Shown one piece after another: positions 1 to 64,000 of a DNA stretch of 64,000 nucleotides. Below the pieces are notes generated by a model. It ran no database searches. It worked only from the letters and a program-made list of their open reading frames with translations, and had not been told where the DNA came from. Numbering within the stretch: the stretch's first letter is position 1; each line of letters starts with the position of its first letter. The position numbers and the translations under genes are program-made. The DNA is from Pleurostoma richardsiae. Lineage: Eukaryota > Ascomycota > Sordariomycetes > Calosphaeriales > Pleurostomataceae. The stretch lies in NCBI GenBank assembly GCA_030052745.1, contig JANBVO010000015.1, forward strand, positions 248,001-312,000, written 5' to 3'.

Positions 1-370
1 GAATGGGCTGCGAAAATGCGACCCAACAAGTCAACCCACTAGCTCGCTAAACCCTGCCGGAAGACACACAAAGGTTGCTTTTAAAAATGCTGTGAAAGTG
101 TGAGGGATTGAATGAAGGCAACTACGCTGCCGCGCAGGCTACGTCACGAGGTAGGTTGACCAATCAAGCAAATCAGTGAATTCTCCACATCAATTGTTCC
201 CCCACCCCCTACAATGGGCGAGAGTGGCCTTAAAAATGCTGTGAAAGGAGTGCGCTCTGGTAGGTACACACATATGAAGATTGAACCAATCAACCAATTC
301 TGTCAATTTTCCACACCGATGGTCGCCCCTCCACAAGGGGCGAGAGTGAGTTTAAAAATGCTGTGAATGA
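1..370. repeat. Left inverted-repeat arm made of three diverged tandem units
   Basis: Three successive units end in near-identical motifs at 79-96, 230-245 and 351-367 (TTTAAAAATGCTGTGAA or close). The whole arm is colinear, in reverse complement, with 15280-15625: the block GCGACCCAACAAG..CTCGCTAAA (16-50) recurs there, as do GACCAATCAAGCAAATCA (157-174) and the block GAAGATTGAACCAATCAACC at about 277. The arm runs off the left edge, so its true outer end is unknown. The minus-strand reading gives a short recurring peptide (FTAFLNSLSPL-like), but no gene can be supported. Confidence 0.85.
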
Positions 371-1190
371 TACCCTGCGGTATTCATGTGTATGGCAGCA
401 TGTGCCCCACTCGCGGACCAACGGGTATACCCCACCGAATTCCGCCTCTCCTTGCTGCTCCAACATCCCGTCATGTACTCTGTACATACATCCCTTCAAG
501 ATCATGACCTTGCAAGTGGTTTGAGGCACTAATTCTCTCACCGACGACTCCTTCGTACACAAATATCCTCAGACCTCACACACTTGGCGTTATGTTCTGG
601 GGCTTCGATTTCTTTCGGCTCCGTAGCGCACTCATTCTTATTGTAAAACCCAATTGCAGCAAGATAACGACGACGAGGGCTACCGAGGACGCGAAGTACC
701 TCTTGCCATCGTCGGAAACGGAAACCTGCCCCGAACCATCGTGGCATCACAATTGAGCTGAGGACTCCTCTACGGGGCTCGGTGACCAATTCGAGTCAGG
801 TTTCGCCCGCCGTATCTAACCTGCAATTCCTTTCCTTGGCTCCAATATTTCCACCATCCCCGCTCCGAAGCGTCGATTTTTTTTTCATCTTCGACAATCC
901 ATAACGCACCGTAAGCTCGTTCTCTGTTGCCTAAGTGGTAGTCGATCTTCGTCTCCCGCCGGTTGCCTAGAGGAGAGAAAGTGTGGCGACAGGAGTGGTT
1001 GATTCCGTGCCGATTGTCGGCTATCAGGATCGTGGTGGTGACGATATCGGTAGCATCTGTATGAGCCTCCGCCGCCTTGGTATTCAGCACTGCTTTGAGC
1101 GATTTTGGACCCGGATGAGCGAGTCGGAGGTCTCCGAGAGCGTTCTAGGGACTGCGCACACTGCCCCGAACCAGGGCAACGGCACGCCTT
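371..1190. other. Intergenic, no gene supported
   Basis: Between the left repeat arm and the 3' end of the permease gene. Short open frames occur on both strands, but none has a recognisable domain, splice pattern or plausible start. A T-rich run lies at 877-886. Confidence 0.6.
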
Positions 1191-2777
1191 TCACCGTTCC
1201 AGCCCATCCCTAGTTAGGTCCACACACTTCAGCGGAACCAGCTTGGTCCGGTACCAGATCTTGTAGCCGACATATAGGGCGACAAAGATCATGAGGCTGA
1301 CGTAGCAGGCAAAGAAGTCACTTGTGCTCCAGTCGATGAACACAGTAAAACCATTTGTGAGCAGGATCAGCACGTTGAAGAAGAGTCCGTACCACGACAG
1401 CCATGGCTGCATGGGCGCCACAAAGGGGAGGCTGCCTCCGTCGCGGCGACCCTGGCGGGGGATGCCCTGCGCGGCGAGGGCCCGCTGGAAGCGGATGTGG
1501 CAGGCGCTGATCATGGCCCAGGTGATGAAGCCGGCGACGGAGGTGATGTTGAGCAGCCAGTTGAAGACCTCGGAACCGCTGGCCGAGAGGTTGATGAAGC
1601 CGATTAGACCTAGCACCGACGACAAGGCGACGGCGACGTACGGCGTGCCATGCCGGTTGGTGCGGGTCAGGATGCCCGGGGCGTGGCCCTCGTTAGCCAG
1701 GGCCACCATGATCCGGCTGCTAGAGTAAAGGTTCGAATTGGCAGCTGAGAGCACGGCAGTCAGTAGGACAGCGTTGATTATATGCGCGAGCACGTCGACG
1801 CCAGCGAGATTCGCAACGATGACGAGGGGCGAGGCCGATGCATCGGTCGAGCCGTTCTGGAGGTTGGGGTTGGTGTAAGGCACGTTGATGCCGACGAAAA
1901 AGACGAGAGCAATGAAGAGCACGGTGATGCCCCAGTACGTCCAGCGGATTGCCGATGGGATTGCCTTCTCCGGGTTCGCCGTCTCTCCGGCGCCGACGCC
2001 CACCAATTCCGCTCCCTGGAAACTGAAGCCCGCCGTGATGAGGACGGCCCAGAAGCCCACAAACTTCCCGGTAGCGCCGTCGACCATATACTCAGCAAAA
2101 GGCCCAGGGGTCACCCAGTAATGGAAGCCGATGTACCCTTGGTCTCCAACCCCGGCGTTGACGCAGATAGCAAAGATAATGAAGCCGACGACGGTGATAA
2201 CCTTGATGCTAGAGAACCACATCTCAAGCTCGCCAAACCAGCGGATGGGGAGAAAGTTGATGGCTGTGAAGATGGCCCAGAAGACGGCAATCCATATGGC
2301 AATGCTGAGATCCTTGTCCCAGTACTGGATAATGAGACCGGCCGCCGTGAGCTCGAGTGCGTAGGTGATGGCCCAATTGAACCAGTAGATCCAGCCGAGG
2401 GCGAAGCCCAGGGCCGGGTCCAGGAAGCGACTGCCGTACACAGTGAAGGAGCCAGCCACGGGGATGTACGAGGCCATCTCGCCGAGGCTGACCATCACAG
2501 AGTAGACGACCGTAGCGATGAAGATGTAGGCGATGAGTAGCGAGACGGGGCCGGACACGGCGAGAGCAGAGCCCGTGCCAAGGAAGAGACCAGTACCGAA
2601 AGTGCCACCAATGGCGATGAATTGCAAGTGGTAACTGTGCATGGCACGGTCAAGGCTGCTGTTGCTCTCGCCGGGCTCGACATCCTCGGTGGCTTGCTTG
2701 GCGGTGCTGCCCTTCTCGCTGCTTGCCCGGGATGTTGTTTTCTCCCCCATTGCCGGTGCTGCTGGTGGAGAGGCCAT
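1191..2777 (-). CDS. Amino-acid permease, YAT family (APC superfamily)
   Basis: Predicted plasma-membrane proton/amino-acid symporter of the fungal YAT group. It is one uninterrupted frame of 528 aa, the usual size for the family, starting at ATG 2777. After a hydrophilic Ser/Thr/Glu-rich N-terminus (residues 1-45) comes the first membrane segment with the family signature IAIGGTFGTGLFLGTG (about 54-69), then SLGEMASYIPVAGSF, the GFSFQGAELVGVGAGE substrate-pathway helix (about 250-265) and about twelve hydrophobic segments in all. The C-terminal tail is short and ends soon after KLVPL. No intron is needed. It lies inside the inverted-repeat-bounded island, same strand as the next transporter. 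Substrate cannot be read from sequence; broad or neutral amino acids or GABA are possible. Confidence 0.93.
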   Translation of the reverse strand: MASPPAAPAMGEKTTSRASSEKGSTAKQATEDVEPGESNSSLDRAMHSYHLQFIAIGGTFGTGLFLGTGSALAVSGPVSLLIAYIFIATVVYSVMVSLGEMASYIPVAGSFTVYGSRFLDPALGFALGWIYWFNWAITYALELTAAGLIIQYWDKDLSIAIWIAVFWAIFTAINFLPIRWFGELEMWFSSIKVITVVGFIIFAICVNAGVGDQGYIGFHYWVTPGPFAEYMVDGATGKFVGFWAVLITAGFSFQGAELVGVGAGETANPEKAIPSAIRWTYWGITVLFIALVFFVGINVPYTNPNLQNGSTDASASPLVIVANLAGVDVLAHIINAVLLTAVLSAANSNLYSSSRIMVALANEGHAPGILTRTNRHGTPYVAVALSSVLGLIGFINLSASGSEVFNWLLNITSVAGFITWAMISACHIRFQRALAAQGIPRQGRRDGGSLPFVAPMQPWLSWYGLFFNVLILLTNGFTVFIDWSTSDFFACYVSLMIFVALYVGYKIWYRTKLVPLKCVDLTRDGLER

Positions 2778-4218
2778 GTTTACTGACGGTCAAAGGTAGA
2801 TTGCGGCTTGGGGGTCACCGACGGGATGGCAAGACCCCTTCGGAAATATCGCGACACAAAGTAGAGAAAGACGCCCAGAGACACAACAAGGAAAAGCAGA
2901 CCCAACCACTACGCCGAGATAGAATAGGGTAGCAAAACAAACAGAGCGAGTAGTATGCGAGAATACGATGAGACAAACGACCTTTCCGAGCGCCGAAAGG
3001 AGCTCCGTTTTCACCTCCGGTCTTATGTAAAAGTTACGTCCAAGATTGAGCTCCAAGTATGCGCCAGAGACTGCGCCAGAGCCTTCAAATACCGAGTTCT
3101 CTCCATGGTCGGCTAGATTCCCGTTGTGAGTCAACGGACTTGATGATTTCCACAGCAATCAGTTTTTCCGTGCCATTTCCTCCCTCGCCGTCGGCTTTTT
3201 CAAGGCAAGCTCAGCCATCATAAGAGAGCCCTGGCAATCAAGAATAACACCACGACCACACGTGTAAGGTCGCGTTGTCTGCAATCATCCAGGCCTGTGT
3301 TTACCACTAGACACCGGCGGACAGAAATTTTTTCACACTAAACTGTGCTCCCGCCCCCTAGATGACGCCACGGCGCCACCCTTAGACAAGCACTAAATTC
3401 GGTGGGCCTTCCGGAGGCAAGGAAGCGCGCTAGAAGGTTTCTAGATTTCTCACAGGAGGAAGATGGCCGATAACTGCGGCTGGTAATGAATATACAACAA
3501 GTCCGTCACCCTCGGTTTAACTCAACTCTTCCCTTTTCTCAGAATGTGATTGTATGCTATTGTCAGCGAGGCTTCTGGTATCAGCGCCTACCGGGCACTT
3601 AATTGACACCAGCTTATTAGAAAGCTAGAGTGGCAGTTTACAAGGACGCCAAAAGAACCATAGAGAAGCAGATTGGACAGGAGGCGGTTAGGCCCCTTGA
3701 CAGCTTTGACAGCCAAAGGCCAAATGACCGCGTGCTTTCCAAGGCTCTAGAGCCACCAATTCAGGGGAATCACTTGAAGTGTAAACAAGCTTTCTGAGAG
3801 ATGCGTCGCTTACAGAATGGTTCCAACCCAGTGTGGATTGGAAAGACATTGGTTGATAGTGTGGTACATCTCAAAAGGGGTTACCGACTAATTGAGTTGT
3901 TGTCCACTCACTAGAGACTGGCTTGAACACTGCCTTTGAGGCTCGGGTATTGTGCTGTCTATTATAGTTCTCAAGACTTGTGGCTTAGTTTGTCTAATAG
4001 TGACGTTCCGAAAGAGTCCATCGTTGAGGATCTGCTTATTTTGCTTCACATCCTCTGCGATCTCTCAATTGAATAATCGTTAAATCATACAACCGATGTA
4101 GGGTATCTAAGATGTCCCAAGGTCACGCTACGCTATGAGTGATTACCTTGATAAAGCTGTCATAACTCAGCGACAAGCAGATTGCTGTGAACTGACTACC
4201 CCGGCTTGATAACGTCCC
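2778..4218. other. Intergenic region upstream of the YAT permease
   Basis: About 1.4 kb holding the promoter of the permease (minus strand) and the 3' flank of the AAAP gene. Reading frames are short and interrupted. AT-rich, with no recognisable coding family, tRNA or repeat. Confidence 0.6.
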
Positions 4219-5746
4219 CTACCCAACAGGGGCGCAGGAAAAGGAGCCGTGAACTGTTCCTTCGTTATACTGGCGAATCTAGAGAATGGTAGGTTAGTCC
4301 CTACTCATATGGTGCGTATCAGCAGTAAATGGAAAAGAACAAGCTTACAATGTCCCAGACACTAGCGTATGTCCCAACCCCCAACACGACAAGCCCAATA
4401 ATGAAGCAGGCTGCGTTGGTCAAGCTTAGACCGAGATTTCTCCGCTCGTACCAGGGGCCCTCCTTGATCAGCATGAACCACATGGCCGCCGGCAGGTAGA
4501 ATGTGAATCCGGACACAAACAGAGAGGAGATGACGCCCAGCAGGTCGGAGAAGAAGGGGATGGCCTCGGCAATGATCCAGGCGACGACGGTGACGACGGC
4601 GATCAGCACGAGCCAGGTAATCCATCCCATAGGCGTGTTGATGTAGCGGATCACGGAGCCCTGGAAAATGCGGCCGTGAATGTAACGTGACACGACTGTG
4701 GTGTTGATGCTACCGGAGATGAAGATGACGGGTAGCGCGAGGCCAAAGGCCACCTTGGAGGGGATCTCACCGGCAGACAGGAGGGCGGGAGACGACACGT
4801 CCTGGCCAACGAAAGCGTAGATGATGGCACCGGTGAGGGTGTAGATGACGATTTCGAAGGTGCCGAGAGCGACGATGCTCTTGGGGAAGTCGGTGGGCGT
4901 GTGCATCTCGTCCATGAAGCTGAACTGGCACATAGCGAAGCTGTACGCGAAGACGATGTCGAGGATTGGGATGAACGCCTCGGCTAGCGAGAGACCCTCC
5001 TGCGGCCATGCAGACCAGTTGACCGCAGACAGGCCGCCTGGGTCCTGGTGCGCCTCGACACCCGTGGCGATCATAGTGAAGACAATCGCGATGAGGATGG
5101 ACGCAAAGTCGATGTAGCCCAGGATGGCCAGGTCGGCGAACGCGGGCGGGATGGCAAGCAGGAAGAGCACGACGGCGGACACGACGCTGAAGACGATAGA
5201 ACAGGCGCCGTTGTTGGTGAGGTTGTCCAGCGCGATCGTCCCTGTCAGCGCGTGCGAGCCCAGCGTGCAGACAAGCTGCAGCACGAACATGGCCCCCACG
5301 AACTCGTAACCGAACCTGCCCATCATGAGGCGGCCGGCATCCGCGTAGTGCGAGACCTCCGGGAACTTGATCTTGACCTGGCCGACGACGTAGCTCGTAT
5401 ACATGGCGATGATGCCTATGCCCACGCAGCAGATGACACCAGCGACCATACCGAGTTTCGCGAAGGCCCCGGGCAGACTGAGACTACCAAGGGCGATGGC
5501 CTCGACGACGAGCACAATGACGAGCCGCTTCCATCCCAGACGGTGGAAGTTGGCGGCTCCTTGGGCGATCTTCTGCTTCTCGATATCCGCGAGGTTGGCC
5601 TCCTCGACCTCCCCACGTGTTGATGCCCGCCTCCAGAGAAAGGCGCCGCCCTGAGTAAATGCCTTATCCTTGAGGATCTCACCTTCCCTCTCACCGGAAA
5701 GCGCGTCCTGGTCGGCGGCCGGTAGTGCTTCGATGGACAAGCCCAT
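4219..5746 (-). CDS. AAAP-family amino-acid transporter (Mtr-like)
   Basis: Predicted neutral/aromatic amino-acid transporter of the AAAP family, resembling the Neurospora Mtr N-system transporter. Two exons: 5746-4349 and 4278-4219, with a 70-nt intron at 4279-4348 (GTAAGC, branch GACTAAC, acceptor CTAG). Reading without splicing gives a false tail (SLFFSIYC); splicing restores the family-like ending IRQYNEGTVHGSFSC and a stop at 4219, about 485 aa. Features: N-terminal cytosolic stretch to residue 65, then 11 hydrophobic segments beginning RLVIVLVVEAIALGSLSLPG, with SHYADAGRLMMG and FMDEMHTPTDFPKS between helices. It and the YAT permease 1.4 kb away give the island two amino-acid carriers, which suggests the island's pathway takes in an amino acid or related acid. 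Specificity is not readable. Confidence 0.92.
4279..4348 (-). other. Intron near the 3' end of the AAAP transporter gene
   Basis: GTAAGC donor, AGGGACTAACC branch region and TTCTCTAG acceptor; phase 0. Included because retaining it changes the last 20 residues. Confidence 0.85.
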
Positions 5747-7825
5747 GATTTCTGCGGATGGAGATGTCGACGGTTATCCTCACAAGGCAGTCTACTGTGG
5801 CATCGGACGGGCGAGTCTCCGTGCTGCTCGACGTGATCCCGAAGAATCACTCGTCAATATAAGAGCCAAGGTCGTGGGGGGAACGTTCTGCGAGAGCGGC
5901 AGAAGGAGAGGGACGAGGTTCGGCGGGTTCCGCCTCCATGACGAAGGTCACGGCGAGGGATAGTTCATAGTCAAGGACATGCTCGGGGCCTGTACGGAGG
6001 TAGATGTGGCGATCGGAGCCGCGAGAGTGGAATCAGTTTGTCATGGTCTCCTGTGCGACCCGCTGTAGGCCCGCTGTTTGGCTCCGGTGGTACCAGCAAG
6101 GTTAGTGGTTGATTCCCCGAGCAGTCAGGGGTCGAACGACCGGCCGCATGGGGCGGTTATGGATCTGCTCTTGTGCGCGTCTGGAATGGACTGACCCTCA
6201 TTCCTTAGTAGGTGCTCTTGCGCGCAGTCGGAGTCACTTTTCTGACCCTGGCGAGGAGAGAATTGAGGACTGCGTTTGGGAGAAATGACAGATCCTACTT
6301 GCTCCACACTATAACTACGGAGGCGAGTCAGTCCCTGTATCGAGTTCGGCTTACGCTCTTGCAAATGCAGCTTAGCCTGACAGCCCTGCCTGGGGAAAAC
6401 TCCACAGGATCTGACTCGCCCCAGCTCTCTGTAACAGAGAGTGTCGGGGATAAGATCATCTGCAGGAACCGGACGAGACTCTTAAAAGGCGCGCGTCCGG
6501 GCTTCCCGGGAGCACTTGTGGTGCGCCGATCCGGGAATAAGCCTTCTGTCATTGGACCCTACGGTGATCTTTACACTACGACAAGAGGTAACAATGACCT
6601 AATAGCCGGCCGAGTCATCCCTTTTCAGTTCCGTATTCGGTGTTTAGTGCCAGCATGTCCACGTGTTGAAGTTGCAAAAGCTTTCATATCCTGACATCAG
6701 CTCAACTTGATCAGGAGCACAGGAGCCCAGGGGTTGCAGAGAGCCATCCAATCCTCGCTGGGAAGCCTCTCGACGCCCGCTTCTCACTGACGCTTGACGC
6801 AATTTTGTCGATTCTACTCCATGCATGCTAATAGCAGAACAAGAGCTTTGACTCGGTCTTAATACACCGTGCTGGCTGTCACTTCGACGCCTAACTACCC
6901 CGTCGGCCTCTGCCAACTCCCCGAAACCCTAAGCTAAAATAGATCCCGGGCCTAATGCCGGCATCCCACCCCAAGGACGTCATCATGACTCCAGCCCAGG
7001 CTGCCCTTTCAACGTCGTTGTAGACTCTAGTCGATGCCACGAAGAATCCGCGCTCTCTACGCAGCTATCTTTTCCCGGAACTTCTCTAAGCTTCTGGAAA
7101 CGCTCTTTGAACCGTGTCTGGTGCGCGCAGCGCGTCACTTTCCTTTCAATGTTACGAGGCGATGCGTGCTTGGAGAGTAAGATATGTTGTCTCCCGTCGC
7201 TTCCCGCTGTCCGGATTATGCTCTGGGCGACGCCGAAGATGGCACTCTAAACCTAGGCCAAACCCTAGCTCCATTCAGAAGGAATTATCACTGTGGCAGG
7301 GAGCAGCGCGAGCCAGCACTTTCACTTGCTCGGCCATCGACGCTGAAAATAGGATGATCGAAGACAGGTCATGAAATGGTTAACACGCAGCCGCTGGAGC
7401 TTTTGGGGCCGTCAGCGTCCGCTCCGAGAGCCGCCTAAACGTAAGTCTCCCGTATGCTCGGCTTGTGTTCCGCATGAAGTTACTCTATACTTCCATTATG
7501 CCACGTCTCCCGCTGCACATAACTTGGGGGATCAGGACTATTCTCATCAAGGTCACAGCGCCATAGCCTTTTTAATAGAGAGATGGTGGGCCTGATCTTT
7601 TGTGCCAAGCAACAGTCATTTGTGGTCGACCTAGCCTTTAATCAATGGTCGCATAGTCGGCACGCCATTTAAGCCCTTCGGATCTACGCTTATGAATTGA
7701 TGGGAACGTCTTTCAGCGTGTATCATTATGCTCCCCAAGACACCATAAACAACATAGAACAAAATCCCATTGCATATATTTCTCATGTTAGTCACTTGGG
7801 TTGTGTTCTCGATTGCGTTGTGGTG
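5747..7825. other. Intergenic, no gene supported
   Basis: About 2.1 kb between the AAAP promoter side and the 3' end of the regulator gene. Several 60-160-codon frames occur on both strands (the longest at 6212-6694) but they overlap each other, lack domains and show no consistent exon structure. A short hairpin (CTCTCTGTAACAGAGAG) lies near 6424. It could be decayed sequence or regulatory DNA. Confidence 0.55.
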
Positions 7826-10030
7826 CTAATTGAGGTCTGTAAGATCGAGATCTGCCGCCCAATCGAAATCGGGCAAAGGCTCGAGAAACGAGAACACGTC
7901 CTCGTTGGACTGCTGCGCCTTGAATGCATCTGCAGGAGCCTGTTGCTGGGAGGCTTGCTGGGGATATCCGTGTTCTTCCAGCGCAGAATCAGTGCCAGGT
8001 ATTCCTGCTACCGCCAGGGTCAATATAGGTGTCGTCACATCCGCACATTGCATCTGCACTTACCTGCAGTCTGATTCTCAGTAGAGGGGTCCCTGTAAGG
8101 GTTTGCCTGTCCTGCGAACTCCTCCTTCCACCACCAAAAACAGTCGAAGACGATGCTCATGGATAGTCTGCTGCGAATGCGAGTCCCGAGACTTTGCACT
8201 TTGCCAGTGGCTCGCCGAAAGATGCTCTTGCTATTCCAAACCTGGCTCAGAATAGTGGCGGACCGCGCGCCGAGGTCATCGCTCAGCAGAGAGCCGCGGC
8301 GGCAAATCAGGATCGCGTCGAAGTATGCCTTCTCTCCAGCATCCTTGTTCACGTGCTCTGAGAGTGGACTGCGTATGATTTTCAGGATGCAGAACGCCGA
8401 TAGGACCACCGTCCGTTCGAGGAATGCAGGACAGGTCTCGATAATTTCGCTTCTCCGATCCTCGGTGATGAGTTCCTCCAAGAAGGAGCAGGCAGCTGAG
8501 TATATAAACATCATCGCGGGAAGATTAGAGCTTCCAGGATTCTCAAAGAAGTGAAAGGCAAGGAGGTGTACCCGACAACTCCATACATATACCGCAGCTT
8601 AGGGCAGCATCAGTATGCAGTCAGCAGGCAAAGCGTCGCGGGCAACTCACTAGTCCCAGTACCGCACCTTCCCAGGATCTCTACAAGCTGAGAATCAAAC
8701 AGGTTAATCAACGACGTTAGTAAGTCCCGCTGGGAGCTGTAACGGGCCTCTTCTACTGCCTTGGGGATAGCCACCGCAGACGATACCATGATTCGGTGCA
8801 GACTGATCATATCTCTGAGCTCCGCTGGAAACTCTGAAAGCAGTTTATCGCTGCCTGGTCCGCTTAGCTCGGCGTTCGCCACGAGCATAGGCGGTATGCC
8901 ATCTCGGAGGCTCGTCCTATTGCACGACTGTTAGTCTCTACGGAGTTGGCCATGTGGATGCATCAGCCCTAACTCATGGAAAACCATAACGCAGCGGACC
9001 CAAAGCTGGGCCCTCACTACGACTTGCTCATGCCTTGCCTGTATCAACTCCCGAGCAAAGTCTTGTCCCGGACCGAGGACGTGGAGGCCGATCTGCATGG
9101 CAAGCTGGATTGCCGCGCCACTGAGAACGCTGCTGATGTCCTTGTACATGGTATTGATGGGTACTGGCCAGACACAGAGGATCAACAGGGCCTGTATCTT
9201 CTGGACTGGGTTTGATCGGCTCTCGAGCGACAGCAGGGCCATCGAGTAGATGCGAGGTGCGAGCCTGACGAGCAGCGTTGGGTCTCGATCATAGCGCCGG
9301 CTTCCGACGAGCACAATAGTCCAGAAGAGAAATGGGGATAAGCGGAGACATTCATCCGCATTGAGATCTCGATCAATAATGGGGAATATAGGCCAGTACT
9401 GCCGGAAGAACCTTTTGGAGACCACGTTAGTTGCGACCGTTCATTCATCATCCAGTTCGGCGACGTGATCTCCATACGTTGTGAAGCAATCCCGGATCTT
9501 GCGCCCGTCAACATCTTGCCCATCCAGGCACTCAATCTTCTCTGCAGCCGAAGGAGACGTCGCGGAGTCGTTGGGGATCGATGGCGAGATGCGGAAGCCG
9601 TCGGATGTCCGTCCGGCCTGACCCAGTGGAAGCTCGGTGCCGACGTCGGCAATGATCTCAGTCGCAGCGACAGGCGCAGATGCAGCCACCTGGGTGTCGG
9701 GAAGATGCACAACGCTGTGCGCGACGTGGTCTTGCTTCTCCAAACTCGCATGCATCAATGCTTGGCCCTTGAGCTGCTCAAGCTCTCTCCAAAGCTGCGT
9801 CTTGGTCTGACGAGCGTGGGGATTGGGCGTAGTAGCGCAGGTGAGGCCGAGCCGGCGGCAGCGAGAACAGACCCGCGGCGGCTCAGCGTCGCAGCGAACC
9901 TGGCAAACCGCTTCAGCCTCCTGAACGCGCCAGCAGCAGCGCTGGCACTGCCCAAATGATGGAGATGTCAATCTTATACCTTCTGCTGCCTACATTCTTT
10001 GCAGGCTACTCTTCTTCGTTCCGGTGCCAT
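7826..10030 (-). CDS. Zn2Cys6 transcription factor with fungal-specific MHR domain
   Basis: Predicted nuclear regulator of 630 aa, six exons: 10030-9980, 9899-9478, 9411-8974, 8916-8651, 8597-8064 and 8007-7826. The start is chosen because a 51-nt first exon encodes MAPERRRVACKECRQQK; splicing at GTATAA to the acceptor at 9900 joins it to VRCDAEPPRVCSRC, restoring a canonical CX2CX6CX7CX2CX6C cluster, which unspliced reading destroys. A basic/coiled linker (QLWRELEQLK) follows. Fungal-TF homology region: FFRQYWPIFPIID (exon 2/3 join) and LWVRCVMVFHETSLRDGIPPML (split over exons 3/4). The acidic tail ends in EPLPDFDWAADLDLTDLN, a plausible activation region. All introns are 53-80 nt with good branch sites. 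It lies next to the hydro-lyase gene and is the natural candidate for its regulator (inference). Confidence 0.9.
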
Positions 10031-10401
10031 TACGGCTTGCGTGTCGATTTAAGAGTAAGCAGGAAGAGAAGCAGTCCAAGGTTGGAGAAGTGTGGAGTAG
10101 TTGGGCCTTACACTCATGTAGGCAGAACCCACATGCAATGGTAGACAGCTCGGGATCTAGCTTTGAGGCGCCCAATGGTGTCCTGGAGAAAATTGATTAC
10201 GGCGTGATACACTCCTTGTAGGGCAAAGGACACCACACCCACTCTTGAACATGACTCCCAGATACTACTGCCATTATGTTGGCGTAAAAAGCGGTAATTT
10301 GTTTCATCATCGAAGCATCGTTTCTTGCGACCGTAATACCTACGGACTGGCTACCTTCTCTAAATCTGTTTATCCCCCTGCGCTGCTGCTCCTGTGCTGG
10401 G
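10031..10401. other. Short intergenic promoter of the Zn2Cys6 gene
   Basis: About 370 bp separating the regulator's start from the hydro-lyase stop; both genes are on the minus strand. No coding signal. Confidence 0.6.
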
Positions 10402-13332
10402 TTACCAGTCGAACCCCTCGGAGGATGATGCGCAATCGGCCGTCTCATCGGCGCGCTTGTGCTTCGTTGCGGTACCGCTAGAGCAGAGCTCCTCAAATAG
10501 CTGCTTTCCAAACTTCATAAAGGCGGGCGTGATGCCCCCAAGCTCGATGAGCTCCTTTTCCATGCCACTCAGCTGGAATGGAAACTTGCAGCCACCAACT
10601 TCCGCGACATTCTTTCCAAGGTCGATGGATATCTCAATTCCATCTCGAGCTGCCTCGTAGAATGCCTCGTCCGTGATGGTAATACCCAAGAGGCCAAGAC
10701 TGGGTTGGTTTCGACTGTAGATGAACGCAAAGGACTTGGCAATTACACACTTGACGCCGATTCCTGTGAGCCAGATTAGCCGTCACTGCATTGGAGTCAT
10801 CCAGGGGGTCTCAAGTCAACAACTGACCGATCAGTGCATTCACGGCTTGCTCCCGGGAAGAACCGCACCCGAAGGCCTTCCCACCGACGACAATGTTGAA
10901 CCCGTTTTTGACACGGTCCCTGAACTCGGGCATCGTGAACTCCATGCAGTGTGCTCCCAATTCCTCGTTAGTGCCACATTCGACCAAGAACTGTGCAGGA
11001 GCCAGCTACATCTGATCAGCGCATGCTTCTTGAACAGCTGACGGACTAGGAGATTCATAAGCTCACAGCGTCTGTGTCGATAAAGTCTCCGAGTCTCTGA
11101 ACTTTGCCCAAGATCATCTTAGAGGACATGCCTTGTGTTGGGTGGCCTAGGCCCCTAGCGGTGGCATCGGCTTCCACGCCAACATCTTGGTCCAGGGCAA
11201 CTGCGGGTTTCTGGGGGCTGAACGGCTCTACATAACGTGGTTCTTCGCCATGGTGAGGTTGCAACGAACCGCGACCCTTGACACTCTCCCATCTGGCGGG
11301 ATCAATCTGGGCAATAAGATCGCACGGATCCCGGATCTTCAGGTCGAAAGACGAGGCAGCGACCGTCGCGGCAGATGCGAGGTTTCCAATCGCACCTTTT
11401 ATCATTGTCAGCAACATCCGTCAGTCAAGGAGTAAGGATTTTGATTTCTCACCCTGGCCCATTCTGTTCTCGAAGTTTCTGTTCTGAGACGAGAGCCAGA
11501 CCTCGCCAGGTTCAGCCCTATCCACCGACATGCCGACGCAGTAGCTACACCCCGGGACACCAACTTCGAAACCGGCTTGCTCGTACATCTCTGCAAGCCC
11601 AGACTTTCGGAGGCGATCCAGAATGGGGCGAGATCCCGGAACAACTTTACGTTTCCCCTTCTTGGTAGGGGTCATTCCGTTCTTGAGGCCTTGCTCCAAG
11701 ACGAGTGCGGCCAACACAATATCCTCCTCGGCCGTCGTGCAGGCTCCGATGAAGCAGCCATTCAATTCTGTGCCAGTCACCTCATCCACCGGGACGACAT
11801 CGTCCGGGTTTGGGTACTTGGCAACGAAAGAGTGGGCTTTGCACAAATCGATGGTGTAAGTCTCGGCATACACCGCATCTTCATCTGGACGGAAGTAGTT
11901 GGAGTCATTCTTATGCCGAGCCACCTTCCTCGAATTGATGAAGGTGCTAGTCACGGCGTCCGGAACGAAAATACCGGTGATGCCGCCAAATTCCTATGAC
12001 CTCCCAATAAGCCACGACGTCGAGTGCGGGATCTTGGCAGCTCTCCTCACCGTAGTCATGTTTGCGATCGCGAATCGAGCGTCGGGGGACAGATACTGCA
12101 GTCCCGGTCCGGTGTACTCAACAACTCTGTCAGACGCAACCGTATTTCTCTTCAGCTGCTGCAAGATGTAGAGGATCACGTCTTTCCCTCCGATACCATT
12201 TCCAGGCTTTCCGACAAGTCGGATATTGACACACTCGGGCACTTTGAGCCAGATCTCGCCAATGACTAAACCCATGGTCACATCAGCAGCGCCGAGGCCT
12301 ATGGATAGGCAACCGACAGCGCCAGAGGAGCATGTGTGGGAGTCAGATCCAATGACGAGCATCCCTGGCTGCGCTCGCTCGCGGTAGAACTCCGTATGCA
12401 TGATGGTATACTATTGCAGGTGTCAGCCGACACAGTTACCCAGAAGCGACCCAGAAGCCACTAGAAATGGACCAGCTGACGTTCATGCCCTGGTACTCGG
12501 TCATTTTGAAGACCTTCTTCGCCCGCTCTGAGGACTCGATGAGCTTGCGGATTGCAGGATGGTTAGCGGCCCTTGGATCTACGACGTGATCCCCGGCAAG
12601 CCAGAATCTGTCGTTGCGGAAGATACCTGGTTCACCGAGCTGATTATACGTCCTTTCCATGCCCTGTGCAGCGAGTATGGTCAGAATTGTGGATGCACGG
12701 AAACCACAGAGTACTAACACTCCAGGATGCTTCAGACGCCATGATCCAGTCGACGTACACACGGATTGTGTCTCCTACGCAGACTTCGCCTGTCGGCTCG
12801 ACATTGTGCATCGCAAAGATCTTCTCCGCAAGGGTCATAGGGCGCCGCTCTGGTGGTTTAAAGGCTGCTGGCACCGGGGACTGGTTGGATCTGTCCGAGG
12901 AGTTGAGGGCCTCGAGCGCTGTGTTTATCAGCGTTATTCGCGTCACCTGGCCGTGGATACTAACATGCTGAAATTAGGAATCCAATCTCTGTGATGTTCT
13001 CTTCAGTAAGATTTCCGTCGTCCGTAAGCCCGAGCCCGCCATAGTTCACTGGCGTCTTGCAGATGTTGGTGACATGCACAAGCGTGTCCGCTTCTTTGCT
13101 ATGATTGCGGGACCTAAGATGCCAGGCCGCCTCACGGATTGCCTCGAAGGCATTTGGATGTTTCTTGACTGGGTACGAGTCAGTAGTCGTAGGCTCCCTG
13201 CGTATCAGAATGCCACTAACACAGCGCTGTTAACTCTTGGCCAACGTCGATACCTCTGGTTTCTTTCAATGAGGAGGTAATACAACCGCAGAGGCCGCCA
13301 TATGATCCTTCACGAACGTTAATTGAAGTCAT
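10402..13332 (-). CDS. Fused aconitase / 3-isopropylmalate-dehydratase-type hydro-lyase
   Basis: Predicted [4Fe-4S] hydro-lyase that moves a hydroxyl on a malate/citrate-like acid. Well-supported exons: 13332-13221, 13168-?, about 12967-12719, 12663-12481, 12410-12051, 11993-11453, 11395-11067, 11005-10828 and 10763-10402. LeuC-like half: [47 protein letters not shown] (first cluster Cys), [23 protein letters not shown] (second Cys; a Thr stands where Asn is usual), PGCSYCVGM (third Cys). LeuD-like swivel half: [18 protein letters not shown], then [10 protein letters not shown]. Both halves are in one chain, as in fungal Leu1/Lys4/aconitase. An N-terminal extension of about 100 aa is not typical, and the exon 2/3 junction (12968-13049) is uncertain. 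It is divergent from the lyase gene at 13760. Substrate unknown; candidates are dimethylmalate, methylcitrate or alkylcitrate derivatives. Confidence 0.86.
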
Positions 13333-13759
13333 TGCTGAAGGATGCTGTGAAGCTTCCGAAGGGAGTCGGGGTGAAATGCAGTCCAAGGAGGTGGTGAGCA
13401 GGATGAAGTATTTTAAGCCAGTCGAGGACCACGCATGGTGACTTTTTGTATCGGCGGCCCACCAATCAACGGTCAGATATTACGCAAATTGGCCTGCAAT
13501 GGCGCTGCTGGAGGTGTTCGAAATCACCCAGAGTCGACGACGGGCGCGGTCGTGGTGGACCTTGCCGAACCTCGCCGACCGGTCCGGCCAGCTTCGGCAG
13601 GCTGAGCGGCGATACAGCAGTTCGTCGAAGTCAGGCTTTACGGTTCCCCGGTAGCTCATACGACTTGTAGCATGTCTTCATGGCAAAATCACTTCCTTAT
13701 ATAACAAGGTGGTTTTCTTCTCTGCTTGGCATATGACCCGTCACCAACAACTAGACATA
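13333..13759. promoter_or_regulatory. Shared divergent promoter between hydro-lyase and C-C lyase genes
   Basis: About 430 bp between the two divergent start codons (minus 13332, plus 13760 or 13733). No coding signal. CGG-containing stretches such as 13559-13590 could bind a Zn2Cys6 factor, but no site can be assigned. Confidence 0.6.
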
Positions 13760-14824
13760 ATGGCCGAGAGCAACGAAATAACTACTCCAGTATCAGCAGC
13801 TGCCAAGCTGCGCAATTTGTTGGCTAGAAAGGACAAAATCCTCGTATGTCCTGGAGTTTATGATGGAATCACAGCAAGGATAGCCCTCAAAGCAGGCTTC
13901 GAGTGTCTTTACATGGTATAGCCCGCCTCTTTTCAATCCTATATCCTCCTTCTCTGACACTGTCTTAGACTGGAGCCGGCACCACAGCGTCTCGACTTGG
14001 TATGCCCGACTTGGGCGTCATTACTTTGAACGACATGCGAGACACAGCAGGCATGCTTGCATCTCTCGATCCAACCGTGCCCGTCATCGCCGACGCGGAC
14101 ACGGGCTATGGAGGTTGGTTGCAACATTTTCTCTGCCTCAACAACCATCTCCTCCACCCAAATGATAAATAGAGTGCACTCACTAAACCAGATAGGGCCT
14201 ATCATGGTTGGTCGTACCGTCACATCGTATATGCGCGCCGGCGTTGCCGGTTTGCATCTGGAAGACCAGGTGGTGACGAAGCGTTGCGGCCACCTGATGC
14301 ACAAGCAACTGGTACCTGAGAACGAGTTCCTGTCGCGCATCCACGCCGCTGTGCTGGCCCGGTCGAGCGTCCCCGCCGGCGACATCGTCATCATCGCGCG
14401 CACCGATGCCCTACAGTCGTTTGGCTACGAGATCGCCTGCGACCGGCTGAAGAAGGCAATCGCGCTAGGTGCCGACGTCGCGTTCCTCGAGGGCGTACGC
14501 TCTGTTGAGGAAGCAAGGCGTATCTGCGAGGATCTTGCGCCCACACCGGTGCTGTACAACTGCGTCGCGGGCGGCGAGTCCCCCGTATGGACGGCGGCCG
14601 AAGCGCGGGACCTCGGATACAAGATCGTGATCCACCCTGCCTTCGCGCTCGCACCAGTGTTTAGCGCGGTCACGGATGCGGCAAAGGCTCTGAAGGGGAC
14701 GGGTGCAATGAGCGAGGCAGAGAAGCTCACATCGCCTAAGGCGATGTTTGAGGTGTGCGGGTTGAATGAGGCGGTTGCATTTGACATCGCCGCTGGGGGC
14801 AAGCTCTTCTCTGAGGGAGTCTAG
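13760..14824 (+). CDS. Isocitrate-lyase / PEP-mutase superfamily C-C lyase
   Basis: Predicted Mg-dependent lyase of the 2-methylisocitrate / 2,3-dimethylmalate lyase / oxaloacetase group, which splits a substituted malate-like acid into pyruvate or a 2-oxoacid and a second acid. Three exons: 13760-13915, 13969-14113, 14196-14824; introns 53 and 82 nt. The last acceptor is GATAG at 14195, which rejoins DTGYG with GPIMVGRTV; 309 aa. Seen: KILVCPGVYDGITARIA near the N-terminus, GAGTTASRLGMPD, the Mg-binding ADADTGYG, GLHLEDQ, the catalytic Cys loop TKRCGHL, and IIARTDAL. An in-frame ATG at 13733 would add nine residues. The intact Cys loop argues for lyase activity rather than phosphonomutase. 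Being divergent from the hydro-lyase suggests successive steps: hydro-lyase makes the hydroxy-acid isomer, lyase cleaves it (inference). Confidence 0.9.
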
Positions 14825-15194
14825 TCCCTCGCGACATCGTAGATTTCGACGGGATTGGCCCTTCCCATGTTGGAGTGGCATGCGACAGATGGGTGCTAGA
14901 GACAACTCAGTTGTTCCTGTAAGGACCTTAGGCTCCTTGCATAATAAATGGAGAATCATAAGCTATAGGAACGGCAGGCTCAGACGTATGCAGACCTCTT
15001 CAGCTGTCGTCTTGAGGACTCGAGCCGGAGCAAGAGGAGACTTTCTACTGTGTAACCAAATCGTACAGGACCATGTGGACGGGATGCTACTTAGTCGGAG
15101 CCAGTGTGCTAAGCGCCGCTGCCAGCCGTGAACAGGGAATGTTGAGCTTAAGCGATGCTACCCGTTGGTTAGCGAGTGGGGGCGCATGCAGTTT
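14825..15194. other. Intergenic between C-C lyase and right repeat arm
   Basis: 3' flank of the lyase gene; no gene recognised. Confidence 0.55.
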
Positions 15195-15625
15195 ATGCGA
15201 GCAGCTTTCACAGCATTTTTAAAGTTATCCTCGCCTTCCACGGAAGGGGTTCACTGGTGTGAGGAATTGACTGTGCGCCTTAAGTTTTCATTCACAGCAT
15301 TTTCAAAACACACTCGCCCATTGAAGAGGAGGGTCTATTGGTGTAGATAATTGATAGAATCAGTTAATTAGTTTAATCTTCAAATGGTGTATCTGCTATG
15401 ACATAGTATTGCGTTCACAGTATTTTTTGGCCCACTCTTGTCCATTGTTGGGGAGGACATCGATGTTGGGGATTTGTTGATTTGCTTGATTGGTTCAATC
15501 TACCTCGTTTTGGATTTGCATACGATGCAGTATTGCACAGCATTTTTAAACGCAGCCTGGGTCGTCTGGCAGGATTTAGCGAGCTGATTGGTTGGCTTGT
15601 TGGGTCGCATTTTTGCGGCCCTTAA
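15195..15625. repeat. Right inverted-repeat arm made of four diverged tandem units
   Basis: Reverse-complement counterpart of bases 1-370. Motifs of the TTCACAGCATTTTTAAA type occur at 15207-15223, 15291-15308, 15414-15428 and 15535-15551. Unit order mirrors the left arm: 15540-15625 matches 1-90, 15415-15520 matches about 150-250 and 15280-15380 matches about 270-367. The innermost unit (15195-15275) has no partner on the left. Open frames here are repeat-derived. Confidence 0.85.
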
Positions 15626-16740
15626 GTTTTCCCGGCGATGCGAGGACACTTCAAGGTTAATGCCTAGTGCAGCTCTAACTATGTCCTTCCGGTAACCGAA
15701 ATGAAGACGCCGCATAGTGTCTTCGCTTTCAAGAATGAAGGCGCTCCTAAACTTTTGGCTAGGCCTAGTCGGGCATTGCCTGTGGCGTCGTGAGGCTCTC
15801 CCTGAGTTTCAGACCTGGTCTAATTAACGTTTTGGGCCTCGCTTCGCTTAGCCAGAGTGTCGTGGAGCCTGGCCCCGGTCGGGGCTACCCAGCTTAATTC
15901 CAGGCAGGGCAAGCTTCTGTAGCGTTTCAGGCTGGAGTCACAGCGACTAATCGGATCATCCGTGATCTCCTGTGACGCCAAAGATTTGCCTGCGTGAACC
16001 ATGCAAGTTGTGCTGGCTCTTCAACACTGAGCGACAGCTCCCGGGTGGAGATCACGGAGATCATTCGAGAGTCGGCGGTCGTTTGCTAAATCAGATGGAT
16101 CTTGGCCACGAAATGCAGAGCTTGTCGTCTACTCATCACAGATGAGCGCCTTGGTTTCCTCCGCCGCGACCCTGGCGGCTCGATGGTCTCGAACGGGTCG
16201 CAGAATACTTTGCTCCAATGCAGGTGCGTGTCAGAACCAGGCCGGACAATGACATGACCCACCAACCAGGGGTGCTCATCCCGGCTAGGTGGTAGGGCGA
16301 CACGGCTACGCAACTCCTTCGTCGCATATCCGAGCAGCTAAGATTCACGTCAGGGAGGAAGACGATCCGCATTCCTGTCGGACTGTGCCGACCCCGGTCA
16401 AGATCTGGACCCCCTCGCTTGATCTCGAAGTTGGGACGGAAGACCCCGGCGCGATGCAACAGCGTATGTACATCGGACACAACGGCCGGCCGAGTACATA
16501 AAGGCGGCTCTGGTACCGTCTCATCTCCATCCTCTCCTCTCCTCACGCCAACGGCTACCTTCTCTTTCATTCAGTCACTCTCTGTCTCAAGGTTCTGTGA
16601 ACCGTTTCTTTCTTTCGCTCTTTGAGTCTCGATTTGTTTGCCAACTCACTGGCTGGGCCTTTCTCTCCCTTCAATTCTTAAACATATTTGCGGTTCTCTC
16701 CCGCTCTATACATATCTTGATCCTCACCCCCGTCATCACG
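15626..16740. other. Intergenic and 5' leader of the secreted-protein gene
   Basis: About 1.1 kb outside the island. No gene is supported in 15626-16500. The last 230 bases (16510-16740) are pyrimidine-rich, as in many fungal 5' UTR/promoters, and precede the ATG at 16741. Confidence 0.6.
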
Positions 16741-18411
16741 ATGAAGTACGGAAGTGCAGCGGCCCTTATTGCCGGCCTGAGTCTCGCTTCGGCTGGCCCA
16801 GTCCCACGCCAGCCTATCCGGGCCCGTGAGGTGCCTCAGGAGCACTCCCACAACGCCTTCTTGGACCTCGTCCGCACCTCCTTGAATACCAACAACCCCA
16901 AAGGGATCCAGGACCCCGTCTTCGGTCTTCTGGGAAACGCCGCTGCTGCTGCGGGTGCCGGTCAAGTCACCAACCTGGACTGTCTCCAGCAGGAGACAGC
17001 CGACCAAGCTTTCACCAACGCCAAAGCCGCGGGTGACATCCCGGGTATGGCCGGTGCGCTCCTCTACCGCTCGATCGAGAGGAACACTGGCAAGGTCGGC
17101 CTGGCCAGCGTCATTTGCAACGAGACCGCGGCCAACCCTGAGATCGACGCGCTCTCGCAGCACCAGGACCCTGCGTCCACCGACGCTGCCACCACCAACA
17201 AGGCCATCACACTCGAGCTTGCAAAGCAGCTCGCTGCCATTGGCGCCGACCCGCTCTTGGCCCTCGAGAGTGGCACCTTCGCCCCCGGCGACTTGAACGA
17301 TGCCACCGCCAAGGGCAACTCCTGCGATACGGAGGATGATGAGCCCGGCTGCATCTTCTCGCAAAATCTCCTAGTCCTCGACGCCACCGAGGCCGAGATC
17401 AGCGCCGCAGTTGCCGGCATCACGCCTACTGTCACTGGCACCGGCGTGATCAGCGCCACGGACGTCGACTTTGCCGGCCTTGCCGTCGCAACTGGTGCTT
17501 CCGTAGCGGTTGCAACTGATGCAGCAGCTGCCACCACTACTGACGCTGCCGCTTCTGCCACCGATAGCGCCGATGCCACTGATGCCAGTGAATGCACCTT
17601 TGCCACTGTCACCGTGACGGCCGCTTCCTCAGGATCATCCTGCAGTGTCATCACCACCACTGTTGCCGCCAGCGTGGCCAGCTCCCTCAGCGCCAGCGCC
17701 ACCGCTTCTGCTGCCGTGGCCACATCCACCGCCGACGCGGCGACCGGCACCGACGTGCAAAAGTTCACCGGCACGCTCGGCGCCGCCGCTCCCCCCATCA
17801 TCTCCAGCGCCAGTGACCGTCCCTTCTCGGTCAACGGCAACACCTTTGTCAACCTGGCCGCCGCAGTCCAGCGCTCCTGCGACGTGCAGCGCAACGCCTG
17901 CTTCAACGCCGCCAACGCCGGCACCCTGAGCGGCGGCACCGCGCAGTGCGACACCCAGGCCTCGGAGTGCTCCGCCGCCAACAGCGCCGCGACCAAGCGC
18001 CAGGCGTCCGACTTCGGCACCTGCGGCGACCCGACCATCCTGTTCGAGACGGGCCTAGACGGGCGCAACACCGCCGCCTTCATCGCCGAGGACCAGACCG
18101 ACTACAACCACGGCTCGGCACTGAACATCGCCGTCATCGCTGGCTTCATCTGCCAGCGCCTGGGCTCGCCCTGCAACGCCCCCGCTGACGTCCAGGCCTC
18201 GTGCACGAGCGCCTCCGCGGCGGCTGTCGCGACGACCCAGGACCAGGGCGCTGCTGACGTGTTCAACAGCATTCTGGGTGTCGGCGGTGCTGCCTCGGCT
18301 GTCGCGACTGATGCCGCTGCTGCTACCACTACCGCCGCGGCCGACGAGGCCGCCGCCACCGCCACTGCTACCGAGTCGTCGGTTGTCATGACTATCACGC
18401 AGTGCTCTTGA
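16741..18411 (+). CDS. Secreted Ala/Ser/Thr-rich, probably cell-wall protein
   Basis: A 556-aa single-exon protein. The frame extends upstream to 16597, but ATG 16741 is preferred because it begins a clean signal peptide (MKYGSAAALIAGLSLASAGP) after a pyrimidine-rich leader. Two conserved-looking blocks flank a low-complexity middle. N-block (about 30-235): HNAFLDLVRTSLNTNNPKGI, DPVFGLLGNAAAAAGAG, NLDCLQQETADQAF, and GDLNDATAKGNSCD near its end. Middle (about 250-350): A/T/S/D-rich, likely O-glycosylated. C-block: VNGNTFVNLAAAVQRSCDVQ, with regularly spaced Cys as in many fungal wall proteins. It ends in a further Ala/Thr-rich tail and TQCS; no GPI signal is visible. No catalytic motif is seen. 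The function is not known to me; wall structure or adhesion is a guess. Confidence 0.85.
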   Translation: MKYGSAAALIAGLSLASAGPVPRQPIRAREVPQEHSHNAFLDLVRTSLNTNNPKGIQDPVFGLLGNAAAAAGAGQVTNLDCLQQETADQAFTNAKAAGDIPGMAGALLYRSIERNTGKVGLASVICNETAANPEIDALSQHQDPASTDAATTNKAITLELAKQLAAIGADPLLALESGTFAPGDLNDATAKGNSCDTEDDEPGCIFSQNLLVLDATEAEISAAVAGITPTVTGTGVISATDVDFAGLAVATGASVAVATDAAAATTTDAAASATDSADATDASECTFATVTVTAASSGSSCSVITTTVAASVASSLSASATASAAVATSTADAATGTDVQKFTGTLGAAAPPIISSASDRPFSVNGNTFVNLAAAVQRSCDVQRNACFNAANAGTLSGGTAQCDTQASECSAANSAATKRQASDFGTCGDPTILFETGLDGRNTAAFIAEDQTDYNHGSALNIAVIAGFICQRLGSPCNAPADVQASCTSASAAAVATTQDQGAADVFNSILGVGGAASAVATDAAAATTTAAADEAAATATATESSVVMTITQCS

Positions 18412-20302
18412 GCTAACAACACGGACTCGCGTGGTCTTCTTTTGGTTGAGGGTAGTCATGATTCGGGGGAGTTTCTTAGGGCTATATTTGCTTGAGTATA
18501 TGACGGCAGATTAGACTCGGGTGTTATTATATGGAGAAGAGGGAAAGATCGAAACAGCCGTGGCGCATGCTCATGTATGGTTGACAGATAGATAATTTGC
18601 AGGGGTTCACTGTCGGAAGATGCATATGTCCACTTGATTCCCGAAGTGTTGAATATCCATCCCCGTGCGACCGGTCATTATAGTTTCGATAGACGATTGC
18701 CCGTCATACGGAAGGGTGGACGACATCCAGCAGCGGGAACTCCTTGTCAGCGTAAAACAGCATACAGCAAGGTTATTTTCAGATTTCGTATTCCTGGAAC
18801 GCATCTTCTATAAATTGTAGGTATCTTCCTACATGTGAACCCAGGTTTCACGACCGGTTGGCGATGTTACTTGGAAATGGAAACGCCGCGTATCTCAGCG
18901 GCCACCACGCGGTCAGCGAAACTATAAAGTCCAAACAACGTGAGAGGTGAAGACTCAGATTCGACTGATGTGAATGGATTGAAAGGAAACCGGGTGGGAA
19001 AAGTGACAAGTCAGTGATTCGAAAGGCGAGCCAAAAGAGAAAGTCACCGGCTGCGTGAGCTCCTCTTCACTTCATCAGGCCCAGCCTGGGATCTCAGCGT
19101 CCCAGCTACTGCGCCCCCTGCCCTTTCGGCTCTGTGGGTATTTAATTTGCGGCTAATCCCTCTTCCCCAGCATGCGTCATGAGGGCGAGTGCGGAGGGGG
19201 CCGTGTCTGAGGTTCATCGGATGAAAGCTGTTTTCGGAGGAAGAGGATGTTAACCGTTAGGCCACCGCGCTCCCCAGCTACCTCACTGCTGTTGAAAATT
19301 TCCCCTCTTAATTAGGTCGATATGATCCTATCGAGTTAAGATGTCACGAGTGTGAGGCGCAACACAGGCTTGGTCCCGCAGATATCGGTCTTCGAGGTCC
19401 TTAACTCCCCTCACCTAGCCCTCTCTTTTCACGCCGTGCTCTGCACATTAGATACGCCGCTCTCTCTTCTTCTTTTTTGAAACCATATCAACCACAGCAA
19501 GGTTTGTCATGCTTGTGTGGAGCATTAAAAGGATTCGTCACCATGTAGACGGTCAGCCACCACAGCGAAAACATACGGGTTCATACCTCGTTGAGCACCG
19601 AAGTCTGGCTATTTATATCGGTATAGACTATCTTGGATGACCTAGATCGCCGTTGCGCGCAGTTCGCTCATGATATAACCCTAGGCCTAGTTTCACCCGC
19701 CGATTGTACCCTGTTCTGCAAGCAGCGTATTTTCTTTCAACGTCATATTATTCCCATACTTAGCCGGAAACTCCGTTAGTCTCGCTCTTCACTGTGACAA
19801 AACCGGCAAGCTTGTGAAGGCGCTCAGAGGTGCGACGGGATAGTGAATGCTGCAATGGCTAGAGAAAAGGCGAAGACGTCGGACCCCGACAATGTACGCG
19901 TCGAGAATAATAGTCAGCTCTTCTCCGTTAGAGAGGCACGAATCACAGATGCCCTGGTGGCTAGGGCGCCGGCGGCATTTATGCTAGGAGCAGTGTCAAA
20001 TCGGGACTTCGTGTCCATTCATGCAGTTTCATCCGTTGCTGTAGCTTCGTGCCAGCAGAATCTCCGTAACATGGGGGCATCCGGTCTCGAGCCACACTTT
20101 AAGCACCTCTATCGTTGAATGCCGCCAGGTCACGCCAAGAAAAGCAGAAGGCGTATCACAGGCTGATATCACATAATTATGACAAAAAAAACACACAAGG
20201 TTAGAAAATGCACGACGAGGATACTCAGTGCATCGAAGTCAGGGGTAGAGGGGAACTACGACAATGATCTAGAAAGGAACCAAAAGAGAGGAAAGTCGAC
20301 CC
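18412..20302. other. Long intergenic region, no gene supported
   Basis: About 1.9 kb. A 91-codon frame at 19843-20118 begins at a non-ATG start and has no domain. Pyrimidine-rich stretches occur at 19395-19500. The region may contain the promoter for an unrecognised transcript, but nothing else is evident. Confidence 0.55.
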
Positions 20303-20308
20303 AAAAAA
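20303..20308 (-). terminator. RNA polymerase III terminator for the tRNA
   Basis: Run of six T on the minus strand, two bases after the 3' end of the tRNA. Confidence 0.85.
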
Positions 20309-20310
20309 TG

Positions 20311-20395
20311 TGGATGAGCCCGGGATCGAACCGGGGACATTCCGCAAGTCACGAATTCATGCGAAGCGGACGCCATACCACTAGACCACACACCC
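20311..20395 (-). tRNA. tRNA-Ala (anticodon CGC) with 13-nt intron
   Basis: Minus-strand cloverleaf. Acceptor stem GGGTGTG pairs with CTCATCC, including the G3:U70 wobble that marks alanine tRNAs and one T-T mismatch. D-arm GTC..GGC with TAGTGGTAT loop; anticodon stem TCCGC/GCGGA; T-arm CCCGG-TTCGATC-CCGGG; discriminator A. The anticodon loop reads TTCGCAT once an intron of 13 nt (GAATTCGTGACTT or a one-base shift) after the loop is removed, giving anticodon CGC. An internal B box (GGTTCGATCCC) is present. Confidence 0.92.
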
Positions 20396-21121
20396 ATACA
20401 AAGCCAATACACTCTTAGTAAGCAAACATTCGGACTCATAAAGGAGAACGCTACATTTCCCCCTCGCTTATCTCCGAGTACTGCGGACCGGTTCCGCAAT
20501 ATGGAGGTATTCTATCATTGAATTTAAGCCAAATCGGAGTGCTATCTTTGCCTCAAGAACTGACAACAGAATGGAGTGTGAGGACGTAAAGCTGGGTAGA
20601 TGGGTGACCTTATTTCTACAAGTAGGTACCTCTGTCCTTGCCACAAAGCTCCCGCGTCCATGACACAACTACTCATGAGTGTCAGGACCGTAAATGCTCT
20701 TCGACGTCTAGACTTGCTGCATGATGCGCTCACTCTCCGTGCACACAACACGTCCTCCACAAGCTCTTCCATGTGCGCTCACCGCACTTCCGGAAGTCCC
20801 TGTATATGCCTCAATTTCCACAATCCTTTCCTCACGAGGCCCCAAGCCCATCTCGACGAGGAAATGTCTAGTGTTATAGAGGAATGATACATATCTTCCT
20901 AAATATCCGCGGGATGTCTTCACGGTGGTGACCTGAGAGCTCTGGCACACTAGTTGAGTTCACAATTCAGTTGGCCTAGAGCCCCCATCGAAGAGATGAT
21001 TGCTCATCCCTCGCCGTATCTATAGGCTGTTCTGGTGCATTGTCGATCTTGGAAGAATCGCACCAGAGTCACTACTGCGGCCTTTCCCATTGCCGGTTGG
21101 ATATGTCGATTTGATTGAAGG
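20396..21121. other. Intergenic, no gene supported
   Basis: About 0.7 kb between the tRNA 5' end and the stop of the UPC2-like gene. Overlapping short frames only. Confidence 0.55.
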
Positions 21122-22573
21122 TCACCTAGAATCTTTGGCCATGCCTCGACGCGGATAATCAAGCCAAGTATCCCACTCTGGGCCGAGATAGTCGCTAATA
21201 ATGCGTAATATGTACGCCCCTGCATCCCCAATTGGCCACAGATGCCGCCCGTAGTGCAGCAACAGGGCATAGTACGCCAGCAAGACCAAGGCCTCGGGCC
21301 GTTTGGCTGCCATCAGGGCAGTGAACTCTGGAGGCACCAGCATCGTCCACGAGACAAGCATATGATGTCGGTTGTAGCCCTCCTTGTCTTCCTCCTCGTC
21401 CCCCAATGCAGCGTCGAACCCGACCTGCAGGTATTTGATCGCCTGCCGGCACGCCTCCTTGTCCTCCTCGGTCATCCCGCTAGCCGTCTCCACTAGCTGC
21501 TTGATCCGCCAGCAGTGGGTCCCCTTCGGCGTCCGCGAGGTGAACCCAGAGCTCCAGGCCAGGATGGGTCTGAGCCACGACTCCATGAGCAGCGGCCAGG
21601 CGGTGAGAGCGATGGTATGAATGCCCCTGTGCAGCTCGACACACTGCACATAGTGGGTCATGAAGGCTTCCAGGCCGCCGGAGTCCCGCTTGGCGAGCGT
21701 GTCGGCGAGGAGGTGGTGTCCCAGAATCGTGGAGAAGAGGAGCACAGCAACGCAGTTGGACTGGTCGACCTCAGTCCAGTGGGCGTTGAAGAGCGAGACG
21801 GCGCGAGTCTGAAGGGTGACGGCTTGGTGGAGGAAGGAGGCGGACCGCTCGGGGTGCAGGAAGGCCAGGTGGCGCGCGGAGAAGGCGAGCAGCTGGTGCA
21901 GGAGATACGGTGCCTCCAAGCCGGTCTTCAGACCGAGGGACATGCCAGATTCGTAATAGCCCTCGATGCGGGCACCAAGGTTGAATAGGTCCCCGTCGAC
22001 GGCCAGATGGATGACGAGTTCCATGTGGTTGAGGTTGACGGCCGCGTCAAGTGTCGGGTCTTGGTCATGGCCTTGCTGGTGGTCTATGGCACTCAGATGT
22101 CCTGGCGAATCAAGATTGGAGGGGGAGGCCGCATATAGAGGGTTAGCATGGGGCACAGTGATATCACCCTGGCTGTTGGTGTCGCCAGGGCTTATGGACC
22201 CCTCACGTGGGGATGTACCGGATGACGGCAGGTTCTCCGAGAGCTGTTGTGATGCGTAGCTGCAGTCTCGCTCAGATAGCCTACAGAGGACGCATATCGG
22301 GCGGCCCTCATCGCACTGGCAGTCCGGAAGAGCTCGAGGTTAGTGACGACACTTAGTACACAACCAGAGAGCATTACCTTGACGTGCCGCCGCTTGCTAT
22401 TCAACCAAAGTCAGCCCAGCATGATGATAAGGGGGGCAATGATGCGGGACATGCGGAGCAGGTGGGAGGCAGGGATAATAAGCGCAAAGCGTCGAAGGGG
22501 GCGTTCCAGCCACTTCCGCGACTCACCATTGCACGCAACCCCCCCGTGACTTCTTGTGGCTGCGGCGGAGCAT
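21122..22573 (-). CDS. UPC2-like Zn2Cys6 transcription factor with a 19-nt microexon
   Basis: Predicted regulator of 419 aa in the sterol-uptake-control (Upc2/Ecm22-like) group. Exons: 22573-22527, 22396-22378 (19 nt) and 22315-21122; introns of 130 and 62 nt with GTGAGT/AATAG and GTAATG/GCCAG borders. Joined, exon 1 gives MLRRSHKKSRGGCVQC, the microexon KRRHVK and exon 3 CDEGRPICVLCRLSERDC, a perfect CX2CX6CX6CX2CX6C cluster with the basic lead-in typical of the group. The effector domain includes DGDLFNLGARIEGYYESG and ends YLGPEWDTWLDYPRR, like the family. The reading frame from 22156 alone lacks the DNA-binding domain. It stands at the edge of the oxidoreductase/transporter block and could regulate it or the divergent RTA1-like gene (inference). 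Confidence 0.9.
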
Positions 22574-23328
22574 ATGGCAGGATATCGAGCGGAAACACCG
22601 GCAATACTGGGCGACTTTGGCGGTTAGATCGTGGAAGCAGCCCTTGGTCGGTCAGTGAAAGACGAGATAATGATGCGTCAAGTGTCGGGCATGCCTTAAG
22701 GTATGTTGATCCTCGGATCCGTGCTGTGGCTTGGCAAGATACCTGCCTGCCTGGAGGAAGGTAGAAATCTCAGGGCGAGACTCGACTAGGCCAGATTCGT
22801 GTCTGACAAGATCCTACCGACCGCCCGGGCTGCTCGGGCTGCTGAGCCGTCCAGTGAGTTAAATCGCCAAACTAACTACCTGGGGTTAGCAGCAGTAAGG
22901 GAGGATCGCATTAGCGTCGTGGCTTGCTTAGCTAACACGCGTGTTCGGTCTGATCCGCCGCAAACCCCGGACACTCAAAGGCTGCGGCTCCAACTCCTGA
23001 CTAGCAATGAAATATGGTTGTCGTAACACGCGTGTCCGCAGCACCTGTCCAGTTCGTTCGGCCATTGGTTATCAATCAGGCAGAAAGATGGAGGATTTTA
23101 CAGCAAAAATAGACTGTAGGATGTATAAGGGGATGCTGGCCCCTTTTGTTCGGCAGTTTAAAGTTGTTTTCCAGCCCTACAACATCTGATTTCCTGTGGC
23201 GCTTTCAACTCGACATCATCGCCGGTCCCTAACATATTATTCCTCCTCTTTCACATCTTACTTCCACTTCTATTGACATTATATTGAAGCACCAAGTACC
23301 ATCAGAGTTGCTAATCGCCACAGTCAAG
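22574..23328. promoter_or_regulatory. Divergent promoter between UPC2-like and RTA1-like genes
   Basis: 755 bp between opposing start codons. An ACACGCGTGT palindrome-like element recurs at about 22936-22945 and 23026-23033. A TATTAT/CCTCCTC-rich segment precedes the plus-strand ATG. No gene. Confidence 0.6.
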
Positions 23329-24299
23329 ATGCCCACTCTCCAAACCTACATGGGGGTCTACCTCTGGAACTATATTCCCAGTCTCCCCTTAGCCGTTGTC
23401 TTTGCCGCCTTGTTTGCTCTTGCGACAATACTCCACACCTGGAAGATGGTTAAGACGAAGATGTGGTTCTGTCTTCCTTTTGTCATTGGTGGCGCCTGTG
23501 CGTACAGCCTCTTTCCGCCTATGTTCCGTGTTTTGATGGTTGTCAAACCTTTGGCGCTGACATGACTTTTCTCCTAGTTGAGATCATAGGCTACGCATCC
23601 AGGGCAGCCGCCACGAATGCCACGGGATCCCTAGGACCCTACCTTATCCAAGCAATTTTCTTGCTGCTACCCGCCGTCCTCTTCGCCGCATCGCTATACA
23701 TGGTCTACTCTCGAGTCGTCAGGTCCGTCCACGGCGAGAGCTTCTCGCTTACCTCCCCGCGCTGGACGACTATCATCTTTGTCCTCGGAGACTGGACCTG
23801 CCTCAATATACAATCCGGCGGCTCTGGATTGCTCTCCAAGCCAAAGAAAGCCAAAACGGGCGAATACATCATCGTTGCCGGGCTGGGGATTCAGATCTTA
23901 GTCTTTGTCGTCTTTATGCTGTGTTGCCTGAACTTTCACATCCGATTCCGAGCGCACGTAACCCGGTCGGGCGCCGCATGCGACATCCCTTGGCAGTCGT
24001 GCCTCAACATGCTTTACGGCACGTCGCTGGCCATCCTACTGCGTAACGTCTACCGAATGGTCGAGTTCATCATGGGCCAGGACGGCTATCTCCTCAGCAC
24101 CGAGTGGCCTGTGTACGTGTTCGACGGGGCCTTGATGCTCCTGGATATGATTGCCTTCTACGTCTGGTATCCGAGCCAGCTTCGACTAGGCGCGAGGGAC
24201 TCGATCATAGAGCTCACTAGTGAGGCAGGAAGCTCCGCGGGGCATGACCACTGCGTGGAGCATGGCCGTGTGAGGAAGCATTCGGACCCCCGGCCGTGA
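23329..24299 (+). CDS. RTA1-like membrane protein (lipid-translocating exporter family)
   Basis: Predicted seven-helix membrane protein of the RTA1/RSB1 family, linked in yeast to resistance to lipophilic compounds and sphingoid-base efflux. ATG 23329; exons 23329-23497 and 23578-24299; intron of 80 nt with GTGCGT donor, GCTGACATGAC branch region and CTCCTAG acceptor; 296 aa. The splice joins VIGGA to FEIIGYASRA, a family hallmark. Further signatures: GPYLIQAIFLLLPAVLFAAS, the QSGGSG turn (about residue 145) and RNVYRMVEFIMG with a terminal YVWYPSQL. The tail is charged and His-rich. It is divergent from the UPC2-like regulator, a pairing compatible with membrane-lipid or drug response. Confidence 0.92.
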
Positions 24300-24806
24300 G
24301 GCCTGTCGTTTCCTATCTGTAGAAGAAAGGGCATTGGAGACACAGAGCAGCCAGATTATTTCGGAACGATCCTGTGAGTCACCAATATTTACTTTGGAGC
24401 TGTGAAGACCGTGATCTTAGCCATTCACTATTGGTCGCTTCAGCTGCAAGGGTATGGGAAGTTGGCTCTGAATATGAAGGGATGTTCATGGAGGAAACAG
24501 GGACTATAGATAGAAGAAAGGGAACAGGAGTTCAATCTACCAGTCTTGGTGATGTCATAGAGCGTCACGACTGGGCGTTTTTGAAGAAGAGGCCGAAACA
24601 ACTCAGAGCGTTTAGACGAAAATATCAGGATATAACTTTAATAGATGAACAATCCAAGCTTATTCTGTTAGTGATGGACACCTGAAGCCTGCGAAGAACC
24701 ACAGAATGGTTGCAGCTGAAATCTTAATTACTTGATACAGTACCGTAGCATGTTAAGAACATGCTACCAGCCACTGCCCGGAGTTTCAGGTAACGTTGAA
24801 AGTACT
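24300..24806. other. Intergenic between convergent genes
   Basis: About 0.5 kb between two convergent 3' ends. A 103-codon frame (24374-24685) has no ATG-supported domain and is probably chance. Confidence 0.6.
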
Positions 24807-26379
24807 TCACCAGACTTTAGAGATTGCTTCCTCTCCTTCGGTTGGGTACGTTCCCTTCCTCAGGTTCTCATTATAGACCGCGGGGAGATCTTGCTTGTTG
24901 CGCAGTTCGCGTTCCGCTTCTCTCCGCGAGCGACTCCCCTCCTTGAAAGCCGGGACCTCCCCAGCAATAGTAACGCGGAATCCATGACGATGAAGTGGAG
25001 CGTAGTCGTGCGTGGCGCGGTGAGTGACGTGCCGATTGTCCCACAGCGCCGCACTGTTCTTCTCCCATCGCCACCGCACCTGGTGGTCCGTCGCCGTGTG
25101 GATGTGCGTGAACAGCAGCTCCAGTAGCTTGTCGGACTCGTAGCGGTTAAGCCCTTCGATGCGGTTGACGAATCCCGAGTTGAGGTTGAGAGACCTGTAG
25201 CCCGTCACGGGGTGCGTGCGCACGATAGGGTGCAGTGTCTCGTGCGGTCGAGTTGGTGGCTTGACGCCCCAGTGGTTCAGGACCGAGTCATATACAAGCT
25301 TGAAGGTTCGAAATGTCAGGATGGGCCTCTACTGGTAGTGGACATACTCTAAGGATTGCTCCACACCGGTGCACTTACTCCAGAACTGTGCCATGCCTTC
25401 AGGCCATCGAGAAACTTCTGCAGAGGTGGCGACAGCGTTTCGTATGTACCGTACCCCGATATCCTTAATGTTAGGCAACAGTAAGCTCGAGACCGGTAAA
25501 AGCCTCCATCGCGGGCAGTTGAGGGCTTGGGATTGGAGCCGGACTCACCACAAAGTGTCACCACCAACCGGTGGCGGTTCATCAACTCGCAGTAGCGAGA
25601 ATGAGGGTGGGTTGATCTCAAACGATGAGTCGGCATGGAAGTCAGCAAAGGGCCACTTGAAATGTACGTATGCGCGACGAAAATCTCTGTCCGATCACCC
25701 ACATCTATCAGTCACCTACAAGACTGCATCAACGCTGAAAGTAAAGAATGGGAACGAACTTACGGCTCCTGTTCCTGGATGTTATTGATGACAAGCTTCT
25801 TGCCGTCTTCTGGATTGTCCCCTGCGAGTTCTGGGATCCCTATAAACATCAACGAGTGAGAAAACCGTTCTTAGACGCAGCTAGTTTGGTTATGGCTCAC
25901 CGTAGTAGTCAAACAAGGCGCGTTGTTGCTCAGCAGTGATGTCCTGGTCGCGGAAGAACACAACGCCTCTATGCGCTACAAGCAGTGCTAATTCATCTTT
26001 CTGCTTGTCAGTGAGATTGCTGAGTTGAATACCGCTCAATTGAGTTCTGTGTAACCCAACGGTCAGAACTGGTACGGCGACTCTCAAATAGAAGCAAATA
26101 CGATTATCCTTACCCAATAGATGGAGTGAAGTCGAGTCTCTCAACACCAGATCCGAGAAGATGAGGAAGATGAGGATCCGCTCCGAGTGCACGGTCTTTG
26201 GGGATATCCCTGGGAGACTTGAAGGGGTTTGGCGGGACATGGTCACCGAAAGGTCTGATCGGGAGGACGCGGTGCTCCAGGTCCGGATACTCATCCCAAT
26301 GTACCTCTGTGGGCTTGGCGTCGTTGACCTTCTCTACGGGGGCACCGTCAACGGCGAGCTTGGGGCTGGAGACCGTCAT
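24807..26379 (-). CDS. TauD/TfdA-type 2-oxoglutarate/Fe(II) dioxygenase
   Basis: Predicted dioxygenase related to taurine/sulfonate dioxygenases (yeast Jlp1 type), which use 2-oxoglutarate and O2 to release sulfite or split C-heteroatom bonds. ATG 26379; six exons: 26379-26114, 26046-25901, 25839-25764, 25686-25549, 25463-25379 and 25298-24807; phases agree throughout and give 400 aa. Seen: EVHWDEYPDLEHR near the N-terminus, LVAHRGVVFFRDQDITAEQQ, the iron ligands in FHADSSF (HxD) and in WDNRHVTHRATHDY (distal His), VGGDTLW next to SGYGTYETLSPPLQKFLDGL, and HGFRVTIAGE with the 2-oxoglutarate Arg. All ligands are present, so the enzyme looks active. The upstream region is shared with the UNC93-like transporter, suggesting co-regulated uptake and oxidation. 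The substrate need not be a sulfonate. Confidence 0.92.
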
Positions 26380-27185
26380 GATGGGAGGACAGAGAAACGC
26401 GGAGCGGGATATCAGGGGTATGTCAGATGGTGAATACAGACAGGATGCCCTCGCTGGCTGTAAAGTTGTGATAGCCTTTCCCAAGCCTGGGTTATAACTT
26501 CATTATCACTGTACGTTGCTCCCTACCATGTGGAAATTGTCACATCGACTACGGTCTGGCGCTTGACTTCCGGCCTCGGCCTTCAAGACGACGCGAAGAG
26601 CCGAGGATGATGCGATATCACGGCTTTACGGCGTAGCAATCCTTCGCCCGTTCCGGTAACGCCAAGCCCCTCCAAGTGGATAGTATGTATCGCGAAAGCA
26701 CACCCGGGGATTGTATCATTTGTAAACACACCGCTGTAATTCGCTAGAACTGGCTGACATCGGTCGGATACCGGCAACATCAGGTCCTTGGGGAATAAAA
26801 ACATCCTGAAAACCCACGCTCCCGGCACGTGGCACAGGCTTCCCGGCATATACCGGCAACGAAGGACGGGAGATAGGGCTAAACGTGATTGGAGCTAAAG
26901 ATCGCGATTCCTTCCTTATCATTGTGACAAGGGGCTAGAGACCGCAAATTCGGGACCAGAGGGGACAGAAGCGACTCCGGAAGGGTGGCGAGGGAACAGG
27001 AAGGATCCAGTAGTTCAGAGTCGGAGTACGCATTAGGACAAGTAGGCTATGCGTGGAGCAGCATGCTCAGAACCCAGTAGATAAGCATATATTGCGTCGT
27101 TGTGCCTGCATGACCGTGGCTGGAAACATGCAGAATCAACACAACATACTCACTGACGAAGAGTAAGGCACAGGGGGACTAGACA
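26380..27185. promoter_or_regulatory. Divergent promoter between TauD and UNC93-like genes
   Basis: 806 bp between opposing start codons; no coding signal. Confidence 0.6.
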
Positions 27186-29046
27186 ATGACGATTAATCCG
27201 GAGGACAAGCAGGCCTGCTATGGCGACAAATCCGTCGTCGTTGATACAGTCACGGATGAGGAGACGGCAGAGACCACACCAGCTACAACTCCTAGGGACC
27301 CCAAGAACATCCCGCTGCTGCGTGGCACTCCCTGGCAGGCCCTTGTCGTTGCCGCAGTTTTCTTCTGCGGGCCGGGCATGTACTCGGCCCTCAACGCCCT
27401 CGGGGCGGGCGGCCTGCGAGACCCTCACCTCGTCAACATCACGTCGGCGATGGGCTACGCACTGACGGCTGTCTTCAGTTTCTTCGGTGGAGTAGTTATC
27501 AACGTCCTCGGCCTGAGGGGCGTGCTCTCGGTTGGACTTGTGTCCTTCTCGCTCAACGGCGCGGCGCTCTACTGCAAGAACAAGTTCGACGTTGACTGGT
27601 TCCTGTATTTTGCCTCCGCTGTGTCCGGGTTTTGTGCCGCTGTTCTCTGGTAAGGAATCAATTTAACAGACTATTAATCGTGAAATCCATTACCTTGAGT
27701 ATTTGCTGACGCGCATGGGTATCGGACAGGATCGCACAAGGGGCTATCACCCTAGCCTACCCTGAACCGGGCCGCAGAGGGCTGTTCAGTGAGTCCTCTG
27801 ATCCACAGACGAGAATATTAGCCAAATAAGTAAGTTGACCGACTGACCTGTCTCATCAGTCACCACATTCTATTCATCGATCTCTATCGGGGCCTTAGTC
27901 GGCGGAATCATCGCCCTTGCGTTCAATGTTGAGGAGGACGGTGCTGGATCAATCACGCCTAGTGAGTGACACTTAACTTCTCACCATATCGCTGGCGTAC
28001 AGGAAATCGGAAGACACGATAACTTATAGTGCGGCCGCGGCAGTCTCATACATACCTCTGATTACTATATCAGCCTGCGGGCCGTTCGTTGCCTGGCTGC
28101 TTGCACCACCCACCAAAGTCATCCGGACGGATGGTCTCCCCGTAAAAGTGAAGAAACAGGCAAGTCCCTGGCAGGAAGCGAAGAAGGTCTTTGGGGCACT
28201 GAAGAAAAAGGAGGTAAGTAATCTCGGATATTTTAATGGAGCGTCAATGGAAAAGAGCCCAAGCTTACTGGGATGGCCTGAGCGTGTAGATCCTCCTCCT
28301 CGTACCGCTGTTCATCTACTCCCAGTGGTTCCTGTCTTGGGAGGGCAACTTCGTCGCCGTATACCACTCTGTTCGCGGACGAGCACTGGGTGGATTCCTT
28401 TCTTCAGTGCTTGCCATCTTCGGCAACCTGGCGTTCTATGTCTGCACCGATCGGCTGGGCTGGACGCGCCGAGAGGTTGTGCGCAGGGGATTTTACATCA
28501 TCTTCACACTAAATAGCATTAACTGGGTCTACGCGACGGTAGTCCAGAAGATCTATGCCGACACGCACCCTGTCGGCCTGGACTGGACGCAGGGCGAGTA
28601 CTGGCTGAGTATCGTGCTTTACCTCTACTGGTCGTAAGTGCATGGCAGCTTTCCCCATTCCTGTGCCCCTTGTCTCGTCGTGCGGCCTGGCTAACCGTGT
28701 ATCCAGTTTTGTCAACAACGCCTTCCAGTGTTACATGTATTTCCTCGTTGGGACACTTTCCGATGAGGTTGAAGAGCTCGCAAGATACACGAGCGTCATG
28801 AAGACGATCAACACGGCAGGCATTGCTCTAGGTTATGGCGTTCAGGTGAAGTGGAGCATGATGGGTTCCGAGGCCTTGATGTGAGTATTCATGGACCTTG
28901 CCAATGAGTAGTAGCTGACGTTTCGATTATCTAGCTGTGGTCTCTGGTTCATTCAGATCATCCCGACGTGGTTCGTCGTCAGGGCAGTTGAGGACGATGT
29001 CAAGGCGGAGCTGAGCTCGACAGGAATATCCAGTGATAGTGATTAA
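27186..29046 (+). CDS. UNC93-like MFS membrane transporter
   Basis: Predicted polytopic membrane protein of the fungal UNC93/MFS group. ATG 27186; the first exon ends at 27649 (TG|G, intron 27650-27729). Further introns fall near 27790-27860, 27962-28012, 28214-28289, 28634-28706 and 28881-28933, and the stop is at 29044-29046; about 460 aa. Seen: TPWQALVVAAVFFCGPGMYS, GYALTAVFSFFGG, AALYCKNKFDVDWFLYFASA, a splice at TGG giving LWIAQGAITLAYPEPGRRG, FLGT-like late segments (CYMYFLVGTLSDEVEELARY) and a short acidic tail ending SSDSD. The acceptor for the exon after SITP must be the GGAAG at 28012 to keep frame (NTITYSAAAAVSY). Substrate unknown; context suggests uptake or export for the adjacent dioxygenase. 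Confidence 0.86.
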
Positions 29047-29599
29047 AGCAGTGGAGAGTGAGACACTAGGGAAGTAAGAGTGCAATACTCTTCTGTTGCG
29101 TCTCTGTTTCTTCCCTTTACTTTTTGGACCTTTCCGGGCCCCGAGTCAAATCTCTGTTCTACCATTTATCTCCAACGACCGAGAATGCCTCACAGTCTAT
29201 CGCTAGACAGGTACCTGACCGGACCGACCGGTGTAATGATACTGTAGTCCGTAGCTGGGGGAGACTGAACTGACTCTTCTCATGAGCCGGGTAAAGTGCC
29301 AGAATTCAGTACTACAATTGGGGACATGTTACCTGTGCTACTGAACCTTTGTCCTTCCTTCTTCCCCTCACGCCAGACTAGTCAACACAGGTTGTAGCCA
29401 GGACACTATGGTTAGTTTGCAACGTTTGCAACTCGCTCGAATCAACGCCTCTTTCTCGGGTGTAAAATCATTCATACAAGAAGTGATATTAAGCCCGCAC
29501 AGTATAAGTAGAATGGAGTTGTATCGTGCCCTGACTTCAGACCGCTAGCTCTTGTGAACGAACTTCAGCCTTCGTGAACACCTTTTTTTCTTTTACCAC
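29047..29599. other. Intergenic between convergent genes
   Basis: About 0.55 kb, both neighbours' 3' ends; no gene seen. Confidence 0.6.
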
Positions 29600-31695
29600 T
29601 TACTCATTCCACAACTCATGGACTGTTTCAAGGTCAATCTTGCCAATCTCCTTTAGGTAATACGTGATCCTCCGATCGTCGCCGTCTACGTCTCGCACCG
29701 TGCTCCCGTTCCCAAAGTACTCGTAGCGATTCCGCTCAGCACCAGGCTTTCTTGTGAACTCGAAGTCTTCCCATCGCGGGTCGCGGAGCACATCTGCACG
29801 TTGGTGGAAAGTCCCAGGCCATGCGATCAACACGCGTGTCGCACCCTTACCCTGCTTGAACCAACTGTTGCAGTTGTCGAGTGTCACTTTTCCTTGGAAG
29901 TAACCGTTGGCGATGTCATTGAAGTCCTCCACGGCGTCTTGCCTCGGATCTAGAGACGAGTAGCTCTGGGATTGAACCTTTCGTATACACTTTGCGATAT
30001 ATGTGGCCGTGACCTCGATTTGCAGCGGGACAGTCCCGCCGCGGGCGTTGCCTTGCGCCTAGCGTCTGTCAGGTCGACGTGCACGCCGCGCAACGGCACA
30101 GGGGAAAAAAGGACTTACCTGCAACACAGTGAAGTAGTTTGGGTATCCAGGAGCCATGACTCCCAGGTACGTCTCTGGGAATCCGATATCCCCGTCGGGA
30201 GCCCATCGTTCCCGCAGGTCGATTCCATCCTTCCCAATTACAGGAAAGCGAGTTGTGAAGCCGTTTTCAAAGCCGGTGGCTGTGATGATGGCATCTACTG
30301 TCCGATTCTTGCCGTCCGTTGTCACGATGCCCGTTTTGTCAATGTGAGAAATTGGATCCGTGACGTAGTCAACCTTCGGGTTCTTCAGCGCCTCGAGGTA
30401 CCCGGGGGCTGGCGTCAACCTCTTGCACCCTGGGGCGTAGTCCGGGATAGCCCGTTTAAGCCACTCCTCATCTCCGCCCAGGCGCTCGAGCATGCACTGG
30501 ATGATCTTCTCTCGCAGGGCTGCATTCTCTTCGCTGCCAAGAACATCACCCCGAAAGCGGAAGCGTTGCAGCTTCACCTCAAACAGCCTCCTGTGCTCAA
30601 GGTAGGCGGCTGGGTCGTTCCGGAACAGCTCACGCTGCTCTGCCGTGTACACCGGCCCACCGGGTGCATCGGCTGTGGCCTCGTGCAGGTCGCCTACGAA
30701 GGTCGGGGTGACCCATGTCTTGGTGCGGACGTAGTGGTCGATCCTGGACACCAGAGGCAAAATGTTGGGCACAAGCTGCTGTCCGCTGGCACCGTTGCCG
30801 ATCACCGCGATTCTCTTCCTCGTCGGGTCAAAGGTGGCGGGCCAACGTGCCGTGTGGACCACCTCGCCCTTGAAGACGTCCCGCAGACCGGGAATGTCGG
30901 GATGTTTGGGCTCACTAATGCGACCCTGCGAGCTGATAAAGAAGTCGGCAGTATCGACGTGCACGCTTCCTGTTGTGAGGTTGCGCACTTCGATGGCCCA
31001 TTGAGATGCTTCTTTAAGCCACGTCGCCCGCAGGACTTCGTGCTGAAGGTGGAACGCTTCTGTCAAGCCGTGCTTCTCTACAACTTTCTCGTAGTACGCT
31101 TGGATTTCTGCACCCTTGGGGTAGTATTCGGACCAATCTGTGTTCGGCTCAAAGATGAGTTCTACTCATGTTCCATAGTCAGTAGCATTCCTTTTGGTGA
31201 CATGTCTAGGTGTTGATGGGTCCTACGGTAAGCGTGTGACGGCACATCGCATCTCACTCCGGGATACACATTAGCAGCCCAGGTGCCGCCCTATTCGGGA
31301 GTACGAACCGTTAGCAAGATCGATCTTTCCCTGAACATGGCCTCGTGGACTTCTCTCACAATCTTCCCCAGCCTATCATAGACCGCAATGGTGACATTTC
31401 GGACCTTCTTTGAGAGTAGGACTGCTGTTGCGACACCGCCAATTCCGGCCCCAACAATGATGACCTGGAAAGTCCCGGCTTGAGTGGGTGTCACTGGTTT
31501 TCATCGCCTGGGAAAGCGGCTGCTTACCTTCACAGGTTGGTGGGCGTTCCAAGGTACTGCCTTGGGGAAGTACTTGGCATTCAGGCGGCCTGCAGTTGCT
31601 TCCGGGTCCTTGACCCCGAGACTGTGAAGCTCCTCTGCTATCGAACCCATATCTGTCCCCAGAAAACTGTGATTATAGCAAGGTTTGGCATCCAC
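29600..31695 (-). CDS. Baeyer-Villiger-type FAD/NADPH monooxygenase
   Basis: Predicted class B flavin monooxygenase that inserts oxygen next to a carbonyl (esters/lactones) or oxidises N/S. Five exons: 31695-31528, 31464-31360, 31290-31227, 31161-30119 and 30058-29600, giving 612 aa with phases consistent. Seen: FAD-binding VIIVGAGIGGVATAVLLSKK (about residue 57 on, directly after the first intron), GGTWAANVYPGVRCDVPSH, the Baeyer-Villiger fingerprint FKGEVVHTARWP, the second Rossmann motif IAVIGNGASGQQLV and the ATGFENGF turn. The N-terminal 55 residues form a helical extension common in fungal members. The C-terminus ends KIDLETVHELWNE. It shares a 0.7-kb promoter region with the MFS transporter at 32421. 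Not truncated. The substrate cannot be inferred. Confidence 0.94.
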
Positions 31696-32420
31696 GTGGA
31701 TGGGCTAGTGAATCACCTAGGTCACTTAATGTAAATCTAGCAATGTGCCCATGAGATAGAAGGGTGGTCACGATATGCGATCCGTCGAGCACGCACGACA
31801 TAGGAGCCTCGGACCTTGCGAGATATCAGGCCGGCATCGGCATCGGTGATAAGTAAGGATAGGATAGTCACTGCTGGAAAGTCTGCATGCAGTGCAGCGC
31901 AAGAGACTCGCAGGGGCTCCTTCGGACTTTAGACTCGCTCAATGAGACGCGTACACCTTGGGTGGGAACTGCGTGGATCAGGCCAGGCAATAGCTCTTCT
32001 CGAGGGTCTCGTAGTCTAATGTAACCAGGAAGTGCAAGACTGTGACTATAGCATCCACATGACGGGCGCGTTGCCATCGTTGCATGGCGAAGTCTTGGCA
32101 GCAGGGTTAGTTTGTTATGAGTTTGGCAGTTCTGCCGTTGATTGAAGAAGCACGCCATCACCACCATATTGTCAACATCGCCTATAAGCGAGATGGCGGG
32201 TCTGAGAGCTGATAAGGTGGAATGCAGCCTCGGAGTTGCCTCTAACAGCTGCAGCGAGTGGACATCGACGTAATCACCTTGTTATCTGACAGAGGTAGCA
32301 AGTCAACCAACGGCACTTGCCTCAAATACCCTCTGTAGTCCAGTGACGAGGCAAGGCGCTCATCAATTTCGTAGAGGGCATCGTCTCTGGCTGAACTGCG
32401 TGCGCACATCCCTCATCACC
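31696..32420. promoter_or_regulatory. Divergent promoter between monooxygenase and MFS genes
   Basis: 725 bp between opposing start codons; no coding signal. Confidence 0.6.
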
Positions 32421-34345
32421 ATGGCCGTCACAGCGGGAGATAACAAAGTTCTCAGCCCCACTGTAGTTGCGGACAGTGGGAGTAGTTCTGAAAACGAGAG
32501 AATCCTCTCGACAGGAGAAGAGCCTAACCGCAACTTTGGGAAAAAGTCATTCCTGTCCTGGTTCGACATCAATGATGGTCCCCTTGAGCGGCGCCTCATA
32601 TTGAAGTTGGACTTTTTTATACTCAGCTATGCTTTCATCGGATTCTGGGTAAGCCTCTCTGGCCCTTCATGCAGTTTTGTCTATGCTTGCGCTGACAAAA
32701 CATGGCTAGATCTTGTACATTGACCGAGGAATTCTTGCCAACGCATATGTTAGCGGCATGAGAGAAGGTAACCTTCAGTCTAACCCTGATAATGGAACTC
32801 ATTCTGATACGGTGCGTGCGACTCCTAGATTTGCACCTCTTTGGTAATCAGCTTGTCCAGTTGGGTTCGGTATTCAGTGCTGGATATTGCATGTAAGGCA
32901 TCTACTCAAGACACACTAGCTGTATCTGGCCATTGGTTAACGACAAGTCAGTTCGATGATTCCAGCAACCCTTCTGGTGACCAAATATCCCGCTCAATAC
33001 GTGATCCCGATAAGCATGACCATCTGGGGCGTGTTCACCCTGCTATGCTATCGAGCTCAGAGTTTCAGCGAGCTCGCAGGATACCGTTTCCTGATAGGAA
33101 TTCTGGAAGGTATTTTCCTGACACTCTCAGCCTGCATTTCTGCCATTTCATTGACTGACTTGGTAGGTCCGTACTTCTGCTCTATTCACTACGTGCTGGG
33201 GAGTTGGTAAGTTGTTGCAGTGCCTGCCACCGCTCAATCTGGTGCGCTCATAAGTCACCCTTTCTAGGTATCGCAGCGACGAACTTGTCCGACGCGCTGG
33301 AATATTCTATGTGTCCTCCGGTGTGGGTACCATGACTACTGGCCTGCTGTCAGCACGCATCTACCAGTCCTTGGATGGTGCCTTGGGCCACGCAGGTTGG
33401 CGCTGGATGTACATCGTGGCATCGGCTATGACCTTTCCTATCGCGGCATGGGGTCTGGCTAGCTTCCCAGGAACTCCAAAGGACGGAAAGCGATGGTACT
33501 TTACAGACGAGGAGTTTGAGCTAGCCAAGCAGCGCATGGCTCTAGAAGGCCGCCTGAGCCCCAAGGGGTTGACCCTATCGCTCACTTCGGTGAAGAGATT
33601 CCTCGGACGTTGGCACTTCTGGGTGCTAGTGCCGTGGAACATCATGTGGCTGATGGGATACGAGAGTCAGATCACCGGCGGACCTACACTCTGGCTGAAG
33701 AGTAACACGCAGTACTCTGTCGTGCAGGTCAACAACTACACGGTGAGTCCTGACCTTTCTAGGTGGAAGAAAGATCCTCGGGTTTCCTAACCGAGTAATG
33801 CGCAGGCGATTGCCCCGAGTATTGGCATTCTTTTCACGTTTTCTTTTGCGTGGATTGTCGACAAAGGTGGCCGAAAAGCCATTGTGCCGTTGATCGGAAC
33901 GGTCTGCAGTCTCCATTTCATCGCCAAGTTCGCCTGGCTGTTATACGACCGCACCAGCTTCAGCTACAAGTGGTAGGTCTAGCTCGAAATGCTGTTCTCG
34001 CATCTCTCTCTCGTCTAACCATGGCCTAGGTTTGCTGTGGCTATCAGCTACATCGAAGTGTCCCTTTCGCCCATCAACTATAGCGTGGCCAATCTCGCGT
34101 GTGCGGCAGATGCCGAAGAGCGGGCTTTTGTGGTGAGCTCCATGCTCGCGATCAGCACTGCGTTCGGTGTCTGGGTGCCGCTTCTCGCGTTTCCAACGGT
34201 GCAGGCACCACGGTTCTTCAGGGGCTACGTGATGGAGTCAGTCATGCAGGTGACTTACTTCTCATGGACGTGCTTCGTGGTGTGGTTCTCTGCACGTGAA
34301 CAGCGTAAGAAGGATGAGAAAGCACAGGAGCAATCGGACAGTTAG
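32421..34345 (+). CDS. MFS anion:cation symporter, Liz1/Dal5-like
   Basis: Predicted plasma-membrane uptake carrier in the allantoate/pantothenate/nicotinate (ACS) subgroup. ATG 32421; the first exon runs to 32648. Introns follow near 32649-32707, 32814-32859, 32893-32948, 33110-33166, 33209-33268, 33742-33806 and 33976-34029; stop 34345, about 475 aa. Seen: LERRLILKLDFFILSYAFIG, ILYIDRGILANAYVSGMREG, LVQLGSVFSAGYC, LVTKYPAQYVIPISMTIWG, the GWRWMYIVASAM helix, SFPGTPKDGKRWYFTDEEFE in the central loop and FAVAISYIEVSLSPINYSVA late in the protein. The acceptor before PYFCSIHYVLGSWYRSDEL (33166) restores the family-like run. Neighbouring monooxygenases suggest it imports their substrate. Confidence 0.9.
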
Positions 34346-35200
34346 AAGACAGAGTTTTTCTGCACACTTGCCGGCATTGGCGACCCCTCTCGCTAAAGGT
34401 TATATTGGACTGTAGCGCGTCTTTAGAGACCTGTACGGATTCTTCGAGATCTTGTTGTAGTATCTTAATCGCATGGAAGATTATGATGAAGCTCTCAAAA
34501 ATCGTTCTAATAGGCCAGATAGTTTAAAAAGCTTTTCTACTTTCAAATATGAGTACGCCGTCTCTCCATCATGTCTCAGTTTACTTGCGTCTGGTGTAGA
34601 GTGAAGTTTTAAGCTGACATCGGTCAGCAATGTCCACCATCAACGAAGACCCGTTAGGTGTGTGTACTTTGCAGTCAATGGGTAGATCATGCTATCGCCG
34701 AACTCGGTGATGCTCCTACTGGCGTTGCCGAGGACCGTTGATGGCGCGATAATTAAGCAAACGACGTCAACCGACCCATGCTCGAAGACGCTCGATAGGG
34801 ACACTCGCCCCGAGTTGCGGGGAGCATAGCGGATGGCGCCATTAGATTCTACGGAGACTCATTTGATAAGGGAAGAGCCGTCGCCATCGCGGACCAGCAC
34901 TAACCTCGCGATGGCCGCAAGTAGCATCGGGGTTAAGAGAAAGAACGGTAGTCTGTCTAGCAGTGGTAATCTGGCTTGTTTGACGTGCAATAGTAGATAT
35001 CAGTCCCTATTAGCCATTCAGGATCAGCTAGGATCAGTAGCACGTCAGACGCAGTGCTCCACCACCACGAACGAAACCATAGCGAGCCTGAGGCCGCTGG
35101 CTCTCACAGCTCAAGTCCTGATTCGAGTCGCAATTACCTGTCTCCCGTCTCTCGAAAGGACTAAACACGCCCATCACTTCCTGCCAGGCAGATTATCACT
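34346..35200. other. Intergenic and promoter of the luciferase-like monooxygenase
   Basis: About 0.85 kb. A frame at 34833-35258 overlaps the next gene's start in another frame and has no domain; rejected as a gene. Confidence 0.6.
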
Positions 35201-37000
35201 ATGTCTTCGAAGGACTCACCACTCCCAACAGGCCATGCGCTACCACTTGAGATCTTGAAAGGTGAGGTGACGGGCGAGCGCAAGTATGGATTGGATACAT
35301 CTGGCAACAAGAAGCGGATATTGCTCAATGCCTTTGACATGAACGGCGTTGGACACATAAGGTGCCATTCCAGTCTTCCTCAATCCGGCCTTCACCATTT
35401 CCGGGCTAACGACTCATTACAGTGTTGGCCAGTGGCAGAACCCCGAAGACAAAAGCTCCCAGAAGAATAGACTGCCATACTGGATCGAGCTTGCCAAGCT
35501 ACTAGAGAAGGGGAAGTTCAATGCCCTGTTTCTGGGTGAGTGAGCAGCATTGCTACCCGGATTCTGTCCACCATTCTAACAAATGGGATCTCAGCGGACA
35601 ACTTTGGATCACACGACACGTACCAAGGAAGCCATGCTCCAGCAATTAAGGCGGGCACCCAGTGGCCGCTATATGATCCCTTTGTGGTATGTTATGCAAT
35701 CTAACGCTCTCGGCACCTTTCCAGCTTAATCTTACTCTCGCAAGATTGTCTCCGCTATGGCCGCGGTCACCCAGAGCCTCGCTTTCGGGATCACGGCCTG
35801 CACGACGTTCGAGCCACCGTTTCTCCTTGCGAAGCGGTTCTCAACCCTAGACCATGTTACTAATGGAAGAATTGCATGGGTGAGTTTAGTCATGACCTCC
35901 CCAACTGTCACGGCCGCTGCTTTATCCTGATCCGGGCTGAAGAACATCGTCACCTCTTGGAGCGACAACGCTGCACGGGCCATGGGACTCGATAAGCTAC
36001 CTGAGCATGACTTGAGATACGAGATGGCGGATGAGTATCTCACCCTTGCTTACAAGTGAGCGAATAACCGTAGATAATAAGCCGGAACGCGGAACTAATC
36101 TGCTCTAGACTCTGGGAGAGCTCGTGGGCGGATGGTGCCGTTCTCAAGGACCCCGGGACTCACACTTATACGGACCCCTCAAAGGTTCGCAAAATCGTCC
36201 ATGAGGGCCGCTTCTTCCGGTCAGAAAGCGCCCACCAGGTCGATCCCAGTCCGCAGCGCACTCCGCTGCTGTTCCAGGCCGGTATGTCTCCGGCCGGCTC
36301 CGCCTTTGCCGCCAAGCATGCAGAGTGCATCTTCGTCGGTGGACCAAACCCAGCTTTCGTGGAAAACAATATCCGCAAGACGCGCGAGCTGGCCGCTGCG
36401 CAGGGTCGTAATCCGTACGACCTCAAGTTCTTTGTGCAATTCACACCTGTTCTCGGTGAGACGGACGAGGAGGCACGAGAGAAGTATGAGCGGTACAAAC
36501 GATACGCCGATCTCGACGGTGGCCTCGCCATGTTCGGCGGCATTACCGGCATAGACGTCAGCGCGTTCCCATGGGATGAGGAGTTCCCAACTGATCCGGA
36601 GCATCCCCTGGTAAAGAACCTGACCCCAAACCAGCGACAGAGGCTCCTCGCGCGTCCTCAAGGGTACGAACGGTGGACACCCCGCACGCTGGCGGAGGAC
36701 CGGGCGATCGGCGGGAGTGGAAACTTCAAAATCGGGAGCGGGAAGACAGTCGCAGACGAGCTTGAGAAGTGGATCACGGAGGCAGACGTGGACGGCTTCA
36801 ACCTTGGGCATGTGGTCGTCCCTGGTGCATGGGAGGATGTCATCAAGTACCTGATCCCAGAATTGGAAAAGCGAGGCTGGCTGGGAAGCGGCGACTACGC
36901 CGTCCCTGGCGGAACGGCTAGAGAGAACCTTTACAGCACACCGGGGGATTCATTTCTACGTCCGAGTCACCCTGGTGCTCAGTTGAAGTTCAAGGTGTAG
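35201..37000 (+). CDS. Flavin-dependent monooxygenase, luciferase-like (NtaA/SnaA/DszA type)
   Basis: Predicted FMNH2-dependent monooxygenase of the nitrilotriacetate / dibenzothiophene-sulfone / dimethyl-sulfide type, cleaving C-N or C-S bonds. ATG 35201; six exons with junctions after HI(S) at 35361, after LFL near 35535, after DPFV near 35682, after RIAW near 35880 and in LAYK near 36057; stop 37000, about 470 aa. Seen: KRILLNAFDMNGVGHI, GQWQNPEDKS, LPYWIELAKLLEKGKFNALF, ADNFGSHDTYQGS, SLAFGITACTTFEPPFLLAKR, NIVTSWSDNAARAMGLD, HEGRFFRSES and the flavin-site QAGMSPAGSAFAAKHAECIF. It ends in a family-like GHVVVPGAWEDVIKYLIPEL. The gene is convergent with the amine oxidase 170 bp away. These enzymes need a flavin reductase; none is visible in the window. 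Confidence 0.93.
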
Positions 37001-37170
37001 CCTTGGGTCATTCAGTCCGGGGTGACATCTCATCTATATATGTCGCTGCTAGGAGGTAACCGTGGCGGATTAGGACCCCGTTTGCCATGGAATAACCCGT
37101 GGAGTTAAAGCGGGACCATCTCGCTCGATCTTCGATAAGACTCCTTAAAACAATACTGCCGTTACGTACT

Positions 37171-39044
37171 TCATCTGGATCGACCAAGGTTTCGAGAGCC
37201 GTCGGGTCCTTCCTCGAGTCCGTTGCGCCTGGGAGCGTCATTGCGCCAACGCCAATATTGGCGCATATACGATGAGCTTTTGTCCCCATGTTCGAGTATG
37301 TCTGCAGCATGCTGCAGGGAGGTAACCCCGGGTCAGCCAATGTACCTAAGACATCACGTACTCGTACCGAGGGTGGTTTGCTCACCTTGCCAAGCACTGG
37401 TAAAAATTTGGCGCCATGTCCGCTGCCACCGGTACAGACGAAGACAGAATTGTCGGCATATGTCGGCACGTAGTCGATCTACAACGACAACCGTTAAGCG
37501 CTGCTAGAATTTGTAGGGTTATTATTAGAACTCACCACAAAAGAATTGTCCAGCGAGTCGGTATACCAACAGAGCTTCGTAGAGTGAAATGGAGCATCGC
37601 GAAATTCAGGCAGGAAGATCGAGACGAAGGTCTTAATCGGGTCTACGGCGGCATGGGGGACGATGCGGGACTCATTTGGCAGTAAGGGCACAGACCATAG
37701 ACCATTCTGGGTGAAAGGAGTAGACTCCGGAGCTGTCTGGAAGTTCGTGAACTGCGGCATGGGGAGTCAGCAGGCATCAGAGACTTAGCAGGGTATACTA
37801 TGCTTACCTTAACTCCGCGGTAGCCGATCTTGACTAAACCCTCAGGCGTTCTGGGAAAGACGTACACGCTGCCAGTGTCCTTGCCGTCGCTGGTGCGAGC
37901 GGCGCTCTTCCAGGTTATGACCGGAAACCGCTTCGGCGAGTATTTGTCCCACAACTCGGTGTCTTTCTTGTCGATCTGGAATGTGACTACGCTACCCGCC
38001 GATGACTCGAGATGGTATGACAATTCCGGAAGCAACTGCGTGGAGAAGGAGCCAGCTGCTCAGAGGTGCGCAGAGGTGCGCGGGTCAGCCGTGAAGTAGG
38101 AAAGTGTTGGGGCCGACACTCACCAGCAATGACGACAACGTCAGCGCTGTGTGACATGCCGTCCTTGGTCTTCAAGCCAGCCGCCCGTTTTCCACCTGAG
38201 GATCCAGCGCTTTCCTCCAAAAGCGACTCAAAGGCACCCTCTTCGGGACCGAACCGGAAAACTACTCCTTTCGACACAGCAGCTCCGTAGAAGTGAGAAC
38301 ACGCCTCGCTAGACCTCGTGAACCCGGCAAGTGAGTCTAGGACAGCCTCGAAAGTCTCGTGGTCAGATGATCCTGGGATCTCGAATTCGAGGAGCTTAGG
38401 ATCCCAGCCCTGACCCGTAGCACGTTGCCGGTCCACAGGATCGCTCTTCACAAACTGCGTGTCCCGCAGCCCGTCGCGCTCCATGTTGGCTAGCGTCTCC
38501 TTCTCTAGTGCTCCAAGCTGACTTGTGGGTTGCACGCGGAGCATACCGCAGCCAACAAAGAGGTCATGGTCACCTCTTTCGTCGCCCACCTCCGACAGTC
38601 CCTTGCGGTGCTGGTTCACTGACAGCCAACCTTGACGACTCTCCAGCGCCAGTCGCTGATAATGAATCTTTGTTCCGTACGACGCTCGAAACTTAATAGG
38701 CTTTGGTCAGTTGATCTCCTATAAGACAGTATCCTATAAGACAGTATTCAAGAACGGACGGACAATCTTGTTATGGTCGACAGATGCTGCTTGAATCAGG
38801 TTATCTCCACCTGGCTGGTACCCTGTCTGGTCGTAACGATATCGATCGAAAACGGTGACGTCGTAGTCTAGAAGAGCTCAATCTACGTCCTTTATCCCGT
38901 GGAGTACACCACTAACTTCTCTCACGAAGAGCCAGGGCCAGCGAAAGCCCAAATATGCCAGCTGTATCACAGGTTAGAGCAGGAGCTTCGTTGCGGGGAG
39001 CTGTACACACCACCAACGATGGCTACCGACTTTCGATCACTCAT
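37171..39044 (-). CDS. FAD-dependent amine oxidase, fructosyl-amino-acid/sarcosine-oxidase type
   Basis: Predicted D-amino-acid-oxidase-fold flavoenzyme, closest by motif pattern to fungal fructosyl-amine (Amadori) and N-methyl-amino-acid oxidases, releasing H2O2. Start ATG 39044: exon 1 MSDRKSVAIVG is spliced (GTGTACAG donor, CAACCTG-type branch) to AGIFGLSLALALRER, restoring GxGxxG. Next comes NYDVTVFDRYRYDQTGYQPG, then SVDHNKI joined to FRASYGTKIHYQRLALE. Covalent-flavin region: DSLDNSFVV, then CTGGSGHGAKFLPVLGK, and the last exon HAADILEHGDKS through RNLGRSR with stop at 37171-37173. The intron joining NKI to FRAS has a weak GTCCGT donor and contains a 15-bp tandem duplication (38717-38731, 38732-38746). 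A paralogue lies at 59404-61059. Confidence 0.88.
38717..38746. repeat. 15-bp tandem duplication inside an intron
   Basis: TCCTATAAGACAGTA occurs twice in direct succession within an intron of the amine-oxidase gene. Confidence 0.9.
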
Positions 39045-40173
39045 TGTAACGTGTAAGAGAGTGGACGTGCCAATTGCCGGAAGTTGCACGAGAAGGCCAG
39101 GCACAACTGTGTTGACGGTACCTGCGGGCCAAGAAAAGGGTGATTGACACCAAAAGGAGAGCTACGCCGAGGCCGCAATAACCAAATCCTGCATGACTCA
39201 ATGCTATTGCCCATCAAGGTTGGCTTCCCACCTTCCATGTCAGGCTAGGAAGAGACGAGGAAGCGGAAGAAGCGAAAAACGGAGCAAGGTGAGATAGGCT
39301 CATCCTCTTAGGCAGGCAAACATGGCAGAGCTGCTCCTCTCCAGGCCGGGATTACTACGGGCCTACGGTGCGCGGAAGTGGGGAGGTGTCTCCAGCGGCC
39401 GGTGTAGGCGGACCTGCTCCGGGCCCGGGAACGCCGCCAGACCGTCTCGTGGGTTGAACATGTCAATTGATTAGCGCGATAACGAGCCACGGTGCTACAG
39501 TAACGAAGCTGTGAATAAGGAGAGTGGTGCTGTACTGCTGGCCCTTGTGGTCCTTGTGGGTTCGGCCCATTGTGCCTGACCGAGGACATGATCAGGAGGA
39601 AAAGACCAACGGCACTGTCGATTCTGAAAGACTGAAAAGCTGACCTGAATGCATCAGTGGCTGCTTTAAACACTGCTACCCCCGATCAGTTGCACTCCCT
39701 GCGCTAGAGTCAACCGACCGCTGTCCCGCCAGCTCTTCTCCAATTTAGCTGAGAAGAGGCATCACGAGCACGCAGCCTTGGATGTAACCAAACCTCAACC
39801 CCGCATCCTCGGATTTCCAGGTTCACGTACAATGCCGTAGAAGCGCCCCATTCAAGTATCAGCGCTTCTACGCGTGCGGGGATGGAGATCATCGTCCTCC
39901 GGCACGACCGCGATTTCCCTCATATTGTTCGATTAGGAGCAGGATGAGCTTGCAGTTCGAATAGCTCATGATGCCTCCTTTGACTGGATGGAAAAACCTG
40001 GACCGTTGGCAATATCGAGCCGTGGATCACCAGAGGTTTATAGGCTCAGGGCTCGGCGCATCATCTTTCAGACGCTGGCATGCTCTTAAAGTGCCCCGTC
40101 TCCTTCTCTATCATCCCCGCAGGAATATCAGGTATTAGTGAATTAGCATTGATGTCCATGGAGTCCAATCAAA
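39045..40173. promoter_or_regulatory. Divergent promoter region, amine oxidase and alpha-galactosidase
   Basis: About 1.1 kb between opposing start codons. Overlapping short frames on both strands; no recognisable gene or repeat. Confidence 0.6.
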
Positions 40174-42109
40174 ATGGCCATATCATCTAGAATACTTGGT
40201 CTTCTGTATATCGCCGTGGCGATTTCTATATGGTCCGCATGGGCAAAGAATGTTAGGACTGCCACGCCGCTGATGGGCTGGAACAGCTACAACTACTACA
40301 ACTGTTTTCCTAACGAAAGCATCATCACGGAAAATGCTGAAGGTCTCGTCAGCCTTGGCCTGGCGAAGCTCGGGTACATTTACGTCACGCCGGACTGCGG
40401 ATGGGACGCGAATGCTCGGGATGCCGATGGCCGACTCCGTTGGAACGAGACACTCTTCCCATCCGGAGGTGGGAAGGTCCTGGGCGACTTCCTTCACGGC
40501 CTTGGGCTGAAGTTCGGAGTCTACTCCGGCGGAGGGTATCTGCAATGCGGGTCCACGGACCTGCCGGCTTCCCTGGGTATGTTCTCTTCCATAAAAGGAT
40601 CGCAGTCAAACTCATATCCGAGAATAGACTATGAAATCATGGATGCAGATACCTTCGCAAGCTGGGGTGCAGATGCTCTTAAGTCGGTTTGGTGGCCTCT
40701 CATGCGACTGAAGGAACGCTCTCGCTGATGCGTCTGCAGATACGACAACTGTTACCCCGATTCGCCTGATGTTATGGTCGACTATACCTCACCGGGGTCC
40801 ACGTCCCCATCACGGTTCCAGACCATGGCAGACGCCATCGACAACACTTCAAGGGATACTGTTTACCAGGTCTGCCAGTGGGGAGTGGGCACCGACGTTG
40901 GTAAATGGTTAGCGCCTTGCCTACCAATACTTCTTCACTGCTAACGAGGAAGTAAGGGCTTCTAAGATCGCCGACTCATGGCGCATTAGCAACGACATCC
41001 AAAACAACTGGAAGAGCATCTGGAGGATCACCAACGAGGTGGTTCCGTACTCCAAAGTCACCAAACCAGGAGCTTACCCTGACATGGACATGCTGACGTG
41101 CGTTTGTCCCTTTGTTCACCGATTCCACGGCCTGGCGTGTCCAAGGTGCGCAAGCTGATCAACCCACGCAAACAGTGTCGGCCTCCGAGCCCTGTCGTTG
41201 GAAGAAGAGAGGTTCCACTTCGGGATGTGGGCCATAAACAAGTCGCCGCTTGTGATCGGATGCCCAATGACCACATCTCTGACACCGCGAGAGTCCTTGG
41301 AGATACTGGCCAACGCCGAAGTCATCGCCCTCAACCAGGACTCTCTGGGCGAGCAGGCCCAGCTCACCCGTCGCTACACCGAGGAGGAGTATGACATCTG
41401 GGCCGGCAATCTCTCTGGCTCGCGCCTCGTTGTCGGGATCGCGAATTGGAAGAACGACAGCCAGACTGTTTCGATAGACTTGGCTGGCGAGCTCGGTATC
41501 GCCTCCGCCAGAGCTACAGATGTCTGGGCGTCCGAAGACATTGGCCGTATTCAAAAGTCCTACACCGCGGTCTTGGCTGGCCATCAGCTACAACTCCTGG
41601 TCTTGTCAGACGTCGTGAAGGCAAGTACGGTATGGAAGTCGGCTGGTTACTACCTCGCAACAAACGCGACCTTGTCAGGGAACGCGGCCAAATATGCCTG
41701 CTCTAATTCTGACGATGAAAATGAGTGTCTGCCCTCGCACACAAAAGTGGTGAATATCGGGCCCGGAGCTAGTGCGGCTTCCGTGGTTGTTACCGAGGTG
41801 GCGGCTTCTTCCACGGGAGGCAAACTGCTCGGTGTCGACTTCATCAACTACGACACGGCGCTGCAGTCAGCGTGGGAGGGCGGCTCCAACACGCGGAACA
41901 TGACGATTTCCGTCAATGGCGGCGAGCCGAAACGGTGGGCTTTCCCTATCTCAGGGGGAGACTGGTACGAGACGGGTCGTCTCCTCGTCCACGTCGACGG
42001 CTTCGAAGTTGGAGGGACAAACACCGTCGAGTTCCGCGCGGTGGACGGGGGTGCAAGCAGCTGGGCACCAGACTTGGTCGGTTTTGAGATGTTAGAGAGG
42101 GCGGGGTGA
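40174..42109 (+). CDS. Secreted GH27 alpha-galactosidase with C-terminal carbohydrate-binding module
   Basis: Predicted extracellular enzyme removing terminal alpha-galactose from galacto-oligosaccharides or galactomannan. Five exons: 40174-40576, 40628-40682, 40740-40907, 40957-41097 and 41176-42109; introns of 49-78 nt. Signal peptide MAISSRILGLLYIAVAISIW. Catalytic domain: TPLMGWNSYNYYNCFPNE, YVTPDCGWDA, GLKFGVYSGGGYLQCG, DADTFASWGADALKYDNCYP (nucleophile Asp, restored only by splicing at 40683-40739), QVCQWGVG, DSWRISNDIQ (acid/base Asp) and FGMWAINKSPLVIGCPM. From about residue 440 a beta-rich CBM35-like segment follows (GKLLGVDFINYDTALQSAW to DLVGFEMLERAG). Both catalytic acids are present. 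The donor at 40683 is weak (GTCGGT), and without splicing the frame stops, so earlier impressions of a pseudogene are wrong. Confidence 0.93.
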
Positions 42110-43749
42110 GGCTATCCCGCCATCGTGTAGTCGAGGGGAGTGAGAAGATTCCTTTGTTTTTGACGAAGATGAGTCAACTTTACAGCCGAAGCGGCAAAAT
42201 CAAGGCAAATAACTGGTCGAATTGTTAGCAACGACGTGGACATTTCCTTCCAGAGGATACAATCGGCGCCACATCCTCGCGTTACTGCCTTCTGCGACAA
42301 CAAAAAGGAGAGGGCTTCACCTGTGGCGTCCATGTTGCATTGCCCGCGGAGGCGGACAAATGAACTCAAAGCGGGTAGAGCTCCGAGCCTCGTTCCACAT
42401 GTTGTATTGAAACTCACGCAGATGGAAGACCGAAGACCTTTTGTGGCGAATCAATTGGTTGTTGGTAGCAGCAGTGGAGTTGAACGGAGTGTCTCTCATG
42501 TCTCGAAGACCTACCCTCTTGATACCATACGAAGCAACTAACTCGCAAACGGCTTAACGTCTTATGCAGGATATGCTGGAGGACGGAGTAAAGTTGGTAG
42601 AGACCGGTCCGCTCTCGGGGAGTTGCCAATCAGCGGCGAGATAATGCCCTTACCAGCCATCAAGGTTCGCGTCTTACGTTCCGGCTAGTGATCCGACCTG
42701 AGAACCCCTTTGGGCTGCAAACGCTTCTCCGGTCGCGAGTCAGTGATGGATCAATATTATGACAACTCGCTGTGTCGACCTCGACTCTTTCTTTGACGAA
42801 GAATAAGGCGAACGAGGTAAAGGTGTGTATAGGGTGCACTCCAGAACCAAGCACAGGTCGATGACTATGTACTGCTGCAATAGTCGCGAGAGGCATCACC
42901 TCTCCTGGGCCAAGCATATTCCTTCGTTACACCTTGGCAAGTACATATAGTACCAAGACGACATCATCAGCTCGAACAGGGTTTCAAAGACATATTCAAG
43001 AGCCCCAGATGTGAGCTGAGCAAGGCGGGTGGGCAGGGCTAGTCAAGCTTTTGCTGCCAGGGATCCAGTGTACTTGGCGAGGTCGAGGCTCGCGTGGCGC
43101 CAGACAGAAGCTAGAGACGGGCATGTCATGCACGGCCTTACCATGCTCGGCTACTCAGTGTAGTGGTGTCATGGGGGTTTTCATCACACGTGCTCCTTCG
43201 CCCTCCTCCTCCGTCCTCCAGCTCGAGCTGCCCCGGCCGGCCTGCCTGCACAAAATGCCGCAGGGCTACGAGTAGGCTGATCCACTGCCATGGAGCCATG
43301 GGAAGCTGAGAGGCACAGAGGAGACAAAGGACGGCACACCTTCTGGAGCGGCCACGCCACAAGGGTCCACGGGCATCAGAGATTTACAGGTCCTTAGCCT
43401 ACCAGAGTTTGCCGCATTCCCGATCACTCTCAGTCTTCGTGCTGTTATAAGTCAGCCGTGCCGAGGCGTCCAAGACAGACTTGCATAAGATCTCCCTACT
43501 TACCCTCTCACCCACGGTTCTCTCCCAGAAGCGCGCTTCGTCGTGACCGTAACTCTTGCTCACGACAGGCTTCTCTCATCACAAGCCCCTAGGCCCCTAG
43601 GCTCTTCACACGCGCCTTCTACCTTGCGACAGTCGTTTCATAGTCTTCAAGTCAGCTAGCCCTCGGACACGCTTCCCTGCGCAGAGCAGTCGAAGAATAC
43701 AATTTCTACTATCGACGCGCCCTTACTAACTAGGACAGAGGACGCCACC
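42110..43749. other. Intergenic and long leader of the ZIP transporter gene
   Basis: About 1.6 kb. No gene is supported. From about 43430 the sequence is pyrimidine-rich (TCTCCC, CCCTCTCACCC), as expected for a promoter and 5' UTR of a well-expressed gene. Confidence 0.6.
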
Positions 43750-44910
43750 ATGAGTGACGCGGGCGTTTTCGACCCGACGAGCGTCAACCTCGATGACGCC
43801 GATCAGGCGCAGGTCGTGTGCTACCTGAATGCCGGCGGCAACGACTACAACGGACATCTCGGCGCGCGCGTCTCCTCCATCTTCGTCATCTTCTTCGTGT
43901 CGACCGTCTGCACCTTCTTCCCTGTAGTGGCAACCCATGCCAAGAGGCTCAGGATACCCCTGTATGTATACCTGTTCGCTCGCTACTTCGGCACGGGTGT
44001 CATCATTGCCACGGCCTTCATACATCTCCTGGATCCAGCCTATGGCGAGATCGGGCCGGCATCCTGCGTGGGCCTGACGGGCAACTGGGCCCAGTACACC
44101 TGGCCGCCCGCCATCGCCCTCACCTCCATCATGATTATCTTCCTGCTGGATTTCCTAGCCGACTTCTACGTCGAGAACAAGTACGGAGTGGGACACGAAG
44201 GCGAAAATCCCGACGTTGCGGACCTCATCACGACGGGCGCGGGAACTGACGGCGCTATCGACACCACCGGCGTCCGACCCACCCAGGTGGATGCCCCTCG
44301 CAACCCTGGCATCAGCGACTACTCTGCCGGCCGGCGTGGCGTTGGCGAGTCCAAGGAGGAGATCATCAAGCTTGCAGACCTTGACAGCTTGTACTCGACC
44401 CCGGCGGAGGCCGACCGCGCCTTCAAGGAGCAGATCGCAGCGTTTCTGATTCTCGAGTTCGGCGTCATCTTCCACAGCGTCATCATCGGCCTCAATCTTG
44501 GCGTCGTCGGCGACGAATTCAAGACTCTGTATCCGGTGCTCGTCTTCCATCAGTCCTTTGAGGGTCTCGGTATCGGCGCCCGCCTTAGCGTCATCCCGTT
44601 TCCTCGTCGCCTGCGCTGGATGCCCTGGGCTCTGTGCCTTGCCTACGGATTGACGACCCCCATTTCCATCGCTATCGGTCTCGGCGTGCGTACGACCTAT
44701 AACAGCGGCTCCTTCACTGCCAACGTCGTCTCCGGCGTCCTCGACTCCATCTCCGCCGGCATCCTCATCTACACCGGGCTGGTTGAGATGCTCGCCAGGG
44801 ACTTCATCTTCAACCCCAAGCGCACTCGCGATAAGAAGCGTCTGGCCTTCATGCTGGTTTCTCTGTACTTGGGCACAGGTATCATGGCCCTTCTCGGCAA
44901 GTGGGCATGA
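43750..44910 (+). CDS. ZIP-family plasma-membrane zinc transporter (Zrt1/Zrt2-like)
   Basis: Predicted zinc (or iron) importer of 386 aa in one exon. The ATG at 43750 sits in a good context (GCCACCATGAG). Eight hydrophobic segments are expected: helix I around SSIFVIFFVSTVCTFFPVV, helix II-III with YLFARYFGTGVIIATAFIHL, a variable cytosolic loop between III and IV (about residues 140-215), then the metal-binding helices IV and V carrying HSVIIGLNLG and HQSFEGLGIGARL, the two signature His-containing motifs of the family. The tail is very short (LGTGIMALLGKWA). The cytosolic loop has few His, so the usual His-rich zinc-sensing loop is weak. The gene has a pyrimidine-rich promoter; zinc-responsive elements were not identified. 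Confidence 0.95.
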   Translation: MSDAGVFDPTSVNLDDADQAQVVCYLNAGGNDYNGHLGARVSSIFVIFFVSTVCTFFPVVATHAKRLRIPLYVYLFARYFGTGVIIATAFIHLLDPAYGEIGPASCVGLTGNWAQYTWPPAIALTSIMIIFLLDFLADFYVENKYGVGHEGENPDVADLITTGAGTDGAIDTTGVRPTQVDAPRNPGISDYSAGRRGVGESKEEIIKLADLDSLYSTPAEADRAFKEQIAAFLILEFGVIFHSVIIGLNLGVVGDEFKTLYPVLVFHQSFEGLGIGARLSVIPFPRRLRWMPWALCLAYGLTTPISIAIGLGVRTTYNSGSFTANVVSGVLDSISAGILIYTGLVEMLARDFIFNPKRTRDKKRLAFMLVSLYLGTGIMALLGKWA

Positions 44911-45598
44911 GCTTTGTGCGTCAGCATTCCAACAGTTACAAAACACAAGACGAGTTCCTTCAAGACATGTCTTCATACATGCAAGCTGGTGCCAGCCTTT
45001 AGCAGTGTTCAAAAGAGACGGGAAACAATTCGGATCTAGCACCTTCCTCTTAATCTTTCTTTCCATCCCGTCTAGGGAAATCGGCCCCCATATTTATCTA
45101 CCCATCTTCTCTATTCCCATGTAATGTATCTCACAGATACCTGCATAACAGATAGTTACATCCTCATAATCGAGACCCTGATAGTTTCTGCGTTCGTTAA
45201 ACTTAATGCCAACAGCTCTGATACCCTAGTAACTCTGTTCCGTACTCTCGGATATTAGAGCTAACATTGCTCTGCCGCAAGCCCCGACGTGAGGCATACG
45301 GTGCCTTGCTTTGGACAGAACAAAGACGCTGCCTGTGTCATGGCTGCCTCTTTTCTTCTCAACTCCTCGTGTTTGGCCGTTCAACAATGTCCTGTTTCCT
45401 TGGCTGGCGCATTGCCCGTTTATCTGCCCCTCTCTCACCACGGAAACATGCTCCCTCCAGTCCAGCAAGCCGAGTCCCCCTCGATGGCGCGGCGACAAGG
45501 CTTGTACGGTCGGTAGTGCATCAACCCGATCTCCATGACAGGCCGCGCCAATACTGGTCTTGCTCCTTGTTCGTGTCCATTCCCCGCGTTCTGCGCTC
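44911..45598. other. Intergenic between convergent genes
   Basis: About 0.7 kb. A minus-strand frame (45226-45633) continues past the stop of the mucin-like gene in another frame; see that gene and the 13-bp duplication. Confidence 0.6.
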
Positions 45599-45620
45599 TC
45601 ACTGCCAGCTCTCACTGCCA
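45595..45620. repeat. 13-bp tandem duplication at the 3' end of the mucin-like gene
   Basis: GCTCTCACTGCCA twice in direct succession (45595-45607, 45608-45620). The stop codon of the minus-strand gene (45599-45601) lies in the distal copy. One copy fewer would shift the frame and extend the protein. Confidence 0.9.
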
Positions 45621-46867
45621 GGCAATTCAGCAACTGCGCTCATCTCCCCGCTCCTCCTAGCACGCCCTCTACGCACATCGCCCACCAGCCCGCCTCCCCC
45701 CGGGTGTCCCGCTACATTCTGCACCACAGGAGTCCCTTCCAGCTCACTCCTTAAACCCCATGGCCGTGCTGCCCGCCCATCTGCCTCCGATACGGGCTTG
45801 CCGTGAGCTTCGGGTATTGTCGGCGTAGTCGGGTCATATTTAGGTGGCTTTGTGCCGCCGTCGACCTTGCCGCTCTCGGTTCCTGACGGTGGGCGCCGCC
45901 GTTTACGCCGTAGGTAGAAGAGAGTTACTATCGTTGCAAGAAGGACCAACCCGCCGACTGCGGCACCGACGGCTATACCTGCCTTAGCGCCGGAGGTGAG
46001 TCCAGACGCAGTGTCGCTGTCCGAGGGGTCACTTGCCGTCTCGCTGGGTGAGGTCGTGCCACTGGTACCGGCCGCCGTGCCGCTTGATGGGGTGGTAGTA
46101 ATCGATCCTGTCTGAGCGGATGTCCTGCTTGATATGATCGATCCTGATTCAGCTGTCGATGTGATCGGCGAGGAAGCGGATGATCCATTCGCGCTGGCTG
46201 TTACGCTTGGTGAGGGGGCCGTTGATACTGTCTCGGTCTGGGTCGCTGTCTTAGTACCACTGGTGGAACCGGAGCTCGGTGATGCTGCAGTCGTCCCAGT
46301 CGTTCCAGTGGTTCCAGGCGACGAAGACGCGGTAGGAGTGAAGCCCGCAAAGAACTGGATGCTTTGTCCGGTGCTCTGGGGCAGGGAGCAGATGTTGGTA
46401 AGGCTGGTAGAATCGCTGAATGCTACTGTAGCTGACGAGGCGTCGGTGCAAGAGCAGTAGGAGCCGGGACGGAGGGTCGAGGGGTTTCCCTCTTGCGAAC
46501 AGGCGGCCCAGACGCCGTCACTGTCATCGCAAAGTGTGAGAGCAACCCATGGCTGGTCTGAGAAGGGTTAGTCCAACGCTCGCCTCCCATAACTAGTCTA
46601 AGCGCCTCGCTCACCGATCTCCTTGTCAGGACAACTCGAGTCTTTGTAGTCCGGGTCACTGCAACCGGCCATGTACGTCAAATAACTGCCATACCCAGTG
46701 CCGTGGAACCCGAAGCACGCATTGTCGACCAGACAGTTGTCTCCAGCTCCGCAGCAGGTCTGGTGGCCAAAGGCATCGTTTCCGCACGGGATGAAGCTCC
46801 CATCTAACTTCTCGCCCGCGGCTGAATAACATGTGCCGTTGCTGACCAGGATATTGGGGTCGCTCAT
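45599..46867 (-). CDS. Mucin-like single-span membrane protein with Cys-rich head
   Basis: Two exons, 46867-46615 and 46557-45599, intron of 57 nt (GTGAGC, GACTAACCC branch, CTCAG); about 403 aa. ATG 46867 is preferred to the in-frame GTG just upstream. Order: Cys-rich N-terminal region (NGTCYSAAGEKLDGSFIPC, TCCGAGDNCL, CSDPDYKDSSCP), then WVALTLCDDSDGVWAACSQ and SYCSCTD, a long Ser/Thr/Gly stalk (about 150-265), one transmembrane helix (AGIAVGAAVGGLVLLATIVTLFYL) with RRKRRR stop-transfer, and a Pro/Gly-rich cytosolic tail. This layout matches fungal surface sensors or wall-stress proteins, but no WSC domain is evident. No cleavable signal peptide is visible, so the start or a missing upstream exon remains open. 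Confidence 0.8.
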
Positions 46868-47994
46868 CGCCACGTTATCAGAACTTTATGGCAGGCGAGC
46901 TCCGCTGGCCGTTATGAGCACTCTGTGAGTCTCCCGACGCATCCCCCAACAGTAGCTTATGACAAGTGAGAAGAGAGAGAAAATGAAGCCTTCAGAAGAA
47001 GTTTGAGAGCGGTTCAATGACGTCTGCTTGATTGTATATTCTATGACGCTGTTTCCCCGAACCCCTGGAGCTTGACTGGTCAACCGGCAGCGTAGTAGCC
47101 AATCGAGGAAGCCAGGAAGATATGCTCCGCGGGACTTGTAGGAATGCCGCTATAGTTGGGGGACTGCCGATATAGCGGTATGACCAATAGCAAGGCCCCC
47201 CTTGTCTATCATCCCGTCATTGTGCTCTTGGCGTTCGCGGTCAGGCATTCTGAGAACAACGCTGTCACCAAGGCCCTGGGTCTTTACTTTGCGATATTAC
47301 TCAAGTATGATCGGGAAGCATGATTTTGTTGCCTTTGCATCAGCACAATGTTTCCTGATGGCCATAGCCTTCGGTGCTCTCATCTGACTACAAAAGCCTC
47401 GAAACGTGTTATCAACACACTAGCGACCCCAGTTTTCAATTGTTAGGTGGGAAGTTCTAGTTCAGGATGCCTTTATGTTGGTTATTGGGCGATCTAGGCT
47501 TTTCTAGATCGTGAATTATGACCTTACACGGATCTCCCCGTTGGAAAGTGTATCGTGGCACTAGCCATTGTCCTCCTATGCCCAACTTGCAACAATGACA
47601 CTTCTGAGGCGGGAAACAACCCCTGGCCCGTGGGCTAGTATGGGTCGGCTTGTTTCTCGATAAACCCTAGTTTTGTTCTCATTCCACCGACATTTGAGCC
47701 ATGGTATTTTCAAGGTGGTGTGACTCCATCGACGCCCCGAGTCAATTGACTTGTTCACACGATGATCAGATACAACTCCCTGTTCCGTATTGGGAGTCGG
47801 GTCCTTCATACCACTTCGTCCTTGTGATCGTCAGGCGTGAGTAGTAGCGTGAGCAATGTCGGTATAGATGGCCCGCTCTCCAAGCGAGAAAGGTCGCGGA
47901 GCTCGTCAAAAACAGTTGGTAAGGTAATCAATGGTTGGCTGGGTATTATGAAAGCTCTCAAATATGAAACCAATTCGCAGAGCTGGGGCATGCC
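46868..47994. other. Intergenic, no gene supported
   Basis: About 1.1 kb: upstream of the mucin-like gene and 3' flank of the MFS gene. A perfect 8-bp inverted repeat with 6-base loop (CGATCTAG, 47490-47497; CTAGATCG, 47504-47511) is present. No gene. Confidence 0.55.
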
Positions 47995-50351
47995 TCAATG
48001 CGCAAACCTGAAGTCAAGCCTCCTACTCCCCTGAAGCGTGGTTGCCTTTCTATACTGGGCTTGCTGCTCTGGCGTTAATGCATTCCAAAGCTTCTCTTTC
48101 TGCCGGTTCCTCCAGATATAATAGAGCTTGGTGAGGACGAAGAGGATTAGGGACATGACGTTGATGGCGAGTAGGGTTGAATTGCCCCGATGATAAAGTG
48201 GCTTATCATCTTCTCGATAGATGTACGAGGAGAAGACACCCCCAGTCTGGACACTCATCTTGTCCAGGTTAGTACGCAGTCAGCGAAATTCCATGGGGAA
48301 TCCCGGGAAGGCGAAAGATGATTAGCTTACATTATATAGAGCGGCAGAGACAGTGCGTGTTCCAACGTTGTTGGAGTTCTTAGAACACCAGCCGACCAGA
48401 ATCGCGTCTGAAACGATACCAAGTCAGTCCAGTTCAACATACTAGCAAGATGTAGAGCAGACAACTCACGGCAGTAAGGGTAGGACAGCAAGACCATGAC
48501 TAGAGCATAGGTGCCCCACTTGTCCTCGAAGACGTCCGGCCAGAATCTTAAGGCGATGATGCATGGGAGCGTCCAGAGAGGTTGGAGGATGGCGACGAAG
48601 GTCCGCTCATTTAGCCATTCCGAGAGCCGGGTGACAAGGAGAAGATTAACAATATGAGCGATGTCCTAGTCAAATTGTCAGCAACACTAAGCCTACAGAA
48701 AGTCTGGCAAACGACTCGGCGACATGAAAGACTTACCGCGGGAATAGTGAGGAGGTTGGTGGTGAAAGTACTAAATCCCAGCGCCCGTAGCGTAAGTGTG
48801 ATGTAGAGCTTCGGGGGCGATTGCGGCATGTACGCCACCAATCCAAGAGCGTAAAGTGGCCATAAGTCGTAGTCCTTCAGTGCTTCCCAGAGCCGCCGCG
48901 GCGTTAGCGCCTGGCGGTTATGCATGTCGCCCTTGGACGGGTCATCGCGGAGGACACGGTTGACAACGACAGCTACCTCGCGGTCAGTAAACCAGCCCTT
49001 GGGGCGGAACCACGTCTTGGTCTGCACGGCGGACGCAGGCATCTTGAAGAAGGACACCACGCCAACGGCGAGGGTGATGAGCCCCTCGATGAGAAACAGC
49101 CATCTCCATCCTTCCCAGCCAAAGAGACCCCGGAGGTGCAGGAGCGCGTAGGCGAGGACGGAGGTAACGATTCCAGTCACAGACAGCGTCGTCCAGAAGT
49201 AGCTGAGGCGAATGGGGAGCTCGCGAGATGTGTAGAAGTAGGAAAGCCACAGGACAAGGTCTGGAATGAAGCCTCCCTATAAAGACACGGTGACCAAGGA
49301 TCAGCACCTCTATAAGCAAAGACTAATTAGTTTCTGGGCGAGGATTGCATATACCTCAAGGAAACCAAGAAGACTGCGGGTGACGAAAAAGGAACTGCGC
49401 CCTGTCAAGGCGCACTGAGAGATGGCGACGAGCGACCATACGACCATCTGCGTCGGAATCCATCTGTCGGGTCCGAGTGCCTTAGAGATTAGTTGTGAGG
49501 GGAGCTCTGCAGCAAGGAATGACACGAGGAAGATCGAGTGTCCGTAATTGTAATCTAGGTTTCGTATTAGCGAGTGAGTAAACAGTGTTTCCGATCCTGT
49601 CCTTGTGGTCATCGAAGTTGAGACCCTAGTAAAGCGACTCCGTGTTCTATTTAAACGAGCTACCAGAAGGAGAGCATTAATGGCTGACCGTACCGTTTGT
49701 GCTGAGTCCCAAATCGTCTAGCATGTTGTCAGATATGGCCTGGCTCAGATTTGCTCGGTCCACTTGCAACCCAAAGAACATGACACACTGCATCCAAGTC
49801 AGAGACCAGAATAGCTGTAAAATCAATATTGAAGAACTCACAGCCCACAGGCAAACTTTCCAGTCAAGCTTACGGACCAAGTGTCTCTCCTCCTCAGCCG
49901 ACCACGTTAGTAACGGGTCAAACTCATGTCTACACTCGTACTGGCAGTCATCGTAGACCTGTCGCCAGTACGCCGCAGCCTCATCGTCTGCAAATGGATT
50001 CTTCTTTTCAAACGGCTCATGTCCGCCAAGTTCAATGAGCTCTTCTCCCAAGAGGGGGCTGATTGTGATCTCCGTTGAGTCTACAGATCCGTAGCTCTTG
50101 GAGTCGTCTGCGTCATCACCGGTGAGTGGTTTGTATGACATTTTGACAGTATTAGGCCGTTCCGGGTCATCTGATAGGGATGTCGGTAAGAGGGTTGCCG
50201 ATGATCTTATGCGGGATAATTCCACCCAGTCACCCTCGTCCTCGTCAGCTCCGTAGGCTTGATTCGCTTTAGTACGATTCCCGCGACGTTGAATACCAGC
50301 CTGGGAGCTTTCCCCCGGTTGAACGGCAGCATCAGAGCCGCGACTGTTCAT
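47995..50351 (-). CDS. MFS transporter, Dal5/Tna1-like, with long N-terminal extension
   Basis: Predicted anion:cation symporter. The start is uncertain: ATG 50351 (MNSRGSD) or ATG 50141 ([10 protein letters not shown]), with the same frame open upstream to 50501. Exon 1 ends at WKVCLWA and joins [18 protein letters not shown], then LDDLGLSTN, then [20 protein letters not shown], then [20 protein letters not shown], then [51 protein letters not shown] and a final exon from 48258 ([18 protein letters not shown]) ending RRLDFRFAH. Central-loop motif: [20 protein letters not shown]. Twelve hydrophobic segments. The N-terminal extension is acidic ([25 protein letters not shown]). All introns have usable borders, so the gene appears intact. 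Substrate unknown: a nicotinate, allantoate or vitamin-like anion. Confidence 0.86.
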
Positions 50352-51349
50352 GTTGCATAATGACCGGGCGGAGAACGGGGAGCGCCCTGATATATGTCTC
50401 AGGGCTTGCGAGAGACGATCAAACGACTTGTGTGAGACAAATGGCGTGCTACGGCAGCGCATTGTTGGCATGAGAGACCCCCACATGACACCCGAACGCA
50501 TCCCTTGAACCTAGTCGAGCCTAACACGAGAACTGAACGCATGCTCGCCTAGCGCATGCCATGCTTGAATAGCCATGATAAGCGGCGGGATTGCAAATGG
50601 TCTGGCGCTGTCTTAGTTGATGCTCAGGTGGTGCAGTTTGAGCGCTGATTGCAAGATTCCGGGACCTTTTGGGTATGCGGGGATTGAGCACGACATATCA
50701 GCAGTGAATTGTAACTCTTCTCTTTGGCTGCGGATCATCCCGGTTTCAGGGTAGCTAAGCGATGTCGTGATCAGATATGCTCTTGGCGTCATCAGACCCC
50801 GTGAACGACCAGACTACTAAGGACCAGACCACAGAACCCGGGTTTCATGCTCAAGCAACTCACCACAACCACTCAAAAATACAAAATGGAGATTCTGGAC
50901 GAGGTACGGTCCTCAAAATCTCAATACCAAAGAGACATGGCTACTGGGTGGCAGGAATGGCTCATCCAGCTGCCTGCCGGCGGTTAGCGGCGGAGATATG
51001 CTCGGAGGGGCGTATGGCATCTCAAACAATTTTCGATTACAGGAGGCCAGAGACTCACACGTTATGTCTAGATCTCAGTCCAAGTTGTAAGGGCTAAGTG
51101 ATAGAAGATGAGATTTCAAGCCGGAGAGGACGGGCATGATTGGAGGCCAAGTGAATGGTCGCCTGACCTTCTGCTACACATTGAACTAAGACATGTCGGT
51201 CAACCTCAACTAACCCACATCTGGATAGTCCATGTGCTCCTAACAATAATCTATAGCGGCGGTTACAGCCTTCCACTTCCTCTTCTATAGATAGCCACCA
51301 TCCCCCTGGATGAGCAGACCGAGGAAGTTGTATGTGACTAGTGATTAAT
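50352..51349. other. Intergenic: MFS promoter and aldo-keto reductase 3' flank
   Basis: About 1 kb. No gene; short frames at 50777-51097 and 51094-51369 have no domain. Confidence 0.55.
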
Positions 51350-52460
51350 TTAATGGCCCGGGATGTCAACTCCTTTAGACCGGTAATACTTAACGACTCT
51401 AGGTATCAGCTCTGCATTTTGCCCCTTCACGGTTATCGCCCCCTTGTCCGAAATTTCCTTCACTTCGCGCTCTGTGAGCTTGAAGTCGAACACTCGCAAG
51501 TACTCTTCCATTCTCTCCAGATGTCTACTTGTCGTCACGACCACGATATCCTGATCGATGCACCACCTCATACACACAACTGCAGCGCTGACTCCGTATT
51601 TCTGCGCCAGCGCCTCTAGCGTGTCATCGAGGGGCCCTGGGATGTTGCGTGTGACAGGGGCGAGGGCACCATATGCCGAAATGGCGATTCCAGCCGCATC
51701 GGGGCTGCGCGAGAAACATACTAGGTCGCTCTGTGGCATATACGGGTGGAGCTCGACCTGATTGATGCTGGGTGGGATGCGTGCCGCGGCGAGGACCGCT
51801 CGAATGTGCGGCTCCTCGAAGTTGGACAGACCGATAGAGCGTGCTTTGCCGCTTTCCTTGACAGACTCCATGGCAGCCCACGCCGCCTGCAGCTCTGTCT
51901 CGGACTTTGTCCAATATGGCGAGTGGATTAGATACCTGCACCGCAGTAATACCGGCATGTTAGTCACCTGACAACTTGAACTGACATATGAGATGGTGCA
52001 ATCGATACATACGAGTCCACATAATCCAGTTTGAGCTTGTGAAGGCTGATGTCAATTGCTGTCTGTGCCTGGGTGTAGTTGCCGAATATCTTTGTCGTCA
52101 CGAATAGGTCTTTCCGCTCGACCACCCCTTCATCTATGCTCTCTCGGATTGCCTCTCCTACCTCCCGTTCTGTGTTGTACATCTCGGCTGTGTCAAGGTG
52201 ACGATAACCCACGCGAATAGCGGACTTAATGGTCTCCACAGTCCCTTGATCGATCTCATCTGCCTCCCGGTTCTTTTTCAAGAGGGCAGTACCGCAACCG
52301 AATGCAAGCTTGTACCCAGTGAGAAGAAAGGTCAGTGATATTGTCAGAGGAAGTGAAGGATTTGTGGGACCACAGAAAGCTATGCGGAGAGTCACTGAAG
52401 AAGATTGGGATCACTTACCACAGGGACCGAGGTCCCGCCGTTGAGTGTTAAATTTGCCAT
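51350..52460 (-). CDS. Aldo-keto reductase
   Basis: Predicted NADPH-dependent reductase of aldehydes/ketones with the (beta/alpha)8 AKR fold. ATG 52460; exon 1 encodes MANLTLNGGTSVPV, and the first intron ends at a TACAAG acceptor after an ATCACTGACC branch, joining LAFGCGTALLK. A second intron lies near 51973-52019, joining YVDS.. to YLIHSPYW. Catalytic residues: Asp and Tyr in HLDTAEMYNTE, Lys in VTTKIFG, His in LIHSPYW. Cofactor-binding patterns: ARSIGLSNFEE, NQVELHPYMPQ, APVTRNIPG and VVTTSRHLERMEEYL. The C-terminus ends KGVDIPGH; about 300 aa, normal for the family. Physiological substrate unknown. Confidence 0.93.
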
Positions 52461-55400
52461 GCCTGAATCACAACTAGATACTACCTATTCGACGAACTCT
52501 ATCTCGAGTTGCAGCGCAGGTATCAAGTGAAGTTACTATATAATATGATTCTAATGGGTATTGTCGCGAGATTCCATTCCGCCGAAACGGCACCGAGATC
52601 CTCTATAGGGTCTGTGGCCGGTACCGACACAAATACTCGGGGTTTAATCATTCAGACCGGTAAGTCCGTGATGATAAAACCGTGGTCTTCCTTCAAGGTC
52701 CTAGAACTAGCATGGAGAAAGTAGGAGCTGATGGTATGATTGATCGGTACTGAGATGTGTGCCTGCAAGCAAATGGAGAGTGCCACGGGAGAGGGCCGCA
52801 GCGGACATCACGGTTAATTCACGTGATGGATCATGATGTTTGCCAACCCCAGCGAACATCATGATTCATCGAGACGAACAAAAATAAGGTTTAGGTAGCT
52901 TCCCTTTCGTTCTTCCGAGCTTTTGTGTACTGTCAGCAGCATCGATCTAAGAGCTGATGAAGTCAGGGATGTAACCGCCCTGGGCATCTAAGATCGTGCA
53001 AGAATCCTCCGAGGAAAGAGTTATTGAGTTGGAACGTTGCCATTAAGGCTTGAATAGCCCCATTATTAGCCTCTTCAACTACAGATGTCTCGTAGAGAAC
53101 ACAACTTAATTGGGTCCCTAGAGCCCGCGTAGAGACCTTTTGCCGTTCATTGCATCCCGCTTGAAGCTGAGATATCCAGATCATAGTGTGACCTGAACTC
53201 CCGTCATGTTTGAGACTGGAGGTTCCTCCATGTTCCTTTGTATGGATGGCCGGTTAATTGCTGGAGATGAGTTAATAAGAACGAGCAGATACCTTCCACG
53301 GCCCGCATCAACTTCAAGCCGAACCCCAAGGAACTGGTCAGGGCTGCGGACGTCCAACCAAGCATGACCTTTCAGAGATTAGTGAAAACTGGGGAGTCGC
53401 TGACATCATCACTAAAATTTACGAATGGTCTTGAGCTGTCCGAGAGGGTCGAACTGCTTGAGCATATTGACAGGCTCCCAAGTCAAGATATTCGCAGCGA
53501 ACCCTCATTGTCGCTTAAGTCGATTCGATAGCAACATGTGGGATCCTCCACCACCTGGGCCGTTCACACACAGATGCGCATGCATGTTTCGAAGAAGATC
53601 GAATGTCCCAGAGGCCATAAGCATTTTCTAAGTTCGGGGCAAAGAAGCTGAAAACCTTCCTGGCGAAGAGGGACAAAAAAATGTGATGGCCGACCAGGTA
53701 CAATATTCACACCGAATCGGTACAGTTTTAACTAGTCAAAGCGTGTCGTCGTATGATAGCTAGGAAGGCAACACTTTGCAAAATAGTGCTCATCTCCTTA
53801 GCACTTCCGGGCCATGCCAGCCATGAAAGGCGGAGTCCTTCCAAGGACTCAGTCCTTGTGATGTTGACCTATTGTTCTTCGAGTCGGCTCTACGGTCTTA
53901 ACCACCTTTACGAGCACAATGAGACCATTCGCTGCACCAAGAGAAGCGGGTGAGATCCCAAACAGTATCGGCACCCGAAGACGTTACTTGGGGTTTGCCA
54001 TAGGTCCAGGTGGCTCGATGGGAGCGATGGACCCACGCTGTAGACTACTTGGTGGAAACTGTAGGCGAGCCTGTGTGCCTGTTGGATTTTCTCCTTCGTC
54101 ATCTGGTCGTGTCCCTGTATCCCACTGTTTCTCGTATCCCCACTACACAGTACGTACGTCCAGGTATGGTACGTCCAGGTATGGTATTCACCTACGGCAT
54201 TAATACCACGCCCCACCCCTGCGCCCGGCCCCCCGAGCACCCCAGCGTGGCGAACTTGATTTTCAACCACAGGAGCTTCCACGTGATAGACAGTCTTCGC
54301 TTTCAGGGCATGCCTCTGTGCCTGTCGGGTACTACGGCACACACATGGCTGTCAAAGCTGCTCGTTTTCAGGCTGCTGTGACGCCGGGAGGCTGGCCCGG
54401 ATAGGCCGAATCTTCCGTTTAGTCCCAGTGGGAAGCAGGGAACAGTCAGGAACGGCACGGCAACGGTCGGTCCAAAAGCCGGAAAACTGTGTCGATCATC
54501 TCGGAGCTACATTAGATGAATCAGTTACTTGGCAGTATGTAAGCAAAGCTCCGGCGATAAAAGTGCGGTTCGGGTAGGACACAGCCCGGCAAAGTTGTTG
54601 ACACAAGCGGGATTTCCTCTCCTGCCGTGGAGACACTTGAGAGTAAGACAAGAGTCTGTGGGCGGGGTGCGCGGTAATATGTACTCGGTGAATACCCCTG
54701 AGAGGAGGCTTGGCCAAGCCGATCTCTCCATCTCTCCACGGACGGCAGACCGGTGCGCTAAATCGGGGCCAAGTGGGGGGTGGGGGCGCCGTTTGTTTTT
54801 TTTCCTTCTCCTGATGCCCGACCATTCCGAGTGCATCGAAATCTCAGGAATTCCGACCGTGGTGCTGGGAATTAGTTCCCGCGCCTTGAGACAAGGGCAA
54901 AGTCAAAATGCACGTGGGAAACAAAGGAATGCAAAGCGACGGTTGAACCTTATCGGAGGCCGGAGAGCTGATAATGGCTTTTTGGCCGGATATCAACCCC
55001 TTTTTGACGTCCTGTTGTCTCCTTGAAAACACAGGTCGTCCCGAGCAACCCCGAGGCTCCTTAATCGTGCAGCGAACATCCTGCACACTATTCCCGCTCG
55101 GATTACCGGCAAACCACTCAGCTGAAGGGCCTAGGCTGACGTCACGGCCATACGCGTTACGCTATTTTCCTGCTCAGCTAGACCACAGTTGGCTACTCCG
55201 CCTGGATGGCCTGTTGCCGTCCACTAGTTTCCTGTGTGCTAACGCTGCCGGGTGGACCTCGGTTCGTATATGCATGGATCTTCTCACTCCTGAGCAGGGA
55301 AATCGTGGTCGGCGGCTAGCAGGTGGTACCTCGGCGCCAACACACACGGCAGCGGGCTCCGGCGACACACCGATAGGGGGCGGGGTACTATTGTCGTGGA

Positions 55401-56214
55401 GGAGGTTGTCTTTTCCCGCCATCTCCAGCCTTCTCCTATTCTGGACACGGAGGTTGTCGCCCTTTGATTTGCCGGTGCGAACAAGCCCTGTGGACATAAA
55501 AAAAGAAACACTCAGTGAAAACCCTGCTGGCTCCCAAAGGGCCGAGAACCGCCAGCCATCCCCAGCTCGCGACTCTTGCAGCCATAGCCACCCCAGTCAC
55601 CCTACGGACGGAGAAACGGCCAGCGTCTGCAACTTCCTATTAGCTTGGAGCGAGGCCATTCTTCAAACCCTCAAGCTCCGATTCGTGCTGCAGCCTCCTC
55701 GGTCGATCCACCGCCAACAAGCGCCATCACGATACGAACCGGACGAAGACTCTGGAACAGCGAAGAACCCAGCCGGGAGATCCATTCTGGTAGAAACTAG
55801 GCCTTCTCTTTGTTGGCGCTTAGCCCCCCATCCCTGTCTTCCCCAGCGTCTCGCGGCTTGCTGCCCTAGGCGGTTGTGTACTTGCCGTCATTCAGCATCA
55901 GTAGTCCCGATCATGATCCGCCCGCGGTGTACAGTAGATACGAGATTCCGTGAGTGATCTGTGACAATGACATGACCGAGTCCACGTATCCGTGGCCAGG
56001 TGGGTTGGTTACCAGAATAGCATGATGCTCCATCTACACGCTCAGCTCGCTTCGATCGCTCCCGTACAAGACTTTGTGCCTTTTTAGACCCCGTTCCCAG
56101 CCCCTTTCCTCTTCCTCTTGAACCCTTAACTCTCGTTCGAAATCTCACCCAGAGTCGCTCGCTGTCTCTTAGCAGACAACAGTCATTCGTTCAACAATCA
56201 CTACTCGATCCAGC
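52461..56214. other. 3.7-kb gene-poor stretch upstream of the wall-protein gene
   Basis: The largest interval here without a supported gene. It contains frames up to 327 codons (54974-55957, plus) but these have non-family, proline/arginine-rich translations and overlap frames on the other strand. A 15-bp tandem duplication (about 54156-54185, CGTCCAGGTATGGTA-like) lies within. From about 56080 the sequence becomes pyrimidine-rich, as expected of the next gene's leader. It is probably mostly promoter or decayed DNA. Confidence 0.5.
54156..54185. repeat. 15-bp tandem duplication
   Basis: Two consecutive copies of a GTCCAGGTATGGTAC-type unit in the gene-poor stretch. Confidence 0.75.
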
Positions 56215-58841
56215 ATGCGTGGACTGCATCTTGGCTTGGGCGCCCTCGCCCTCGGCACTGCCAACGCCTGGACGTATCCGGAATGCGTACGGTTGAAACA
56301 TCTCTTGGCACTGTACAGGGGTATCGCATCGAAAAGTGCTAACCGCTTTGATAGGAGCAAGATAACTGCTACCGGGAGTTGACTGACCAGCGCTTCACTG
56401 CCGAAGCCGCCAGCTTCTGCCCACAGTTCCTTGCTGGCACCACCACTGCCGCGTCGGCCATCCCGACTGATTTCAGTAACTGTGGCGGCAGCGTCGAGAA
56501 AGTCAGCTCGGCATGCTCTTGTATCACGTACTCCCTGACCCACTCGGAGTCGACCTCCACGGTGCCCCTGACTACCTCCTCGAGCATCTGGGGAACTACC
56601 TCCACGAGCTCCCAGGTGGTGACAACCTCTACTTCGGTTGCCGTCACCACATCCTCTAGCTCAACCTCTACTACTCCCACCTCGACTTCTACCACCCCCA
56701 TTCCGTGGAGCAGCACCAGCAGCTCGTCTAGCTTGACTTCATCGTCCAGCTCGAGCTCTGTTGTCAGCTCCACCAGCTCGACCTCATGCGAGGAGACAAC
56801 GTCAACCTCATCAACCTCGGTCCCCGTCACAGTCTCCAGCTCGACCAGCTCAACCATTGTCACCAGTTCGAGCAGCTCCACGTCGTGCGAAGAGACAACG
56901 TCCACTTCGGTTCCCGTCACGATTCCTACGTCGACCAGCTCAACCGTTGTGACCAACTCGAGCACCTCCACCAGTTGTGAGGAGACCACTACTTCGGTCC
57001 CTGTCACGGTTTCCTCTTCCAGCAGCACCAAGGCGTCGACCACCACCACTGGACTTAACAGTACCACCGTGTCCGTCTCTACGACCACCTCGGTGCCGGT
57101 CTCGACTTCGACTTCCAGCTGTGAAGAGTCCTCGAGCACTGTCAGCGTGTCGACTTCGGCGAGCCTCAGCTCGGTGACCTCCACCCCTACTTATAAGCCG
57201 ACGTCTTCTAGCTACTGGACGACGTCCACAATCTGGACCACGACGGTCAAGACCATTACGTCGTGTGCCCCGACTGTCACGTCCTGCCCAGCCCGTTCCG
57301 GTACGCCCTACGTCACCACCGAGACTGTGCCGCTGACCACTACCGTCTGCCCGGTCACTGAGACGGAGACGGCCACGACCACAACCGCACCGGCCACCAC
57401 GGAGTACACCACCTCAACTGTCTACAGTACCACCGTCCGCACTATCACCTCTTGCTCCCCAGGTGTCGTCTCCTGCCCTGCACACTCGGCCACTACCAAG
57501 ACGGTGACTGAGACCATCGCCGTGTCCACCACCGTGTGCCCTGTCACAGAGACTACAACTTCTCTCACGCCTACCACAACCCCCAAGACCGAGGAGACCA
57601 CCTCAGTCACCCCTACCCCGACGACTACCTCTGAGACGGAGTATACCACCTCGACCGTCTACAGCACCACCGTTCGCACGGTCACTTCCTGTGCACCGGG
57701 CGTCGTCTCCTGCCCTGCGCACTCGGCCACTACGAAAACGGTGACTGAGACTATCGCTGTATCCACCACGGTTTGCCCCGTCACAGAAACTACAACTTCT
57801 CTTACTCCTACGACGACCCCCAAGACCGAGAAAACTACCTCGATCACGCCTACCCTGACAACTACTTCTGAGACTGAATACACCACTTCAACCGTTTATA
57901 GCACCACCGTTCGCACGGTTACTTCCTGCGCACCGGGCGTTGTCTCCTGCCCTGCGCACTCCGCGACAACCAAGGTCGTCACTGAGACTGTCGCTGTCTC
58001 TACCACCGTCTGCCCGGTGACCGAGACCACGACACCAGCTGTCACCATTACCCAGACTAGCACATCGGCTCCTTATGTTAACGCCACCACGACTTCCGCT
58101 CCTTTTGTCAACTCCACTACCACCGTGACGCCCACGACGGAGTACACGACCTCAACCGTCTACAGCACCACCGTCCGTACCGTGACGTCCTGCGCCCCGG
58201 GTGTCGTCTCTTGCCCGGCACACTCTGCCACTACCAAGGTCGTGACAGAAACCGTTCCTGTTTCCACCACCGTCTGCCCCGTGACCGAGGTCACGACGTC
58301 TACTGTGCCTGTTAGCAAGACCAAGACGTTGACTCTGACCTCCAAGGCCAAGTACACGACCTCGACCGTCTACAGCACTACCCTCCGCACCGTCACCTCC
58401 TGTGCTGCCGGCGTCGTATCTTGCCCCGCACACTCGGCCACGACCCAGATCGTCACGGAGACCGTCCCCGTCTCCACCACTGTGTGCCCTGTCACCGAGA
58501 CCACTACCCCCACCGAGTCCACGAAGGCTGTTCCTACCACGACCATCGTCCCTGGCTCAACAGAGGAGTGGACCACCATCTCCACTGTCCCGGCCGTCAG
58601 CAGCAGCAGCACCACCGTCATTTCGGTCCCGCTCGAGAGCGAGGTCGTTTCCAGCGCGGCTGCCACCACCCCCAGCCCTGTCGCTGTCACCTCTAGCTCC
58701 ACCACGACTACGCCCGCTGCGGTCGTTTCCTCCTCCAGCACGACCACCAGCCCCGCCGCGGTGGTTACTGCCGGCGCCGGCCGCGTTGGTGCCGGGTGGG
58801 TTGGTGCCGCTGCCGGTGTTCTCGTCGCTGCTCTTCTTTAA
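56215..58841 (+). CDS. GPI-type Ser/Thr-rich cell-wall protein with six tandem repeats
   Basis: Two exons: 56215-56286 (signal peptide MRGLHLGLGALALGTANAW) and 56355-58841; intron of 68 nt; 852 aa. The N-terminal Cys-containing domain (QDNCYRELTDQRF, FCPQFLAGTTT, SACSCITYSLTHSES) is followed by a Ser/Thr stalk with recurring SCEETTS blocks (about residues 130-290), then six copies of a repeat of about 50 residues (TTSTVYSTTVRTVTSC, VVSCPAHSATTK, VSTTVCPVTETTT), then a Ser/Thr/Pro region and a C-terminal omega-site plus hydrophobic tail (TAGAGRVGAGWVGAAAGVL) typical of GPI anchoring. Each repeat keeps three Cys. It is probably heavily O-mannosylated and displayed on the wall; adhesion is plausible but unproven. 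Confidence 0.92.
57210..58506 (+). repeat. In-frame coding tandem repeats of the wall protein
   Basis: Copies begin near 57210 (degenerate), 57402, 57639, 57876, 58140 and 58350. Copies two to four are spaced exactly 237 bp and are the most alike in DNA; linkers between the others vary (264 and 210 bp). Lengths are multiples of three, so the frame is kept. Confidence 0.9.
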
Positions 58842-59403
58842 TTGAATGCATCATACGGGTAATGTTACGGGAATAATACACGAGTGAAAAAGGAGGACGT
58901 TCTCCGACAGAAATCAAGTTCATGCAAATCAAGTTGCAAAGTAATATAATTCATGTACATAGTTTTCGGAGCAGACAATTTCTGCTTGAGGGAAAGGTAT
59001 GGAATCAAGTATGATAACGACTTAGATAGAAACAAATGAAATACCTTAGTTCAAGATGAGCCTCATCATGATGCAGTGTGAGTTTGTGCTGAACGCTGTC
59101 GGGTTAATGCAGGCTTTCGAGCATCAGTTCCGCCGGCTTTCACTATGGTCTTATAACCATCTTTGTGGTATAATAAAGATACTCGATTATGCAATGTCAC
59201 CAGGAAAGGGACGTTCCCTTGTATTTCAAAGTCAGTCACCCTTACCGATGGATAGATGTTCCGATTTACCCATGGCATCGATCTAGCATCACCGACGTAT
59301 AGGAGACTCAACAATTCCTGATAGCGTCTCGAGACCGTTTGGCTGGCAGCTTTGCCGGGACCCATTTGGCTCCAGCCCGGCGATGGTCATCTAGGGCTAC
59401 ATT
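58842..59403. other. Intergenic between convergent genes
   Basis: About 0.56 kb, 3' ends on both sides; no gene. Confidence 0.6.
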
Positions 59404-61059
59404 CTACCACTTCAAGTCCTCTTTCGAAGCCAGTGCCTGTTTATGCCAGTTCCTCTCGTCCGAGGTCGTGTTGGTCCGCATCCGTGCAAGTTGTTCCGGG
59501 CTCGGCTTCCTCCACTGCCACAGCCGTGTGTAATCATTACTCTTTCCCTCGAGAACATCGACCACGTATTCCCCCAAGACTGGGAGGAACTTGAACCCTG
59601 AAACTCGACGCGTAAGCTCATGGACTTCTAACATCGCCTACATAGATGTATGCGAGTGCGTAGACTTACCATGACCGCTACCCGCCGTAACAATAATGAG
59701 GTTGCTAGTCCCCGGGACGCGATCGATGACAAAATTGAGGTCGGTGGAGTCGGTGTACCAGCACATCCTCGCCGCTACGATTTCCGCGCCCACCAGCTCC
59801 GGCATGTTTTCCCGTATGAATTCTTTCGTTTCTTGCAGCGGTAATAATGGGGGGCCAGTGGAGGCGACTTCGGATGCTTTTGCTGGCACCGAAACAGGAT
59901 TTCCTGTCGAAGAGGCTGACTGAGACGGATTTGTCCATTTGGGAGACCTATAAGAGATCTTCAGGATGCCGTGCCCTAGTAATGATCGCTGTGAGCCACG
60001 TTTATCTAGAGATATGAAAGCTAGTTTTAGTGTATGGTGGCAACGTACTATCTATCGGAAAGCCAGTGAGGCCGGGACTCTCGGAGTTTCCACTGTAGTT
60101 CCACGCCCAAGTCGGGAAGACATCGGGTCTGTAGCGATCTCGCAGATGCTCCGGGACCCGGATGAAGATGAAATTTCCTGCTGTCGCCGTAACGAAGGGC
60201 TGTAGCTCGGGCACGATCTGGTGGGTATACGGGCCGGCCGCGACGATCACGAAGTCCGCGTGGTGTTTTTGTCCGTCTTTGGTGATGATACCCGTGACCC
60301 GGCTGGTATCACTCACATCGCGGATGAACTCTGAGAACTCGCCTCTTCCCTCGCCGAAAATGACCTTTGTGCCACCATCCTCCTCCACGAGGCTCAGAGC
60401 GTACTTGCACGCCAGATCAGCGTAGGCCATGCCGGCATTCGCGTCAAGCACGCCGTCGAGGGGCAGTCCGCGCTCGCGCCGGCGGAACTGGTCGAGGCGC
60501 GGCCCGCCCCATCCGTTCTTCTCTGCCCTCTCCAGGTCTTCGGACGAGTGCAGAAAGTATTGGGTATGACCCAGGCCAGCCTTGGCCATCGTCTCGAAGG
60601 TGGCAATATCCACGTCCATGGGCCGCCCCGTATCGGTGAGCCGCGCCCATCCAGAAAGCGAGAAAAGCTCCTCGCCGGAAGCCTCGTTCCATTGCCTCCA
60701 CTTGTCAATGGCACGGTTCGCGAGGTCCTGCAGGAGCGGCTGGGCTCCATAGGCGCTGCGGATGACCTTCTGGGTGTCCGTTGGTGGCAAGCGTTAACGG
60801 AAGGTATGAATTCCCGGTAGAGTCAGAATGCCCACCTGCAGAAGGTGAATCGCCGCCATGGAAGGGTGAATATCCAGAGGCATGGTAATCCTGTTTATCG
60901 AAGATGGTGATGTTCTTGTAACCTCGCTGTTGAAGGTGAAGGGCCGTAGACAGGCCAAACACACCAGCTCCTTTGAAAATGTTGGATAAGAGGCTAGCTT
61001 GGCCGGTTGGGGCGTTCATACATACCGACGAGAATGACTGACCCTGGACCGGAAGCCAT
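59404..61059 (-). CDS. FAD-dependent amine oxidase paralogue, one junction abnormal
   Basis: Same family as the oxidase at 37171-39044. Exon 1 (61059-61026) MASGPGSVILVG is spliced to AGVFGLSTALHLQQRGY, giving GxGxxG; then TIFDKQDYHASGYSPFHGG. The next junction is a problem: donor GCAG|GTGGGC near 60837 leaves one base, but no AG acceptor near 60788 restores the frame of QKVIRSAYG; an ACGG in place of an AG would. After that, one long exon (RLTDTGRPMDVDI, FVIVAAGPYTHQIVPEL, FPTWAWNYSGN, GLTGFPIDR), an intron ending ATTACTAG to HGILKISYRS, CWYTDSTDLNFVID, TAGSGHG, then intron 59598-59669 and FKFLPVLGEYVVDVLEGK to the stop at 59404. It is either functional with a non-canonical splice or recently broken. 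Confidence 0.78.
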
Positions 61060-61661
61060 GTTGCTCACGCCTGGTCAAATACTTGTTTGTATAACGTCAG
61101 ATTGGCAAGGACGATATCGAGATGTCGTCTGGCTCAACCTGCCACTCTGATAAGGTAGCTAGATGCACGAGTAACGCGGTGTAGAAAGGTTGTGCCCTAC
61201 CTCTTTCTCCTGCCAACTGGAGCTTGGTAACACTGGATTGTCAGGCCGTAGCCAACACAGACATGGATTGGGGCCATGCCGAGAATCGGAGCCGGGGAGG
61301 ACAGGGGGCACACGCGGCCGGGGACTCGACGGCGTTGAGAAACCCGGTGCCGGCCCGGAGCGAGGTCTGAAGATGATGGCGTGCTTATCAAGGAGTGGGG
61401 GAAGCCAGGGATGCTGTCCCCGGAGTTACAGCCCCCACAACGATCCTAGTCCCTACCAAATCTGGCGGCGCGATCCTATAGTGCACTAGTCCGGCGTTGT
61501 CAAACTGATTGCATTCCCCACCGGAGGACAGTTGGCCGGTGTCTAACGGGGAACAGTTTACTGGATAAAACAACTACTAGGCCAGTGAGGTGGAGGAGCA
61601 TATGTGGCTGTTCCCTCTCACCCCTTATCAGGCAGGAGATAATACGCCTTTGCGTGCCTCG
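61060..61661. promoter_or_regulatory. Divergent promoter between amine oxidase and flavin monooxygenase
   Basis: About 0.6 kb between opposing starts. In-frame upstream ATG at 61602 could lengthen the monooxygenase. No other gene. Confidence 0.6.
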
Positions 61662-63315
61662 ATGACCTCCATTAAACGGGTTGCCGTCATTGGTGCCGGC
61701 CCTTCGGGTGCGGCGGCCGCTGAAGCCCTCATACAGACACAGGCGTTCGACGTCGTCCGCGTCTTTGAGCGTAGGGCCGAGCCAGGAGGCGCATGGTAAG
61801 CAAACTTGCTGTTTCACATGCGGCATGCACGCTTCTTGCAGTTAGAGCTGGACTCGCCGCAGCTAACCCAGGGAGCTGGGAATAGGCAATATGATGCAGC
61901 CCCAGACGTGCCGCCTGCCGATCCGATGGTGCATCCGAGCATCGTGGATCAGCCTCTTGAGCCTCCATCGCAATTGCCCGCAGACACGCCAAACAGCGCA
62001 AGGGAGAGATGGGTGACAGCTCCAGTGTATGAGAATCTGACGACCAACGTAAACATAGTAAGTTATTCATCTCATCTATCGGCCGCCGGGGAGCACCGAG
62101 TTGTCTACGTAACGTGTGGCTGATATGGAAAGGACATAATGTCGTACACCCACGTGCACTTCTCGGAGGTCGACAGGACGCCTGCCGCAGATGATTCTGA
62201 CCCCATGTTCCCCTCAGCAGCGCGTGTCCTCAAGTATATCCAGGCACTGCATGAAAGGCATGCGGCCAGTCTTGTGCTCAACACCACGTTGGAGAAGGCG
62301 GTCAAGCACGGACCAGAGTGGCTGTTGACGTTGAGAAGAGCCGAAGGCGGCAAAGATCACTGGTATGAGGAACCATTCGACGCCGTTGTCGTCGCCACAG
62401 GGATATACTCTGTTCCAAAGATACCGTTGATACCAGGTCTCAAAGCTTACAACAAGACATTTCCCGGTCGGGCTCTGCATTCGAAATATTTCCGGTCTGT
62501 TGAGGCCTTCAGGAACAAGGTTGGCCATCACCTATACTCCTCGCAACTATGAGCAGCAACACTGACTTCTCAATCCATAGGCGGTCCTCATCGTGGGTAA
62601 CGGAATCACAGCATTAGACCTGATCCGTGATCTCATGCTTGTGACTTCCAGCCTCGCGGTATCACACCGGAGTCCCAACTGGATGTACCCGACGTCCCTC
62701 GAGGGCGTCCAGGGCATCACTGTCAGGTCTGAGCTAGAGCGCGTGGACCCCGACACGGGAGACTGGTTTTTCACAGACAGGGGCCCTTCTCTGCGCCCGG
62801 ACGCCATCATCTTCGCCACCGGATACCACGTCTCGTTCCCCTTCTTGCAGCCACCCTACGCCAGTCACAACCATAGCCCTGAGGCGCCGGCGGACTGGGT
62901 GCCCGGAACGTACCTGCACACCTTCTGGCGGGACGACCCGACGCTCTCGTTCGTGGGCCTCGTCCAGAACAGTGTCTCCTTCCGCGTCTTCGCCTACCAA
63001 GGCGCCCTCGTCGCCGCGTATCTCTCGGGGAGCCTGTCTCTGCCGGCGGCCCAGGAGATGGAGCAGTGGGAGAGGGACCGCCTAGCGGAAGTCAACGGCC
63101 AGACGGCGGTCTTCCACTACAACAAGTACCCGGACAGCGTTGCGTTTCTTAACCAGCTCCACTCCTTGCTGGTAGGCGCGGGAAGCGGGGCGGAAAAGAT
63201 GAAGCTGCTTGCGTGGCAGGAAGAGTGGACGCCGCCCTACCTCGCTGGGGTCAACGAGCGAAAGCGGAGGGTGGATAACCTCAAGACTCTCCACCTAAGA
63301 GGGACGGTATTGTAG
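61662..63315 (+). CDS. Flavin-containing monooxygenase (FMO family)
   Basis: Predicted FAD/NADPH enzyme oxygenating nucleophilic N or S. ATG 61662 (an in-frame ATG at 61602 would add 20 residues). Four exons. Exon 1 has RVAVIGAGPSGAAAAEAL and RRAEPGGA; its join to WQYDAAPDV requires the AATAG acceptor near 61882, which restores the GGAW-YD pattern; nearer acceptors lead to stops. Then NLTTNVNI joins DIMSYTHVHF (intron near 62059-62127). The third exon holds FPSAARVLKYIQALHER, FDAVVVATGIYSVPKIP and PGRALHSKYFRSVEAFRNK. The last, from near 62581, has VLIVGNGITALDLIRDL (NADPH Rossmann) and the FATGYHVSFPF motif. Stop 63313-63315; about 475 aa. It is divergent from the amine oxidase, suggesting joint action on an amine (inference). 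Confidence 0.9.
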
Positions 63316-63902
63316 ATTTAGCATGCTATGGCGCCTCAATTTGGCAGTGCAAGCTCCAGCCATCGCCAGGCCAGAACTACGGTATATGACATTCTCGACG
63401 CAACATCCCCAACCCACTTCAAGATACCATGTTCTTTCATCTATACCAACATGTATTTTTCAAAAATGCAGGCGCCTTGATAAGAGAAAGACAGCTGCAG
63501 CCCCTGCTTCTTTGTCTAAGTGGATTTCAACACATACCTGCAGTCTCGCGACGGCCAACGTTATCTCGGTTGGACTTGCGGCCACGGCCAACTAGCCTGG
63601 ACTACACCGCCCTAGCGCATCCTTCGCTGGCCCAAAAGCGGAGTCCCGGCAGATGATCATAATCGCCTATCGATCCCCTATCAATGAAGCCAACGATATG
63701 ACGTGCTCCGGTAGTAGGTGAGCGCTGGCAAGGCCTGTCTCCGATGCCGTCGATCAGAGCTGCGTGACAGACGTCGAAGGCTATAAACTGTTGCAAATGC
63801 AGGCAGAGTTACATGTTACTTTTACGGGGAACAACCACAATCCACAGGTGATCTTCTTTCACTTGTAGTTTCCGTCCCGCACCTCGTACGTTTCAACCGG
63901 CA
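63316..63902. other. Intergenic, leader of the edge gene
   Basis: About 0.6 kb; no gene recognised in it. Confidence 0.55.
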
Positions 63903-64000
63903 ATGATGTCTGTGACTTCTAAGGAAAGTCCGTCTCCAGTGGTGTCGGAGTCACCCGAAGACGGCGGGCTCAAATCCCACGCCGAAATCCCGGAGGAGAT
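63903..64000 (+). CDS. Partial gene at right edge, unidentified N-terminus
   Basis: ATG at 63903 (or the adjacent ATG at 63906) opens a frame that runs off the window: a hydrophilic Ser/Pro/Glu-rich start (MMSVTSKESPSPVVSESPED). The acidic, disordered N-terminus resembles cytosolic leaders of fungal transporters, but 32 codons cannot identify it. The preceding bases are not strongly pyrimidine-rich. Confidence 0.45.
   Translation, partial: MMSVTSKESPSPVVSESPEDGGLKSHAEIPEE

Follow-up and report, generated by a model that had tools for sequence, protein, structure and literature searches.

Inverted repeat arms around a five-gene set in Pleurostoma richardsiae, tentatively read as separate insertions of a short element

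Five genes in the window, by which we mean the whole 64,000-nucleotide stretch analysed here (contig C44, 248001–312000), are bracketed by two inverted, internally repetitive arms, and we see an even chance that each of these arms goes back to its own insertion of a short, low-copy, non-autonomous element, with the bracketing of the gene set being coincidental. The first-pass annotation had offered two readings, a mobilised metabolic island and two old repeats whose position around the block is fortuitous. The latter is better supported, owing to a direct repeat at the right arm and a partial copy on contig C66. By comparison, the island retains its shape, in the form of long inverted arms with internal repetition, a lack of further full copies in the searches and apparently intact genes, but loses its flanks, at which there is no outer duplication, an 11-bp repeat belonging to the right arm itself and, elsewhere, a partial solo copy. 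The assembly searched comprises 39.4 Mb in 136 contigs, and its HET, fungal transcription factor and DUF3435 matches indicate the gene content of a filamentous ascomycete. Since window base 1 coincides with the left edge that had been proposed for the block, 20 kb further to the left was added to the analysis.

Architecture of the two arms

The left arm spans positions 5–427 on the plus strand (423 bp) and is composed of a terminal unit (5–96), two units at 97–245 and 246–367, and an inner tail (368–427). The right arm is inverted and spans positions 15159–15621 on the minus strand (463 bp), with a terminal unit (15534–15621), further units at 15414–15533, 15291–15413 and 15207–15290, and an inner tail (15159–15206). 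From the outside to the inside, both arms run through a distinct terminal unit, units of ~122 bp and a common tail, and each ~122-bp unit is closed by the conserved 17-bp motif TTTAAAAATGCTGTGAA or a near copy of it. Local alignment of the two arms in opposite orientation yields 296 identical positions in 368 ungapped columns, with a score of 314 as compared with a best score of 54 among 500 random window stretches, and blastn returns E values of 1.7e-38 within 84 kb and of 2.4e-38 and 2.7e-38 genome-wide. The only other repeat pairs within the 84 kb around the window are those of a repetitive gene at 56.7–58.5 kb and one 58-bp pair, which lies inside a gene at 16.6–18.4 kb, and a background control of 60 kb from contig C60 contains no repeat pair at E 1e-3.

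This alignment and the pairing of units confirm the earlier description of diverged units lying in opposite orientation and in equal order from the outside in. The best left-arm partner of each of the right units R1–R3 is the same-numbered left unit and each inner tail finds its best match in the other; as the one exception in the reverse direction, L2 is closer to the adjacent L3 (score 98) than to R2 (91). The unit series is shared in its order but not in its number, as the right arm carries four motif units and the left arm three, and the extra right unit (R4) has its best left-side score with L1. Similarly, the arms are present as had been described, but their actual outer ends lie at 5 and 15621 and their inner reach at 427 and 15159.

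A profile built from the seven units recovers exactly these seven units over 144 kb. Sites within two mismatches of AAAAATGCTGTGAA occur eight times in the window (seven in the arms and one at 13338), compared with 0.33 expected. The motif columns have a mean pairwise identity of 0.89, as compared with 0.56 in the other well-filled columns of the units, a difference reached in none of 20,000 permutations. The outer end of each arm forms an imperfect palindrome, which is notable for the right arm, with as good a fold in 1 of 200 shuffles, but not for the left, with 14 of 200. As a signature this palindrome was rejected, its one-mismatch pattern being as frequent as the reversed control and occurring at four places, of which three are not in the block. 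Within an arm, one end is not an inverted copy of the other, as 416 and 35 of 500 shuffles equal the match.

Repeat-induced point mutation (RIP) is unsupported as a source of the arm divergence, as the TA/AT ratios of the arms (0.65 and 0.61–0.62) are background-like. From left to right there are 28 C-to-T differences, 12 of which are in CpA (43%, with CpA making up 35% of C sites), and from right to left there are 15, of which seven are in CpA, so that the right arm is the richer in changes towards A/T.

Flanking repeats and copies elsewhere in the genome

A transposon of 15.6 kb would leave a duplication common to the two outer flanks, whereas separate insertions would leave a duplication around each arm. 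No target-site duplication common to the outer flanks was seen (P 0.84–1 over the tests). A simple scan found merely a 2-base match at shifted positions, the local, anchored and ungapped comparisons gave P values of 0.88, 0.94 and 0.84, respectively, the one-indel test returned nothing, and the maximum of 6 in the free-boundary test is ordinary. The reading as one mobile island therefore receives no support from the flanks.

The right arm, by comparison, is bracketed by a direct repeat of its own, with an 11-bp inner copy, TTAAGCGATGC, at 15148–15158 (plus strand) and an outer copy at 15622–15641 (plus strand). The 11 bases are exact save for one 9-base insertion in the outer copy, and 9 of 100,000 random pairs equal this match. 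With the boundaries freed by 10 bases, 6 of 1500 random grids are as good, and the peak falls at, or one base off, the ends set earlier by the similarity between the arms. The other tests of this repeat gave P values of 0.028 (unanchored local) and 0.0013 (anchored gapped). At the left arm, the inner flank (428–440, plus strand) matches, in 8 of 13 bases, the 13 bases ending at window base 4, nine of which lie to the left of the window. This match has a P value of 0.023 without gaps and of 0.040 in the anchored gapped test, with a one-indel P of 0.064, an unanchored local P of 0.60 and an ordinary free-boundary result. For a pattern that was spotted before being tested, we regard these data as fair evidence of a flanking repeat belonging to the right arm and as weak evidence of one belonging to the left arm. 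A separate short insertion leaves such a direct repeat of its own, so the 11-bp repeat of the right arm speaks against the island.

Whole-genome DNA searches with either arm found no full copy beyond the two arms, and the 26-base terminal pattern, with up to three mismatches allowed, matches nothing except the two arm ends. With at most one mismatch, the 17-mer occurs at six places genome-wide, every one of them inside the arms; two or three mismatches add 53 sites, making 59 in total as compared with 41 for the reversed control pattern. All of these 53 near-motif sites (14 + 39) were compared with the arms with the motif masked and against shuffles. One site on contig C66 scored 39, its best shuffle reaching 24, and another, L088, scored 28 with shuffles at 27; none of the remaining 51 of 53 exceeded its shuffles. 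The C66 site (21655–21726) is a third copy, partial and isolated, in which the terminal unit only is present. It is 72% identical to the left arm over 83 columns and 75% identical to the right arm over 73 columns, the latter match having an E value of 1.0e-7 in 30 kb, and neither other units nor an inverted partner were found in C66:10001–40000. Unit-profile scores over 24 loci include 14.8 bits for the C66 copy and 12.8 bits for a site on contig C55 (about 290688), and the profile has no match in the 39 further near-motif stretches. The C55 site does not stand out after motif masking.

As the C66 copy escaped the whole-arm DNA searches, more diverged copies may exist. The repeat is, at the sensitivity used, neither widely scattered nor confined to this block. 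The wide scatter of single copies that the first-pass annotation had named as an argument against its island was not found, and there is one partial further copy. This isolated partial copy points to a dispersed element.

Such an element would begin with the distinct terminal unit and continue with two or three tandem ~122-bp units, each closed by the 17-bp motif, and the motifs, by analogy with subterminal transposase-binding repeats, would probably be docking sites for a protein that moves the element in trans. The two arms would be old insertions of this one element that face opposite ways and flank an ordinary gene set, each insertion having been made through a staggered cut of about 11–13 bp that leaves a direct repeat at the copy's own ends. 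Afterwards, the number of units would have shifted and the copies would have diverged by about 20%; the genes between the arms would be cargo of neither copy. In class, the element may stand near the non-TIR Mutator-like elements or be another non-autonomous element; a duplication of ~11 bp without terminal inverted repeats would presumably suit a non-TIR Mutator-like derivative. Against separate insertions, the two flanking repeats are unequal in length (11 and 13), and independent insertion leaves unexplained both the 15-kb spacing and the exact bracketing of the gene set by the only full copies found in 39 Mb. The non-significant tests at the left arm, arm ends that do not form an inverted pair and the lack of a mobilising enzyme among the loci compared also count against it.

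Genes between the arms and candidate mobilising enzymes

The interior agrees with the earlier description of two amino-acid transporters, a regulator and a hydro-lyase/lyase pair with no recognisable transposase. An amino-acid permease (1194–2777, minus strand, PF00324) and a transmembrane amino-acid transporter of the Aa_trans family (4322–5746, minus strand, PF01490) are each encoded in a single open frame. A fungal regulator (7829–9989, minus strand) lies in several pieces, its extent being set by eye from open frames, with a Fungal_trans domain (PF04082) at 8934–9425. Its zinc cluster (9444–9989) scores 17.2 bits, under the Pfam cut-off of 21, and may be atypical, spliced or damaged. An aconitase-family protein (10405–12973, minus strand, extent by eye) is likewise in several pieces, with PF00330 found twice and Aconitase_C barely below the cut-off, and its closest solved structures are homoaconitase and the large subunits of isopropylmalate and citramalate isomerases. 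The fifth gene (13655–14824, plus strand, several pieces) encodes a lyase of the isocitrate-lyase/PEP-mutase superfamily, nearest to oxaloacetate acetylhydrolase (3lye, 2.8e-56) and 2,3-dimethylmalate lyase (3fa3, 1.4e-55). In the alignment, the lyase has a proline, as in 3fa3, at the position of a serine in 3lye, which we take to mark oxaloacetate hydrolases. Judged from these sequence similarities, the gene set would likely hydrate an unsaturated dicarboxylic acid and then cleave an alkylmalate. As their exon joins were judged by eye, the three spliced genes are intact only in appearance.

A foreign composition of the block was rejected, GC3 being 0.64–0.81 in six block exons as compared with 0.58–0.79 in eleven window stretches elsewhere. 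In a scan for a hidden transposase that covered part of the interior ORFs, the 10 stretches compared, seven of which are anonymous ORFs, gave zero transposase-family matches, and by DNA search two interior stretches poor in genes are single-copy.

Candidate autonomous partners were compared with the arms across the genome, covering all six hAT matches, the single MULE and the single DDE_Tnp_4 match, and two loci of the 34 captain pieces. The best score to the arms was 33, with single shuffles reaching up to 36 and the DDE_Tnp_4 locus at shuffle level, and among the transposase loci compared no mobilising enzyme for the arms was identified. The six hAT loci (contigs C115, C36, C108, C104 and C135) have a GC content of 0.18–0.29, TA/AT is high in most of them and four contain stops, and this AT-rich, stop-bearing state is as expected after RIP. 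A Starship was rejected, as none of the 34 DUF3435 captain match pieces (33 over the cut-off) falls in the window. Captain pieces do occur on contig C44 at 24–1360 on the minus strand, at the very end of the contig and about 247 kb from the window, and several other captain matches also lie at contig ends.

Other identities of the arms were also rejected. The A/B boxes and the similarity to tRNA-Arg expected of a tRNA-derived SINE are at chance level, and Rfam matches, as for a structured RNA, are far below gathering scores. An exact 18-base match in a viral collection is taken as chance, the scores to the arms being 36 and 38 compared with 27 and 33 for one shuffle each.

Known systems and alternative readings

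Several described elements share features with this arrangement. In ToxhAT/ToxTA, according to PMC6737239 and PMC12506042, ~14 kb of fungal genes lie in a non-autonomous arrangement between inverted repeats (74-bp TIRs, about 92% alike, in three species); the first study saw no target-site duplications, and inversion and movement with TA duplications were observed. The block studied here is alike in having fungal genes between inverted repeats with no outer duplication seen, but its arms are long, made of tandem units, 80% alike and found in one genome, with a flanking repeat at one arm. The Galileo/Foldback elements of Drosophila, as described in PMC3688188, have long, internally repetitive inverted ends with repeated transposase-binding sites, the first ~70 bp in, and Galileo is multi-copy with a P-type transposase. 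Our arms are likewise long, internally repetitive inverted ends, but they represent two full copies, and a binding role for their motif is conjectural. MULEs with tandem TIRs, according to PMC3310237, are mostly non-autonomous plant elements with tandem terminal units of variable number, and they illustrate a way in which tandem ends can originate. The arms share the tandem terminal units, whereas those elements belong to known TIR families of plants and the sole MULE-type locus of this genome is unlike the arms. Starships are fungal cargo elements (PMC12506042); this genome has DUF3435 captains, but the window is without any. For Kat1, a yeast hAT enzyme, subterminal repeats are reported to matter. 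We claim no membership of the arms in the ToxTA, Galileo, Kat1 or MULE groups.

These likenesses bear on an alternative that we consider unlikely, namely that a single old, decayed, non-autonomous 15.6-kb transposon with a five-gene cargo has the arms as its long terminal inverted repeats and was mobilised by a transposase that would have acted in trans and, as in Galileo, docked at the repeated motif of both arms. Consistent with it are the inverted and colinear arrangement of the arms, their sharp outer ends and the apparently intact gene set between them, as well as the location at this block of both full copies found in the genome, and the first motif lies 71 and 75 bases from the outer end in the two arms, near the ~70 bp given for the first site in Galileo. 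This cargo reading keeps its place because ToxhAT/ToxTA looks alike and was likewise first described without target-site duplications. It is opposed by outer flanks lacking a common duplication next to a right arm that has its own, by the partial solo copy on C66, and by a block in which no transposase was recognised, the transposase loci compared being unlike the arms. We correspondingly find it improbable that a 15.6-kb non-autonomous Foldback-like vehicle moved a complete catabolic unit outside the Starship world. Were the arms to delimit a single element, fungi would have in it a compact means of moving whole metabolic gene sets. By comparison, on the better supported reading of two solo insertions, a small repeat present twice can pass for the termini of a cargo transposon, and a test for flanking duplications copy by copy can separate both readings using one genome.

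Quite unlikely, in our view, is a derivation of one arm from the other by local inverted duplication, through template switch or repair, in which insertion chemistry and a role of the genes would both be absent. The two full copies are close together with no others found, and the alignable stretch is short and non-coding, as such an event could produce; the flanking direct repeat that brackets the right arm argues against it, as do the tandem units, the conserved motif and the third partial copy, which resemble a mobile family. A role of the arms as functional boundaries or as regulatory elements for the gene set is very unlikely. Although the motif is better conserved among the units than their remainder and each arm is located past the 3′ end of the outermost gene on its side, the sole interior motif match (13338) has two mismatches, leaving the gene promoters without the motif. 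In the comparison of one arm with the other, colinear motif copies have 5 mismatches in 51 positions and the remaining columns 67 in 317, which is no clear difference in conservation (P 0.06).

The surroundings of the block carry further features. The left flank (L004, 934–5887 and about 6500–9850) contains a HET-domain gene, a NACHT-like (NPHP3_N) gene and an SNF2/RING-helicase-like gene, the last of which ends shortly before the left arm. Insertion of the left arm inside this helicase-like neighbour was rejected, the C-terminal motifs of the gene, judged by eye, being complete to the left of the arm. To the right of the block, a tRNA-Arg gene (anticodon tcg) at window positions 20310–20395 is the sole tRNA gene detected in the window, and a long Ser/Thr-rich open frame at 56379–58841 contains tandem repeats of 90 and 237 bp.
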